This document shows, piece after piece, positions 1-43,513 of a stretch of DNA of 43,513 bases; position 1 is the first letter of the stretch; every line of letters starts with the position of its first letter. This DNA comes from a virus. The position numbers were made by a program, and so were the translations under genes. The DNA lies in IMG/VR virus record IMGVR_UViG_3300005617_000296, positions 1-43,513 of that record, one strand, 5' to 3'. The notes under the pieces were generated by a model that searched no databases, was not told the origin of the DNA, and saw nothing but the letters and a program-made list of their open reading frames with translations.

Positions 1-2
1 GG

Positions 3-113
3 TTGCTCGAGTGGTCGCGCATCGCCCCGCGCGTTGCGCTTCACGCGTCCGCGCGAGCTCACGGCCTGCGATGGCGCCGCGGCTTCGGGCCGAAACAATG
101 CAAAGGCTCGTAA
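3..113 (+). CDS. C-terminal fragment of a gene entering from outside the window
   Basis: An open frame runs in from the left edge and ends at TAA 111-113 after 36 codons. Its codons have the strong G/C third-position bias of the real genes here. It overlaps by 16 bases the ATG (98) chosen for the next gene, the usual packing in this genome. The residues (LLEWSRI, RVALHASAR) match no family I can name. It could be the tail of the glycosyltransferase cut at the other window end or of an unseen gene, but its frame does not continue directly from base 43513. Confidence 0.35.
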   Translation: MLEWSRIAPRVALHASARAHGLRWRRGFGPKQCKGS

Positions 114-856
114 CTGAACTTCTGCATTGCTGGGAAGGCAAGCCGATTCTCGTGATCGGCGGCGGCCCGTCGGTGCTCCGCGATCTGCCGGCGCTCGACA
201 TCGAGCCCGCGTGCGTCATCAGCGCCAACGAGCACGGTTTCAAGCAGGACAAGTTCAAAGTCGATCTCGTCACGAACGTCGACAAACGTCACTGCTTGCT
301 GAAGGAGCCGATGGAGAAGATTCTCCGGCCGTACGGCGTGCCGATCGTCAACCGCCACACCTGGGCCGATTACCGCCTGCCTGACTGGACGATGGCCGGC
401 AACACCGGCATGCAGGCAATCGCGCTCGCGGCGCTGCTCGGCGCCAGCCAAGTAATCGTGACAGGGATCGACATGTGGAACGGCGGCCGAATCTACTTCC
501 ACGACAAGGGCGCCAAGCCGCAGAAGCACCGCGTGCTGAAATCTGCGATGAAGCGGCGCTCGCGCGAGCGCGTGAGTCCGCTCAAGGCGTTTTGTGCGGG
601 CGCGCACATTCGGCCTATGTCCGGCGCGCTTACCGAGTGGTTTAAGACCTACGACCCAGCAGAAGTGCTCAAGCCGAGCCGCCCAGTGGCGTATCGGCGC
701 CGGCTCGAGGACGACACCCGCGAAGTGCTCTGTGAAGTCACCGATGCGTTTCGAATGACGAACGATGATTACACGCGCGTCGGGCAGAAACTCGCCCTGT
801 CCCAGTACGAATTCGAGAAGATTGGATCGGGGCTGCGCAAACTGGTGTTGACATAG
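98..856 (+). CDS. DUF115 / MAF-type glycosyltransferase-like protein
   Basis: 252 residues. The N-terminus (residues 17-30, ILVIGGGPSVLRDL) is the glycine-rich nucleotide-binding loop typical of DUF115/MAF (motility-associated factor) and related pterin- or sialic-acid-linked Rossmann proteins. A second signature, GASQVIVTGIDMW, with the preceding AGNTGMQAIALAALL, is also typical of that family, which is linked to sugar transfer onto flagellin or envelope glycans. I start at ATG 98. A longer frame from GTG 11 would add an Arg/Ala-rich stretch with no family character. With the sugar genes at 41195-43513 it suggests a phage glycan-modification set. The exact reaction cannot be read from sequence. 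Confidence 0.65.
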   Translation: MQRLVTELLHCWEGKPILVIGGGPSVLRDLPALDIEPACVISANEHGFKQDKFKVDLVTNVDKRHCLLKEPMEKILRPYGVPIVNRHTWADYRLPDWTMAGNTGMQAIALAALLGASQVIVTGIDMWNGGRIYFHDKGAKPQKHRVLKSAMKRRSRERVSPLKAFCAGAHIRPMSGALTEWFKTYDPAEVLKPSRPVAYRRRLEDDTREVLCEVTDAFRMTNDDYTRVGQKLALSQYEFEKIGSGLRKLVLT

Positions 857-981
857 CCAAAGCGACGTGCAAGATTTGCACCGTTCGCCAAGCTGATTGC
901 CGGAATCGCGCCCGGTAGCATTGATTGAGGCTTCATGCCCCTCAGAGGCGGTTTTCATTAACCACTTGAGGAATTTCATCA

Positions 982-2061
982 ATGCCCTTCACAGCAGAAC
1001 AGGTTTCCTACGCGGGCAAGCTCGCGTTGGATTTCTTCCTGAAAAACGACCCGACGGACCAGATCAACATTGCGCACCCCTTCTTGAAAAAGATGGGTGA
1101 GGGCAAGAAGGAATGGACCGGCGGCCTTCAGTACGTCGTCGAGCAGCTCCGCTTCTCGAACGATTCCAATTTCCAGGCGTACTTCGGCTCGTCCCAGGTC
1201 ACGTACAACCGCAAGCGCACGATCACCCAGGCGAAATACCTGTGGGGTGCGTGGCACGACGGTTTCGGCCTCGACGAAGACGAAATGGCGCAGAACGGCG
1301 TCGTCCTGACGGACGAGCGCGGCGAATCGCCGACCGACAACGAGAAGGTTCAGCTCACGAACCTGCTCGAAGAGAATCTCGAGACGCTGAAGCTCGGCTT
1401 CGACGAGAACTTCGATCTCATGCTGCATCGCGACGGCTCGCAGTCGAACCTGGACATTCCGGGCCTCGACGCGCTCGTTTCGCTGCATCCGACGGCCGGC
1501 ACGGTCGGCACGATCGCCGCGAGCAACGCCTGGTGGCAGAATTACGCCGACCTCGGCGTGGAAGACAGCTCCGAAGGCGTGCTCGATGCGATGGAGCGCG
1601 CGTGGCGCGCGTGCATCCGCTACGGCGGCATGCCGCCGGACTTCATTCTGGCGGGCACCGAGTTCATCGACGCCTACCGTGATGCGGTCGGCTCGCCGGG
1701 CGGCGCGATCCAGCGTCAGGTCATCGTCGGCAGCTCCGACGGCAACAAGAAGGGCACGACCCTCGATGGAAGTGTCGGCAACGGCATCAACACCGGGTTG
1801 TACTTCAAGGGCGTCGATATCATCTGGGATCCGGTGTTCGACACGCTCGACACGCTGGACACCCCGACGATCAGCTGGGCGTCGCGCTGCTACTTCCTGA
1901 ACACGCGCTTCATCAAGCTGCGCCCCATCAAGGGCCACTGGATGATCTCGCGTCGGCCCCCGCGAGTGTACGACCGCTATGTGCACTACTGGGCTCTGAC
2001 CGCGAAAGCGGCCTTGACGACCGGCAAGCGCAACGCGCACGCCGTTCTGGCCCTGGCGTAG
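982..2061 (+). CDS. major capsid protein
   Basis: 359 residues, preceded by GAGGAA 9 bases before ATG. It builds the icosahedral head. I assign it by position (before a small beta-rich decoration-like gene, the adaptor and the nozzle), by size, and by the character of the protein: an N-terminal helical part (YAGKLALDFFLKNDPTDQ), long acidic and aromatic stretches, and a C-terminal segment (SRCYFLNTRFIKLRPIKGH) typical of podovirus coat proteins, presumably of HK97 fold. No protease or scaffold gene is visible beside it, which is odd and probably reflects the missing segment outside the window. A 10-bp hairpin lies just after the stop. Confidence 0.8.
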   Translation: MPFTAEQVSYAGKLALDFFLKNDPTDQINIAHPFLKKMGEGKKEWTGGLQYVVEQLRFSNDSNFQAYFGSSQVTYNRKRTITQAKYLWGAWHDGFGLDEDEMAQNGVVLTDERGESPTDNEKVQLTNLLEENLETLKLGFDENFDLMLHRDGSQSNLDIPGLDALVSLHPTAGTVGTIAASNAWWQNYADLGVEDSSEGVLDAMERAWRACIRYGGMPPDFILAGTEFIDAYRDAVGSPGGAIQRQVIVGSSDGNKKGTTLDGSVGNGINTGLYFKGVDIIWDPVFDTLDTLDTPTISWASRCYFLNTRFIKLRPIKGHWMISRRPPRVYDRYVHYWALTAKAALTTGKRNAHAVLALA

Positions 2062-2067
2062 TAGCCT

Positions 2068-2097
2068 CCGAGGAGCGTCGATCGCGGCGCTCTTCGG
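2068..2097 (+). terminator. hairpin after the capsid gene (attenuator or RNA-processing site)
   Basis: CCGAGGAGCG (2068-2077) pairs with CGCTCTTCGG (2088-2097), giving 10 base pairs with one G-T wobble around a 10-base loop. There is no immediate T-tract, although TTTTT lies 10 bases downstream of the stem, so it may reduce rather than stop transcription, or protect the capsid mRNA 3' end. Confidence 0.5.
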
Positions 2098-2125
2098 ACC
2101 ACTGAACTTTTTCGAGGATACGAAT

Positions 2126-2401
2126 ATGCGCGGTAAATATGTCACTGGTGTCACCGTCACCGATCTGGGCACGACCCTTCCGTTCGTGAACGGCTCTCCG
2201 GTGCTGGTTTCCAATCCGGGCGCTTCGGCGGCCACCCTTCAGTTCGGCGATGCGTCGACTGGCCCCTTCAGCACCGGCCACACTGCGGCCGGCGTTGCGG
2301 CGGTCATTCCGGCCGGCGGCGTGCTGGAGAACGTCATCGTCTCGGGCCGCTATGCGGCTCTGGAAGGTGGCTCGGGCCAGCTGCAGCTGACCCAGAACTA
2401 G
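2126..2401 (+). CDS. putative head decoration protein
   Basis: 91 residues with a good ribosome site (GAGGATACGAAT before ATG). It is rich in Gly, Ala, Ser, Thr and Val in short alternating stretches (KYVTGVTVTDLG, PAGGVLENVIVSGRY), as expected for a small all-beta capsid-stabilising or spike-like protein. Its place directly after the capsid gene is the normal decoration position. No transmembrane or catalytic motif is visible. Function is inferred from position and composition only. Confidence 0.5.
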   Translation: MRGKYVTGVTVTDLGTTLPFVNGSPVLVSNPGASAATLQFGDASTGPFSTGHTAAGVAAVIPAGGVLENVIVSGRYAALEGGSGQLQLTQN

Positions 2402-2411
2402 AGCAACAACT

Positions 2412-2439
2412 CCGGGCGGCGTCGCAAGGCGCCGCTCGG
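2412..2439 (+). terminator. hairpin after the decoration-like gene
   Basis: CCGGGCGGCG (2412-2421) pairs with CGCCGCTCGG (2430-2439), 10 base pairs with one G-T wobble and an 8-base loop. There is no T-tract. It closely resembles the hairpin at 2068-2097 in stem length, closing pairs and position. Confidence 0.45.
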
Positions 2440-2469
2440 ATTCGATGATCCCACCCAAGGAGTACAAGT

Positions 2470-2832
2470 ATGATTCGTCACGTTTTTGTCGATATCCGCC
2501 GCAACGAGGGCGCCACGATCCGCAACAGCTTTCCGGAATGGGAAGTGCCGATTCTGAAAGTGGTGCATGGTGAGGATTCCGTCAGCGTGGTCGGCGAGAA
2601 GCTCGTCAACCGCGAGCCGCCGGAAGCGCACGATGAGTTCACGCGCCTGAACGACCGCTACAAGCGTTCGAAGGGTGAGGATGGCTCACCGGGCACTCCG
2701 TACACCCACATGGTGTATGGCGAGCTCGGCGTGCAGAAACTGCAGCAGGCGATCAACGCCGCGGTCACGGACGCGCCGGAAGGCGATCTGACCGGGCTCG
2801 GAGACGAACAGCTTTCATCCGTGGGTGGGTGA
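2470..2832 (+). CDS. small structural-region protein of unknown function
   Basis: 120 residues with a strong ribosome site (AAGGAG, 7 bases before ATG). It has an N-terminal beta-like region (RHVFVDIRRNEGATIRNSFPEWEVPILKVV, quoted here only to residue 32 in outline), then charged, flexible sequence, with no recognisable motif. It lies in the head operon between the decoration-like gene and a strong terminator, so it is probably a virion or head-assembly component. Confidence 0.5.
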   Translation: MIRHVFVDIRRNEGATIRNSFPEWEVPILKVVHGEDSVSVVGEKLVNREPPEAHDEFTRLNDRYKRSKGEDGSPGTPYTHMVYGELGVQKLQQAINAAVTDAPEGDLTGLGDEQLSSVGG

Positions 2833-2838
2833 ACACTT

Positions 2839-2877
2839 CGCCCGCGTCCAGCTCTCGGGCTGGCGCGGGCGTTTTCT
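2839..2877 (+). terminator. rho-independent terminator after the head genes
   Basis: CGCCCGCG-T-CCAGC (2839-2852) pairs with GCTGGCGCGGGCG (2859-2871), 13 base pairs with a single bulged T and a 6-base loop, followed at once by TTTTC. This is the strongest terminator on the plus strand in the window. It would separate highly expressed head genes from tail genes. Confidence 0.85.
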
Positions 2878-2894
2878 AGCCAGAGGAGCCTGCG

Positions 2895-3650
2895 GTGAGT
2901 CAAGCTGATTTCAACTGCGATTGCATCGACAGCAACGACAACCAGACGTTGGCGCAGCTGCGTCGTCGCATGATGATCCGGCTCGGCTACTCGGCATCAG
3001 CCGACAACCCGCCGCCGGGGATGGCTCAGCTGCTCGATGACTTCCTGCGCGATGCGCAGGAGCAGCTCTATCTCAAGAACCCAGTCCTTCGCACTGAGCG
3101 GCTCTACCGCTGGACGATGGTGCCCGGCATCAGCTACTACGGTATTCGCGACAACGACGGCGACACGGATTTCAGTGATATCGACTGCGGCAAGCACCTG
3201 AACGACAAGGGCTACCGCATATCGTGGGTCGGACTCGAAGACCTCAACAACATGTGGATGCCGATGCGCTGCGGCATCGACCCCTCGTTCTACACGACCT
3301 CCGCGCAGCAGGGCCTCCCGACGCTGTACGAGATCCGCTCGTGCATAGAAGTCTTCCCGGTGCCGAACGCCGCCTACAAGCTATGGATCAAGGGCCAGAT
3401 GGGGCTCGAGCCGTTCGTCGCGAACACCGACAAGACCACGATCAATTCTGATCTCGTTTTCGGCTGGGCGCTCGCGGATGCGAAGGCGCACTACGGGCAG
3501 CGCGATGCGCAGCGCGTGAGCGATTCGGCCCGCGAAATGCTCGGTGACGTCATTGCTGGCAATCACCTGACGCGCCGCTACGTGCCGAACACGTATCAGT
3601 TGCCGCCAGCGGTTGAGCCCGTGATGGTCGACTTCAACCCGCCGGTGTAA
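2895..3650 (+). CDS. head-to-tail adaptor (P22 gp4 / T7 gp11-like)
   Basis: 251 residues, GTG start after GAGGAG. The family seals the portal and joins it to the tail nozzle. Recognisable features are the N-terminal helical part LAQLRRRMMIRLGY, the segment MAQLLDDFLRDAQEQLY, the conserved turn LRTERLYRWTMVPG, and a C-terminal part with WIKGQMGLEPF and ALADAKAHYGQRDA. The order (capsid, adaptor, nozzle) agrees. No portal gene is present in the window for it to bind. Confident at the family level, not at the level of a particular phage. Confidence 0.75.
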   Translation: MSQADFNCDCIDSNDNQTLAQLRRRMMIRLGYSASADNPPPGMAQLLDDFLRDAQEQLYLKNPVLRTERLYRWTMVPGISYYGIRDNDGDTDFSDIDCGKHLNDKGYRISWVGLEDLNNMWMPMRCGIDPSFYTTSAQQGLPTLYEIRSCIEVFPVPNAAYKLWIKGQMGLEPFVANTDKTTINSDLVFGWALADAKAHYGQRDAQRVSDSAREMLGDVIAGNHLTRRYVPNTYQLPPAVEPVMVDFNPPV

Positions 3651-3651
3651 C

Positions 3652-4437
3652 GTGGCGGACCGCAGTGTTGCCCTAACAACTATCAAAGGCGGCATCAATC
3701 GCCAGCGCACCAAGGGCGGCGCGCTTCAAGATTCGTTGTACGACCTGGTGAACGGCTACGTCTCGAAGTCGAAGACGGTTGTCGTGCGGCCCGGCACTGT
3801 CCGTGTGTACAACCTTCCGGTGAACACCGCAGAAGAGGGCGAGACGAAGGGCTTGATGGCGTTCGAAGGCACGCTCCACGTCTTCTCCGATCGCTTTGTC
3901 GACGTTCCGACTGGCATTACGCTGCACGTCATCACGCACCCCGATGCGACGCCGGATGATCCGATCGCGCTCTCGGAGATCAACTTCGCTGCGCCGTTCA
4001 TGGGCTTTCCGTACGTGGTCGCCACTTTCGAAAACGGCGATACGTGGCACTTCTGGCTGCAAGACGGGGACGAGTGGGAAGCGGATACCGCGTACAAGTT
4101 CGGCGACATCGTGGTGCCGAGCACGGCCAACGGCTTCGCGTACCAGGCATCGCGGCTGCTGCCGGCGAACACCGCCTGGGCCGCTGACGTACAGCGCGCA
4201 GTCGGCGATATCGTCGAGCCGACTGTCTACAACGATTTCCTCTATACCGTCGTCGACACGCAAGGCGACAATCCGCGCTCGGGCAGCACGGAGCCCGTGT
4301 GGCCGACAACCGACGGTGCGCGAATCAACGAGGATGCCGATGGCTCGACGAGCGTGCCGTCTTCTGTTACCGAGCCGCCGGATATCGCATCGCTGCCAGC
4401 GCCGAACATTCGCACTCGGTATGGAATTAACCGATGA
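3652..4437 (+). CDS. tail nozzle protein, N-terminal part
   Basis: 261 residues, GTG start one base after the adaptor stop. The opening (LTTIKGGINRQRTKGGALQDSLYDLVNGYVS, seen in outline in residues 8-38) and the following beta segments (RPGTVRVYN, LMAFEGTLHVFSDRF) resemble the first part of podovirus nozzle or packaged-DNA-stabilisation proteins. From about residue 142 there are two copies of a carbohydrate-module-like repeat (WEADTAYKFGDIVVPS, then DVQRAVGDIVEPTVYNDFLY ending in TEPVWPTTDG). The stop overlaps the next ATG as ATGA, and the next gene carries the rest of the nozzle, so the protein appears to be made in two coupled pieces. Confidence 0.6.
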   Translation: MADRSVALTTIKGGINRQRTKGGALQDSLYDLVNGYVSKSKTVVVRPGTVRVYNLPVNTAEEGETKGLMAFEGTLHVFSDRFVDVPTGITLHVITHPDATPDDPIALSEINFAAPFMGFPYVVATFENGDTWHFWLQDGDEWEADTAYKFGDIVVPSTANGFAYQASRLLPANTAWAADVQRAVGDIVEPTVYNDFLYTVVDTQGDNPRSGSTEPVWPTTDGARINEDADGSTSVPSSVTEPPDIASLPAPNIRTRYGINR

Positions 4438-7097
4438 CGACTCCAGTTTGGCAAGCAGGCACTATCTACGCACCGGGCGCACTGGTGCAGCCGGCGTCAA
4501 CGCCCGCGCCGCAGCCCGATCAGATCACGAACGGCGATTTCGAGTCCGGCAACACCGGTTGGACTCTTGCGGCGGGCTTCTCCATCGGGCAGTTCGGCAC
4601 CAATACGCACTTTCAAGGAACGTGGTCGCTGCAGTGGGATACGACGGGCGAAGCACGCGCGGTCAACAACAATGCGACCGCAGTGGTGGCCGGGCAGACG
4701 ATCAATGCGACGGCTCAAGTGCAGCAAGGCGCTTCGTCGGCGGGGCAGGCCGGCGCTCGCGTGGAAGTGCTCTGGTATGACGCTTCCGACGAGTTCATCT
4801 CGGAATCGCAGGGCAATCTGGTCGATAGCGCATCGAACAATACGTGGAAGCAGTCGTCGGTCGCCGCGGTGGCGCCGGCTAACGCCGCCTTCGCGCGCTT
4901 TTCGATAGCCGCCTTCCGCGCAAGCGGCAGCAATAAACTCTGGGTCGACACGTGCTCGTGGGACGCAGCCGTAACGTCTATCCCCGACGGCCTCGTGTTC
5001 CGGGCGGTGCAAGCCGTCGCTGGCTACTCGGGTGCCAGCGAGCCCGTGTGGCCGCTCTCTGTCGGCCTGCAGGTCATCGACAACGAGGTTACGTGGGAGG
5101 CGGTGATCGCTTCGCGCGTGACGTGGGAGGCATCGCCGATTCTCGTTTCCGGCAGCTACGAGCCCAGCTTCCCAGAATTGCCGGATGCAACTGTGGCCGA
5201 CGGCACGATCTTGTGGACTGCGATGAACTGGCGCGTTTCGCAAGCGCCGCACTCTAAAGTGGTCGCCATTGGCGCCAGCAAGATATTCGCGGCGGACGAG
5301 GACATCATTTCGTTCTCCGCGACGGTGAACCCGCTCGATTGGACGACCGCCGAGGACGCGGGCTACATCCCGTTCGGCTTGAACACGTTCGGCTCGACAC
5401 CGGTGACGGCGCTCGGGCTGTATCGCAGCAACCTCGTCGCCTTCAATTCTGAAGCCTACCAAATGTGGCAGATAGACGAGGATCCCGCCAACATGGCGAT
5501 TTTGGATGCGTCGCCTGTCGCGTGCCTCTTCCCGAAGTCCGTGCAGCCGGTCAGCAATGATCTCGTCATGTGTACGCCGGAGGGCGTTCGAAACATCGGC
5601 ATCGCCGGCGCCAGCACCAATCTGCAGGCCGGGTACTTCGGTGCGCAGGTCGACCCGCTGGTACTCGCGAAGATCCGCGCAGGGCTCGTTCCGTTTGCGC
5701 TTTTCTGGCCGTCGATGGGCCAGTACTGGCTGATCTTCGAGACGGACGACGGCTCGGAAGCGTTCGTGCTGACGATGAACGGCGGCGCTAAGGACCAGAG
5801 CTGGTCGCGCTACCTCTTCGCTGAAACGCTCACCGACTGGGCCATTCTCGATGGGGATTTATACCTTCGCACGGAGGACCGCGTGTGGCGTGTGGATCCC
5901 GAAGCGCTGGAAGATGACGAGAATTCTGAAGTGTCCGCCGCCTTCACGATGACGGCAGGGATGGAGACCGGCATCGGGCTGACGTATATCGGCGCCGACA
6001 TTATTCCGGTCATCTCGCCGCCTACGACTATAGGGTCGGTCGATCCCGAAGCCGTGGCTGGCCTGCTGATTGGCTCTCTGTACGTTGCGGTTTCCGCGTT
6101 CCCGGACTTGGCAGCTGGCACGATCGTATTCGAATTGCGCTCTTCTGAGGGCGGCGATCCGGGCGGCACCGCTTTCGGGTCTATCAGCTTCACCGACGAA
6201 CTAGGCGTTGCACGGACGTTCGCGCGCACGGATGCGCAGAACCCCGATGGTGACCCCGTCGATGTGGGTTTCGGCGTGCAAGCACGTGAATGGTCTTGGA
6301 CGATAACGCCGCCTGCTGAGATATTCGACGATGCCGGCACGTATGAAGTCACGTTGAATCTCGGCGATTCCGGCGGAAACGGGCAAGCTAGCGGCACGGT
6401 CTGCGACGGCGGCTTGTGGGAGAGCGTAATCGGCTGCGAAAGCACATCGCCGCCGGTCATTTTCGATGCGGGCGTTTACACCTTCGATTCTGCGGATCTG
6501 CCGGAAGACCGAGATGTGTACTGGCTTGGTCTTGAGGCTATCCCGACGTCGTTGCCGTTCATCTACGCCGTGACGACTGATCCCGATCCAGGCGATACGC
6601 TCTATTTCTGGTACTCGGAAGAGCCGTTTGCGGCCAACCCCATTTTCACTGCGCTGACTGAATCCACGGACACCATCACGGTCGTCCCGACCGACACGGG
6701 CTTCTTCGCTTTCGGCATCAGCACGAGCAATTCCGATCGCACCGTCATGGATAGCGGCATCGTCACGATCAGCTGCGCGACCAGTGAAACCGGCACGCCG
6801 TTCGAAGGCTACATCGCGTGGCCGTACCTCGATTTCGGCCTTCTAGGCATCGACAAGATGATGGAGGGTTTCGACATCGTGGCGGATGGCACTTTCCGCG
6901 TATCCTTCGGCTATTCGCAGCGGGACTTCTCGCTCGCAACCGACGAATACGCGCTCGACGGCGACACCGTGACGGGCTCAATGGTGCCCATGCCGCTGAC
7001 AGCCCCCAGTTTCCAAATGCGAATCACCTTCGACGGCTCACAAGCCTGGGAGTGGTTCGCTTCGAACATCTACATCAACAACGAAGGTACAGGATGA
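4434..7097 (+). CDS. tail nozzle protein, main part, with inserted lectin-like domain
   Basis: 887 residues, starting in the ATGA overlap. Residues 4-18 (PVWQAGTIYAPGALV) begin another copy of the repeat found in the preceding gene. Residues about 25-180 (ITNGDFESGNTGWTL to LWVDTCSWD) look like a galactose-binding/CBM-type jelly roll inserted inside that repeat, which resumes as GYSGASEPVWPLSVG. Residues about 250-500 are the beta-propeller-like nozzle core (SKIFAADEDIISFS, ALGLYRSNLVAFNSEAYQMW, GQYWLIFETDD). A further beta/Ig-like region lies at about 520-780. P22 gp10 is about half this length, so this version carries large insertions, perhaps for glycan contact. Confidence 0.65.
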   Translation: MTTPVWQAGTIYAPGALVQPASTPAPQPDQITNGDFESGNTGWTLAAGFSIGQFGTNTHFQGTWSLQWDTTGEARAVNNNATAVVAGQTINATAQVQQGASSAGQAGARVEVLWYDASDEFISESQGNLVDSASNNTWKQSSVAAVAPANAAFARFSIAAFRASGSNKLWVDTCSWDAAVTSIPDGLVFRAVQAVAGYSGASEPVWPLSVGLQVIDNEVTWEAVIASRVTWEASPILVSGSYEPSFPELPDATVADGTILWTAMNWRVSQAPHSKVVAIGASKIFAADEDIISFSATVNPLDWTTAEDAGYIPFGLNTFGSTPVTALGLYRSNLVAFNSEAYQMWQIDEDPANMAILDASPVACLFPKSVQPVSNDLVMCTPEGVRNIGIAGASTNLQAGYFGAQVDPLVLAKIRAGLVPFALFWPSMGQYWLIFETDDGSEAFVLTMNGGAKDQSWSRYLFAETLTDWAILDGDLYLRTEDRVWRVDPEALEDDENSEVSAAFTMTAGMETGIGLTYIGADIIPVISPPTTIGSVDPEAVAGLLIGSLYVAVSAFPDLAAGTIVFELRSSEGGDPGGTAFGSISFTDELGVARTFARTDAQNPDGDPVDVGFGVQAREWSWTITPPAEIFDDAGTYEVTLNLGDSGGNGQASGTVCDGGLWESVIGCESTSPPVIFDAGVYTFDSADLPEDRDVYWLGLEAIPTSLPFIYAVTTDPDPGDTLYFWYSEEPFAANPIFTALTESTDTITVVPTDTGFFAFGISTSNSDRTVMDSGIVTISCATSETGTPFEGYIAWPYLDFGLLGIDKMMEGFDIVADGTFRVSFGYSQRDFSLATDEYALDGDTVTGSMVPMPLTAPSFQMRITFDGSQAWEWFASNIYINNEGTG

Positions 7098-7600
7098 ACC
7101 CACTCCACCTGACAGATATCAACGAATTCGAGCACGTGCTCACGGTCCTCAAGGGTATGCCGGAGGATGAGAAAGTGCTCTTCAAGGCGATGACGGGCGA
7201 CGATTTCGACGCGGAGAATGTCCTCGTCGCACTCGCCGATCTCCCCGGCACGCACCACATCGTCTGGGCTGGTGAGACGCCTATCGCAATAGGCGGCTTC
7301 ATCCCGCAGCGTAAAGGGGTGGTTCGGACCTGGTTTATCGCTCCCGATGCGACGTGGGCCGCTTATGGCCGAGAAGTGACCGACTTGTGCGGCAGCCTCA
7401 TCAAAGGCATGCTGGACGACGGGTTGGCGCACCGAATCGAAACGGTTACACTGGCCGACAGAACAAAGGCTCGAGCGTGGTATGAGCGCATCGGGCTGTC
7501 CTTTGAATCCACCCAGCGCGGATACGGTTCGGGCGGCGAAGACGCCGTAATGTATGTCGCCTTGCGCGACACGGAGAGCGGTGGATGTGCGGTAGCGTAG
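7094..7600 (+). CDS. GNAT-fold protein, possible internal virion protein A
   Basis: 168 residues, ATGA overlap with the nozzle gene. The protein has the acetyltransferase order: HHIVWAGETPIAIGGF (beta strands), then WFIAPDATWAAYGREVTDLCGSLIKG (acetyl-CoA loop region and helix), then ETVTLADRTKARAWYERIGLSFE (the typical C-terminal GNAT AxxxYxxxGF-like signature). T7 gp13 and related podovirus proteins share this fold and sit between nozzle and ejection proteins, as here. Whether it has acetyltransferase activity or only the fold is not decided by sequence. Confidence 0.6.
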   Translation: MNPLHLTDINEFEHVLTVLKGMPEDEKVLFKAMTGDDFDAENVLVALADLPGTHHIVWAGETPIAIGGFIPQRKGVVRTWFIAPDATWAAYGREVTDLCGSLIKGMLDDGLAHRIETVTLADRTKARAWYERIGLSFESTQRGYGSGGEDAVMYVALRDTESGGCAVA

Positions 7601-8235
7601 GCGGAATCAACATTGCGGATCCTCTGGACCTGTCGCACACGCAGGCCCGGCGGGATGCGAAGAAGGCATCAGCGAAAGCCGATGCGGCGGAAGCTGCGCG
7701 CCAGGCGCGCATTTCAGGCAACGTCTCCGACATCAATTCGGCTTTCGCCGGACGCCAGGGGCAGTACGATAGCCTCGGGACGGCCCTGCGCGAGCGGCTG
7801 AACAAGCAGCTCGAACTGCAGCGCGGTCAGGCCACGCGTCAATCGAAGTTCGCTCTCGCCCGCGGCGGCTTGACCGGCGGCAGTGCCGCGATCGACGCCG
7901 GTCGCACTCTCGCCCGCGAAGGCCAAGAAGGCGTCCTCGCTGCCGAGCGCGCTGCGCGCGGCGGCGTCGCCGATCTCATGGCGAAAGACGAACAGGCGCG
8001 CACGAACCTCATTTCGCTCGCACAGTCGGGCAACGACATCGGCAACGCCGGTGCGCAGACTGCATCGCTCTTGAAGGCGAATGCGGACAGCGCCAAGAGT
8101 GCCGATCTCACCAACGGACTCGGCAACGTATTCGGCAGCACTGCGCAGGCGTACAAGGCGCAGCAGGACGCCGCCGCGCGCCGGCGCGGCTTGAGCGAGT
8201 CGACCACTTACGCTCGCGCGTTCTCTCGAGGCTAA
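7585..8235 (+). CDS. internal virion protein B-like (ejection protein)
   Basis: 216 residues. It starts with MCGSVGGI, a short Cys/Gly opening typical of phage internal virion proteins, followed by Ala/Gln/Arg-rich helices (QARRDAKKASAKADAAEAAR) and a central LARGGLTGGSAAIDAGR segment found in many podovirus ejection proteins. It overlaps the previous gene by 16 bases. The family leaves the capsid at infection and helps form a channel across the host envelope. Assignment rests on order and composition. Confidence 0.6.
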   Translation: MCGSVGGINIADPLDLSHTQARRDAKKASAKADAAEAARQARISGNVSDINSAFAGRQGQYDSLGTALRERLNKQLELQRGQATRQSKFALARGGLTGGSAAIDAGRTLAREGQEGVLAAERAARGGVADLMAKDEQARTNLISLAQSGNDIGNAGAQTASLLKANADSAKSADLTNGLGNVFGSTAQAYKAQQDAAARRRGLSESTTYARAFSRG

Positions 8236-8239
8236 CGCC

Positions 8240-8884
8240 ATGTGTGTTCAATTTCTTCCCCAACTCCTATCCGCCGGCGGCGCCGTCATTCAGCAGGTCG
8301 GTCAGAACCAGGACCGCAAGGACCAGCAACGCTTGGCCGATGAGTCGCTCCGTCGCAATACCGAGCTCGGCAACCGCGCTGGCGAGCGCATTTCGCAGGA
8401 GATCAAGAACGTCGCCGGGGCGAACCCGGAGGCTGAGCGCAAAGCTGCGCAGGACGACTTCATGGAAGCGCTGCGCAAGGCGAAGGTCGCCGATGGCGGC
8501 GCCGACTTCGGCGCGGTGCCGGGCGGCAGCGATCGGTTCGCGGCCGATGTGGGGCAAGCTCGCAATGCGGCGAGCGCTGAAGGCCGCGGTCTTGCTGGCA
8601 ACCTGGCGGCGATCGACGCGCCGCAATTTGCGCGCGTCAATGAAAACCGCGGCTTGACGGATACGGCGACGGCGCTGTCACTCCTGCAGGGCGAAGGCCG
8701 CGGACAGGACTTCTTGGCGCAACTGCGCGCGGCGCGTGCGCCGGGCTCTGGCCTGCAGGATATCGGAAGCGGCTTGACTGCCTTCGGTACGGCCTATGCG
8801 GGACGCGAGCAGCCTGCCAAACTCAAGAAACCGCTATTCGGCGCACTGCCCGTGCAGGGCACTTACAACGGGAGTCCCGCGTAA
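8240..8884 (+). CDS. internal virion protein (ejection protein), second
   Basis: 214 residues, with GAGG upstream. It resembles the preceding gene in plan: a Cys-containing opening (MCVQFLPQLLSAGGAVIQQVGQ), a charged helical region (QQRLADESLRRNTELGNRAGE), and a C-terminal Gly-rich region (GSGLQDIGSGLTAFGTAYAG). It is probably another DNA-ejection component. It ends in TAATG, coupling it to the next gene. Confidence 0.5.
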   Translation: MCVQFLPQLLSAGGAVIQQVGQNQDRKDQQRLADESLRRNTELGNRAGERISQEIKNVAGANPEAERKAAQDDFMEALRKAKVADGGADFGAVPGGSDRFAADVGQARNAASAEGRGLAGNLAAIDAPQFARVNENRGLTDTATALSLLQGEGRGQDFLAQLRAARAPGSGLQDIGSGLTAFGTAYAGREQPAKLKKPLFGALPVQGTYNGSPA

Positions 8885-10170
8885 TGCCCGGTCCATTCGA
8901 TGTACTCGGCGCCGTACTCGGCGGCGATTCGGAAAAGTCCTACGAGGAAGGTCGCGCGCTCGGCGCCAAGACCGAAGAAGCTCTGGCGAACGCTCGTCGA
9001 CGCGTCATGGAGAACGACGCGCTCGCACGCGGTCGGCAGACGCTGGTTGCGGCCGGCATTCCCGAAGAGTCGGCGGACGCCGCCTACACGGCGCTGAGCG
9101 CCGGAGGCAAGCTCGACGACCCTATTCAGATCATGCTCAAGAATCAGGAGCTCGGCTTTCGCGCGAAAGCAGGAGATCCGAACGTGCCACTCAATGAGGG
9201 CAACCGTGCGCTGCTCGGTGTCGCGAGCGGCCCGGTGGATCCGATCTACAAGGTCGGCAGCAAGGCCTTCAACAAATTCGACACGCCTGCAAATCTGGAC
9301 GATCTCGGCAGCATCGCCGACGGCAGTGGCACGTCTGCGCAAATGCAGTTGCTGAACCGTTTCGGCTTCCCCGATCAGCTCAGCACCGATGACGAGCGCG
9401 CCAACGCGATCAACGTGCTACGCGACACCTTCGGCGTTGCTGATGCCGGCGGAACGCCGGTGTTCTACAGCAAGAACCCGTTCGCGCACGGGGCACCGAG
9501 CGCGGCGCCACCGGGGGCCGCTCCGGCACCGACCGCTCCGGCAGGCGCAGCGCCCACGCCTGTCGCGCCCGCTGCACCGGCGGCGACTTCGCTGGTGCCA
9601 ACGGCAACTGTTGCGCAGAACGCAGGCGCAATCGCTGCCGCTAAAGCGCAAGGTCAAGCGACCGGCGCCAACGCCGCTTCGCTGCCGACTGCACTCAACA
9701 CGATCGACACGTTCGTCAAGGACATCGACTCCTTGGTGAATTCGCCGGGCTTCGATACCATCTACGGCCCACGTGTCGGTACGGGTATCGGACAAGCCAC
9801 CGTGCGCGTCGCTTCAGGCGACGCCTCGAACGCTATCGCGCTGCGAAACAAGGTCAACGCGGAGTCTTTCCGCGCGTCCATCAACAGCATGCGCGGTTTG
9901 GGGCAGCTCTCCAACGCCGAGGGCGAAAAAGTCCAGGCAGCTCTGACCATCCTTGCAGACCCGCAGATTACGCCCGAAGCGGCGCGGCAAGCTGCGGCCG
10001 ATCTCAAGATCCATTTGGCCGAGCTGCGCCGTGTTGCGCAGATCGAAGCAGGGCAGCGCGGTACAGCCCCGGCTGCACCGGCTGCGCCCACAGGCGGCCC
10101 CGTAAAGGTCATCAATGGCAAGAAGTACGTGAACGTCAACGGCCAGTGGTTTGAAGACGATGGCACTTAA
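8884..10170 (+). CDS. putative internal virion / structural protein with Pro-Ala linker
   Basis: 428 residues. Residues 1-200 are helical and charged. About residues 200-240 form a Pro/Ala-rich linker (repeated GAAPAPTAPAG). Residues about 240-400 are a helical domain with LNTIDTFVKDIDSLVNSPGF and LRNKVNAESFRASINSMRG, and the C-terminus carries GGPVKVINGKKYVNVNGQW, a small beta motif often found at the ends of podovirus virion proteins. No enzyme motif is seen. Its position between ejection proteins suggests a virion role. Confidence 0.5.
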   Translation: MPGPFDVLGAVLGGDSEKSYEEGRALGAKTEEALANARRRVMENDALARGRQTLVAAGIPEESADAAYTALSAGGKLDDPIQIMLKNQELGFRAKAGDPNVPLNEGNRALLGVASGPVDPIYKVGSKAFNKFDTPANLDDLGSIADGSGTSAQMQLLNRFGFPDQLSTDDERANAINVLRDTFGVADAGGTPVFYSKNPFAHGAPSAAPPGAAPAPTAPAGAAPTPVAPAAPAATSLVPTATVAQNAGAIAAAKAQGQATGANAASLPTALNTIDTFVKDIDSLVNSPGFDTIYGPRVGTGIGQATVRVASGDASNAIALRNKVNAESFRASINSMRGLGQLSNAEGEKVQAALTILADPQITPEAARQAAADLKIHLAELRRVAQIEAGQRGTAPAAPAAPTGGPVKVINGKKYVNVNGQWFEDDGT

Positions 10171-12007
10171 GCCGGTCCAAGATCCGAATGTCCTCGCGCA
10201 GCTCGACGCGCCCACAGCTCCGACAGCCAAGCAGCCGGTGCAGGATCCGGCATTGCTTGCGCAATTGAATGCGGACGCGCCGGTAGACGATCTGGACAAC
10301 CGAGTCCCGGTCGCGCAGGACATTCCGCAACAGACCGCCGCGCCGGAACCGAGCATTTGGGACAAGTTCTTGAAAGCGAGCGGTCTCGATGCGAGCGCGG
10401 ACGCGATCAGCAACGGCGATCCGATTATCGATATGGCGACCCACGGCTTGACCACGATCGCCAAGGGTGCGCCGGAGGTTGCCGCGGACATGATCGGCAA
10501 TACGGGCGTGCAGGCTGTCGCGGGACTCACCGCGCCTTTCGCACCCGGTGACTCCGCGGACTACGTGCGCGATTTTACGGCTGAGAACTCCATGCGCCCG
10601 CAGGGCGATAGCGCAAAGGCACTCACCGCCGGGCTCGGCGATGCGTTTGCACCGCTCGAGAACGTCAAGGGCGCGCTGGGTGAGGGCGCGGAGGCAGTCG
10701 GTGCGGGCCCTGACGCGGCGGCGACTGCGAGTATGCTGCCCGATTTCCTGATGGCCCTCGTTGGCGGCCCCAAGGCTGCACAGGGCGCCGCAGAGCTTCC
10801 CCAGAAGGCGCTGAAGGCCGACGTGCCCGTACACCCGATGGTGGACGACCTGCGTGCTGCGGACATCCGCATGCGCCCGTCCGACGTTCGCGCCATAGTG
10901 CCAGACAAGAAGGTCAAGGTCCCGGGCGAATTCCGCGAGCGGTTTGCGAACGCGCCGGAGCTCAAGAAAGACCAGACGCTGCACAATCAGGCCCGGTTCA
11001 CCGAAATGGCGGCCAAGCGCATCGGCGCCCCGGATCTGAGCGAGGCGTCGCTTGCCAAGGCGAAAGAAGCGCCAGCGGCTGTTTACGACATGGTGGAGAG
11101 CGTCCTCAAGGACAAGCCCGTCCCGGCGGCTCTCGAAGCGCGCCTGCGCGAAGCACTCGATGCCACGAAGCTCGAGCGGCCCCGCGGCGAAGTTCCGACC
11201 GTCACCGGGACCATTGGCGCGCTGCGTCGGCGCGCGTCGAAGCGCATCAACACGGACAACGTCGAGACGGAAGCCGCGGGCTATGCCGATCGCAACATGG
11301 CGGATGCGCTCGAGGAAGAGCTCGGCAAGGCGCTGAAGGAAGTCGGCGAACCGCAGCTTCTCAAGGAATACCAGGATGCGCGCAAGAGCTTTGCGCAGAT
11401 TCACGATGTGGAAACCGCTACGAGCGCGGGCCAGATCAATGCGGATGTGCTGAAGCGCATCAACAAGAAAACCGGAAAGCTCTCGGGCGAGCTCAAACTG
11501 ATCGCCGACGCTGCAGAGTTTGCGCCAAATGTCTCCAAGCACTCGACCACGACCGCGGCGCGCGCCGGCGGCGAGATCGAGGGCTCGAAGACCGGCATTC
11601 TCAAGGCTGGGGCGAAGGCGCTCATCCGCAAGATTCCTGGCATGGATGTGGGCTCTGAAGGGTTTCAGGAAACGCTCGGCAAGGTGAATCCGGCCCGTGC
11701 GTCCTACTACGGAACTGAACCAGACATCGCACCGGCGCGAGGGCCGGAGCAGGGCGGCTTGGATCTGCGCGAAGCGCTCGATCTGCAAGCGCCGCCCGGC
11801 GAAGTCGGCGCCCCGCGGCGTCCTGCGCGCGAGCTTGGTCCGCAGGTCGACGCGCTCGGCAACGCCTTCGAGTTCGACATGGCGCCCGGCGAAGTCGGCG
11901 TTCCGCCGGAAGCTCCGCTCAGCTTGCAAGACGTGCTCGGCTTGGGCGAACCTCTCGAAATGAAACAACCGCCTGGGCGCGTCGGGAAGCCGAAGCGTAA
12001 GCCGTGA
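10160..12007 (+). CDS. large internal virion / DNA-transfer protein candidate
   Basis: 615 residues from ATG 10160. A TTG nine bases upstream is possible but adds only three residues. The N-terminus has two near copies of PVQDPxxLAQLxA (residues about 3-40). A Gly/Ala-rich, mildly hydrophobic region follows at 90-220 (AGLTAPFAPGDSADYV, ASMLPDFLMALVGGP), then long charged helices. The C-terminus repeats MxxPPGEVGxPxR-like units (QAPPGEVGAPRR, MAPGEVGVPPE, KQPPGRVGKPKR). It is the last and longest of the ejection-protein set, which agrees with a DNA-transfer role. No lytic transglycosylase motif was found. Confidence 0.5.
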   Translation: MALKPVQDPNVLAQLDAPTAPTAKQPVQDPALLAQLNADAPVDDLDNRVPVAQDIPQQTAAPEPSIWDKFLKASGLDASADAISNGDPIIDMATHGLTTIAKGAPEVAADMIGNTGVQAVAGLTAPFAPGDSADYVRDFTAENSMRPQGDSAKALTAGLGDAFAPLENVKGALGEGAEAVGAGPDAAATASMLPDFLMALVGGPKAAQGAAELPQKALKADVPVHPMVDDLRAADIRMRPSDVRAIVPDKKVKVPGEFRERFANAPELKKDQTLHNQARFTEMAAKRIGAPDLSEASLAKAKEAPAAVYDMVESVLKDKPVPAALEARLREALDATKLERPRGEVPTVTGTIGALRRRASKRINTDNVETEAAGYADRNMADALEEELGKALKEVGEPQLLKEYQDARKSFAQIHDVETATSAGQINADVLKRINKKTGKLSGELKLIADAAEFAPNVSKHSTTTAARAGGEIEGSKTGILKAGAKALIRKIPGMDVGSEGFQETLGKVNPARASYYGTEPDIAPARGPEQGGLDLREALDLQAPPGEVGAPRRPARELGPQVDALGNAFEFDMAPGEVGVPPEAPLSLQDVLGLGEPLEMKQPPGRVGKPKRKP

Positions 12008-13662
12008 AGATCCGCGTACCTATCGCTGGAACGATAGGCAAGTCTGTCCAGTTTGATCCGGAGGCTGGCGCACGCGCCGAAGCCGCCGTTGCCGCGCTCG
12101 CGGCACAGATCAGCGCAGGCCTTGGCGGAACGATCCTGCACCGCAATCTGCGCGAACTCCAGGTCGGTGATGACCACCCGCAATACGCCGGCAATGCGTT
12201 TCCGGAGACGATCACTGGGCAGTGGAACTTCTCGACGATCCCGTACATCCAGGGCGACACGCTCGCGGAATACATAGAGGACGTCGTTGGCGGCAGCTTC
12301 TTTGACTTCCTGCAGGACACCACGAGTGTCGTCTGGACGTATCACGAAACCGCTAACGAGCTTGAAGCGAACGTGCCACCGGAGTTCGTGCAGGACACTG
12401 TTGGTGCGATGCTTACTGACACGACCAGCATCGACCTTGCCTACAACGATTCACTCGGCACGTTTACCGCGTCGATCATCGACGAATACGTGCAGGATCT
12501 CGTCGGCGCGATGCTCGTGGATACGACTACGGTCGATTTCACGTACAACGACGCGCTGGGGCAGATATCTGCGGTCGTGCCCGGCGCGGCCCTTACCAAG
12601 ACGGACGATACCAACGTCACACTGACGCTCGGTGGGTCCGCATCTACGGCGCTCGCTCGAGCCGCCTCCCTGACGCTCGGCTGGACCGGCACCTTGGCCG
12701 TCGCGCGCGGCGGCAGCGGTGCAGCGACGCTTACGGGCTACCTCAAGGGAAACGGCACGTCAGCCTTCACCGCAAGCGCCACGGTGCCTGGGTCTGATAT
12801 CGACGGTGCAGCGCTCACCAAGGTCGACGATACGAACGTGACGCTGACGCTCGGCGGAACTCCGGCCACATCGCTACTTCGCGCTGCATCCTTGACTCTT
12901 GGCTGGACGGGCCAGCTGGCAGAAACGCGCGGCGGGACGAATCAGTCGACGTACGCGCAGGGCGATATTCTCTACGCATCGGCCGCGAACACGCTCTCGA
13001 AGCTTGCCAAGAACACGACGGCGACGCGGTATCTGTCTAACACCGGCACGTCTAACAACCCGGCGTGGGCGCAGATTGATCTTACGAATGGCGTTACCGG
13101 CGTTCTGCCCGCGGCCAATCTTCCGGGGAGCTTCAACGGTTTCGCAAATCCATCAGCTAGCGTAGGACTCACGGCAGTCAACGGTTCCGCAGCTACAGCC
13201 ATGCGTTCGGATGGTGCGCCAGCCTTGGATGTGACCGTGAACGTCCCGTGGACGGGAACGCACACGTGGATCAAGTCCGTTGCGGGAGCGTACAACGCTG
13301 CGACCTTTCAGAACAGCAGCAATAGCTCCTCCGCGTACATGGCATTCAAGGTACTGAATGACGCCAGCCGGGGGATGAACTATTTCCGCACGTCGTCCAC
13401 GTTCGGCGGCGCCATCTCTTCGGGAATGCCGTCCGGCGAGGCCTCTCTTTTGGCATCGGATGGAAACTTCCCGCTGGGGTTTGAGACGAACAACCTCGCG
13501 CGCATGGTTATTACGGGCGATGGCGGCGTCGGCTTGCGCGATGGCATCACGGCGCCGGCCACTTTGACTGGGTGGGCGTTGCTGTATGTCGATAGTGCAG
13601 ACGGCGATTTGAAGATCAAATTTGGCGATGGCACGGTCAAGACCATCGTCGTAGACACCTAA
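12004..13662 (+). CDS. tail fibre protein
   Basis: 552 residues, GTG start in a GTGA overlap. The N-terminal 60 residues (ending RNLRELQVGDDHPQYA) are a common fibre anchor motif. Three copies of a VQDxVGAMLxDTTxxDxxYND repeat follow (residues about 96-195), then two copies of a longer repeat beginning LTKxDDTNVTLTLGG and ending LGWTGxLAxxRGG. The C-terminal part is variable beta sequence. This is the host-recognition fibre, bound through its N-terminus to the virion. No chaperone-like peptidase (S74) domain is recognisable at the C-terminus. Confidence 0.8.
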   Translation: MKIRVPIAGTIGKSVQFDPEAGARAEAAVAALAAQISAGLGGTILHRNLRELQVGDDHPQYAGNAFPETITGQWNFSTIPYIQGDTLAEYIEDVVGGSFFDFLQDTTSVVWTYHETANELEANVPPEFVQDTVGAMLTDTTSIDLAYNDSLGTFTASIIDEYVQDLVGAMLVDTTTVDFTYNDALGQISAVVPGAALTKTDDTNVTLTLGGSASTALARAASLTLGWTGTLAVARGGSGAATLTGYLKGNGTSAFTASATVPGSDIDGAALTKVDDTNVTLTLGGTPATSLLRAASLTLGWTGQLAETRGGTNQSTYAQGDILYASAANTLSKLAKNTTATRYLSNTGTSNNPAWAQIDLTNGVTGVLPAANLPGSFNGFANPSASVGLTAVNGSAATAMRSDGAPALDVTVNVPWTGTHTWIKSVAGAYNAATFQNSSNSSSAYMAFKVLNDASRGMNYFRTSSTFGGAISSGMPSGEASLLASDGNFPLGFETNNLARMVITGDGGVGLRDGITAPATLTGWALLYVDSADGDLKIKFGDGTVKTIVVDT

Positions 13663-13675
13663 AGGAGACACGATT

Positions 13676-13906
13676 ATGGCAACCGCCGACCAGAATGCTG
13701 CCGACGTAATAGGCCGCGCCATTGATGGACGCATCTTCGGCCTGAATGAAGAGAAAACCATTCTGCTTGGCGCAGCCGCGCGCATAGTAGCCATTGACGC
13801 GGAGATCGCTGCCTTGCAACTTGAGAAAGCGCGCATTGATCCGCGCCGTCCTCCCGTAGTACCAGGTCCCCCGATTGCAGCCGCGCCAACAAGCAATGTA
13901 CGATAG
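13676..13906 (+). CDS. small protein after the fibre gene, unknown
   Basis: 76 residues, strong ribosome site (AAGGAG). Residues 1-55 form an amphipathic helix (AAARIVAIDAEIAALQLEKAR), and the last 20 are Pro/Ala-rich. It could be a fibre-associated or coiled-coil accessory protein. No family is recognised. Confidence 0.55.
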   Translation: MATADQNAADVIGRAIDGRIFGLNEEKTILLGAAARIVAIDAEIAALQLEKARIDPRRPPVVPGPPIAAAPTSNVR

Positions 13907-13911
13907 GCCCC

Positions 13912-14118
13912 ATGTACCAAAACCACGCCAAGCTCGCGTTAGAGCTCATCAGCAAAGTAAACATCCCCGCTTCCGATGAAGCCATTCAGAACGTCGCTGC
14001 TGTGCGCGCCATGCTGCACGGAGTGGCGAACGGCTCACTCACAGTGGCGCCGAAGCTGAGCGAGAAGCAGCTCGGACTCAATGACGTACCGTACCCGCCA
14101 GAAGGCGCGTCAGCATGA
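13912..14118 (+). CDS. small helical protein, unknown
   Basis: 68 residues: MYQNHAKLALELISKV, then a helical core (DEAIQNVAAVRAMLHGVANG) and a polar tail. No clear ribosome site precedes ATG, but the previous stop is 5 bases away. Its stop shares ATGA with the next gene. No function can be assigned. Confidence 0.5.
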   Translation: MYQNHAKLALELISKVNIPASDEAIQNVAAVRAMLHGVANGSLTVAPKLSEKQLGLNDVPYPPEGASA

Positions 14119-14345
14119 GCGAGCCTGCCGACTTCGACATGTTCGCCATCATCAAGTATCTGTGGCTTGTGATAGCCGGCGTGTTCGCCTGGATATTCAA
14201 AGAGCACGTCGCCGAGGACAAAGAGCGAGCGAAAGAGCTGGCGCTCGTGCAGCAGACATACGCCACGCGCGACGACATCAGCCACTTGCATTCAAAGATC
14301 GACGAGAACCACCGCGAAATCATGCGGTATCTGACTCGCGACTAG
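14115..14345 (+). CDS. single-pass membrane protein, possible inner-membrane spanin or antiholin
   Basis: 76 residues. It has one transmembrane segment at about residues 11-28 (IIKYLWLVIAGVFAWIF), then a charged coiled-coil-like tail (EHVAEDKERAKELALVQQ and SKIDENHREIMRYL). Small phage proteins of this plan are i-spanins, antiholins or holin partners. It is the last rightward gene and converges on a lipoprotein gene that could be an o-spanin. The two stop codons share the same CTAG. Confidence 0.5.
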   Translation: MSEPADFDMFAIIKYLWLVIAGVFAWIFKEHVAEDKERAKELALVQQTYATRDDISHLHSKIDENHREIMRYLTRD

Positions 14346-14521
14346 TCCTCGGGGGCCAAAACCGGCTTCCAGTACCGATTCCACTCCTCGCGCGAGACGC
14401 AAGTTTCGGTGCGGCGATCGTAATCACGCACGCGGATCTGGCACGGCTTCACGACCGGCGGCGAGTCGCCGCGGAACGGCGCGCAGCCTGTGAGTAGCAA
14501 GCACAGAAGAGCGAGCCTCAC
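14342..14521 (-). CDS. small lipoprotein, possible outer-membrane spanin
   Basis: 59 residues from the GTG at 14521, which overlaps the upstream stop as GTGA. The N-terminus RLALLCLLLTGCAP is a short lipoprotein signal with lipobox LLTGC, so the mature protein would begin with an acylated Cys at about residue 13. The mature part contains two more Cys and REEWNRYW. Size and lipobox fit an o-spanin, and lysozyme and holin lie upstream in the same leftward operon. Role inferred. A different periplasmic lipoprotein remains possible. Confidence 0.55.
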   Translation of the reverse strand: MRLALLCLLLTGCAPFRGDSPPVVKPCQIRVRDYDRRTETCVSREEWNRYWKPVLAPED

Positions 14522-14946
14522 GTGTATTCGCTCTTCGTTGGCCGGCTGTACACGTTCTGAATATGTACGCTGCATCCGATCCAGTGCTTCCCATCAGGTT
14601 CACCGCACACCGGACACTTGGGCACGCTCGGTGTGGCCGCCGCACGATCGGCTTCTATGTCGAGCTGCAGCTGTGCCATCTGCCGCCAGATCGACTTCGC
14701 CAAATGCCAGCACTCGTCGGTGTCTTTCTTGAGGCCCATGCCATAGTCGAACATATGATTGAACGCGGCGTTCATCTGGTCCTTCGACTTCTCGCGAGCC
14801 CAGTGCAGCGGCTCGCCGGGGTTGTGCTGCTCGTTTCCGACGCGCGCGACATCGACGACAGCGAGCCAGGCGTCTGGAAAATACTTGAACATGAAGGTGT
14901 AAAGCTGCAGGCGTTTCCGTGCAGCGGCGTCTGTGGGTAGGCTCAT
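14518..14946 (-). CDS. dATP/dGTP diphosphohydrolase-like protein (DUF5664 type)
   Basis: 142 residues from ATG 14946 (ATGA overlap upstream). The core YTFMFKYFPDAWLAVVDVAR, followed by QMNAAFNHMFDYG and DECWHLAKSIWRQM, is the all-alpha pattern of phage dNTP diphosphohydrolase N-domain proteins, where Asp, Glu and His side chains in the helices bind metal. The C-terminus adds a likely zinc site, CPVCGEPDGKHWIGC. It adjoins an HD phosphohydrolase, consistent with nucleotide-pool control during phage replication. Assigned by motif pattern only. Confidence 0.55.
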   Translation of the reverse strand: MSLPTDAAARKRLQLYTFMFKYFPDAWLAVVDVARVGNEQHNPGEPLHWAREKSKDQMNAAFNHMFDYGMGLKKDTDECWHLAKSIWRQMAQLQLDIEADRAAATPSVPKCPVCGEPDGKHWIGCSVHIQNVYSRPTKSEYT

Positions 14947-15515
14947 TTGCGTTTCCTCATCAGTTTTTCGTATCGGTGCATGAAACTGGTGCGAGCGCCG
15001 GCGGGCGACAGGCAGTAGATAGACTTGCCGTGCAGGGCGATCCACGCATCGGCCGCAGGGCCGTACTCTGCAGGAATGCCGCCTGCGAGCATTGTCTCGC
15101 CGTGGCTGGTCAACAGAGCGCGACCTTCCACCATGAGAGCGATCAGGTCGGCGGTCTTGCAGCCCTCGCTCTTGGGCGGCAATAAAAAGAAGTTCTGCAG
15201 CTTGCGCTCGAGCTCCGCTTCGAGCTTTTGGTAGTCGGGTAGCAAGTGCTTCCACGGCCCCGGAATGTCGCAGATGTACGCTTCGCTGGCATCGTGCATC
15301 AGCGCCTCGTACGGATCGCATAGCGCGAGCTCTTCGGCGATCTCGGACACCAGAACTGAGTGCTCGGCGACCGAGTAGAACTGGCTGCAATGGCCGCCGT
15401 AGCGGCACGCATTCGACAGCGCGTGCGCGATCTCGGCGATGCTGAAGCCGGGGTGCTCGGCGAGCAGGTAGAATTTCCGGCCTACGGAGGTTTCTATATA
15501 CGGTTCGACTTTCAC
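14943..15515 (-). CDS. HD-domain phosphohydrolase (YfbR-like)
   Basis: 190 residues. It matches the common prophage YfbR-like group: TSVGRKFYLL near the start, HALSNACRYGGHCSQFYSVA then EHSVLVS (His52), and ALMHDASEAYICDIPGPWK, with the metal-binding His74-Asp75 pair and Glu78. Such enzymes remove phosphate from deoxynucleotides. It is translationally coupled to the next gene, a dNTP-diphosphohydrolase-like protein. Substrate is unknown. Confidence 0.75.
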   Translation of the reverse strand: MKVEPYIETSVGRKFYLLAEHPGFSIAEIAHALSNACRYGGHCSQFYSVAEHSVLVSEIAEELALCDPYEALMHDASEAYICDIPGPWKHLLPDYQKLEAELERKLQNFFLLPPKSEGCKTADLIALMVEGRALLTSHGETMLAGGIPAEYGPAADAWIALHGKSIYCLSPAGARTSFMHRYEKLMRKRK

Positions 15516-15521
15516 GCGTCC

Positions 15522-16583
15522 TCAGCAGTATTTGTGCAGCAGATAGTCGAGCGAGACTACCATCGGGTTCAGCGAGCCATCTTTCACTTCGTGCAGCATG
15601 ACGACGCCGTGCCAGTGGTCCTGCCCCTGGGGCGTAAGGTACCGCTCGGGATGCTGATAGAACGATCCAGCGATGATGCCCCACTGCAGGCGGCCCGAGA
15701 ACGGCAAGCAGGCAATGTCGAAACCTTGGGTATGCCCAGCAACGCACGAGCGGCCTTCGCGGCGAAGCTGCGCGAGCGCGTTGGGCGCGCCGCTCTTCGA
15801 CTGCATGACCTTGCCGCTCGCTGAGCGTGGGAAATAGTGGCAGTACGAAACGCCGTCAATCACGACCGGCTTCAAGAATTCGTAGTGCTCAATGCCGAAA
15901 TCGTCGAGCTTGAGATCCTTCAAGCCGATCATGTCGTCGAGAATCGGGTTCTCTTGAATGCAGCGGAGCACGCGCTCTTCGTGGTTGCCAAGCGTCATCA
16001 CGATGCGGGGGTTATAGCCTTCCGCCTTGCGTATGGGCGCTAGGAACTTCTCCATGCCTGCCTTCCCCGCTTCGACGTCCAGGCGATACCGCCGGCCTTC
16101 AAAACAGAGCTTGCCCCGGTCGTAGCTGGAAAGACTCGGAAAATCCCACCAATCGCCGCCGAGCACGATCACATCGGGGCGCTTGTCGACCGCGTAGTTG
16201 CCCGCAGCCTCCAAGTGGTTGATAGGCACACCAACTTTGACTTGCGTGTCGGGGATGTACAGATGCTTTGCGCCGCGTGGTCCCGGCGGCTTGCGCTCAG
16301 GCTTCGCAGCGGCCCAGCGTTTCACTACCGTAACCGCTGCAAGCTGCTCGCGCAGATCGTCGATCGTCGCTTGCAGCTCGACGGGCGAGCCTTCGACCGC
16401 GATAGGCGCGAGCTGCGTCGCGGGCGGCAGCGCGGAATGCGAATACCCTGCAGCGTGCAGCCGATGGTGCAGCGTGTTGCGATTGATGCCGAGCGCATTG
16501 GCGGCCAGCGTCACCGAGCCGTAGCGCTGCACGGCCGCGACTGCCTGTTTTTTGAGATCGTCGGATAGCGGTTTAGTCGCCAT
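15522..16583 (-). CDS. helix-turn-helix plus calcineurin-like metallophosphoesterase
   Basis: 353 residues. Residues 8-45 form a Fis/HTH_8-like helix-turn-helix (QRYGSVTLAANALGINRNTL). A linker with coiled-coil character follows at 68-90. From residue 107 the phosphoesterase motifs are complete: DTQ (Asp112), GGDWWD (142-147), GNHE (about 198-201), and GHTQGFD near 283. The fold uses two metal ions to cut phosphodiesters or phosphomonoesters. The fused DNA-binding domain suggests an action on or near DNA, or regulation of its own operon. ATG overlaps the upstream stop as TGATG. Confidence 0.75.
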   Translation of the reverse strand: MATKPLSDDLKKQAVAAVQRYGSVTLAANALGINRNTLHHRLHAAGYSHSALPPATQLAPIAVEGSPVELQATIDDLREQLAAVTVVKRWAAAKPERKPPGPRGAKHLYIPDTQVKVGVPINHLEAAGNYAVDKRPDVIVLGGDWWDFPSLSSYDRGKLCFEGRRYRLDVEAGKAGMEKFLAPIRKAEGYNPRIVMTLGNHEERVLRCIQENPILDDMIGLKDLKLDDFGIEHYEFLKPVVIDGVSYCHYFPRSASGKVMQSKSGAPNALAQLRREGRSCVAGHTQGFDIACLPFSGRLQWGIIAGSFYQHPERYLTPQGQDHWHGVVMLHEVKDGSLNPMVVSLDYLLHKYC

Positions 16584-16858
16584 CAGTTCTTCCTCGTCGG
16601 GTCAACTATGTGCCCGGATGCAGTTTGAACCTTCGCTTGTGGGCCGCTGTCGTCGAGCGCGTGCTCGAAGCCATACGCGTAGATTTTCTCCAAGCTCTCT
16701 GAAGTCTCGAAGCCCATGCGGCGCAGATTCGAGTAGAGGAATCCAGCCTTGCTCATGCAGGCAGCTGCCAGAGCGCGCGCGTCGAACTTTAGCTGGAGCT
16801 CATTGAGCGCAGCCATAGCGCCTTCGATCTGCTTCGCAGCTTCATCTGATACAGCCAA
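16583..16858 (-). CDS. small helical protein, TTG start, unknown
   Basis: 91 residues. I choose TTG 16858 because GGAGG lies 6-7 bases upstream, which is a strong ribosome site, and no ATG occurs until residue 15. The frame overlaps the lysozyme end by 17 bases. The sequence is helical (QIEGAMAALNELQLKFDARAL) with one Cys and a polar tail. No family recognised. Confidence 0.55.
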   Translation of the reverse strand: MAVSDEAAKQIEGAMAALNELQLKFDARALAAACMSKAGFLYSNLRRMGFETSESLEKIYAYGFEHALDDSGPQAKVQTASGHIVDPTRKN

Positions 16859-17285
16859 TTTCGGCCTCCCGGCGCAGCACCAGTCCTTTGAGAACTTTCC
16901 CGCCCGCGCGGGTCCATTTGCGAAGCTCCGCGGGCACGTCGCCCCACTCGCCCGCGTTGATCTTTCGGCGCAGCGTGCTGCCCTTCAACCGGCCAGCGCC
17001 TTCGTTCAGCGCGAAGTCGGCGATGGCGCCGCGGCGCGCGGCCTTGTCGATCTGCGGGCAGAGCTTGCGCACCGCCGGCAAGTACACGCGGCTCAGGTGG
17101 AACGCCAGGAGCTCTAGCGCACGCTCGCGCGTGATAGGCGGGTCGGCGAGCGTGACGCGGCGCCCGTCCTCGTAATAGGTGGCGCCAAAGCCGATTGAGG
17201 GGATGCCCGCGGGGCAGAGATACGGCTTGGGGTAGAACCCCTCGAAGTGCTTGGACAGCGCGGTCGCGACTTCGATGTCAGTCAC
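16842..17285 (-). CDS. endolysin, T4-type lysozyme (glycoside hydrolase 24)
   Basis: 147 residues, GTG start in a GTGA overlap. The family cuts the glycan strands of peptidoglycan. Glu15 (KHFEGFYPKPYLCPAG) is the catalytic acid. The family spacing puts Cys24 and Ser30 at the second and third catalytic positions (Asp20 and Thr26 in T4, Cys51 in P1 Lyz). GFGATYYEDG continues the active-site hairpin. No signal peptide or SAR helix is visible, so export depends on the holin encoded three genes upstream. Ser in place of Thr is unusual. Confidence 0.85.
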   Translation of the reverse strand: MTDIEVATALSKHFEGFYPKPYLCPAGIPSIGFGATYYEDGRRVTLADPPITRERALELLAFHLSRVYLPAVRKLCPQIDKAARRGAIADFALNEGAGRLKGSTLRRKINAGEWGDVPAELRKWTRAGGKVLKGLVLRREAEIGCIR

Positions 17286-17437
17286 ATGGTGCTCGCTTCA
17301 CGGATCGCATCCGCAGCGTTCGTGTAACCGAGGGTAGTCCGCAAGCACAGTGGATACGGGCGATCCAAGCGCTGCGCCCACCAGAGCGGCGTTTTGCCGT
17401 CAAAAAGGTGAAAGTGCAATCGGTAGCGCGGCTTCAT
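17282..17437 (-). CDS. 51-residue basic/aromatic protein, unknown
   Basis: Starts at ATG 17437 in an ATGA overlap and ends in GTGA with the lysozyme gene. The sequence is rich in aromatic and basic residues (MKPRYRLHFHLF, TPLWWAQRLDRPYPL). It resembles the small phage proteins that describe a beta hairpin around an HFHLFDG turn. Function unknown, but its place between holin-side genes and lysozyme may indicate a lysis accessory role. Confidence 0.55.
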   Translation of the reverse strand: MKPRYRLHFHLFDGKTPLWWAQRLDRPYPLCLRTTLGYTNAADAIREASTM

Positions 17438-17640
17438 ATCAGATCGCACTCCGGCTTGGGCAGCTTCGTCAGCTGCGCGTGGCAGGCGTTCGCCATATCG
17501 AGCAGCTCTGTGCGCAGCGGCCCGGGCTCGATTGCGTGCGCCCGTCCGCGAATTAGCGTATCCAGCTCCCGCAGCGCGCTCGGCGTCACCCCGCCCCCGA
17601 TCCACAGACCAAGAACGTGGTGTTCGCTATTTACGGTCAC
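17434..17640 (-). CDS. 68-residue soluble protein in the lysis region, unknown
   Basis: Starts at GTG 17640, overlapping the holin-like stop as GTGA. A longer frame upstream is Arg-rich and lies antisense-like across the previous gene, so I reject it. Sequence VTVNSEHHVLGLWIGGGV, then a helical part (LRTELLDMANACHAQLTKL). No recognised motif. Confidence 0.55.
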   Translation of the reverse strand: MTVNSEHHVLGLWIGGGVTPSALRELDTLIRGRAHAIEPGPLRTELLDMANACHAQLTKLPKPECDLI

Positions 17641-18101
17641 TTGCCACGCTTTCGCAGTGAGCGGTCGGCGAAGAAGTACCCGACCACGACGCCGGCGAGA
17701 TCCATCGACCAGGCGCCGAACGCCCATCCCGAGCGGTGCTCCATCAGGAGCCACAGGAACAGGGCTGCCGTGCCGAACGCGGGGCGAATGCTTGAGTTCC
17801 AGGCGTCCACCCACTTGATGCCGGTCGGCACCCAGGCGCGCTCCTGCGCGGCCTTGAACGCGGCGGCCTCGATCTCGCTGACCGCGGCTTCCGACTGTAC
17901 ATTGATCGTTTTGATGCCGAGCTCGGCCTGTAGCCGCTGGGCTGCGAGATTGCGGGCGTGCTGCTCACCGTCGAGCTTGCCCTGGAGCAGCATGCGCTGC
18001 ATTTCGGCCTTGTGCTCCTGCTTCTTGCTGAAGTAGGAGGAAATCTCGCCGAAAAGCATCCGAAAGGCAGAACCTCCCAGGAAGCTGATGAGCGCGCTCA
18101 C
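17637..18101 (-). CDS. putative holin (GTA_holin_3TM-like)
   Basis: 154 residues. The N-terminus (MSALISFLGGSAFRMLFGEI) is an amphipathic or weakly hydrophobic helix. A charged coiled-coil region follows (residues 25-90), then two transmembrane segments (RPAFGTAALFLWLLM, about 105-120, and DLAGVVVGYFFADRS, about 133-148). This order and the C-terminal GYFFADRSLRKR agree with the three-helix holin family of gene-transfer agents and phages, which makes the hole that lets lysozyme reach the wall. Position three genes before lysozyme supports it. Confidence 0.65.
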   Translation of the reverse strand: MSALISFLGGSAFRMLFGEISSYFSKKQEHKAEMQRMLLQGKLDGEQHARNLAAQRLQAELGIKTINVQSEAAVSEIEAAAFKAAQERAWVPTGIKWVDAWNSSIRPAFGTAALFLWLLMEHRSGWAFGAWSMDLAGVVVGYFFADRSLRKRGK

Positions 18102-18340
18102 TGGCCGATGATCTCGTCTTCGGTCTTGCCTTCCGGGCCGTAGCGCCGGACGACGTGTTTCTTGCCCTTCTTTTTACCGTCGGCCATGTCGACGCCTTCA
18201 CTCACGGCATCGAGCATCGTCGGCTTCGGGGCAACGCCCGTTGCCTTCGTCGGCGTATTCAGGATTTCCCGCAGCTTCTTGCGGCGGGTCTCTGCGTCGG
18301 CTGGGCCGACTTTGGGACGGTCGTTTGGCATAGGCTTCAT
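18098..18340 (-). CDS. 80-residue charged protein, unknown
   Basis: Lys/Arg-rich and probably flexible (RRKKLREILNTPTK, GKKKGKKHVVRRYG), overlapping the holin-like start as ATGA. No motif is seen. Position between primase and holin does not define a role. Confidence 0.5.
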   Translation of the reverse strand: MKPMPNDRPKVGPADAETRRKKLREILNTPTKATGVAPKPTMLDAVSEGVDMADGKKKGKKHVVRRYGPEGKTEDEIIGQ

Positions 18341-18352
18341 CCTACAGCGATG

Positions 18353-20695
18353 TCAGATCAAGTCGCAAGCTGTTTTTTCGGGCGGTCCGTCGGCGCTCAT
18401 GTTGATGAGGGCCTCGGGTATCTCATCCGACCACGTCATGTGAAGCGGTCGCTGGCCGGTCTCGAGGTAGCGCGTGCGCACGGACTCGGGCTGTTTGCGC
18501 CACTGGGCGATGTTCCGCCATGCGTACAGGCGCAGCTTCGAGCCGTTTGGCAGCTGCTCGCAGTGGAAGGGGGCCTTGGTGAGCACTTGCCGTAGCGAGT
18601 GCTGGGATACCGGCCCCTTGCCGATGAGGGCTTCGTAGGCGTCCTGCAGGCGGAAGATGTCCTTGTCGAAGGGCGCTCTCCCCACGACCATCTGCTCGAT
18701 CAGCATGGACTCCCAAGAGCCGATGCCGGCGCGGATCATCGTTACCTTGGCGACGGTAGTCGGCGCGCGGGCGGTTGGGTTGAACCCGGTGAGACTCGTG
18801 TTGCGGAATATGTACTGTAGGACGCCCGGCGCGCGGTCGCTGTTCAGGAACTTGAACACGTCGGCCCAGCCCCCGCCGTCCCGCTCGTACTCGTGCATTT
18901 CGCACACCGCCCACCGGCGGTCATTGTTGTCGAGCTGAATGGCGTCGTCGAAATTACTCGTGGCCGTGACCTGGATGCGATTGCGCGTGTTGAACGGCTT
19001 CAAGCCCTTGGGGTGGATCTCGATGACGTTGTCCGTGATCCACGCTTTCAACTTGTTCGTGGTAGCAATGCGCTCCATCTTGCTGTTGCCAGTGCGGAGT
19101 TCTTCGAGATACAGCCACCAGGTCTCGCCAACGGTGTCATTGAACTGCCCGGACAGCACGCCGCCCGAGATCGTGCGCACCCACTGCTGCCCAAAGAGAA
19201 GCTGCGGAATCACGTTGCAGATGGTGTTCTTGCCCGTGCCCTGCTCTGCGCTGAAGAGAAGCGGCGCAGACTGGATCTTGATGCCCGGCTTCTGCACCGC
19301 GTGCGCGAAGAACTTCATAAGCCACTTCTGGAACGTCTCGTCCTTCATGCGGGACCAGAGGTACATGAACGCCTCTTCCTCGTACGGAAGCGGCGGCAGT
19401 GGTTCGATCTTCTGCGGGTAGTAGCGGTTGGCGTAGCGCTTGCCGTCTTCGGTATAAATGCGCCCCGCGCCTGGGTGAATGCCCACTGCGTCGACGATTT
19501 GTTTCGAGCGACTGTTCTGCAGGAACGCCACGGGGTCGGGCTTCACCGACTTCGGCGGCTTGCCATCTTTCGGCTCCGGCGTGATCGTCGGCATGTGCGG
19601 GCAGAACATGTGGCGCACCGAACGATCGGAGAGCCACGGCTCGCCGCGCGCGCTGAGATCGAAGTAGCAGTCTTGACCGGGGACGAACACCAATCGCGGC
19701 TCGAGCAAGCTCTTGACCTGTTCCCAGCCTTCGGCCTCTACTTGGGCGGGAGTTTTGTCTGGTAGTTTTGCAGGTTCTGCAATAGGGAATTGTTCAAGCG
19801 CTGCAGATACGTCTCTTCGTAGCGAGCCGATTGTAACCGCATTGTTCGCGTCCGCACGAAACGACCGCCAGTGAGTGGCGACGTCTTCCGGTCCTTTGTA
19901 CTTCGACCCACGAGATGACCAAGCAACAGCCATCTGCAAGCCAGCTTCAGATCCTCGGGTCTCATGATGAATAGCGGATAGCGTTTCGATCCACGAGCCC
20001 GGACCCGGCCCGTAGTCCGCGTCGGGATCGCGCTGCGCAAGGATGGTTTCGATTTCGCTGGCTGCGGCACCGGAGGGTGCCACTGGCCCCATCTCGTTGC
20101 CGTGCGCCACCTGTAGCGTGGACTGCCAAACTGCCAGCAACGTACTCGGTATCTCCGGGAGATTGCGCCAGTCGCCGGTAAGGTCATCCCCGTAAACCCA
20201 CTGATACGGGCGCCCCGTGCCGGGATGGATAGTCGGCGGCAAGACGTCCTGAACGCTCTCTCCATCTGCATTCGCGCAACGAAGTTCAAGCGCATGATAC
20301 GTCTGCTCCTTTCCGGTAGTTGGGCTCAGCGCTTTGTACGGCCCGAGCTTCTTCGACGCCATTGGTGTCGGCAGTAGATAGAGCAGCTTGTAGCGCCCTT
20401 CCCTGCCCGATGAAATCTGTACGCAATTGCGCGCGGTTAGCAGCGCCTTCAGGTCGATGCCGCGCTCGGCGAGCCACTTCTCGGCGACGTCGAACTTGTC
20501 GATGTCGAGCGCGCAAGTTCCGCTCCACGCGTGAAGTAGTCCCGCGCCGGCCATTGCTGGCCCCATGTTCGGGTCGGTTATGGCGCGCGCTTTCTTCTGC
20601 CAACCCATTGCGGCTGCGCCGACCGGGCCTTTGTTGCCCGGCGGGATATTGCACAGCTTCCAGCCGAATTGCAGGTACTCGCGGAACGAGCTCAA
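18353..20695 (-). CDS. primase-polymerase / superfamily 3-type helicase
   Basis: 780 residues. Start TTG 20695 overlaps the helicase stop as TTGA, and no ATG is available near the domain start. Residues about 15-180 match bifunctional primase-polymerase (AEP) domains: GTCALDIDKF holds the acidic pair, then RNCVQISSGREGRYKLLY, then LELRCANADG with DVLPPTIHPGTGRPYQW. About residues 460-640 are the helicase (DUF5906/P4-D5 type): SAEQGTGKNTI is Walker A, ETWWLYLEELRTG the Walker B region, and VTATSNFDDAI sensor 1. It would prime and unwind DNA for the family A polymerase downstream of the methyltransferase gene. Confidence 0.85.
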   Translation of the reverse strand: MSSFREYLQFGWKLCNIPPGNKGPVGAAAMGWQKKARAITDPNMGPAMAGAGLLHAWSGTCALDIDKFDVAEKWLAERGIDLKALLTARNCVQISSGREGRYKLLYLLPTPMASKKLGPYKALSPTTGKEQTYHALELRCANADGESVQDVLPPTIHPGTGRPYQWVYGDDLTGDWRNLPEIPSTLLAVWQSTLQVAHGNEMGPVAPSGAAASEIETILAQRDPDADYGPGPGSWIETLSAIHHETRGSEAGLQMAVAWSSRGSKYKGPEDVATHWRSFRADANNAVTIGSLRRDVSAALEQFPIAEPAKLPDKTPAQVEAEGWEQVKSLLEPRLVFVPGQDCYFDLSARGEPWLSDRSVRHMFCPHMPTITPEPKDGKPPKSVKPDPVAFLQNSRSKQIVDAVGIHPGAGRIYTEDGKRYANRYYPQKIEPLPPLPYEEEAFMYLWSRMKDETFQKWLMKFFAHAVQKPGIKIQSAPLLFSAEQGTGKNTICNVIPQLLFGQQWVRTISGGVLSGQFNDTVGETWWLYLEELRTGNSKMERIATTNKLKAWITDNVIEIHPKGLKPFNTRNRIQVTATSNFDDAIQLDNNDRRWAVCEMHEYERDGGGWADVFKFLNSDRAPGVLQYIFRNTSLTGFNPTARAPTTVAKVTMIRAGIGSWESMLIEQMVVGRAPFDKDIFRLQDAYEALIGKGPVSQHSLRQVLTKAPFHCEQLPNGSKLRLYAWRNIAQWRKQPESVRTRYLETGQRPLHMTWSDEIPEALINMSADGPPEKTACDLI

Positions 20696-22116
20696 ACAGC
20701 ACCCCGATGTGCGCGAGCCGCCATCAGCGCGTCTTGAATCGACATCTTGGTAGCTTGGCGAGCGAGCACGACTTCATCCATCGTGTCCTTTGCGCAAATC
20801 TCGTATTGCAGCACGTTGCGATCGAATCCTGCTTGAATCTGACGGGTGGGGCCATTGCGCTCGTTTACCTGCATTTTAAGCTCTAAATCCCAGGTATGCG
20901 TGAAGTGCGCTATCGCTCTGCCGCCGTACTGTAGATTAGTTCCATGCCCGGCGCTAGCAGGATGTACGCCCAAGAGCTGGATTTTACCTTTGTTCCATGC
21001 GTCCTCTTCCGCCTGCCCTGTGAAAACGCGAAATTCCGGGAACGCCCTCTTGAGCATCGGGATCTCGAATTTGAACCAGTACGCCACCAAGAGGGGCTCC
21101 CCTAACTCGTTGATGATGGACCGCAGCTCTTCCACCTTCGCATCGTGGATGTGGTTCACGGTCTTCTCCGTGCCGTACACCGCCCCGCTTGCAATCTGCA
21201 GGAGCTTGCTGGACAGCACCGCCGCGTTCACCGCGTTGATCTCGCGCTCGCCGATTTGGACGAAGAAGTCCCGCTCCATCGTATCGTAGAGCGCTCGAGC
21301 GGCCGGCGGGAGCTCGACCTCGCGCCGCATGACGAGGGGCTGCTTGATGTCGAACCAGTCCTCCGCGCGCAGCGCGAGCGACACGTCAGCGAGCTTGCTG
21401 TAAATCTCCTGCTCGCAGGATGGATGGCGCAGCTCGACGACACGGCTGTACGGGTTCTCGTAGAACCAGCGCTTCATATAGTCGCCGTACGAGTTCCCCA
21501 GGCGGTGCCCGAAGTCGCAGAACCAGTTCTGCCCCCACAAGTCTTTCAGCCCGTTGGTGGCGGGCGTGCCGGTCAGGTTGATCCAGCGCCCCACGTGCTC
21601 AGCGATCATCGCGAGCGCCTTCGAGCGCACGCCGCCGGCGCCGTGAGTCTGTAGCCACCTGGTGCCGTGCTCGTTCACGCGCCATTCGCCCCGGAAGCCC
21701 GCAAGCCGGCGCGCTTCATCGGCTATGACCACGCGGAAGGGCCATTTCTTGCGCTTCAGCCGCTCGGTGAGCCACGGGACATTGTCATAGTTCACCACGT
21801 AGACATCGCCCTTGGTCATCAAGGCGTCGTCGCGCACGTCCGCTTCCCCGAGAATCTTCACGACCTTGATGCCCGCGAAGTCGAGCCACTTCTTCTGCTC
21901 GGCGGGCCACGTGAGATCGCACACCTTTTTCGGGGCGATGATGAGCGCGGGGAAGAAGTTAGACCCCATGAGCATCAGGATGTCGAGCGCTGAGTAGCTG
22001 ATGGAGCTCTTACCCATGCCGGGGACCGCCCACAAGTTGCACCGCGGCGTATCCAAGATGAAGCGGCGCGCGATCTTCTGGTATTCGCGCGGGGTGTAGG
22101 GAATCGGGGTTGTCAC
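20692..22116 (-). CDS. SNF2-type superfamily 2 helicase/ATPase
   Basis: 474 residues, GTG start in GTGA. Motif I AVPGMGKSS (residues 30-38), motif II VVIADEARRL (DEAR in place of DEAH), motif III-like INLTGTPATNG, motif V/VI region YGGRAIAHFTHTWDLELKMQ. These are the motifs of the phage DEAD/SNF2 helicases found in the same module as VRR-NUC, DUF2815 and DUF2800 genes. It is a DNA-stimulated ATPase with a probable replication or recombination role. Confidence 0.85.
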   Translation of the reverse strand: MTTPIPYTPREYQKIARRFILDTPRCNLWAVPGMGKSSISYSALDILMLMGSNFFPALIIAPKKVCDLTWPAEQKKWLDFAGIKVVKILGEADVRDDALMTKGDVYVVNYDNVPWLTERLKRKKWPFRVVIADEARRLAGFRGEWRVNEHGTRWLQTHGAGGVRSKALAMIAEHVGRWINLTGTPATNGLKDLWGQNWFCDFGHRLGNSYGDYMKRWFYENPYSRVVELRHPSCEQEIYSKLADVSLALRAEDWFDIKQPLVMRREVELPPAARALYDTMERDFFVQIGEREINAVNAAVLSSKLLQIASGAVYGTEKTVNHIHDAKVEELRSIINELGEPLLVAYWFKFEIPMLKRAFPEFRVFTGQAEEDAWNKGKIQLLGVHPASAGHGTNLQYGGRAIAHFTHTWDLELKMQVNERNGPTRQIQAGFDRNVLQYEICAKDTMDEVVLARQATKMSIQDALMAARAHRGAV

Positions 22117-22457
22117 AGCTCGTACGGCGGCGTTAAGCCGGGGACTGGCACGGAGAACAAGTCAGACCAATGACGACGATTTACGCGATGCTGCACGTAT
22201 ACGTCCACCTTCTCTTTCGTGTTCAGTAGATAGACCGGCACGCCGCGCTTGGCGTACCCCTTGTGCGCGTTCTCCTGACCGGGCTCGTACTTGCCGCCCT
22301 TGGGACGCTTGGTCTCGACCTTGTCTATGTCGCCCCACGGCCAGACAACTTCGCGATCAGGGCAGCCGCGCCTGCCGAGCCAAACAGTCTTCGGAATGAA
22401 GCCGCCGCGCTTTTCGACCTGCTCGACGAGGTAGTCTTCGACGGTAGACTCTTTCAT
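22113..22457 (-). CDS. VRR-NUC domain nuclease
   Basis: 114 residues, the whole length of a stand-alone VRR-NUC domain. Catalytic residues are visible: Glu7 in the first helix, RGCPDREV with Asp34, then KVETK with Glu48 and Lys50, and Gln61 in PGQENAHK. The family cuts branched or structured DNA (as in FAN1). It overlaps the helicase start as GTGA and probably acts with it in resolving replication or recombination intermediates. Confidence 0.85.
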   Translation of the reverse strand: MKESTVEDYLVEQVEKRGGFIPKTVWLGRRGCPDREVVWPWGDIDKVETKRPKGGKYEPGQENAHKGYAKRGVPVYLLNTKEKVDVYVQHRVNRRHWSDLFSVPVPGLTPPYEL

Positions 22458-22458
22458 C

Positions 22459-22707
22459 TTAGCAGCCCTGTCCGCACTTCGAGCACTCGAAGTAAGAGTG
22501 GCTGCCTGCCGACACTTCCACCGGAAAGTGACCGCCGGCCGCGAGGCATTTTTCGCGCGCTTTGCGGTATTCGGATCTCGAGCACGTACACTCGTGCATC
22601 TCGACCTCCTTAAGAGCGTTCTCTGCGGCGCTCAATTCGAATCGCGTTTTCGCACCGCACTCACCGCACTTCTGCGGCTTTGGAGCCTTTATGGTTCGCA
22701 GTTTCAT
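22459..22707 (-). CDS. small protein with two zinc-ribbon-like Cys clusters
   Basis: 82 residues from ATG 22707 (ATGA overlap). CGECGAKTRF near the start and ECSKCGQGC at the end each contain CxxC, and CTCSRSEY lies between. It is likely a zinc-binding protein. A longer upstream frame is rejected because the overlap and the GGGAGGGG ribosome site support 22707. Role unknown, but it lies inside the replication operon. Confidence 0.55.
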   Translation of the reverse strand: MKLRTIKAPKPQKCGECGAKTRFELSAAENALKEVEMHECTCSRSEYRKAREKCLAAGGHFPVEVSAGSHSYFECSKCGQGC

Positions 22708-22964
22708 CGCCCCTCCCGCAGTGCTCGCTTGTCCCGCACGATCTCTTCCCGCTGGCGCTCCCACCAGCCCTCGTCGTAGTTCTCCTTGTACTGACGGAGC
22801 TTCGCCTGCATCTTCTTAGCCATCGCGTACGCCTCCTCTAGCTTCTCGGTGAATACCTGCAGGGTGTAGGGGTCGCGCAGATGCGCGTGTGCGAGATCGT
22901 ATAGCTCGCGATGCACTTCGCAGATGCTGCGCTTATGGGCCGCGCCGGAAGTTAGTCCGCTCAT
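22704..22964 (-). CDS. 86-residue helical protein, unknown
   Basis: Starts at ATG 22964, overlapping the previous stop. The body is a long charged helix (VFTEKLEEAYAMAKKMQAKLRQ) with aromatic residues (GWWERQREEIV). Probably a coiled-coil adaptor in the replication region. No family recognised. Confidence 0.55.
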   Translation of the reverse strand: MSGLTSGAAHKRSICEVHRELYDLAHAHLRDPYTLQVFTEKLEEAYAMAKKMQAKLRQYKENYDEGWWERQREEIVRDKRALREGR

Positions 22965-23161
22965 GGCGTGAACCCAGGCTGCAGCTTGTAATCGTCCGGC
23001 ACGACACGCCAGTAGCGCCGGTAACACGGCGGAAAGGCGCCGTTGATTGCGTCGGCCACTTTGCACGCATCCTCCTCTCGCAAAAGCGGCAGATTCAGGA
23101 ACTTCTCGTCAGGGTAATCGCCGCCGAAGTTATCAGTCTCGATGATTCTCATGGCGCTCAC
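22961..23161 (-). CDS. 66-residue protein, unknown
   Basis: GTG 23161 overlaps the polymerase stop as GTGA; an ATG at 23152 is the alternative. The sequence (IIETDNFGGDYPDEKFLNLP, then ACKVADAINGAF) is like small conserved phage proteins that begin with a beta hairpin and end with a basic aromatic strand (YRRYWRVVPDDY). Function unknown. Confidence 0.55.
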   Translation of the reverse strand: MSAMRIIETDNFGGDYPDEKFLNLPLLREEDACKVADAINGAFPPCYRRYWRVVPDDYKLQPGFTP

Positions 23162-25350
23162 TTATGATAGATAGGTCCGACCCAGCCGGCCGCGGCGAGA
23201 GGCATACCCCTCATCCACGCATTCGCGGCGACCAGCTCGGTAGTCAGTTTGGAGATCAGGCGTTTCAGCGAATAGCTCCCGACGGGAACATCGAGCGCTA
23301 CTTCGTCATGGACGTGCAGGGCGATAGCAGTCGCAGCTCCCTCGACCATAGCGAGATAGTTGCGGATCTGCGCCACTGTGAGTGCGTCCGCGTGAACTGA
23401 ACGGAGTCCTGCTCGGAGTACATCATTCGCAATTGCTTGGACGATATTCTCGATAAATAGCCCGCTCCAAGCGCGCTCACGTATCCACCCCTTTCCTCGG
23501 GCGGTGAGGTATGTGATGTATTCACGTTGCTGCATCTCCTGCGTTTCGGGATCTAGAACCTGCTCGTATTCGAGCTTCGGCTTTGCATAGAGCAGACGGC
23601 GCCCGCTCGGGAGCTGGATGATGAGGAAGCTGCCCGTCGCCCACACTTGGCATTTGCCAACGCTGTAGCTAGACCCCGGCTGGCGCAGCGATCCGATGGT
23701 GGCGTCGTTCAGCGCGTGGCGAAGCTTGTTGATCGCATCGTTCGACGCGCGGTACGCCTGCTTCAAGACATCGCAGGCTTGGTACGTGCGCGGCGCGAGC
23801 TCGAAGTCGTCCCCGGTGAGGAAGGCGCGCTTCCACGCTTTGCGGGCTTTCTTGAGTCTCTCCGGCGTTGCAGCTCCGATAACGTGAGCGGCCAGAGAGT
23901 CAAGGTCCATCTCGTACACTGCGGCCATAGTAACCAGAGCACCAACGCCGCCGCCGAAACCGAATGCGAGTTCAGAAACTTTGCCAGACTGACGTTCTTG
24001 ATCGTCCACGTCGTCAACGGCTTTGCCGAAGAACTGGGCGAACAGCAGCTTATAGAGATCAACGCCATCTCCTGCGTCAAGTGCTCGGTAGGCGTCCAGC
24101 TTCCAAGTTTCATCAGCAATCCAGGCGAGGACTCGGCTTTCAATGTTAGACCAGTCAGCGACGACGAGCTCATTTCCAGGTGCCGCGACAATTGCGCAGC
24201 GGAGCGCATTTGCACAGGCTTCGTTCGGGCCGCCGTATGTGAGTTCATTGTTCAACACCTTTCCGGCTTTGATGCCGGGGACCAGAGTTCCGAGGATAAA
24301 ATCTGCTTTGACCGGCTTCTTCGAACGGCCGCCGTCTGCCTTGAGGTGATACGTGGTCGGTCTCTGCATATTGTGCGGTTGAAAGCCGCGACCCGAGAAG
24401 CGGCCCGTTCGCCCCGCACCCGAGAAACGGATGCCGTAGCGAATGCGGGATCCCTCTCCCACCATCTCAAGCCCTCGTCGGTACTTGGCGCCGCTTGACT
24501 TAGATGCCTCAAGCCGTGCTTCCAGAAGAAATCTGAGCTCGGGTGATAGATCGTCATGCTCTAACCACTCCGATATGGTGGACGCGCGCATGTTGGGGAG
24601 CTGCAGGCCCTGCCGCTCCAGGTAGGCTTTCAATTTTGCGCGCTGCGTCGCAGCCCAGACTTCATCTGAAGTAGCCTTGCGCATTTCCTTTTCGTGGCTT
24701 ACCTTCGCCTTATCGAGCAGTATCATCGCCGCGGTCGCAAGCTCTTGGTCAAAGCCGAAGCCGCGCTCGGCAATGAGCTCATTGATGAACCAGGTATCCA
24801 AGTTCTCGCCGCGGTAATTGTGCTTGGGCAGTCGGTTCCAGATTTCGCGCAACGCCACCGTGTCGCGGTCGCCGTAGATGCAGAAGTCATCCCAGTCCGC
24901 GGGGTGCGTCTGCTTCGTGAAGTATGTGCCCGCTTCATCGTGCGGCACGCAAAACATCTGGATCAAGTTCTTGCCGGTGTGGAGTTTCTTCAGGTTCTCG
25001 GGCAGCTCGAGCACGTCGCCTAGCGCTTCTAGGCCGCCTGGATACCCGTGCGAAGTTGCGCACGCCATAGAGCAACGAGTGCGCTCCACTGGTAGATAGA
25101 TGCCAGCCAACCGCGCGGTGCCTGCCTTGTCGAACGGCATGTTGTGCGCGACGAATATTTCATTCGGGTCGGCGAACGCATCCGCCAAGTCCGGCGGGAT
25201 CGGCTGTCCGTTGATGCGATCCCACAACTGCGGTTTCCCGTCATCGCGGGCGAAGTTGGCGATCAGGAACTCCGCGCCGTTGAAGTAAGCGTCGGTGCCG
25301 CGATTGATCGGCACCGGCGATCGGGTTTCAATGTCGTAGAACGTCGTCAT
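23158..25350 (-). CDS. family A DNA polymerase with 3'-5' exonuclease
   Basis: 730 residues. The exonuclease has DIET (Asp6, Glu8), NMPFD (Asp74) and the YGDRDT segment near 165. The polymerase has motif A VVADWSNIESRVLAW (about 405), motif B region RQSGKVSELAFGFGGG (about 460), and motif C LHVHDEVALDV near 690. It copies the phage genome and proofreads. It is the central gene of the leftward replication operon. The nick-translation 5' nuclease domain of bacterial Pol I is absent, as usual for phage enzymes. Confidence 0.95.
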   Translation of the reverse strand: MTTFYDIETRSPVPINRGTDAYFNGAEFLIANFARDDGKPQLWDRINGQPIPPDLADAFADPNEIFVAHNMPFDKAGTARLAGIYLPVERTRCSMACATSHGYPGGLEALGDVLELPENLKKLHTGKNLIQMFCVPHDEAGTYFTKQTHPADWDDFCIYGDRDTVALREIWNRLPKHNYRGENLDTWFINELIAERGFGFDQELATAAMILLDKAKVSHEKEMRKATSDEVWAATQRAKLKAYLERQGLQLPNMRASTISEWLEHDDLSPELRFLLEARLEASKSSGAKYRRGLEMVGEGSRIRYGIRFSGAGRTGRFSGRGFQPHNMQRPTTYHLKADGGRSKKPVKADFILGTLVPGIKAGKVLNNELTYGGPNEACANALRCAIVAAPGNELVVADWSNIESRVLAWIADETWKLDAYRALDAGDGVDLYKLLFAQFFGKAVDDVDDQERQSGKVSELAFGFGGGVGALVTMAAVYEMDLDSLAAHVIGAATPERLKKARKAWKRAFLTGDDFELAPRTYQACDVLKQAYRASNDAINKLRHALNDATIGSLRQPGSSYSVGKCQVWATGSFLIIQLPSGRRLLYAKPKLEYEQVLDPETQEMQQREYITYLTARGKGWIRERAWSGLFIENIVQAIANDVLRAGLRSVHADALTVAQIRNYLAMVEGAATAIALHVHDEVALDVPVGSYSLKRLISKLTTELVAANAWMRGMPLAAAGWVGPIYHK

Positions 25351-25359
25351 TAGATCAAG

Positions 25360-26427
25360 TCACAAGAGGCCGCTTTCTTCGATGAAGACCTTCGCGGCTT
25401 CTGCAACGATTGCATTGCCGTAACCCCGCAGTCGTCCCACTCGGGCGGGAGCCCCATGAGCCAGCGGGAATGTGCCGGATTCAACTGGCCGCCACTTGCC
25501 GTCTCGGCACCACACAAAGTCGCTTGGCGTCCAAGGAGAGCATTTACCGGCACGTCCGCTTGCTGGCAAGCTCCGTCCTTCCAATCGCGTGTGGTGGTGG
25601 CCCAACTCGCTAACGCCACTGTCTTCCTGCTGCTGTCCGTGTTGCCCGCTTCGTTGTAGCCGTTCTGTGCCGGCGTGCCGGCCATCGGTGTCGGCCACGC
25701 TGCCGTTGCCGCCTGAAGGCTGAGTGAAGTCAAGCTCACCCCGCAAGCACCGTTCAGCGCGGCTTTGCGCGCCAAGAACTGCTCCGGCGTTCCGCCCGCT
25801 TCCTGCGCCGCTGGTGTCGCCCAGCTTGCCGCGTCCACCAGCGTTGTCCCCGAGTGCGCTTTCTTCGCGCCGGGGGACCTGTTCGCCGTAGCATTGCGCG
25901 TGTTCGATGCGTCGAGCGTGGTGGTGGTGGGCCAGCCAGTATTGGCGGTCTCGGATGTGCGGAGCCCCGACGCTCGCAGCCGGGAACGCAACCGCCCCGA
26001 AGGCATAACCCAGTCCTTCCAAGTCATCTTGTACGAGATCGGTCCAGAGAGCGGCAGCCGGGCTCGCAACCTGCTCTCCAACGACGACTGGAGGGCGGCG
26101 GACTCGGATGAGATGATGCCATGCAGGCCATAGGTGCCGCTCGTCAGCAAACCCTGCGCTCGCGCCTGCTTGGCTGAAAGGCTGGCACGGACAAGATCCC
26201 GTCCAGATAGGGCGATCATCGCTCCATCCGGCTTGCCGCAGGGCGTAACTCCACACGCCGATGCCGGCGAAGAAGTGGCACTGTGCGTAGCCGTCGAGTT
26301 CTCCGGGCACGATGTCTTCGATGCTTCGCTCATCCACGTCTCCGGGCGCAATCAGGTTGCGCCGTATCAGCTCGCGCAGCCACGCGGCAGCCTTCTTGTC
26401 GTACTCGTTGTAATACGCGCCTTTCAC
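25360..26427 (-). CDS. C5-cytosine DNA methyltransferase
   Basis: 355 residues from GTG 26427, which overlaps the previous stop as GTGA and gives the usual phage start (KGAYYNEYDKKAAAWLREL). Motif I FFAGIGVWS (52-60), motif IV SCPCQPFSQ with catalytic Cys81, motif VI GEQV (118-120, Gln replacing the usual Asn), motif VIII RDRQYWLA, and motif X GYGNAIV near the end. The middle (about 180-300) is the target-recognition region. It probably protects phage DNA from host restriction. No partner nuclease is present. Confidence 0.9.
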   Translation of the reverse strand: MKGAYYNEYDKKAAAWLRELIRRNLIAPGDVDERSIEDIVPGELDGYAQCHFFAGIGVWSYALRQAGWSDDRPIWTGSCPCQPFSQAGASAGFADERHLWPAWHHLIRVRRPPVVVGEQVASPAAALWTDLVQDDLEGLGYAFGAVAFPAASVGAPHIRDRQYWLAHHHHARRIEHAQCYGEQVPRREESALGDNAGGRGKLGDTSGAGSGRNAGAVLGAQSRAERCLRGELDFTQPSGGNGSVADTDGRHAGTERLQRSGQHGQQQEDSGVSELGHHHTRLEGRSLPASGRAGKCSPWTPSDFVWCRDGKWRPVESGTFPLAHGAPARVGRLRGYGNAIVAEAAKVFIEESGLL

Positions 26428-26657
26428 CGAGCGCGGTTCAGCAGCGAGCGAAACTTCGCATCTTTCTGCGCGCACGTGAAGCGCGGGTCCTTGCGCACAT
26501 CGTCGAGCGCTGCGGCGAGCGACTCGATACGAAAGCGCCCGGTCGTCCCTTCAGCGAAGGCGAACGCCATACGACGCATTTCCTTGACCGCGGTCGCGCG
26601 GCGCTTGGCGGGGTCCTGCTCTTCGCGCTTCTCTCGAAGATGTTTTGCGGTCGACAC
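26424..26657 (-). CDS. 77-residue basic helical protein, unknown
   Basis: GTG start with GAGG 6 bases upstream. Very basic N-terminal half (KHLREKREEQDPAKRRATAVKE in outline), then a helix with FRIESLAAALDDVRKD. It is coupled to the methyltransferase and directly follows the structured intergenic region. It may bind nucleic acid, judged only from charge. Confidence 0.5.
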   Translation of the reverse strand: MSTAKHLREKREEQDPAKRRATAVKEMRRMAFAFAEGTTGRFRIESLAAALDDVRKDPRFTCAQKDAKFRSLLNRAR

Positions 26658-26714
26658 TTGAACCTCGTTGTAGTTAGGGCGCAGACGTTCGATAGGTCCG
26701 AAACTGGCTCAACT

Positions 26715-26745
26715 GAGCTGCCCCTGCTACCACGGCAGACAGCTC
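26715..26745. repeat. hairpin in the region before the methyltransferase operon
   Basis: GAGCTG (26715-26720) pairs with CAGCTC (26740-26745), and inside it CTGC (26724-26727) pairs with GCAG (26735-26738). It lies directly beside the larger inverted repeat at 26747-26828. On the minus strand both would be in the leader of the gene starting at 26657. Confidence 0.5.
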
Positions 26746-26746
26746 T

Positions 26747-26828
26747 GCGCTTTGAAGAGTGCCTAGGTCGGTTTAAAATTACGAGGAGTCGAACCTCACC
26801 GACTACCGCTGGGCACTCATCAAAGCGC
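26747..26828 (-). ncRNA. three-tier hairpin with tRNA T-arm-like tip (structured leader or small RNA)
   Basis: Three nested inverted repeats are seen directly. Outer arms 26747-26763 and 26812-26828 match over 17 bases with one mismatch. Middle arms GTCGGT (26767-26772) and ACCGAC (26798-26803) match exactly. The inner stem GAGG/CCTC (26783-26786 and 26794-26797) closes a 7-base loop. Read on the minus strand the tip is GAGGTTCGACTCCTC, the shape of a tRNA T arm. No acceptor stem or anticodon arm of a complete tRNA can be drawn. It lies 90 bases before the GTG of the 26657 gene. Transcription from the minus strand is inferred from the neighbours. Confidence 0.5.
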
Positions 26829-26882
26829 CCTCCTCTACCCTAGTCCCCGTTCTCCAAAGTGGGGCTATGCGTGAGGAGGACG

Positions 26883-26938
26883 GCCCTCTCCTGCCTTGTT
26901 CCCCGCAGCCACTGCGGTTATCTGGAACAGGAGAGGGC
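26883..26938 (-). terminator. long hairpin after the ssDNA-binding gene
   Basis: GCCCTCTCCTG (26883-26893) pairs exactly with CAGGAGAGGGC (26928-26938). The pairing continues inward over a 3-4 base bulge (GTTCC with GGAAC), and CCGCAG/CTGCGG (26903-26908/26912-26917) forms a tip. It begins 12 bases beyond the stop of the gene at 26950. No T-tract follows on the minus strand, so it may be a processing or stability element rather than a classical terminator. Confidence 0.55.
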
Positions 26939-26949
26939 TATCACATCGA

Positions 26950-27675
26950 CTAGATCAGCGACGGCGCGCCGGCAGCCGCAGGGGCGGCACCGGGCATCGG
27001 CGCATCGGCATCCGCCGGGCAGATACCGAACTCATCGAGCGAGGCCACACGTCCTCCGCCACCGAAGCGCTTGCCGTGCGCCAGGAACTGAACCCCGGCC
27101 AACTGGCAGTTGATGCGCTTGCCGTATGGCGATGGCTTGCCGTTCGGCGACTGCGCCCAGATTTCCACCACGAGATTGCCGCGGCAGCCCGAATACGGGT
27201 ACTGCGGATCATCGGGCTTGATCTCGACGTTGACGCCGCCACGCGTGACGGCCACGCGGGGCTGACGGGCCGATCGTGCAGCCAAGTAGAAATTGCCGGT
27301 GTACGGCTCTTCCTGCTTGTTGCGACGGTTGCCGTCACGGAGCGGGATCTTGTTCTCGAGCATCAGGCCGCGGAGCACGCCTTCCCAGTTGGGGAGCGTG
27401 ACCATTGCCATCTGGCCGGTGGTCGGATCCTGCGCGCCATATGGGAACTGGCCGGGGGTTTCGCCCCACGCGTTCTTCGCGACTTCGCGCATCGTCGCGC
27501 GAATGAGCTCGAAAGCGGGGTGCTTGACATCGAAGACACCATCGACTTCGTACGAGTACGACTTCTTGCCGGTCACGCGGTCGGTGTTCTCTTTCGGTTG
27601 CGCCGTGTAGAGGTACGAAAAGAGCACGTCGGGGACGAGAATGGTCTTGCTGGTCGGAGAGGCTTGAGCGTTCAT
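26950..27675 (-). CDS. single-stranded DNA-binding protein, DUF2815 family
   Basis: 241 residues. The features fit the DUF2815 phage SSB group: VPDVLFSYLYTAQPKEN near the start, FDVKHPAFELIRATMREVAKNAW, a central KIPLRDGNRRNKQEEPYTGNF region (in outline), a DPQYPYSGCRGNLVVEIWAQ strand pair, and a flexible Pro/Ala-rich tail. Phage SSBs coat single strands at the fork and recruit polymerase. Here the tail lacks the acidic tip of T7 gp2.5. Context with polymerase, helicase, VRR-NUC and DUF2800 nuclease is the standard module. Confidence 0.8.
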   Translation of the reverse strand: MNAQASPTSKTILVPDVLFSYLYTAQPKENTDRVTGKKSYSYEVDGVFDVKHPAFELIRATMREVAKNAWGETPGQFPYGAQDPTTGQMAMVTLPNWEGVLRGLMLENKIPLRDGNRRNKQEEPYTGNFYLAARSARQPRVAVTRGGVNVEIKPDDPQYPYSGCRGNLVVEIWAQSPNGKPSPYGKRINCQLAGVQFLAHGKRFGGGGRVASLDEFGICPADADAPMPGAAPAAAGAPSLI

Positions 27676-27721
27676 AGATTCCTGAGAGTTAAGTCAGTGG
27701 TTAGGAGGGGACGTTGTCAGA

Positions 27722-27910
27722 CTATCGCACAGCCTGCTCAGCGGTCAAGGCCACGAGCTCTCTCATGCGCGCTATCAATCGCGCTTTCGCGCCGGCTAGT
27801 GCGCTGAGAGCTTCTTCGCAATTGGCATTGGCTTGCTCGAGGACTGCTTTGGCGCTGTACAAGCGCCTTTCGGCATCGTGGTACGCGGTTTCTAACTCAG
27901 ACAGGGTCAT
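27722..27910 (-). CDS. 62-residue coiled-coil protein, unknown
   Basis: Nearly all of it is one helix with a heptad pattern (LSELETAYHDAERRLYSAKAV, then ALAGAKARLIARMRELVAL; quoted in parts). ATGA overlap upstream. Probably an oligomeric accessory factor. No family recognised. Confidence 0.55.
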   Translation of the reverse strand: MTLSELETAYHDAERRLYSAKAVLEQANANCEEALSALAGAKARLIARMRELVALTAEQAVR

Positions 27911-28092
27911 GCGAGCTCCTTTATTCGACCTTCGTGGGGTGGGACGTTACCTATGTGAAATTTGTGACAGTGTCGGCAGGCGTACGGGCGCATCGGCGAG
28001 CGGTTATTCCGCGCGGCATTCTTGGCCGCACCCTTCGCTTGCGTGAAGGTCAGGAACTGGCGCTTGCCAAGGCAGCCGGCGGAGTTCGTCAT
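27907..28092 (-). CDS. small zinc-finger protein
   Basis: 61 residues from ATG 28092. A basic helix (TQAKGAAKNAARNNR) is followed by YACRHCHKFHIG, a CxxC...H pattern common in small phage zinc fingers. A longer upstream frame is Arg/Ser-rich and overlaps another gene, so I reject it. It may bind nucleic acid. Confidence 0.6.
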   Translation of the reverse strand: MTNSAGCLGKRQFLTFTQAKGAAKNAARNNRSPMRPYACRHCHKFHIGNVPPHEGRIKELA

Positions 28093-28094
28093 AA

Positions 28095-28196
28095 CTATTT
28101 CGCAGTGAAAAACGAGAAGCCTATCCAAAGTGCGGCTATCCAGCAGCCCATTAGGAGCAGCCACAGCGGCAGCGGAATGCGGTCTTTTTTGCTCAT
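28095..28196 (-). CDS. 33-residue membrane microprotein
   Basis: ATG 28196 overlaps the DUF2800 stop exactly as ATGA, and TAG ends 2 bases before the next ATG. The sequence is MSKKDRIP, then one transmembrane helix (PLWLLLMGCWIAALWIGF) and a short tail. Basic N-terminus followed by the helix predicts N-in topology. The perfect fit between neighbours supports a real gene. Confidence 0.6.
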   Translation of the reverse strand: MSKKDRIPLPLWLLLMGCWIAALWIGFSFFTAK

Positions 28197-29425
28197 ACCG
28201 GCGCCTGCACCGGAAACTCGACCTGCCCCGTCGCGACGGCCTGCTTAGGCGAGTCATCGCGCACGAGAGACTTCGCACCTTCGGTCTGGTGCATGTTGCC
28301 GACGAGCACAGCCCACGCCAAGTCCTCTTTCTTTTTCAGCTTCTTCTCGGCTTCCGTCGGGCTGATGATCTCGCGCGGCTTGAATGCGCCATCAGCCAGC
28401 TTTTCCACCATTACGCGCTCGGCGAGTGCGGGGTCAATCCACTTGCGGTTGCCCGCGCGCCCGTTGACGACCTTCCAGCCAGGCAGCGTGCGCCCTAGCA
28501 TGACGGCGCGCGTATGTGCTTCGGCCTTGATGTCGCTGCACCACTGCTCGATGGTGTCCACGCGGTCGCGCGCGGCGGCGAGCGCCTCGTCGGTAAGCAG
28601 CGTCGGTGCAGTCTTCGCTGGTTGCCGATGTACTAAATCGTGCAGCGGCGCTCCGGTCTGTTGGAAAGGCTCGGCTACCGGAAACATGTCGAGCATCTTG
28701 TTAGCCCGCGCGGCGCACGAGCCTTTGATCGGGCACCAGCGGCATTGTTTGTCACCGGGCGTGAAGTCGTGCGCTGTAACGGCCATCGGGTTCTGGTACA
28801 GCGAGTATGCGCGCTTGAACCTTGGTTTGTTCTCTTTCACCCACGCGTCGATCTCTTCGACCGTGTACGTGTGCTCGCTGTAGTGGTTGATGCGCGGCTG
28901 GTGGATCCCGAGCTTCACGAACTTCCAGTCGTGCGAGAGCGCGAACTTGCGAAGTGCCGCAGCTCCGTACTGAATCAGCTGCTCGTTATTTTCCGCGAAG
29001 ACGACTTCGCCGCGGCCGAATTTGAGATCATCGACGTGGATGGTGTCGTGCTCGAAGTCGAGCGTGATCGCATCGCCGGTGCCGCCCTGCCCGGAGACCC
29101 CCACAACATCCGACGTATCAAGTCGAACTTCATAGTATTGAGCTCCAGGGATCTTTCTAATCGCGTCAACGTATTTTTGCGCATGGGCAGCGTTCTCCTC
29201 GTCGATCGTGAACTTGAAGCCGTCGGCTTCGTGCATCTTGCCGACTTCTTCGGCGCACTCTGTACCGTGCTCCAAGGCGAACGCCGCGATCTCGTGATAC
29301 GCCGTACCTTCCGCCGCGTACTCACTCGGCGGGTTCGGCGCGTTCTTGCCGGCCGCGAGCGCCGCAGCGCAGCGCAGTATCATGGCGCCCTTGCTGGGTG
29401 AGAGGACCGCGTGAATGCCGCTCAT
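28193..29425 (-). CDS. DUF2800 nuclease (Cas4/RecB-like PD-(D/E)XK with Fe-S cluster)
   Basis: 410 residues. Cys19 near the N-terminus and the C-terminal CRWCPIKGSC (about 233-242) give the four cysteines of a Cas4/AddB-type iron-sulfur site. His44-Glu45 (GTAYHEIA), GGTGDAITLDF (Asp near 117) and VDDLKFGRGEVVF (Asp-x-Lys) are the nuclease motifs, followed by ENNEQLIQYGAAAL, typical of DUF2800. It is an exonuclease for recombination or end processing, encoded next to the SSB. It is flanked on both sides by tiny membrane-protein genes joined by overlaps. Confidence 0.85.
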   Translation of the reverse strand: MSGIHAVLSPSKGAMILRCAAALAAGKNAPNPPSEYAAEGTAYHEIAAFALEHGTECAEEVGKMHEADGFKFTIDEENAAHAQKYVDAIRKIPGAQYYEVRLDTSDVVGVSGQGGTGDAITLDFEHDTIHVDDLKFGRGEVVFAENNEQLIQYGAAALRKFALSHDWKFVKLGIHQPRINHYSEHTYTVEEIDAWVKENKPRFKRAYSLYQNPMAVTAHDFTPGDKQCRWCPIKGSCAARANKMLDMFPVAEPFQQTGAPLHDLVHRQPAKTAPTLLTDEALAAARDRVDTIEQWCSDIKAEAHTRAVMLGRTLPGWKVVNGRAGNRKWIDPALAERVMVEKLADGAFKPREIISPTEAEKKLKKKEDLAWAVLVGNMHQTEGAKSLVRDDSPKQAVATGQVEFPVQAPV

Positions 29426-29553
29426 TTTTCGCCTCTGATGATCGCTACGAAAGCGATCAGAAAGAGGGCGTCAACTAGCGCGCACCAAGTCGAGCGGGTG
29501 CTGATGTCCCATGCCAGCAGGCACGTATAGAAACCGCACAGGTACCTGCTCAT
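29422..29553 (-). CDS. 43-residue membrane microprotein
   Basis: ATG 29553 shares ATGA with the previous stop, and its own TGA shares ATGA with the nuclease start, so the frame fits exactly between two genes. Sequence MSRYLCGFYTCLLAWDIS, then a transmembrane helix (WCALVDALFLIAFVAIIRG). Unknown role. Confidence 0.6.
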   Translation of the reverse strand: MSRYLCGFYTCLLAWDISTRSTWCALVDALFLIAFVAIIRGEK

Positions 29554-29762
29554 TCGGGCCTCGGCACGATCACAACCGGACGCTGCCATTCGCACGTCAC
29601 ACCGATGCTGATGTAGGCAACGCAGCGAGTGCCGTCGCTCAACTGAAACTCCTTGAAGGTGCTCCCGTCCACGTAATACCTGACGTACGAGCGATCCAGC
29701 GTGGCGACCGGACCGTCACAACCGACGAGTGCGCACAGCGCCAGTAGATAGATGCGTTTCAT
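29550..29762 (-). CDS. small lipoprotein
   Basis: 70 residues from ATG 29762 (ATGA overlap). MKRIYLLALCALVGCDGP is a lipoprotein signal with lipobox LVGC and Asp at +2, which in enteric bacteria favours retention in the inner membrane. The mature part is beta-like with two Cys (TRCVAYISIGVTCEW), possibly disulfide-linked in the periplasm. In early phage regions such proteins often block superinfection; that role is a guess here. Confidence 0.6.
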   Translation of the reverse strand: MKRIYLLALCALVGCDGPVATLDRSYVRYYVDGSTFKEFQLSDGTRCVAYISIGVTCEWQRPVVIVPRPE

Positions 29763-29944
29763 GACTTCCCTCGCATGGTTTCGATGCGGTTGAATGCGCG
29801 GCCGTACTCGCGGGCTTGCGTCAGAAGTTCGCGCATCTTCCAAGCCGGTGCGCCGACGCCTAAGTTCTGCGCCTTCTCGATGAGTTCCGTCGCTGCCTCT
29901 TCGAGCTTGCGGCGGGCGCCGCGGTATTCAGTGGGGCTAGCCAT
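29759..29944 (-). CDS. 61-residue helical protein, unknown
   Basis: Mostly amphipathic helices (ARRKLEEAATELIEKAQNL, then LLTQAREYGRAFNRIETM). Overlaps the upstream stop by 8 bases (ATGGCTAG) and the downstream ATG as ATGA. No family recognised. Confidence 0.5.
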   Translation of the reverse strand: MASPTEYRGARRKLEEAATELIEKAQNLGVGAPAWKMRELLTQAREYGRAFNRIETMRGKS

Positions 29945-30149
29945 TGAGCAACTCCGCTTCGATGAGAGTTTGCCGAGCTTCGGCGATGCTGCGCCCGATG
30001 GCGCAGAAGCCTGGGCCGGAGAGGTTCTGCCGCACGAGGCAGCAGAAGGGGGAGGGTTCGAATTCCCAGGCGACGGGGCTACGCTGTGGGAGGCCCGTCT
30101 CGTAGAACCGGATCAGCGATCCCGTCACTCGTCTTGCCAGAATCATCAT
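29937..30149 (-). CDS. 70-residue protein overlapping its upstream neighbour, unknown
   Basis: Best start ATG 30149 (or the next ATG at 30146), with AAGGCG upstream. It overlaps the preceding gene by 71 bases, more than is usual here, so the start may be wrong. Contains two adjacent Cys (SPFCCLVRQN) and a C-terminal helix (SIAEARQTLIEAELL). Unknown. Confidence 0.4.
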   Translation of the reverse strand: MMILARRVTGSLIRFYETGLPQRSPVAWEFEPSPFCCLVRQNLSGPGFCAIGRSIAEARQTLIEAELLNG

Positions 30150-30399
30150 TGGTTGCGCCTTGCATGGGTGGGCTGTGGACCTTGATCGTGTGCTTGAAGT
30201 ACGCACGCGTCATGGTCTCGAGCACTCGCTTCGCTTGGGCGAAGTCGTGTCGGTTGAGCCCAAGCAGCCACTGCTTGAACTCTTCCGCGTATCGGTGATG
30301 ACGATCGGACAGAGCCCCCGGCTTCGGTTTGACAGCCCCTTCCGCCGCGGCAGGAACAACGGCAGAAGGAGTCTCCGAAACCGGGGGCGAGTCGTTCAT
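30079..30399 (-). CDS. 106-residue protein with helical core, unknown
   Basis: ATG 30399 shares TGATG with the previous stop. The first 30 residues are Pro/Ala-rich and flexible. A helical core follows (HHRYAEEFKQWLLGLNRHDF, then AKRVLETMTRAYF), and the tail is polar. No motif known to me. Confidence 0.55.
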   Translation of the reverse strand: MNDSPPVSETPSAVVPAAAEGAVKPKPGALSDRHHRYAEEFKQWLLGLNRHDFAQAKRVLETMTRAYFKHTIKVHSPPMQGATNDDSGKTSDGIADPVLRDGPPTA

Positions 30400-30830
30400 C
30401 AGATCAGGCTCGGCGTGGCAGGCGTCCCCTGCAACTTCGCAATAGCGGCCTTGACCTTGTTGTGGAACTCCGGAATGTTCGACTGCGGCATAGCCGTCAT
30501 CTTCTGCACTCCGAACTCGGCCAAGACCGCAACCGCAGTCGCGCGGTCGAGCTCGGCGAGAATCGACAAGTCGTCTCCCGCGGCCTTGATCTGCGCCGGC
30601 GTCACGGCAGCGGCCGTATCGGCGGTCGCAAGGCGGGCAGTCGGAGGAGTGGCGACGGGGGCGGCAGCGGCAGCGGCAGGAGCCGGAGCGGGCGCCGGCG
30701 CAGGAGCTGCGGCAGGCTTAGCTTTCGCGGCAGCGGGCTTCAGTGTGACTTGCGCGAGCGATGCCTTCAGGCATTCGGTGTTCTCGCGAACGGCGGCGGT
30801 GAGATCGGCGATGGCGGCTTCGACTGACAT
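30399..30830 (-). CDS. 143-residue protein with Ala-Pro linker, first gene after a structured leader
   Basis: ATG 30830 with GGAGA upstream. Residues 1-30 form a helix (VEAAIADLTAAVRENTECL). About 36-75 is an Ala/Pro/Lys linker. The C-terminal domain (DDLSILAELDRATAVAVLAE, then NIPEFHNKVKAAIAKLQG) is helical. The two-domain, linker-joined plan resembles small phage replication or SSB-associated factors, but no family is recognised. It opens the operon of the DUF2800 nuclease and SSB. Confidence 0.55.
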   Translation of the reverse strand: MSVEAAIADLTAAVRENTECLKASLAQVTLKPAAAKAKPAAAPAPAPAPAPAAAAAAPVATPPTARLATADTAAAVTPAQIKAAGDDLSILAELDRATAVAVLAEFGVQKMTAMPQSNIPEFHNKVKAAIAKLQGTPATPSLI

Positions 30831-30856
30831 GGAATCTCCGTGGGTGTGGATATGGT

Positions 30857-30952
30857 GTTGAGCTTTACACGGCGCCCCGGCCCTACGCCGTAGTCGCTGG
30901 TGCGCAGCTTTCAGGTTCGGTTTGCACCCGAAGGCGCCTTGCAAAGCTCAAC
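30857..30952 (-). ncRNA. cloverleaf-like structured leader (candidate cis-regulatory RNA)
   Basis: Outer arms 30857-30876 and 30933-30952 pair over 20 positions: 10 perfect pairs (GTTGAGCTTT/AAAGCTCAAC), then a 4-base stretch with one mismatch and one wobble, then GGCGCC/GGCGCC. Inside are three small hairpins: CTAC-GCC-GTAG (30883-30893), GCTG-GTGCG-CAGC (30896-30908), and TTCGG/CCGAA (30916-30920/30928-30932). It ends 26 bases before the ATG at 30830 and starts a few bases after the expected start of transcription of a candidate promoter. I recognise no known riboswitch family. Orientation is inferred from gene direction; the dyad itself is symmetrical. Confidence 0.55.
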
Positions 30953-30966
30953 TACATCGAGCCGCG

Positions 30967-30996
30967 ACCTTACGCCAGCTAACAATCGCGAGTCAA
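30967..30996 (-). promoter_or_regulatory. candidate sigma-70-like promoter for the nuclease/SSB operon
   Basis: On the minus strand TTGACT (30996-30991; 5 of 6 of TTGACA) is followed after 18 bases by TAAGGT (30972-30967; 3 of 6 of TATAAT). AT-rich sequence (AAATATTTC) lies just upstream. It sits between a terminator and the structured leader, as a promoter should. The weak -10 limits confidence. Confidence 0.35.
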
Positions 30997-31016
30997 GAAA
31001 TATTTGCGCAAAAGAA

Positions 31017-31042
31017 AGCCCCCGATAAACGGGGGCTCTTTT
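31017..31042. terminator. bidirectional rho-independent terminator
   Basis: AGCCCCCG (31017-31024) and CGGGGGCT (31030-31037) form an 8-bp stem with the loop ATAAA. The plus strand continues CTTTT after the stem, and the minus strand continues TTCTTTT. It would end leftward transcription of the gene at 31065-31712. Confidence 0.85.
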
Positions 31043-31064
31043 CGTGCTCCTGACGGGAGCTATG

Positions 31065-31712
31065 TCAATGGGCTGCGCGTACCTCGGGTGGGTGCCGTCG
31101 CAGCGATACGGGTCGCAGACGCTGCACGGGCGCGGGGCCAGCAACCCCTAGATCGGCAAGTCCCATGCTCAGTATCCGCTCGCCTTCGGGCTGGGGCAGC
31201 TGCGCCACCAAGTCCGATATCCGGCCGACCAGGCGCATGACCGTCTTCTCGGCGCGTGCGGCGCTCAGCGGCCGCGGGGCCGAATGCTCCCTCACCCATC
31301 GAGAAAGGTTACTTTTCGAAGCCTCGCCGATCGGCGTCAGGACGTTCCAGCCGAGCTTGATCGCTCGCCGTAGTGTCGATGCCGATGAGCGCGCGAAGCT
31401 CGTCTTAGCGTTGCGCTCGAGCGCACCGAGCCCCTCGGGGACCGCAGCGAGCACCGCCTCGTAGTAGGTCGCATTGACCTTCTCGAAGGCCGCCATTGCT
31501 GCCTCTTCGGTGGGCTTGGCGTGATTGCCACGCAGAGCGCGCAGCACAGGCTTGCCGATGAGCTCGACCTGCACCCCTGCCAGGAGGCTGCGCAGGTACG
31601 TCGCACGTCCGCCGACCTCCGCGTCGGTGTGATTGATGATCTCGCGAGCGAGGGCCGTGATGTCTTTCGGGGTGGCAGCGAAGACGATTCCATTCAGCAT
31701 TTCGTGTTTCAT
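31065..31712 (-). CDS. 215-residue protein, own transcription unit, unknown
   Basis: ATG 31712 with GGAGAA upstream. The sequence is mostly helical (TPKDITALAREIINHTDAEV, YLRSLLAGVQVELIGKP, KTVMRLVGRISDLVAQLPQ) with a basic region near the middle (ASTLRRAIKLGW) and a basic C-terminus (QRLRPVSLRRHPPEVR). It stands alone between a candidate operator-promoter and a terminator, which suggests separate regulation. It could be a regulatory or structural early protein. No family recognised. Confidence 0.6.
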   Translation of the reverse strand: MKHEMLNGIVFAATPKDITALAREIINHTDAEVGGRATYLRSLLAGVQVELIGKPVLRALRGNHAKPTEEAAMAAFEKVNATYYEAVLAAVPEGLGALERNAKTSFARSSASTLRRAIKLGWNVLTPIGEASKSNLSRWVREHSAPRPLSAARAEKTVMRLVGRISDLVAQLPQPEGERILSMGLADLGVAGPAPVQRLRPVSLRRHPPEVRAAH

Positions 31713-31739
31713 GAGAGTTCTCCGTTTTGAGGGTTCGAT

Positions 31740-31764
31740 CCCCGGCGACGACATGCCGCCGGGG
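31740..31764 (-). repeat. leader hairpin before the 31712 start
   Basis: CCCCGGCG (31740-31747) pairs perfectly with CGCCGGGG (31757-31764) around a 9-base loop, 27 bases upstream of the ATG at 31712. There is no T-tract. It may stabilise the message or influence ribosome access. Confidence 0.5.
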
Positions 31765-31803
31765 TGGGAGAACTGTGCGCTACCGCTCAAAGATAAGCAG
31801 TCA

Positions 31804-31854
31804 GACAATGGATTATTGTCATGTAGGGTAACCCCTACGTGTTACGTTATATCA
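31804..31854 (-). promoter_or_regulatory. extended -10 promoter with two operator-like dyads
   Basis: On the minus strand TGATATAAC (31854-31846) is an extended -10 (TG-n-TATAAC). About 7 bases downstream, where transcription should begin, lie two inverted repeats: GTAGGG/CCCTAC (31823-31828/31833-31838, one further mismatch outside), and GACAAT-GGATT-ATTGTC (31804-31820, perfect arms). Dyads over a start site are the usual place for a repressor. No -35 is seen, as is allowed for extended -10 promoters. Confidence 0.45.
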
Positions 31855-32463
31855 GCCGCCGCGGGCGCCAGCCGCTTTGCCAGCCTTGAAAGCCAGCACG
31901 ATCTCTTCGGCTTGCCTGCGGTCCATGCGCGTCCGACTTTCGTAGCCATCGCTGTACTCGCTCACCAGCCAGTTCCAGGTTGAGATAATGCCGGGCGCGC
32001 GATCAGGGTAAGTGTGCATGTAGACGAGCACGCGCTCCGGCAGCAAGCGCTTAGCCTTGCGCTCGAGCTCCGGGTAGTTAGCCTTAAGCACTGCTGTGGC
32101 CTTGTTGCGTAGCTTACCCGTGTCGGAATCGTCAAGGCCGTTCTGCCAATGTGTCCAAGCAAAAGCGAGCAGTGCGTCTTCCAGTGTCATCGTAGTCTCC
32201 TCTTTCGGTTTGAGTATGCGCGAAATATCATATGTGCCGTGAAAGGTCTTCCCGGCGTAGGGCTCATTGCGCTCTTGAGTTTTAGAACTGCCGAACGCTT
32301 CGCGCTCCAAGTCGCAAACGGCCATGCTGTACCACCAATTAGGTACGTCGGACAGCTTCTTCGCGCCATAGCGGGCCAATATGCTTCTCACTTTGTCCGC
32401 GCCGCCGCGGCGATTACACAGCTCCAAGATGGCGGCTTTGCCGTACCGAAACAGCGTTTTCAT
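31852..32463 (-). CDS. 203-residue protein, unknown, with internal start
   Basis: ATG 32463 with GGAGGA 7 bases upstream. N-terminal half: KTLFRYGKAAILELCNRRGG, PNWWYSMAVCDLEREAFG. C-terminal half from Met92: TLEDALLAFAWTHWQNGLDD, LLPERVLVYMHTYPDRAPG, RRQAEEIVLAFKAGKAAG. A second, very strong ribosome site lies in frame before Met92, so a 112-residue short form may also be made. No family recognised. Confidence 0.6.
   Translation of the reverse strand: MKTLFRYGKAAILELCNRRGGADKVRSILARYGAKKLSDVPNWWYSMAVCDLEREAFGSSKTQERNEPYAGKTFHGTYDISRILKPKEETTMTLEDALLAFAWTHWQNGLDDSDTGKLRNKATAVLKANYPELERKAKRLLPERVLVYMHTYPDRAPGIISTWNWLVSEYSDGYESRTRMDRRQAEEIVLAFKAGKAAGARGG
32188..32202 (-). promoter_or_regulatory. 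internal in-frame ribosome binding site and start
   Basis: Minus-strand GAGGAGACTACG directly precedes ATG (32190-32188), placing AGGAG 6 bases from the start. It is as good as or better than the ribosome site of the full-length gene. The short product would be the C-terminal 112 residues (31852-32190). Confidence 0.5.
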
Positions 32464-32579
32464 TACAGGATCCTCCACGGGCGCCCACTTCGCAGGCCCC
32501 AGTTGGTGACGACGCAGCGCGGCTCGGGGGCCGGCAGGACGCCGCGTATGCGGTCGATGAGACGGAGCAGCCAGGTCAT
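32463..32579 (-). CDS. 38-residue basic/tryptophan protein
   Basis: ATG 32579 shares ATGA with the upstream stop, and its TAA shares one base with the downstream ATG (TAATG). Sequence MTWLLRLIDRIRGVLPAP, then a Trp/Arg-rich end (VVTNWGLRSGRPWRIL). The double overlap supports translation. Unknown; the N-terminal amphipathic helix may contact membrane. Confidence 0.5.
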   Translation of the reverse strand: MTWLLRLIDRIRGVLPAPEPRCVVTNWGLRSGRPWRIL

Positions 32580-32758
32580 ACGCCCGCCTTGTTGCGCATC
32601 CACCATGCGATCGCTTCCAGCTCATCCGCCGTGAAGTCCGCATCCAAGCAGGCAGTCTCGTCGCCTAGAACGTAATTGAGATATCGGCCCAAGCAATACA
32701 GACTGCCGTCGGGCTGAACATCCGTGCCCAGTATGGCGCGGGCTTTCTGCTCGTCCAT
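32576..32758 (-). CDS. 60-residue acidic protein, unknown
   Basis: ATG 32758 shares one base with the previous stop (TGATG). Sequence MDEQKARAILGTDVQPDGSL, LYCLGRYLNYVLGDE, and the C-terminal helix FTADELEAIAWWMRNK. Similar small proteins are common in phage early regions. No function. Confidence 0.55.
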   Translation of the reverse strand: MDEQKARAILGTDVQPDGSLYCLGRYLNYVLGDETACLDADFTADELEAIAWWMRNKAGV

Positions 32759-33024
32759 CAATCCATCCTCCGCATGATCTCATGCACTTGGTTGTGGATC
32801 TCTTCGGCGACGGTGTCCCAGCGCCAATTCGACAGGTCGACTTTGCTAACTACAATCGGCGCGATAGCTACCACGAGCTGTCGCTGGAGTTCCTTGTCGA
32901 CGCCAGCCTTGGGCGCTCGAGCGGCCTCGACGTTCTGACGTAGGTGGGCAGCATGCAGGCCGCAGAGCGACACCAGGCGGTCGCCGTTGACTTCGCAGGC
33001 GCAATTGGCACGGGCGAAGGTCAC
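32758..33024 (-). CDS. 88-residue protein with CxC/CxxH pattern, unknown
   Basis: GTG 33024 in a GTGA overlap. N-terminus NCACEVNGDRLVSLCGLHAAH could bind zinc (Cys, Cys, Cys, His). The C-terminal part is helical (TVAEEIHNQVHEIMRRMD). Unknown. Confidence 0.55.
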   Translation of the reverse strand: MTFARANCACEVNGDRLVSLCGLHAAHLRQNVEAARAPKAGVDKELQRQLVVAIAPIVVSKVDLSNWRWDTVAEEIHNQVHEIMRRMD

Positions 33025-33377
33025 GGCGTCACCGACTTGATGGCGGCGCGGACTTTGTCATGATCCTTGTTGCAACGCTTCAGCGTCGGTTGCTCCGCAA
33101 TTTCAGCCGGGGAATACGGCGCAAGTAGTGAGCCGATGGTTATATCGGCCAACTCCAGCGCCTTTCTCAGCCTTGCGTTCTCTGCGGATAGGGATTCGTG
33201 AGAGTTGCAGGCGGTATGAATGAAAGCTGCAAGGTTCTCCGGGTCTGGGCAGTTGCGAACATCAAAGCCGCCAGCGACGTCGGCGAAATAGATCGACGTG
33301 CCATGTCGCTTCCACGGCAAATGCGTTGGCCCCTGCTTCGCGCCCGTCTGGTTGTTCGTTTCTGGTTGTTGATCCAC
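33021..33377 (-). CDS. 118-residue protein (phage ENLAAFIHTACNSHE group), unknown
   Basis: GTG 33377 with AGGAG 7 bases upstream. Residues about 17-60 contain HGTSIYFADVAGGFDVRNCP and NLAAFIHTACNSHESL, a pattern seen in small phage and prophage proteins without known function. A helix follows (ENARLRKALELADITIGSLL), then a basic tail. Confidence 0.55.
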   Translation of the reverse strand: MDQQPETNNQTGAKQGPTHLPWKRHGTSIYFADVAGGFDVRNCPDPENLAAFIHTACNSHESLSAENARLRKALELADITIGSLLAPYSPAEIAEQPTLKRCNKDHDKVRAAIKSVTP

Positions 33378-33381
33378 CTTA

Positions 33382-33561
33382 CTACTCCTGTTTCGATTGG
33401 TCCCGTGTATTGACGAGATAGTAGCAGCCGAGCAAATCGGCCGCGTCTTTTTCTTTCTGAGCCCTTAAGTGGCGCTCATCGAATTCGGCCTGATGCGCTG
33501 CACATAATGCGAGCCAGTGCCTACCATCGTGCTTGCAGCCGCAGGTTTCAGTTGTTCGCAT
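33382..33561 (-). CDS. 59-residue Cys/His protein, unknown
   Basis: ATG 33561 overlaps the upstream gene by 14 bases, and TAG is 4 bases before the next GTG, whose ribosome site (GGAG) lies inside this gene's end. The N-terminus TCGCKHDGRHWLALCAAHQ has Cys and His spacing compatible with zinc binding. The rest is a charged helix. Codon use fits its neighbours. Confidence 0.5.
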   Translation of the reverse strand: MRTTETCGCKHDGRHWLALCAAHQAEFDERHLRAQKEKDAADLLGCYYLVNTRDQSKQE

Positions 33562-33739
33562 GCGGTATCTTCACGGGCGCGAGCCCCAGGATTTCACGCA
33601 TTCGATTGGATGCATCGAGCGCTCGGCGCAACGCCTCTTCCGCCCGCGGCCCTGCACGTGCAAGCCCGTGCTCAAAGTGCGCCGTTTCGAGCTCGCGTAG
33701 CGCGTGCATCTTCTCGGCGTCGGTGTAGCGGACGCTCAT
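33548..33739 (-). CDS. 63-residue helical protein, unknown
   Basis: ATGA overlap upstream. Sequence SVRYTDAEKMHALRELETAH, then GPRAEEALRRALDASNRMRE, then a short polar tail. Likely helical hairpin. Unknown. Confidence 0.5.
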   Translation of the reverse strand: MSVRYTDAEKMHALRELETAHFEHGLARAGPRAEEALRRALDASNRMREILGLAPVKIPHANN

Positions 33740-33957
33740 AGTTTCCCGCCGGCAGCCTTTCGCGCAAGTTTGGACCCTGGAATGCCGGCCTTGATGCGAG
33801 CGCGGGCCAGAGCCTTCGCACGTTTGCGCACTTTACGCGATGCCAATTCACCGGGGCCGAAATCTCGCGGGCGCGCGGGCTCCGCGTAAATATCGCGAGG
33901 CGTCAGGACGGCGCCCAAAGCGACGGCTAGAGCCATCGACATGCGAAGGTGTTTCAT
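33736..33957 (-). CDS. exported small basic protein
   Basis: 73 residues from ATG 33957 (ATGA overlap). It has an N-terminal signal peptide (KHLRMSMALAVALGAVLTP, ending near IYAEP, a plausible AxA-like cut). The mature part is very basic (SRKVRKRAKALARARIKAG). A secreted basic peptide could act in the periplasm or on the envelope. Function unknown. Confidence 0.5.
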   Translation of the reverse strand: MKHLRMSMALAVALGAVLTPRDIYAEPARPRDFGPGELASRKVRKRAKALARARIKAGIPGSKLARKAAGGKL

Positions 33958-34226
33958 AGCTCTGTAACCTCTGTCCCGCGCGCCCGCACCGTCGTCGGGT
34001 CGAGCTGCATCACATCGGCCGCGCGACACTCGCCGGCGGCAGTCGGGGGCGGTGAATGCATGGCGACGTACAGCAACGCGAGCAATAAGAACACGCTCGC
34101 GCCGATCAGGTATTGATTCCAATGACGAGCGCTATTGCGCTCCGCTTCGTAGCGCTGAGCTGCGAGATACAAATCGCCCGCTCGCGAGTAGTCTGGGCGC
34201 TCGCGCGCATTCTCCAATGTGAGCAT
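33954..34226 (-). CDS. 90-residue single-pass membrane protein
   Basis: ATG 34226 with GGAGA 7 bases upstream. Residues 1-36 are charged and cytoplasmic-like. A transmembrane helix lies at about 40-57 (LIGASVFLLLALLYVAM). The tail has one Cys (AGECRAADVMQLD) and would face the periplasm. Possibly an envelope-active early protein. Confidence 0.55.
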   Translation of the reverse strand: MLTLENARERPDYSRAGDLYLAAQRYEAERNSARHWNQYLIGASVFLLLALLYVAMHSPPPTAAGECRAADVMQLDPTTVRARGTEVTEL

Positions 34227-34279
34227 GTCGTTTCTCCAAGTCTAGTTGGCTAACTAATTCGTGTCCGGCTGGTCCCATC

Positions 34280-34384
34280 CTACCCTATTGGCGCAGCTAC
34301 CAGGAACCAGAGCACAAAGCCTAGCTGTGCGCCCAAGGCCGCGAGCATGAGCACGGCAAGCGCCCACCATCTGTTAGGCGTCAT
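34280..34384 (-). CDS. 34-residue membrane microprotein
   Basis: ATG 34384 shares ATGA with the previous stop. Sequence MTPNRWWALAVLMLAALG then QLGFVLWFLVAAPIG, one long or two short transmembrane segments. TAG is 54 bases before the next ATG, leaving a small gap. Confidence 0.5.
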   Translation of the reverse strand: MTPNRWWALAVLMLAALGAQLGFVLWFLVAAPIG

Positions 34385-34620
34385 ACCGTGTACTCGTTGT
34401 CCGCGCGAAGCTCTGCGCGCCGGGCGAGCGCATCGGCGAGCAATTCGGCTGCCGTGTTCGCATCTAGCCCTTCGACCTTCCGGCGCAGGTAGAGCTCTGC
34501 CTGTATGCGCGCGGCTTGCTCCGTGTGCCTGTCGTGGTCGTACGTGCGCATACGGTCATAGAAGCGCACAGCTGCCTCGGTGGCGTTCAGCATGTCAGTT
34601 AGTAACGGCGGCCTTTTCAT
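34381..34620 (-). CDS. 79-residue helical protein, unknown
   Basis: ATG 34620 with GGGAGTG upstream. Helical and charged (MLNATEAAVRFYDRMRTYD, AARIQAELYLRRKVEGLD, AELLADALARRAEL). Overlaps the upstream microprotein stop and the downstream ATG. Unknown. Confidence 0.5.
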   Translation of the reverse strand: MKRPPLLTDMLNATEAAVRFYDRMRTYDHDRHTEQAARIQAELYLRRKVEGLDANTAAELLADALARRAELRADNEYTV

Positions 34621-34730
34621 ATGCACTCCCGATAGTACTGCCACGCACCGCTGGCGCCCATGCGCCGAAAGAGGCGCGGATTAGATAGACCGCCCGACAG
34701 CATCCATTCGAGTTTGGTGATGCGTTTCAT
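34617..34730 (-). CDS. 37-residue basic protein
   Basis: ATG 34730 shares ATGA with the upstream stop, and its TGA overlaps the ATG at 34620. Sequence MKRITKLEWMLSGGLSNP, then a basic end (RLFRRMGASGAWQYYRECI). Exact fit between neighbours supports it. Unknown. Confidence 0.5.
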   Translation of the reverse strand: MKRITKLEWMLSGGLSNPRLFRRMGASGAWQYYRECI

Positions 34731-34912
34731 TCGAGCACCACGCACTTTTTGGGCATGTTAGTAGGGGCGTGCATCCAATTGCCGCGGCCGTTCTTCGTCG
34801 CGCAGTCGATAGGCACGAAGGAGTTACCATCGTCCGCGCACCGATTGACGAAACCTACCGGCAGATCGGGCGGGAGCGTACGCAGTAGGTCCATTAGTTC
34901 GGCGACTGTCAT
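34727..34912 (-). CDS. 61-residue protein, unknown
   Basis: ATG 34912 in an ATGA overlap. Sequence MTVAELMDLLRTLPPDLPVG, then NRCADDGNSFVPIDC. This opening (xxELxxxLxxLPPDxPV) is shared by many small phage proteins of unknown function. Two Cys residues could bind metal or pair. Confidence 0.6.
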   Translation of the reverse strand: MTVAELMDLLRTLPPDLPVGFVNRCADDGNSFVPIDCATKNGRGNWMHAPTNMPKKCVVLE

Positions 34913-35124
34913 GAGAGCACCTTGACGTTTTCCCGCGCCATTGGCATACGTGCGCTGGTTAGCCTGTCGGCCCAAGTCTGCGCGCACCACGCACTCCGCG
35001 ACTGCTGCCCGCCAGACAGGCGCGTCTTACCTTCGCGCAGCATGTCGAAGTGCAGGAACGTCAATACGTAGGGATTACGGAACGCCCATATCGCCATGCG
35101 AATGCGCCACTTGAGTTTGTTCAT
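34909..35124 (-). CDS. 71-residue basic protein, unknown
   Basis: ATG 35124 in an ATGA overlap. N-terminal half is basic and aromatic (KLKWRIRMAIWAFRNPYVL), perhaps membrane-binding. The second half holds SGGQQSRSAWCAQTW. Unknown. Confidence 0.5.
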   Translation of the reverse strand: MNKLKWRIRMAIWAFRNPYVLTFLHFDMLREGKTRLSGGQQSRSAWCAQTWADRLTSARMPMARENVKVLS

Positions 35125-35807
35125 GAAAACCACCGTGACGCGATGCCGCGCCCAAACTCTTTACGGAAGTGCGCACGAAGCCAGTCGCCGGCCGACGCCC
35201 ACGTGATGCGATTGTACGCGCCATACTGAGCGTAGAGCTCGCAAACGCTACCGTAATCGCTACCGCCTAACTCTTGCAACTGCTTTTCGGCCGGCTCGCG
35301 GGATGCGTGTTCTGTATGGCGAGTGCGGCCCTTGCCTAACTGGCTCCACGATTCAACGCGATAGGCGCCGACAGTGGGCGTGCAGTGCTCGCGCACGTGC
35401 TCCCACAACGCCGACGCCAGGACGGCACAGACTGCCTTGCGGTACTCGACAGGGAAATATTGACCAGTGCAATAGGAAACACGCGCTTCTAGCTGCCGTT
35501 CGGTGCTTTCCATTTGAACGAATTGCTGTCCGACAATGCACCCTAGTTTGATCGTAAGCCGTCCGCTGAACGCGCGCGGCGCGGCCTTGATTAGATCGTC
35601 CGCCGTGATCGAATCGGAGCGCGACACCGCCATGAGTAGCGTCCGGGCGTGGTGTAGGTCTTTCGTGATAGCGCGCACTTCCGCGCGATATGCCTTGCGG
35701 CCCGCGTCATCCATGCCGTGCGAAATGTAATTGCCGGGCTCAAGGCCGGGGCGCTGGTTCATGAACGCAGACAGCGCGTCTAGGATCGCTAGTTTACGGG
35801 GTTCCAT
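35121..35807 (-). CDS. 228-residue conserved phage-type protein, unknown
   Basis: I start at ATG 35807 because AGGAG is 7 bases upstream; the ATG at 35813 is only one base from it. The opening RKLAILDALSAFMNQRPGLE, then GNYISHGMDDAGRKAYRAEV and KDLHHARTLLMAVSRSDSIT, resembles a phage family of unknown function in which a conserved AFSGRL segment follows (here PRAFSGRLTIK). The C-terminal half has AVCAVLASALWEHVREHC and a conserved FRKEFGRGIASRWF end. Function unknown. It is one of the larger early genes. Confidence 0.6.
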   Translation of the reverse strand: MEPRKLAILDALSAFMNQRPGLEPGNYISHGMDDAGRKAYRAEVRAITKDLHHARTLLMAVSRSDSITADDLIKAAPRAFSGRLTIKLGCIVGQQFVQMESTERQLEARVSYCTGQYFPVEYRKAVCAVLASALWEHVREHCTPTVGAYRVESWSQLGKGRTRHTEHASREPAEKQLQELGGSDYGSVCELYAQYGAYNRITWASAGDWLRAHFRKEFGRGIASRWFS

Positions 35808-36027
35808 GTTCATTCTCCTGCTGCGCGGTTAGGTCCGCAATACGTCGCGCGCAATGACCGGCGAATACGTCACCGCGCATCATGGTGCCTGCTACTTCTA
35901 GCGGCTCGAATCCGCCGCGGCCGCGCCATTCGTGGTACTCGCGCAGTAACTCCCGCGCGGTTTGTAGTTCACAGTCGCTTATCGACTGGTCGCACATTGC
36001 AAGGCATGCTTTGGGGTCCATGTTCAT
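35794..36027 (-). CDS. 77-residue protein, unknown
   Basis: ATG 36027 in an ATGA overlap; the ATG at 36021 is an alternative. Helical (CELQTARELLREYHEWRG), with Cys residues near the N-terminus and in FAGHCARRIADL. Its end overlaps the next start region by 14 bases. Unknown. Confidence 0.5.
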   Translation of the reverse strand: MNMDPKACLAMCDQSISDCELQTARELLREYHEWRGRGGFEPLEVAGTMMRGDVFAGHCARRIADLTAQQENEHGTP

Positions 36028-36566
36028 GTCCTCACCTTGATTCGTTTCGTGATGTATTTCTTGCGACCGACTCGCCGCGCAATATCTCCGGCGAGCTCGC
36101 GCGCCACCTCTTTGTGGTAGTCGTACGAATTCGACTCGATGCCCCAGAGCGATTCGGTCTCATCGGTCGCGTTGCCGTCCACGTCCAACAACGTGACGAC
36201 GACTCCACACCACCCCCATTCGCCCGACGCGAAGCCGCGCAAGTGATCGAAGTCGCGCTGTACGGCGGCTAAAGCAATCTCGCCCGGTGTCGGTTCGCGG
36301 CCAGTGTTCTTTTTGAACGCAGCGCGATCCTCATCGGACATGCCCCAGACATCGCGCTTGGCAATGCGCATTGCCTCTGCGTGATCGTACAACCACTGCC
36401 GGTGCCGCGCCTTGTACATGACGCGCTCGCCGGGGGCTTTTGGATCGTCGGCGCTGATATTGCGCACTGGTCCGTGTCCATCGTGCTCGTCCCAAGGACA
36501 GCCTAGGCTGTCGTCGTGCTTAATCTCGACGCGGAAGGTTAGCCCTTTCAGTTCGATGGTATCCAT
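36024..36566 (-). CDS. 180-residue conserved phage-type protein, unknown
   Basis: Opening LKGLTFRVEIKHDDSLGCPW then WDEHDGHGPVRNIS is a pattern of early phage proteins without known function. A basic helical middle follows (RHRQWLYDHAEAMRIAKRD), then FDHLRGFASGEWGWCGVVVT and a region ending VARELAGDIARRVGRKKY. Probably soluble. No catalytic motif is recognised. Confidence 0.6.
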   Translation of the reverse strand: MDTIELKGLTFRVEIKHDDSLGCPWDEHDGHGPVRNISADDPKAPGERVMYKARHRQWLYDHAEAMRIAKRDVWGMSDEDRAAFKKNTGREPTPGEIALAAVQRDFDHLRGFASGEWGWCGVVVTLLDVDGNATDETESLWGIESNSYDYHKEVARELAGDIARRVGRKKYITKRIKVRT

Positions 36567-36569
36567 GTG

Positions 36570-36887
36570 TCATTCTCCGTACATGCCGCGCAACGTCTTA
36601 GCTAGACGGCGCTTGTTGGTGTCGAATTGCCAAGACGTGCAATCCGTGTAGCCGGGCGCGCTGTATCGGCCCGCATACTGGCGCCCTAGATTCATGAATG
36701 TATCCGGGTCCGTTGTTCCAAGTCCGCACTCGTCGCAACGCACGCCATGCTCTGACTGCATCGCGTCGCGCCGCTCGTTGTGGTCGTCCGTGATCCACTC
36801 GTGAGTGTAATTGGTGCATCCGCATTTGCGGCAATCGGCGCTGTAGAGCGCCCCCTTGTTGTAGATGAACAGCTGCATAAATGACAT
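36570..36887 (-). CDS. 105-residue Cys-rich protein, likely zinc-binding
   Basis: ATG 36887 with GGAGG 9 bases upstream. DCRKCGCTNYTHEW and GVRCDECGLGTTDPD each hold CxxC pairs and together could make one or two zinc sites. The end KRRLAKTLRGMYGE is basic. It may bind nucleic acid or be a host-factor inhibitor; not decided. Confidence 0.55.
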   Translation of the reverse strand: MSFMQLFIYNKGALYSADCRKCGCTNYTHEWITDDHNERRDAMQSEHGVRCDECGLGTTDPDTFMNLGRQYAGRYSAPGYTDCTSWQFDTNKRRLAKTLRGMYGE

Positions 36888-36888
36888 T

Positions 36889-37224
36889 TTAGCGGCCCTC
36901 CGCAGCGTCGATAGCAGTGCGAGCACTCGTGCACGCCTCTAGCCAGCTAGCACGCGTTTCGGGGCGTAGCTCCAACGCATAGGCGACGGCGTGCTCGTGG
37001 ACAAGCAAGGTGCGCAGGGCTGCCAGCATCGCGGGCGCGGCGGCGAACAGTCTAGCTAGCTCGTGTGCAGTAGCAGTTTCGCCGCCCTCCGCGATGGCGT
37101 TGCGCGTGATAACGGCGCACTCGCGGCCGTCGGATGTGCGAACGGCAGGCATGTACTCACGCACTCGCGGCTCCATGCCGCGCACGTTGTCGCATGCTGC
37201 TGCATACATTTCGGGGAATTTCAT
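36889..37224 (-). CDS. 111-residue protein, unknown
   Basis: ATG 37224. Sequence MKFPEMYAAACDNVRG, RTSDGRECAVITRNAIAEGG, then a strongly helical Ala/Leu segment (LARLFAAAPAMLAALRTLLV). Such AAAPAMLAAL segments are common in small phage proteins of unknown function. Alternate longer frame rejected because it overlaps the upstream gene fully in Arg-rich sequence. Confidence 0.55.
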   Translation of the reverse strand: MKFPEMYAAACDNVRGMEPRVREYMPAVRTSDGRECAVITRNAIAEGGETATAHELARLFAAAPAMLAALRTLLVHEHAVAYALELRPETRASWLEACTSARTAIDAAEGR

Positions 37225-37225
37225 G

Positions 37226-37411
37226 TCAGCGCACTCCCAAGTTGTAAACCCGCGCTTCCGAGAGCCGCGAGCGAAGCTCATGCTTCGGCATGTAGAGCGT
37301 GATTGAGAAATCTTCCGCAGCCCGGATACGGCGCTTGCGTTCTTCGCGGTTCAGGATCACGCGCAGGCGCGCGTTGCGGCCCTTGCGGTCGTTGTGTTCG
37401 AAGTAGCTCAT
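37226..37411 (-). CDS. 61-residue basic protein, unknown
   Basis: ATG 37411, ATGA overlap with the 19-residue frame upstream. Very basic (SYFEHNDRKGRNARLRVILN, then EERKRRIRAAEDFSI). A beta strand SITLYMPKHELRSRL follows. Possibly nucleic-acid binding by charge. Confidence 0.5.
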   Translation of the reverse strand: MSYFEHNDRKGRNARLRVILNREERKRRIRAAEDFSITLYMPKHELRSRLSEARVYNLGVR

Positions 37412-37467
37412 TTGGATAGCTCGTTGATGAGGTAGAGGGCTAAGAGGGTGAGAAGGACGGTATGCAT
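37408..37467 (-). CDS. 19-residue hydrophobic microprotein (possible leader or membrane peptide)
   Basis: ATG 37467 shares a base with the upstream stop (TAATG), and TGA shares ATGA with the downstream start. The peptide is MHTVLLTLLALYLINELSK, a single short hydrophobic helix. It could be functional or serve only to carry ribosomes between genes. Confidence 0.4.
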   Translation of the reverse strand: MHTVLLTLLALYLINELSK

Positions 37468-37688
37468 TACAGCGGCTCGCCATTGGTGCGCTCAAGAGTT
37501 TCGCGGACGTTGCTCTGCTGCAGATCAAGTCGCGCCAACTCCGCAGGCGTCACTGAAACGCCGCCCATGCGCCACGCGCGTTCCTTAAAGACTTCGCGGG
37601 CCATCATGGCGCGATAGTCGATTGCGTCATCGTCCTGCATCATGGAGCGGACGACGTCAAGAATCGGGGTTTTGGTACTGAGGGCCAT
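37467..37688 (-). CDS. 73-residue protein, first of a leftward operon, unknown
   Basis: ATG 37688 with GAGAG upstream. Sequence MALSTKTPILDVVRSMMQDD then AWRMGGVSVTPAELARLDLQ. It follows a 171-base gap containing a palindrome, so it may begin a transcription unit. Unknown. Confidence 0.55.
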   Translation of the reverse strand: MALSTKTPILDVVRSMMQDDDAIDYRAMMAREVFKERAWRMGGVSVTPAELARLDLQQSNVRETLERTNGEPL

Positions 37689-37830
37689 TTGCGTTCTCTC
37701 GTGTTCGATGGTTAGAAGGTAAGCGGATTCTTGCAGGTATCGTGCCAGCGTCAGCGGGCCTCTGTTTTCTTGATTGGTGCAGTGCGTGAGTCCAAGTTGG
37801 CCCTACAGCGTCATGTCGATTGGCAGAAAG

Positions 37831-37845
37831 TGACAAAAATTGTCA
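37831..37845. promoter_or_regulatory. perfect palindrome TGACAAAAATTGTCA, operator-like
   Basis: TGACAA-AAA-TTGTCA is a perfect dyad in the gap upstream of the 37688 start. It shares the GACAA...TTGTC half-sites of the dyad at 31804-31820, though with a shorter centre (3 against 7 bases between the 5-base half-sites). Confidence 0.45.
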
Positions 37846-37859
37846 GTTCCGGGCGGGAG

Positions 37860-38201
37860 CTATCGCGTGAATTCGGTCAGCGTGACACGCACGCCAACGA
37901 CTGACCCGTCAATGAGCGAACGCTCTAGCTTCGATGCGAAGCGCACGCCGTCGGACAGGCTAACGGCGTTCAGCATCGCGCCTACCTGCGGGGTTCGCGT
38001 GTACTCCGTGAACAGCACGCTGTCGCCGACGGAGCCGTGTGCAAGGTCGCGCAGGCGATTGGTGGGGCCGTTGACTAGAGCTCGTTCGCGCGCTTTCCTG
38101 CGGCCTTTGGCGAGCGCCTCTCTGTCATTGCGGCACGCGTCGTATTCCGCGTCCGTGAGTAGGTCAATACATTCGCTGTCGGGTGGGAGTTTGTATTTCA
38201 T
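37860..38201 (-). CDS. 113-residue protein, first leftward gene after the control region
   Basis: ATG 38201, no strong ribosome site. Sequence KYKLPPDSECIDLLTDAEYD, a basic helix (GRRKARERALVNGPTNRLRD), then beta-like sequence (SVLFTEYTRTPQVGAMLNAV and GVRVTLTEFTR). It is the gene closest to the control region, so is expected to be expressed first. Function unknown. Confidence 0.55.
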   Translation of the reverse strand: MKYKLPPDSECIDLLTDAEYDACRNDREALAKGRRKARERALVNGPTNRLRDLAHGSVGDSVLFTEYTRTPQVGAMLNAVSLSDGVRFASKLERSLIDGSVVGVRVTLTEFTR

Positions 38202-38908
38202 GGCCGCATTGGATCATGGGCGCGTTTTAGCGTCAACGGCTTTTAAGCACGTATCGTATACCTTAGAACATCGCTAACGGGGTGCTGCGGCCCGTGGCTG
38301 TGGCGGCGCTGGCGCGGGTTCGCCGGGCCCATACACAGGGCGCTGTCTCTACTTCTCTCTATCTCCTTTATTCTATTTAGTAAGTTAAAAGAAGAGTAGA
38401 AGAGAATAAGAAGGCCCAGAAGAATCACGGGGTTACGCTTTTAAGAAGGGCTAGACAGTGGCGCGACAGCAAGGCTCGACTAACTTATACGTGTTTAGAA
38501 TACTCTACAGGCGTTTAAGATTTTCATCACCTGTAGCGCCGAACGCGGTTCGCCTGCCCGAATTCACCCGTATAGGCGTGCTTCGGTCTAGTAAAAGCTT
38601 ATACGCAGGCCCGCGCGACAGCTGCCAGTAGTGTTGCGTATTCGCCCTATTGCACATAATCGAGCCCGATTACCTGCGCCAAAGCGATAACCCCTTACGA
38701 ATCAACGGGTTATGAGTTAACATACTAAGGATTATGCGTAGTAGCGTGACGCATGCCCGCTCGAGCCCGTGCTGCAGCGCAGCAGCGGGTGCGCGTACCC
38801 ACCCCCTCCCACCACTCGATGGGTCCCATCCAAGGAGTCTCACGCCGGGGTGGTAATCTGGAACGCGCGTACAATTTTTCTGAAATTTTAAATTTTTCAA
38901 ACACTTAG

Positions 38909-38932
38909 CCGTATAAGTACACGCTTATACGG
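38909..38932. repeat. 24-base perfect inverted repeat in the control region
   Basis: CCGTATAAG (38909-38917) and CTTATACGG (38924-38932) are exact inverted copies with a TACACG centre. They contain two of the four CTTATACG octamers. Probably a binding site for a dimeric regulator or initiator. Confidence 0.6.
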
Positions 38933-38945
38933 GTCATCGCTTTGA

Positions 38946-38979
38946 CCGATAACCTGCGCGTATCGGCGACACCGATAAC
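38946..38979. repeat. alternating CCGATA / TATCGG half-sites
   Basis: CCGATAAC (38946-38953), TATCGG (38961-38966) and CCGATAAC (38972-38979) are three copies of one half-site in alternating orientation, 41-74 bases before the small terminase gene. They look like a regulator site next to the rightward late genes. Confidence 0.5.
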
Positions 38980-39019
38980 TCGGCTTGCACGTAGTTCCCG
39001 CGGGAGCTAGATTCGGCGC

Positions 39020-39418
39020 ATGACGAAACTGAGCGATCTCACCGGCATCACGGACCTGAACGAGTTCGGCCAGCTGCCGCGCGAGGATCACATCGAAGCC
39101 TCTCTCAAGCAGCCCGACGCGCCGGGCGCGCTGACCCTGGGCCGCATCAACAACGTCAGCAAGGCGCGCATGCGCCACCAGTTCGCGAACCTCTTGGCGC
39201 TCGAGCTTCCCCAGATTCAGTCGGCGCTGAAGGCACTGCATGACGAGAACCCGAAGGTGTATCTTGAGAAGGTGATGGAGCTCGCCGAATTCTCGCTGCC
39301 GAAGCTGAAGTCGGTGGAGATCGACGTCAGCGCGAACGCCGAGTCGGCGAAGTCGATGTCGCTCGCTGACCTGCAGCGGGCGCTGACCGACGACTCGGCT
39401 GTCGTCAGCGTCCAGTGA
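39020..39418 (+). CDS. terminase small subunit (putative)
   Basis: 132 residues. Sequence LTGITDLNEFGQLPREDHIE, then a helical region (RHQFANLLALELPQIQSALK) and the segment VMELAEFSLPKLKSVEIDV, which is characteristic of small terminase or DNA-recognition proteins of many podoviruses and siphoviruses. Position directly before the large subunit agrees. It would recognise the packaging site, perhaps near the control region. No ribosome site is close to the ATG. Confidence 0.7.
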   Translation: MTKLSDLTGITDLNEFGQLPREDHIEASLKQPDAPGALTLGRINNVSKARMRHQFANLLALELPQIQSALKALHDENPKVYLEKVMELAEFSLPKLKSVEIDVSANAESAKSMSLADLQRALTDDSAVVSVQ

Positions 39419-39513
39419 TCCGCGGCAAGCATCTCTTCTACGTTTCCCTGGGCTTGACGCTCTGGACTGGACGCCATCTGTGGCGCGCATTACTCTCGTG
39501 GCTGGCTTCTTGA
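39415..39513 (+). CDS. possible 32-residue membrane-like microprotein
   Basis: GTG 39415 overlaps the small-terminase stop as GTGA. Sequence VIRGKHLFYVSLGLTLWTG then RHLWRALLSWLAS. It is hydrophobic with basic residues and ends 15 bases before the large-terminase ATG. Support is only the overlap and the even codon use. Confidence 0.35.
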   Translation: MIRGKHLFYVSLGLTLWTGRHLWRALLSWLAS

Positions 39514-39528
39514 CACCCACGAGATTCG

Positions 39529-41163
39529 ATGCTTCGCAAAGCTGACGTAGCGCGGGAGCTCCTCCGGCGCAAACGCTGCCAGGAGTCACTGCATTCCTTC
39601 GCCCTGAACATTCAGATCCCCACTGTCTCGGCGCTGCCTATGTGCCCGGACGAGGACTTGCTCGGCCCGGCTGAGAACTTCATGGCGAAGCATCACGCGG
39701 TGATCTACGCGTGTATCCAGCGCACGATGCTGAAGCCGATGGGCCGCGCGCTCCTAATGCTGCCGCCAGGCTCGGCCAAGTCCATCTGCACCGACTGCGT
39801 CGGCACGACTTGGTACATGGGCAAGTTCCCCGGCAGCCGAATCCTGATGACCGGCTACCAGGGCGATCTCGCCGAGCGGCAGTCGGGCCGCGCGCAGTTC
39901 ATCGCCGAGCAAGAGGCGTACCGGCAGATTTGGCCCGGCAATCCGCGGATCGATAAGAACGCCAAGAAGGACTGGACACTCAAGTTCGACGACGGCTCGA
40001 TGGAGTCGAACATGCTCGCGATGGGCTTGACCGGCGGTTTGACCGGCAACCGTGCGAACGGCTGGATCGTCGATGACCCGCTTTCCGGGCGCAAGGAAGC
40101 AGACTCGGAAACTCAGCGTCAGGACTGCTACAACGCGTACAAGGACGATCTCCTCACGCGCTCGCTGCCGGGAGCCTGGGGCATCATCATCCTGACGCGC
40201 TGGCACGAGGACGACATCGCCGGGCGCATCCTGCCGGAAGACTACGACGGTCGATCGGGCATCATCCGCTGTAAGGACGGGCTAGATTGGGATGTGCTCA
40301 ACATCCCGGCGAAGTGCGAGCGCAAGGACGACCCGCTCGGCCGGCGGATCGGCGAATACATCTGGCCTGAGTTCTACCCGCCCGAGCACTGGGCGATGTT
40401 CGAGAAGGCGAAGGGCTCGGAGTCGGCGCGCACTTGGTCGAGCTTGTATCAGCAGCGCCCGACGCCGCAGGGCTCGGGCCGATTCCACGAGACGATGTTC
40501 CACTTCTACGAAGAAGGCGAAGAGCCGCCATATCTCGCTTACGTTGGCGCGAGCGACCACGCCGTCACTGCGGGCGGCAACGATTTCACCGAAGCTGGCG
40601 TCATGGGGATTGACTCTCGAGGCGAACTCTGGGAGCGCGATTGGTTCAGCGAGCAGGTCGACGCCGGCCGCGGCGCGAACGTCGTGCTCGACATGGCGGC
40701 AAAGTGGAAGACGCCGATGTGGTTCAACGAAGGCGGCGTTATTGACAAATCCATGCGCCCGCTGTTCAACATGATCATGCGCGATCGGCAGCGCGAGCTT
40801 CGGCCGGTGTATGTCGACATCCGCGCGATCCCGTCGATGGCCGACAAGGTCGCCAAGTGCGCGAGTATTCAGGGCCGAGCGGCCTCGGGCGGCGAAAAGC
40901 TCGATGGGAGCGGGGAGTGGAACCACGGCACTATCCACATGCGCAACAACGCGAATAGCCGGCGTATCGTGCAACAGCTCTGCGCGCTGCCCGCGGGGCG
41001 CTACGATGACGCGGCGGACGTCATGGGCCTATTCGGCCGGGCGCTCGACCAGTTCCCGATGGTCTACGATCCCACGAAGCAGGCACGTACGGAATTGGTG
41101 CCATTTTCGGTCGAGTGGCTCGAGCACCAGGAAAACGAAAAGCCGAAGATAAAATGGCGTTGA
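39529..41163 (+). CDS. terminase large subunit (packaging ATPase/nuclease)
   Basis: 544 residues. The ATPase has the Walker A variant LPPGSAKS (residues 78-85) and Walker B GWIVDDPLSG near 180, followed by ILTRWHEDDIAGR, the coupling motif region. The C-terminal nuclease starts with YVGASDHAVTAGGNDFTEAG near 345 (first catalytic Asp) and continues with EGGVIDKSMRP and a distal Asp in DDAADVMGL. It drives DNA into the prohead and cuts it. Complete and of normal length. Confidence 0.95.
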   Translation: MLRKADVARELLRRKRCQESLHSFALNIQIPTVSALPMCPDEDLLGPAENFMAKHHAVIYACIQRTMLKPMGRALLMLPPGSAKSICTDCVGTTWYMGKFPGSRILMTGYQGDLAERQSGRAQFIAEQEAYRQIWPGNPRIDKNAKKDWTLKFDDGSMESNMLAMGLTGGLTGNRANGWIVDDPLSGRKEADSETQRQDCYNAYKDDLLTRSLPGAWGIIILTRWHEDDIAGRILPEDYDGRSGIIRCKDGLDWDVLNIPAKCERKDDPLGRRIGEYIWPEFYPPEHWAMFEKAKGSESARTWSSLYQQRPTPQGSGRFHETMFHFYEEGEEPPYLAYVGASDHAVTAGGNDFTEAGVMGIDSRGELWERDWFSEQVDAGRGANVVLDMAAKWKTPMWFNEGGVIDKSMRPLFNMIMRDRQRELRPVYVDIRAIPSMADKVAKCASIQGRAASGGEKLDGSGEWNHGTIHMRNNANSRRIVQQLCALPAGRYDDAADVMGLFGRALDQFPMVYDPTKQARTELVPFSVEWLEHQENEKPKIKWR

Positions 41164-41194
41164 CGCAATTCACACTTTCACGTAGGTTTGAAAC

Positions 41195-42202
41195 ATGACC
41201 CACCCATCAAGTCACTTCGCGGGCAAAGTCGTGCTCGTCACCGGCGCCGGCGGATCCATCGGCTCTGAAATTGCGAGAAGGCTAGCCATCGCCGGCCTCA
41301 AGAAACTCATCCTGCTCGGCCATAGCGAGAAACCGCTATACGATGTCCGACGGAGCATCGTCGATCGCACGTATACATGGCCGGAAGAGAGGCTCTGCGG
41401 TCAGCTGGAAGTCGTCCTTGCGTCATGCACCGACGGCAAGGCGATGGCCGCGGCCTGCGAAGGCGTCGACATCGTGATTCACGCCGCCGCGCACAAGCAC
41501 GTGCCGCTCTGCGAGCAGAACCCAATCGAAGCTATCCAGAATAACGTCGGCGGGACCATCGAGCTTGCGCACGCAGCGAGCCGCGCCGGCGTAAAGCAGT
41601 TCGTCCTGATCTCGAGCGACAAGGCCGTGAAGCCCGCGTCGATCATGGGGATGACCAAGCGCGCGTGCGAGCTTTTCGTGCAGTTTCTGTCGACTCGCTC
41701 GAGCACGAAGTTCACGACCGTTCGCTTCGGCAATGTGCTCGACTCGTCGGGCTCGGTGCTGCCGCTATGGCGCGAGCAGATCCGTCAAGGCAAGCCGATC
41801 ACGCTCACCGACAAACGTTGCACGCGTTACTTCATGTCGATCCCCGATGCGGTTGAACTCACGCTGGGCGCGGCCTCGCTCCCGCGAGGCGGGCTGTACG
41901 TGCTCGACATGGGCGAGCCGCGCAGTCTGTACGAGATGGCATGCGAGCTGCTTCGGCCGAACCCTTTCGTGGAATACAGCTCAAAAATCGTTGAGACAGG
42001 GTTGCGCCCAGGCGAGAAGCTCACCGAAGAGCTGTCCTACGGCGGCGAGCAGGTCAAGACGCCGATCCCGCGCGTGTTCGCACTGCGCGAGGAGAGCGGC
42101 CGGCACATTCTGCGCTGGGAAGACTTCAGCGACCTTCTGATGGCGGCGAAGTGCCGGCACAAGAGCATGGCGATCGAACAACTGCAGGAGCTGGTCCGAT
42201 GA
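41195..42202 (+). CDS. CapD/WbpM-type NAD-dependent sugar dehydratase/epimerase
   Basis: 335 residues. NAD-binding loop TGAGGSIGSE (residues 17-25), then HAAAHKHVPLCEQNP (97-110), then the catalytic stretch SSDKAVKPASIMGMTK (140-155) with Asp142, Lys143, Met151 and Lys155. Met takes the place of the usual Tyr, as in WbpM/CapD-type 4,6-dehydratases (FlaA1 has Tyr). VRFGNVLDSSGSVLP follows. These enzymes act on UDP-GlcNAc or related sugars in O-antigen and flagellin glycan synthesis. It lacks the membrane domain of WbpM. Unusual next to terminase, and part of a sugar cassette. Confidence 0.85.
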   Translation: MTHPSSHFAGKVVLVTGAGGSIGSEIARRLAIAGLKKLILLGHSEKPLYDVRRSIVDRTYTWPEERLCGQLEVVLASCTDGKAMAAACEGVDIVIHAAAHKHVPLCEQNPIEAIQNNVGGTIELAHAASRAGVKQFVLISSDKAVKPASIMGMTKRACELFVQFLSTRSSTKFTTVRFGNVLDSSGSVLPLWREQIRQGKPITLTDKRCTRYFMSIPDAVELTLGAASLPRGGLYVLDMGEPRSLYEMACELLRPNPFVEYSSKIVETGLRPGEKLTEELSYGGEQVKTPIPRVFALREESGRHILRWEDFSDLLMAAKCRHKSMAIEQLQELVR

Positions 42203-42966
42203 AGGTAGTGATCGTTGGCGCCGGATACGTCGGTACGGGCATGTCGAAAATGTTTCCCAGCGCGCGGTTCATCGACCCAGCGCGCGGCTATCCGTACATC
42301 GAGGACGTGCGATTCGATCTCGCGATAGTTTGTGTACCGTCGCCGATGAGCGATGACGGCGCGTGCGACACTTCGATCGTCGAGCAGGTTGTTCTCAAGC
42401 TCAACGCCGAACTCATCCTGGTGAAGTCTACGGTCACGCCGGGGACCTGCGCGAAACTTCAGATGTGGACCGGCAAGCGCGTCGTTTTCTCGCCCGAGTA
42501 CATGGGTGAATCGAAATACTGGACGCCGGCGCAGTTTCCGAGTCCGACCGACCCCGTCGGCCACGGCTTTGTCATCCTGGGCGGCACGAAGCAGGACTGC
42601 TCGGCCGTCGCCGATATCATGATGCCCGTTCTCGGCCCCGCCACGCGCTTTCGGTTCATGTCGAGCCGCGAAGCGGAGCTCGTCAAGTACGCTGAAAACA
42701 GCTTTTTCTCGCTCAAGGTCACGTTCGCCAATGAGCTTCGTCGGATCTGCGAAGCCTCGGGGGCTAACTACCATACCGTACGCGAGGGTTGGCTCGACGA
42801 TCCGCGCGTGGGGCCGATGCACACGGCAGCATTCAAGCAGGCGCCCGGTTTTTCGGGCAAATGCTTGCCGAAAGACACTGCCGCGCTCGCCGCGTACTGC
42901 CGCAGCATAGGGCTCACGCCCAAACTACTCGACGCCGTGCTCGAAGTGAACAAGGATTCGCAGTGA
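42199..42966 (+). CDS. short UDP-sugar / GDP-mannose dehydrogenase
   Basis: 255 residues, ATGA overlap. NAD loop MKVVIVGAGYVGTGMS (1-16), FSPEYMGES with Glu100, then the central helix AELVKYAENSFFSLKVTFAN (Lys163, Asn167) and the catalytic nucleophile FSGKCLPKD with Cys222. Full-length family members are about 390-450 residues; the C-terminal nucleotide-sugar-binding domain is absent and the N-terminal domain is compact. It would oxidise a UDP-hexose to the uronic acid, or have a changed substrate. Confidence 0.8.
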   Translation: MKVVIVGAGYVGTGMSKMFPSARFIDPARGYPYIEDVRFDLAIVCVPSPMSDDGACDTSIVEQVVLKLNAELILVKSTVTPGTCAKLQMWTGKRVVFSPEYMGESKYWTPAQFPSPTDPVGHGFVILGGTKQDCSAVADIMMPVLGPATRFRFMSSREAELVKYAENSFFSLKVTFANELRRICEASGANYHTVREGWLDDPRVGPMHTAAFKQAPGFSGKCLPKDTAALAAYCRSIGLTPKLLDAVLEVNKDSQ

Positions 42967-43513
42967 GTCCGCTCATTACGATGGTGGTGCCGTACTACCG
43001 GCAGCCGAAGATGCTTTCGAAGCAGCTCGCAACGTGGATCAACGATTACAGTGCTGAAGTTCGCAGTGCGATTCACTTCACCATAGTAGACGATTGCAGT
43101 CCCGAGCCAGCGGCTGACGTGTTTAGCATGGTAAGACCCTTTCATTGCTCGCTATACCGCATCGACAAGGACGTGCCCTGGAACCGCGGCATGGCCCGCA
43201 ATCTCGGCACGAAGATGGCGACTACGCCGTGGGTGCTTCACTTAGATACGGATCACGTACTGCCGCCGGAGAGCGCTGCGTCTATCGTCGCGATGATCCA
43301 CCATTTCAACCACGCTCGCTGGTATCGTTTCCGACGGTTCCGCGTCGGCGCTGCTGACGAAACGCGTAAGAAAGACAAAGTCAACCCTCACGCGACTTTC
43401 GCGGAGATTCACCCGCATATCGACAGCTACCTTTGCACGCCAGAGGCGTACTGGGCGGCCGGCGGCTACAATGAAGATTTCAGCGGCGTTCTCGGGGGCG
43501 GCTCGCCATTCCT
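42963..43513 (+). CDS. family 2 glycosyltransferase, cut by window end
   Basis: 183 whole codons from GTG 42963 (GTGA overlap), open at the right edge. LITMVVPYYRQPKMLSKQL starts the GT-A fold, FTIVDDCSPEP holds the nucleotide-binding Asp pair, WNRGMARNLGTKMA and HLDTDHVLPP carry the DxD-like metal site, and GGYNEDFSGVLGGGS is the C-terminal acceptor-side motif of GT2 enzymes. It probably adds a sugar made by the two preceding genes. Confidence 0.85.
   Translation, partial: MSPLITMVVPYYRQPKMLSKQLATWINDYSAEVRSAIHFTIVDDCSPEPAADVFSMVRPFHCSLYRIDKDVPWNRGMARNLGTKMATTPWVLHLDTDHVLPPESAASIVAMIHHFNHARWYRFRRFRVGAADETRKKDKVNPHATFAEIHPHIDSYLCTPEAYWAAGGYNEDFSGVLGGGSPF

Follow-up and report, generated by a model that had tools for sequence, protein, structure and literature searches.

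A cloverleaf-like RNA fold behind a phage promoter as a possible 5'-terminal stabiliser of one early transcript

Introduction

Stem-loops at the 5' end can protect mRNAs from decay (review PMC7509114). The locus described here would resemble stabilisers of the ompA type in having a strong hairpin a few nucleotides from the predicted 5' end and an open ribosome site downstream. However, one long helix encloses three hairpins here, and the sequence is an orphan. Structured RNA directly downstream of a phage early promoter is also found at putL of phage HK022, but put RNA is about 70 nt long with two separate stem-loops (PMC9378689), whereas the 96 nt of our locus form one closed multibranch. Among phage replication genes, T4 genes 32 and 43 have leaders that mediate autoregulation (PMC3014915). 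These operators are likewise structured leaders before a replication or recombination gene, but they either overlap the ribosome site of the binder's own gene or nucleate binding that extends onto it; here the ribosome site lies outside the fold and the first gene is uncharacterised. Finally, the four-way cloverleaf-like topology and a 7-pair inner helix are shared with tRNAs and tRNA-like RNAs, from which the locus differs by having no tRNA call, no T-loop sequence and 13 extra closing pairs.

The window analysed is the whole IMG/VR virus record IMGVR_UViG_3300005617_000296 (43,513 bases), and the predicted fold occupies 30857-30952 on its minus strand.

Results

According to PHROGs and Pfam, the window encodes a family A DNA polymerase, a Prim-Pol primase, an SNF2-type helicase, a DUF2800 exonuclease and an Enc34-type single-strand binding protein (SSB). 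Among named phages, Bordetella BPP-1-like phages give the best matches to the exonuclease (35% identity). A relative search based on the exonuclease yielded three records, namely G001, G002 (a fragment overlapping G001) and G003 (IMGVR_UViG_3300049927_000067); the remaining matches were at about 35% identity or less. The same search based on the 143-aa protein encoded behind the fold yielded G003 only, and the gene was not found in G001 or G002. The only orthologous locus found is thus that of G003, where the first gene is 64% identical by alignment.

Single-sequence folding of the minus-strand RNA (30952-30857) gave a minimum free energy structure of -52.2 kcal/mol that is identical to the centroid, with a z-score of -5.00 (0 of 200 shuffles equally good). 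Its closing helix of 20 pairs, 13 and 7 around a 1x1 mismatch, encloses three short hairpins. Pair probabilities were 0.95-1.0 for the outer-helix pairs checked and 0.58 for the middle hairpin, which is soft. An alternative first hairpin costs only 2.6 kcal/mol in stability and presents GUGC across from the GCAC of the second loop; in the model these could form a kissing contact. The coordinates, arms, branching and promoter of the original prediction were all recovered by folding and pattern matching, with the ATG at 30830. The plus-strand fold is weaker (-43.5 kcal/mol, z -3.1), and the transcribed strand is better by 8.7 kcal/mol; G-U pairs of the minus strand turn into A-C mismatches on the plus strand. 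This modelled asymmetry makes an RNA reading more likely than a palindrome at the DNA level only.

Upstream of the fold, a pattern match identified the candidate promoter TTGACT-18-TAAGGT (30967-30996, minus strand). Its -10 hexamer is weak, matching TATAAT at three of six positions, and a standard promoter scan made no call at this site. G003 has a counterpart, TTGACA-18-TAACCT, which has both TTAGCTGG in its spacer and GTAGTT behind it in common with the window. Further upstream lies an intrinsic terminator hairpin, AGCCCCCGATAAACGGGGGCT, at 31017-31037, found in a plus-strand terminator scan and T-rich on both sides (the minus-strand tail CTTTCTTTTG was read from the sequence). The terminator is thus bidirectional in sequence and separates the upstream gene from the transcription unit of the folded leader. 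Together with the promoter common to G003, it defines a separate transcript, which supports the claim of a structured leader behind a promoter. A GC-rich hairpin, CCCCGGCGGCATGTCGTCGCCGGGG (31720-31770, minus strand), is also present in the leader of the upstream gene (31068-31712), ahead of the ribosome site.

Transcription is predicted to start at about 30960 (30957-30963, minus strand), about 7 nt past the -10 hexamer. The fold begins about 8 nt past this predicted start and ends 17 nt ahead of the Shine-Dalgarno sequence. The Shine-Dalgarno-like core CGGAG (30836-30840, minus strand), within CACCCACGGAGATTCCATG, is not part of the fold and stays mostly unpaired when the leader is folded with the gene start, indicating that the ribosome site is not sequestered. 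The terminator scan found no terminator in the leader, and hence neither form of riboswitch expression platform was seen. No poly-U follows the fold in the sequence read directly, and the element is therefore not an intrinsic attenuator.

The first gene of the unit (30399-30830, minus strand) encodes a 143-aa protein with an Ala/Pro-rich middle and a weak match to PHROG 18562, a family of uncharacterised function. The second gene in the open reading frame list (30079-30399, minus strand) overlaps it by ATGA. The first 90 or so bases of this second gene (30307-30399, minus strand) form an even stronger dyad, at -58.6 kcal/mol; a similar dyad in G003 (44978-45082, -50.9 kcal/mol) keeps the CCCCCG/CGGGGG ends with a different interior, within coding sequence. 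The DUF2800 exonuclease, of the PD-(D/E)XK type, follows at 28193-29425 (minus strand). The SSB is preceded by a promoter-like TTGACC-16-GATAGT (27748-27721, minus strand) that G001 and G003 have conserved, together with the TCTGAC after it. Regulation of the SSB from the folded leader would therefore be partial at best. The proposed nuclease/SSB operon is thus only partly supported: its first gene encodes an uncharacterised protein, and the SSB sits behind a promoter of its own that is conserved in three phages.

An affine-gap alignment was used to compare the leaders of the window and G003. The G003 leader, about 40 nt long, consists of GTAGTT, then ACCTAAC, then CACCCTCGGAG and the ATG. The window leader has the same ends plus about 110 extra bases, nearly all of which are the fold. 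Thus, the fold is wholly missing from the orthologous leader although promoter and ribosome site are kept, implying that it is dispensable for both promoter and gene. Judging from the two sequences, it was either gained in the line of the window or lost in that of G003 since their split, with no outgroup to give the direction. Because the G003 ortholog lacks the whole element, it is not a riboswitch conserved for the operon, and an autoregulatory leader conserved for it was likewise not supported. A conserved coding frame through the element had been named as evidence against an RNA. In the window, one reading frame runs uninterrupted across the element, starting at a TTG without an evident ribosome site; in G003 a TAG interrupts this frame, so an N-terminal coding extension is not conserved and was rejected.

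Rfam covariance models gave no matches in the window at the gathering threshold and none on the element at E <= 10, and neither ARAGORN nor Rfam called a tRNA on it, confirming the original view that it matches no class. A blastn search of the locus or the element against phages and plasmids returned nothing or short chance matches. The exact arm does not occur in IMG/VR, and a loop-based pattern search found none. Paired-arm patterns matched 36 stretches in IMG/VR and 9 in GTDB genomes, none of whose interiors exceeded shuffled controls in similarity; the interiors of the nine GTDB matches are unrelated to the element and include no copy of it. There was no second copy in the window or the retrieved loci, and no target-site duplication was seen in the flanks. 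A mobile palindromic repeat (MITE/REP-like) was therefore not supported, the element being single-copy in the searched loci with flanks free of duplication.

The fold is the best ungapped stem on the minus strand of the window. An equally good ungapped stem occurred on one strand in 53 of 400 block-shuffled genomes, and a comparable GC-normalised fold energy is expected at about 0.1-0.4 loci per shuffled strand. Stem strength alone is within chance for a 43-kb genome, and the claim that a dyad of such length is unlikely by chance was overstated for the genome as a whole. It stands within non-coding sequence, about 8% of the window by an approximate gene list, where we infer that a chance origin is unlikely, at about 1%. 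An accident becomes less likely given that the fold sits exactly between the promoter and the ribosome site.

Another structured site was noted between the SSB and the next small gene, where two tandem hairpins (26745-26880, minus strand) are conserved in the window, G001 (L087:2812-2936) and G003 (L093:2126-2250). Among these three sequences only, 5 of 40 predicted pairs have changed on both sides with pairing kept, and in each of the three relatives this site holds the inverted repeat that ranks first or joint first in the entire record. From sequence comparison, it is a better supported structured RNA candidate than the fold at 30857-30952 and more deserving of its own study. A pattern match to this hairpin in L142 was rejected as chance. 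The window has a further large hairpin inserted beside the tandem hairpins, at about 26880-26945. In G001, a tRNA-Thr(UGU) directly follows the conserved hairpins (L087:2931-3002); the window shows a degenerate counterpart (about 26680-26750) and no called tRNA there, with a T-arm-like GAGGTTCGACTCCTC in its hairpin loop instead. Genes built from many copies of a repeat of about 30 bases (GAGTACAACCGCGTGNNCGGCC-like) occur in G003 (L093:5680-7121, L091:1-960) and G001 (L002:1-470), where such genes are found in several copies near the record ends; none were present in the inspected parts of the window.

Discussion

We tentatively propose that the fold is a 5'-terminal, mRNA-stabilising leader of one early phage transcript, an ordinary protective hairpin; on the folding model, this reading is plausible but still doubtful. 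A transcript initiated at this promoter (30996-30967) would have its 5' end near 30960, and within a few nucleotides the nascent RNA would fold into the 20-pair helix with three small hairpins at its top, with the downstream ribosome-binding site staying free. The job would be passive: the buried 5' end would slow 5'-end-dependent mRNA decay and shield the leader. The predicted fold matches 5'-end mRNA stabilisers in burying the opening bases of the transcript and keeping the ribosome site mostly accessible. Its dispensability in G003 is easier to reconcile with an element that modulates stability quantitatively than with a sensor. Against this proposal, the searches turned up no homologue of the element, so that no pair has covariation support; the stem strength is within chance, and the -10 hexamer is weak. 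The multibranch interior is also left unaccounted for, since stabilisers need none.

The main rival, which we consider somewhat unlikely, is that the element is a functionless palindromic DNA insertion, or a chance dyad, in a tolerant leader. G003 would then represent the empty site GTAGTT-ACCTAAC, or would have lost the palindrome by replication slippage. This would agree with the absence of the fold from the sole orthologous leader, where both flanks align, with a stem strength within reach of chance and with the lack of homologues in phages, plasmids and IMG/VR. However, there was neither a target-site duplication nor a second copy in the window or the nine GTDB arm matches, the strand asymmetry favours the transcribed strand, and the element sits exactly between promoter and ribosome site.

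A protein- or ligand-binding regulatory leader, acting by autoregulation or as a riboswitch on the 143-aa gene and the genes behind it, is unlikely. The branched fold with its well-defined outer helix, the possible GUGC/GCAC contact and the T4 precedents count for it. A leader of this kind should engage either the ribosome site or a terminator, but the ribosome site is mostly unpaired and no switch or terminator is visible. The fold is also missing from the G003 ortholog, the SSB has its own promoter, and no Rfam class matched. An unrecognised RNA class, in which the four-way junction and the possible loop-loop contact would sense a phage protein or host signal from the start of an early transcript and would occur in only part of a phage lineage, has a lower probability still on the folding model.

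Processing by RNase III in the leader, as in phage early transcripts, seems quite improbable. A helix of about 20 pairs is near the length that RNase III requires, and the near-continuous 20-pair helix sits directly before a translated gene; however, a cut at the extreme 5' end would remove little, and the multibranch interior is atypical. It is very unlikely that the nascent RNA acts like put, causing RNA polymerase to read through terminators in the early region: the location shortly behind an early promoter recalls putL, but the architecture differs, and the downstream terminator-like matches on the sense strand sit inside genes. In total, terminator-like matches are fewer than in shuffles; there are no convincing sense terminators to be passed. 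Release of an independent small RNA from the leader is highly improbable, since the fold, compact and stable as it is, has no terminator after it and no conservation.

The locus illustrates that a striking fold in a single genome is weak evidence without relatives. For the phage, G003 provides a natural "minus" version for comparison. If the fold is a sensing RNA, it would represent a new class; if, as we tentatively favour, it stabilises its message, it would be one more phage leader that tunes mRNA lifetime.
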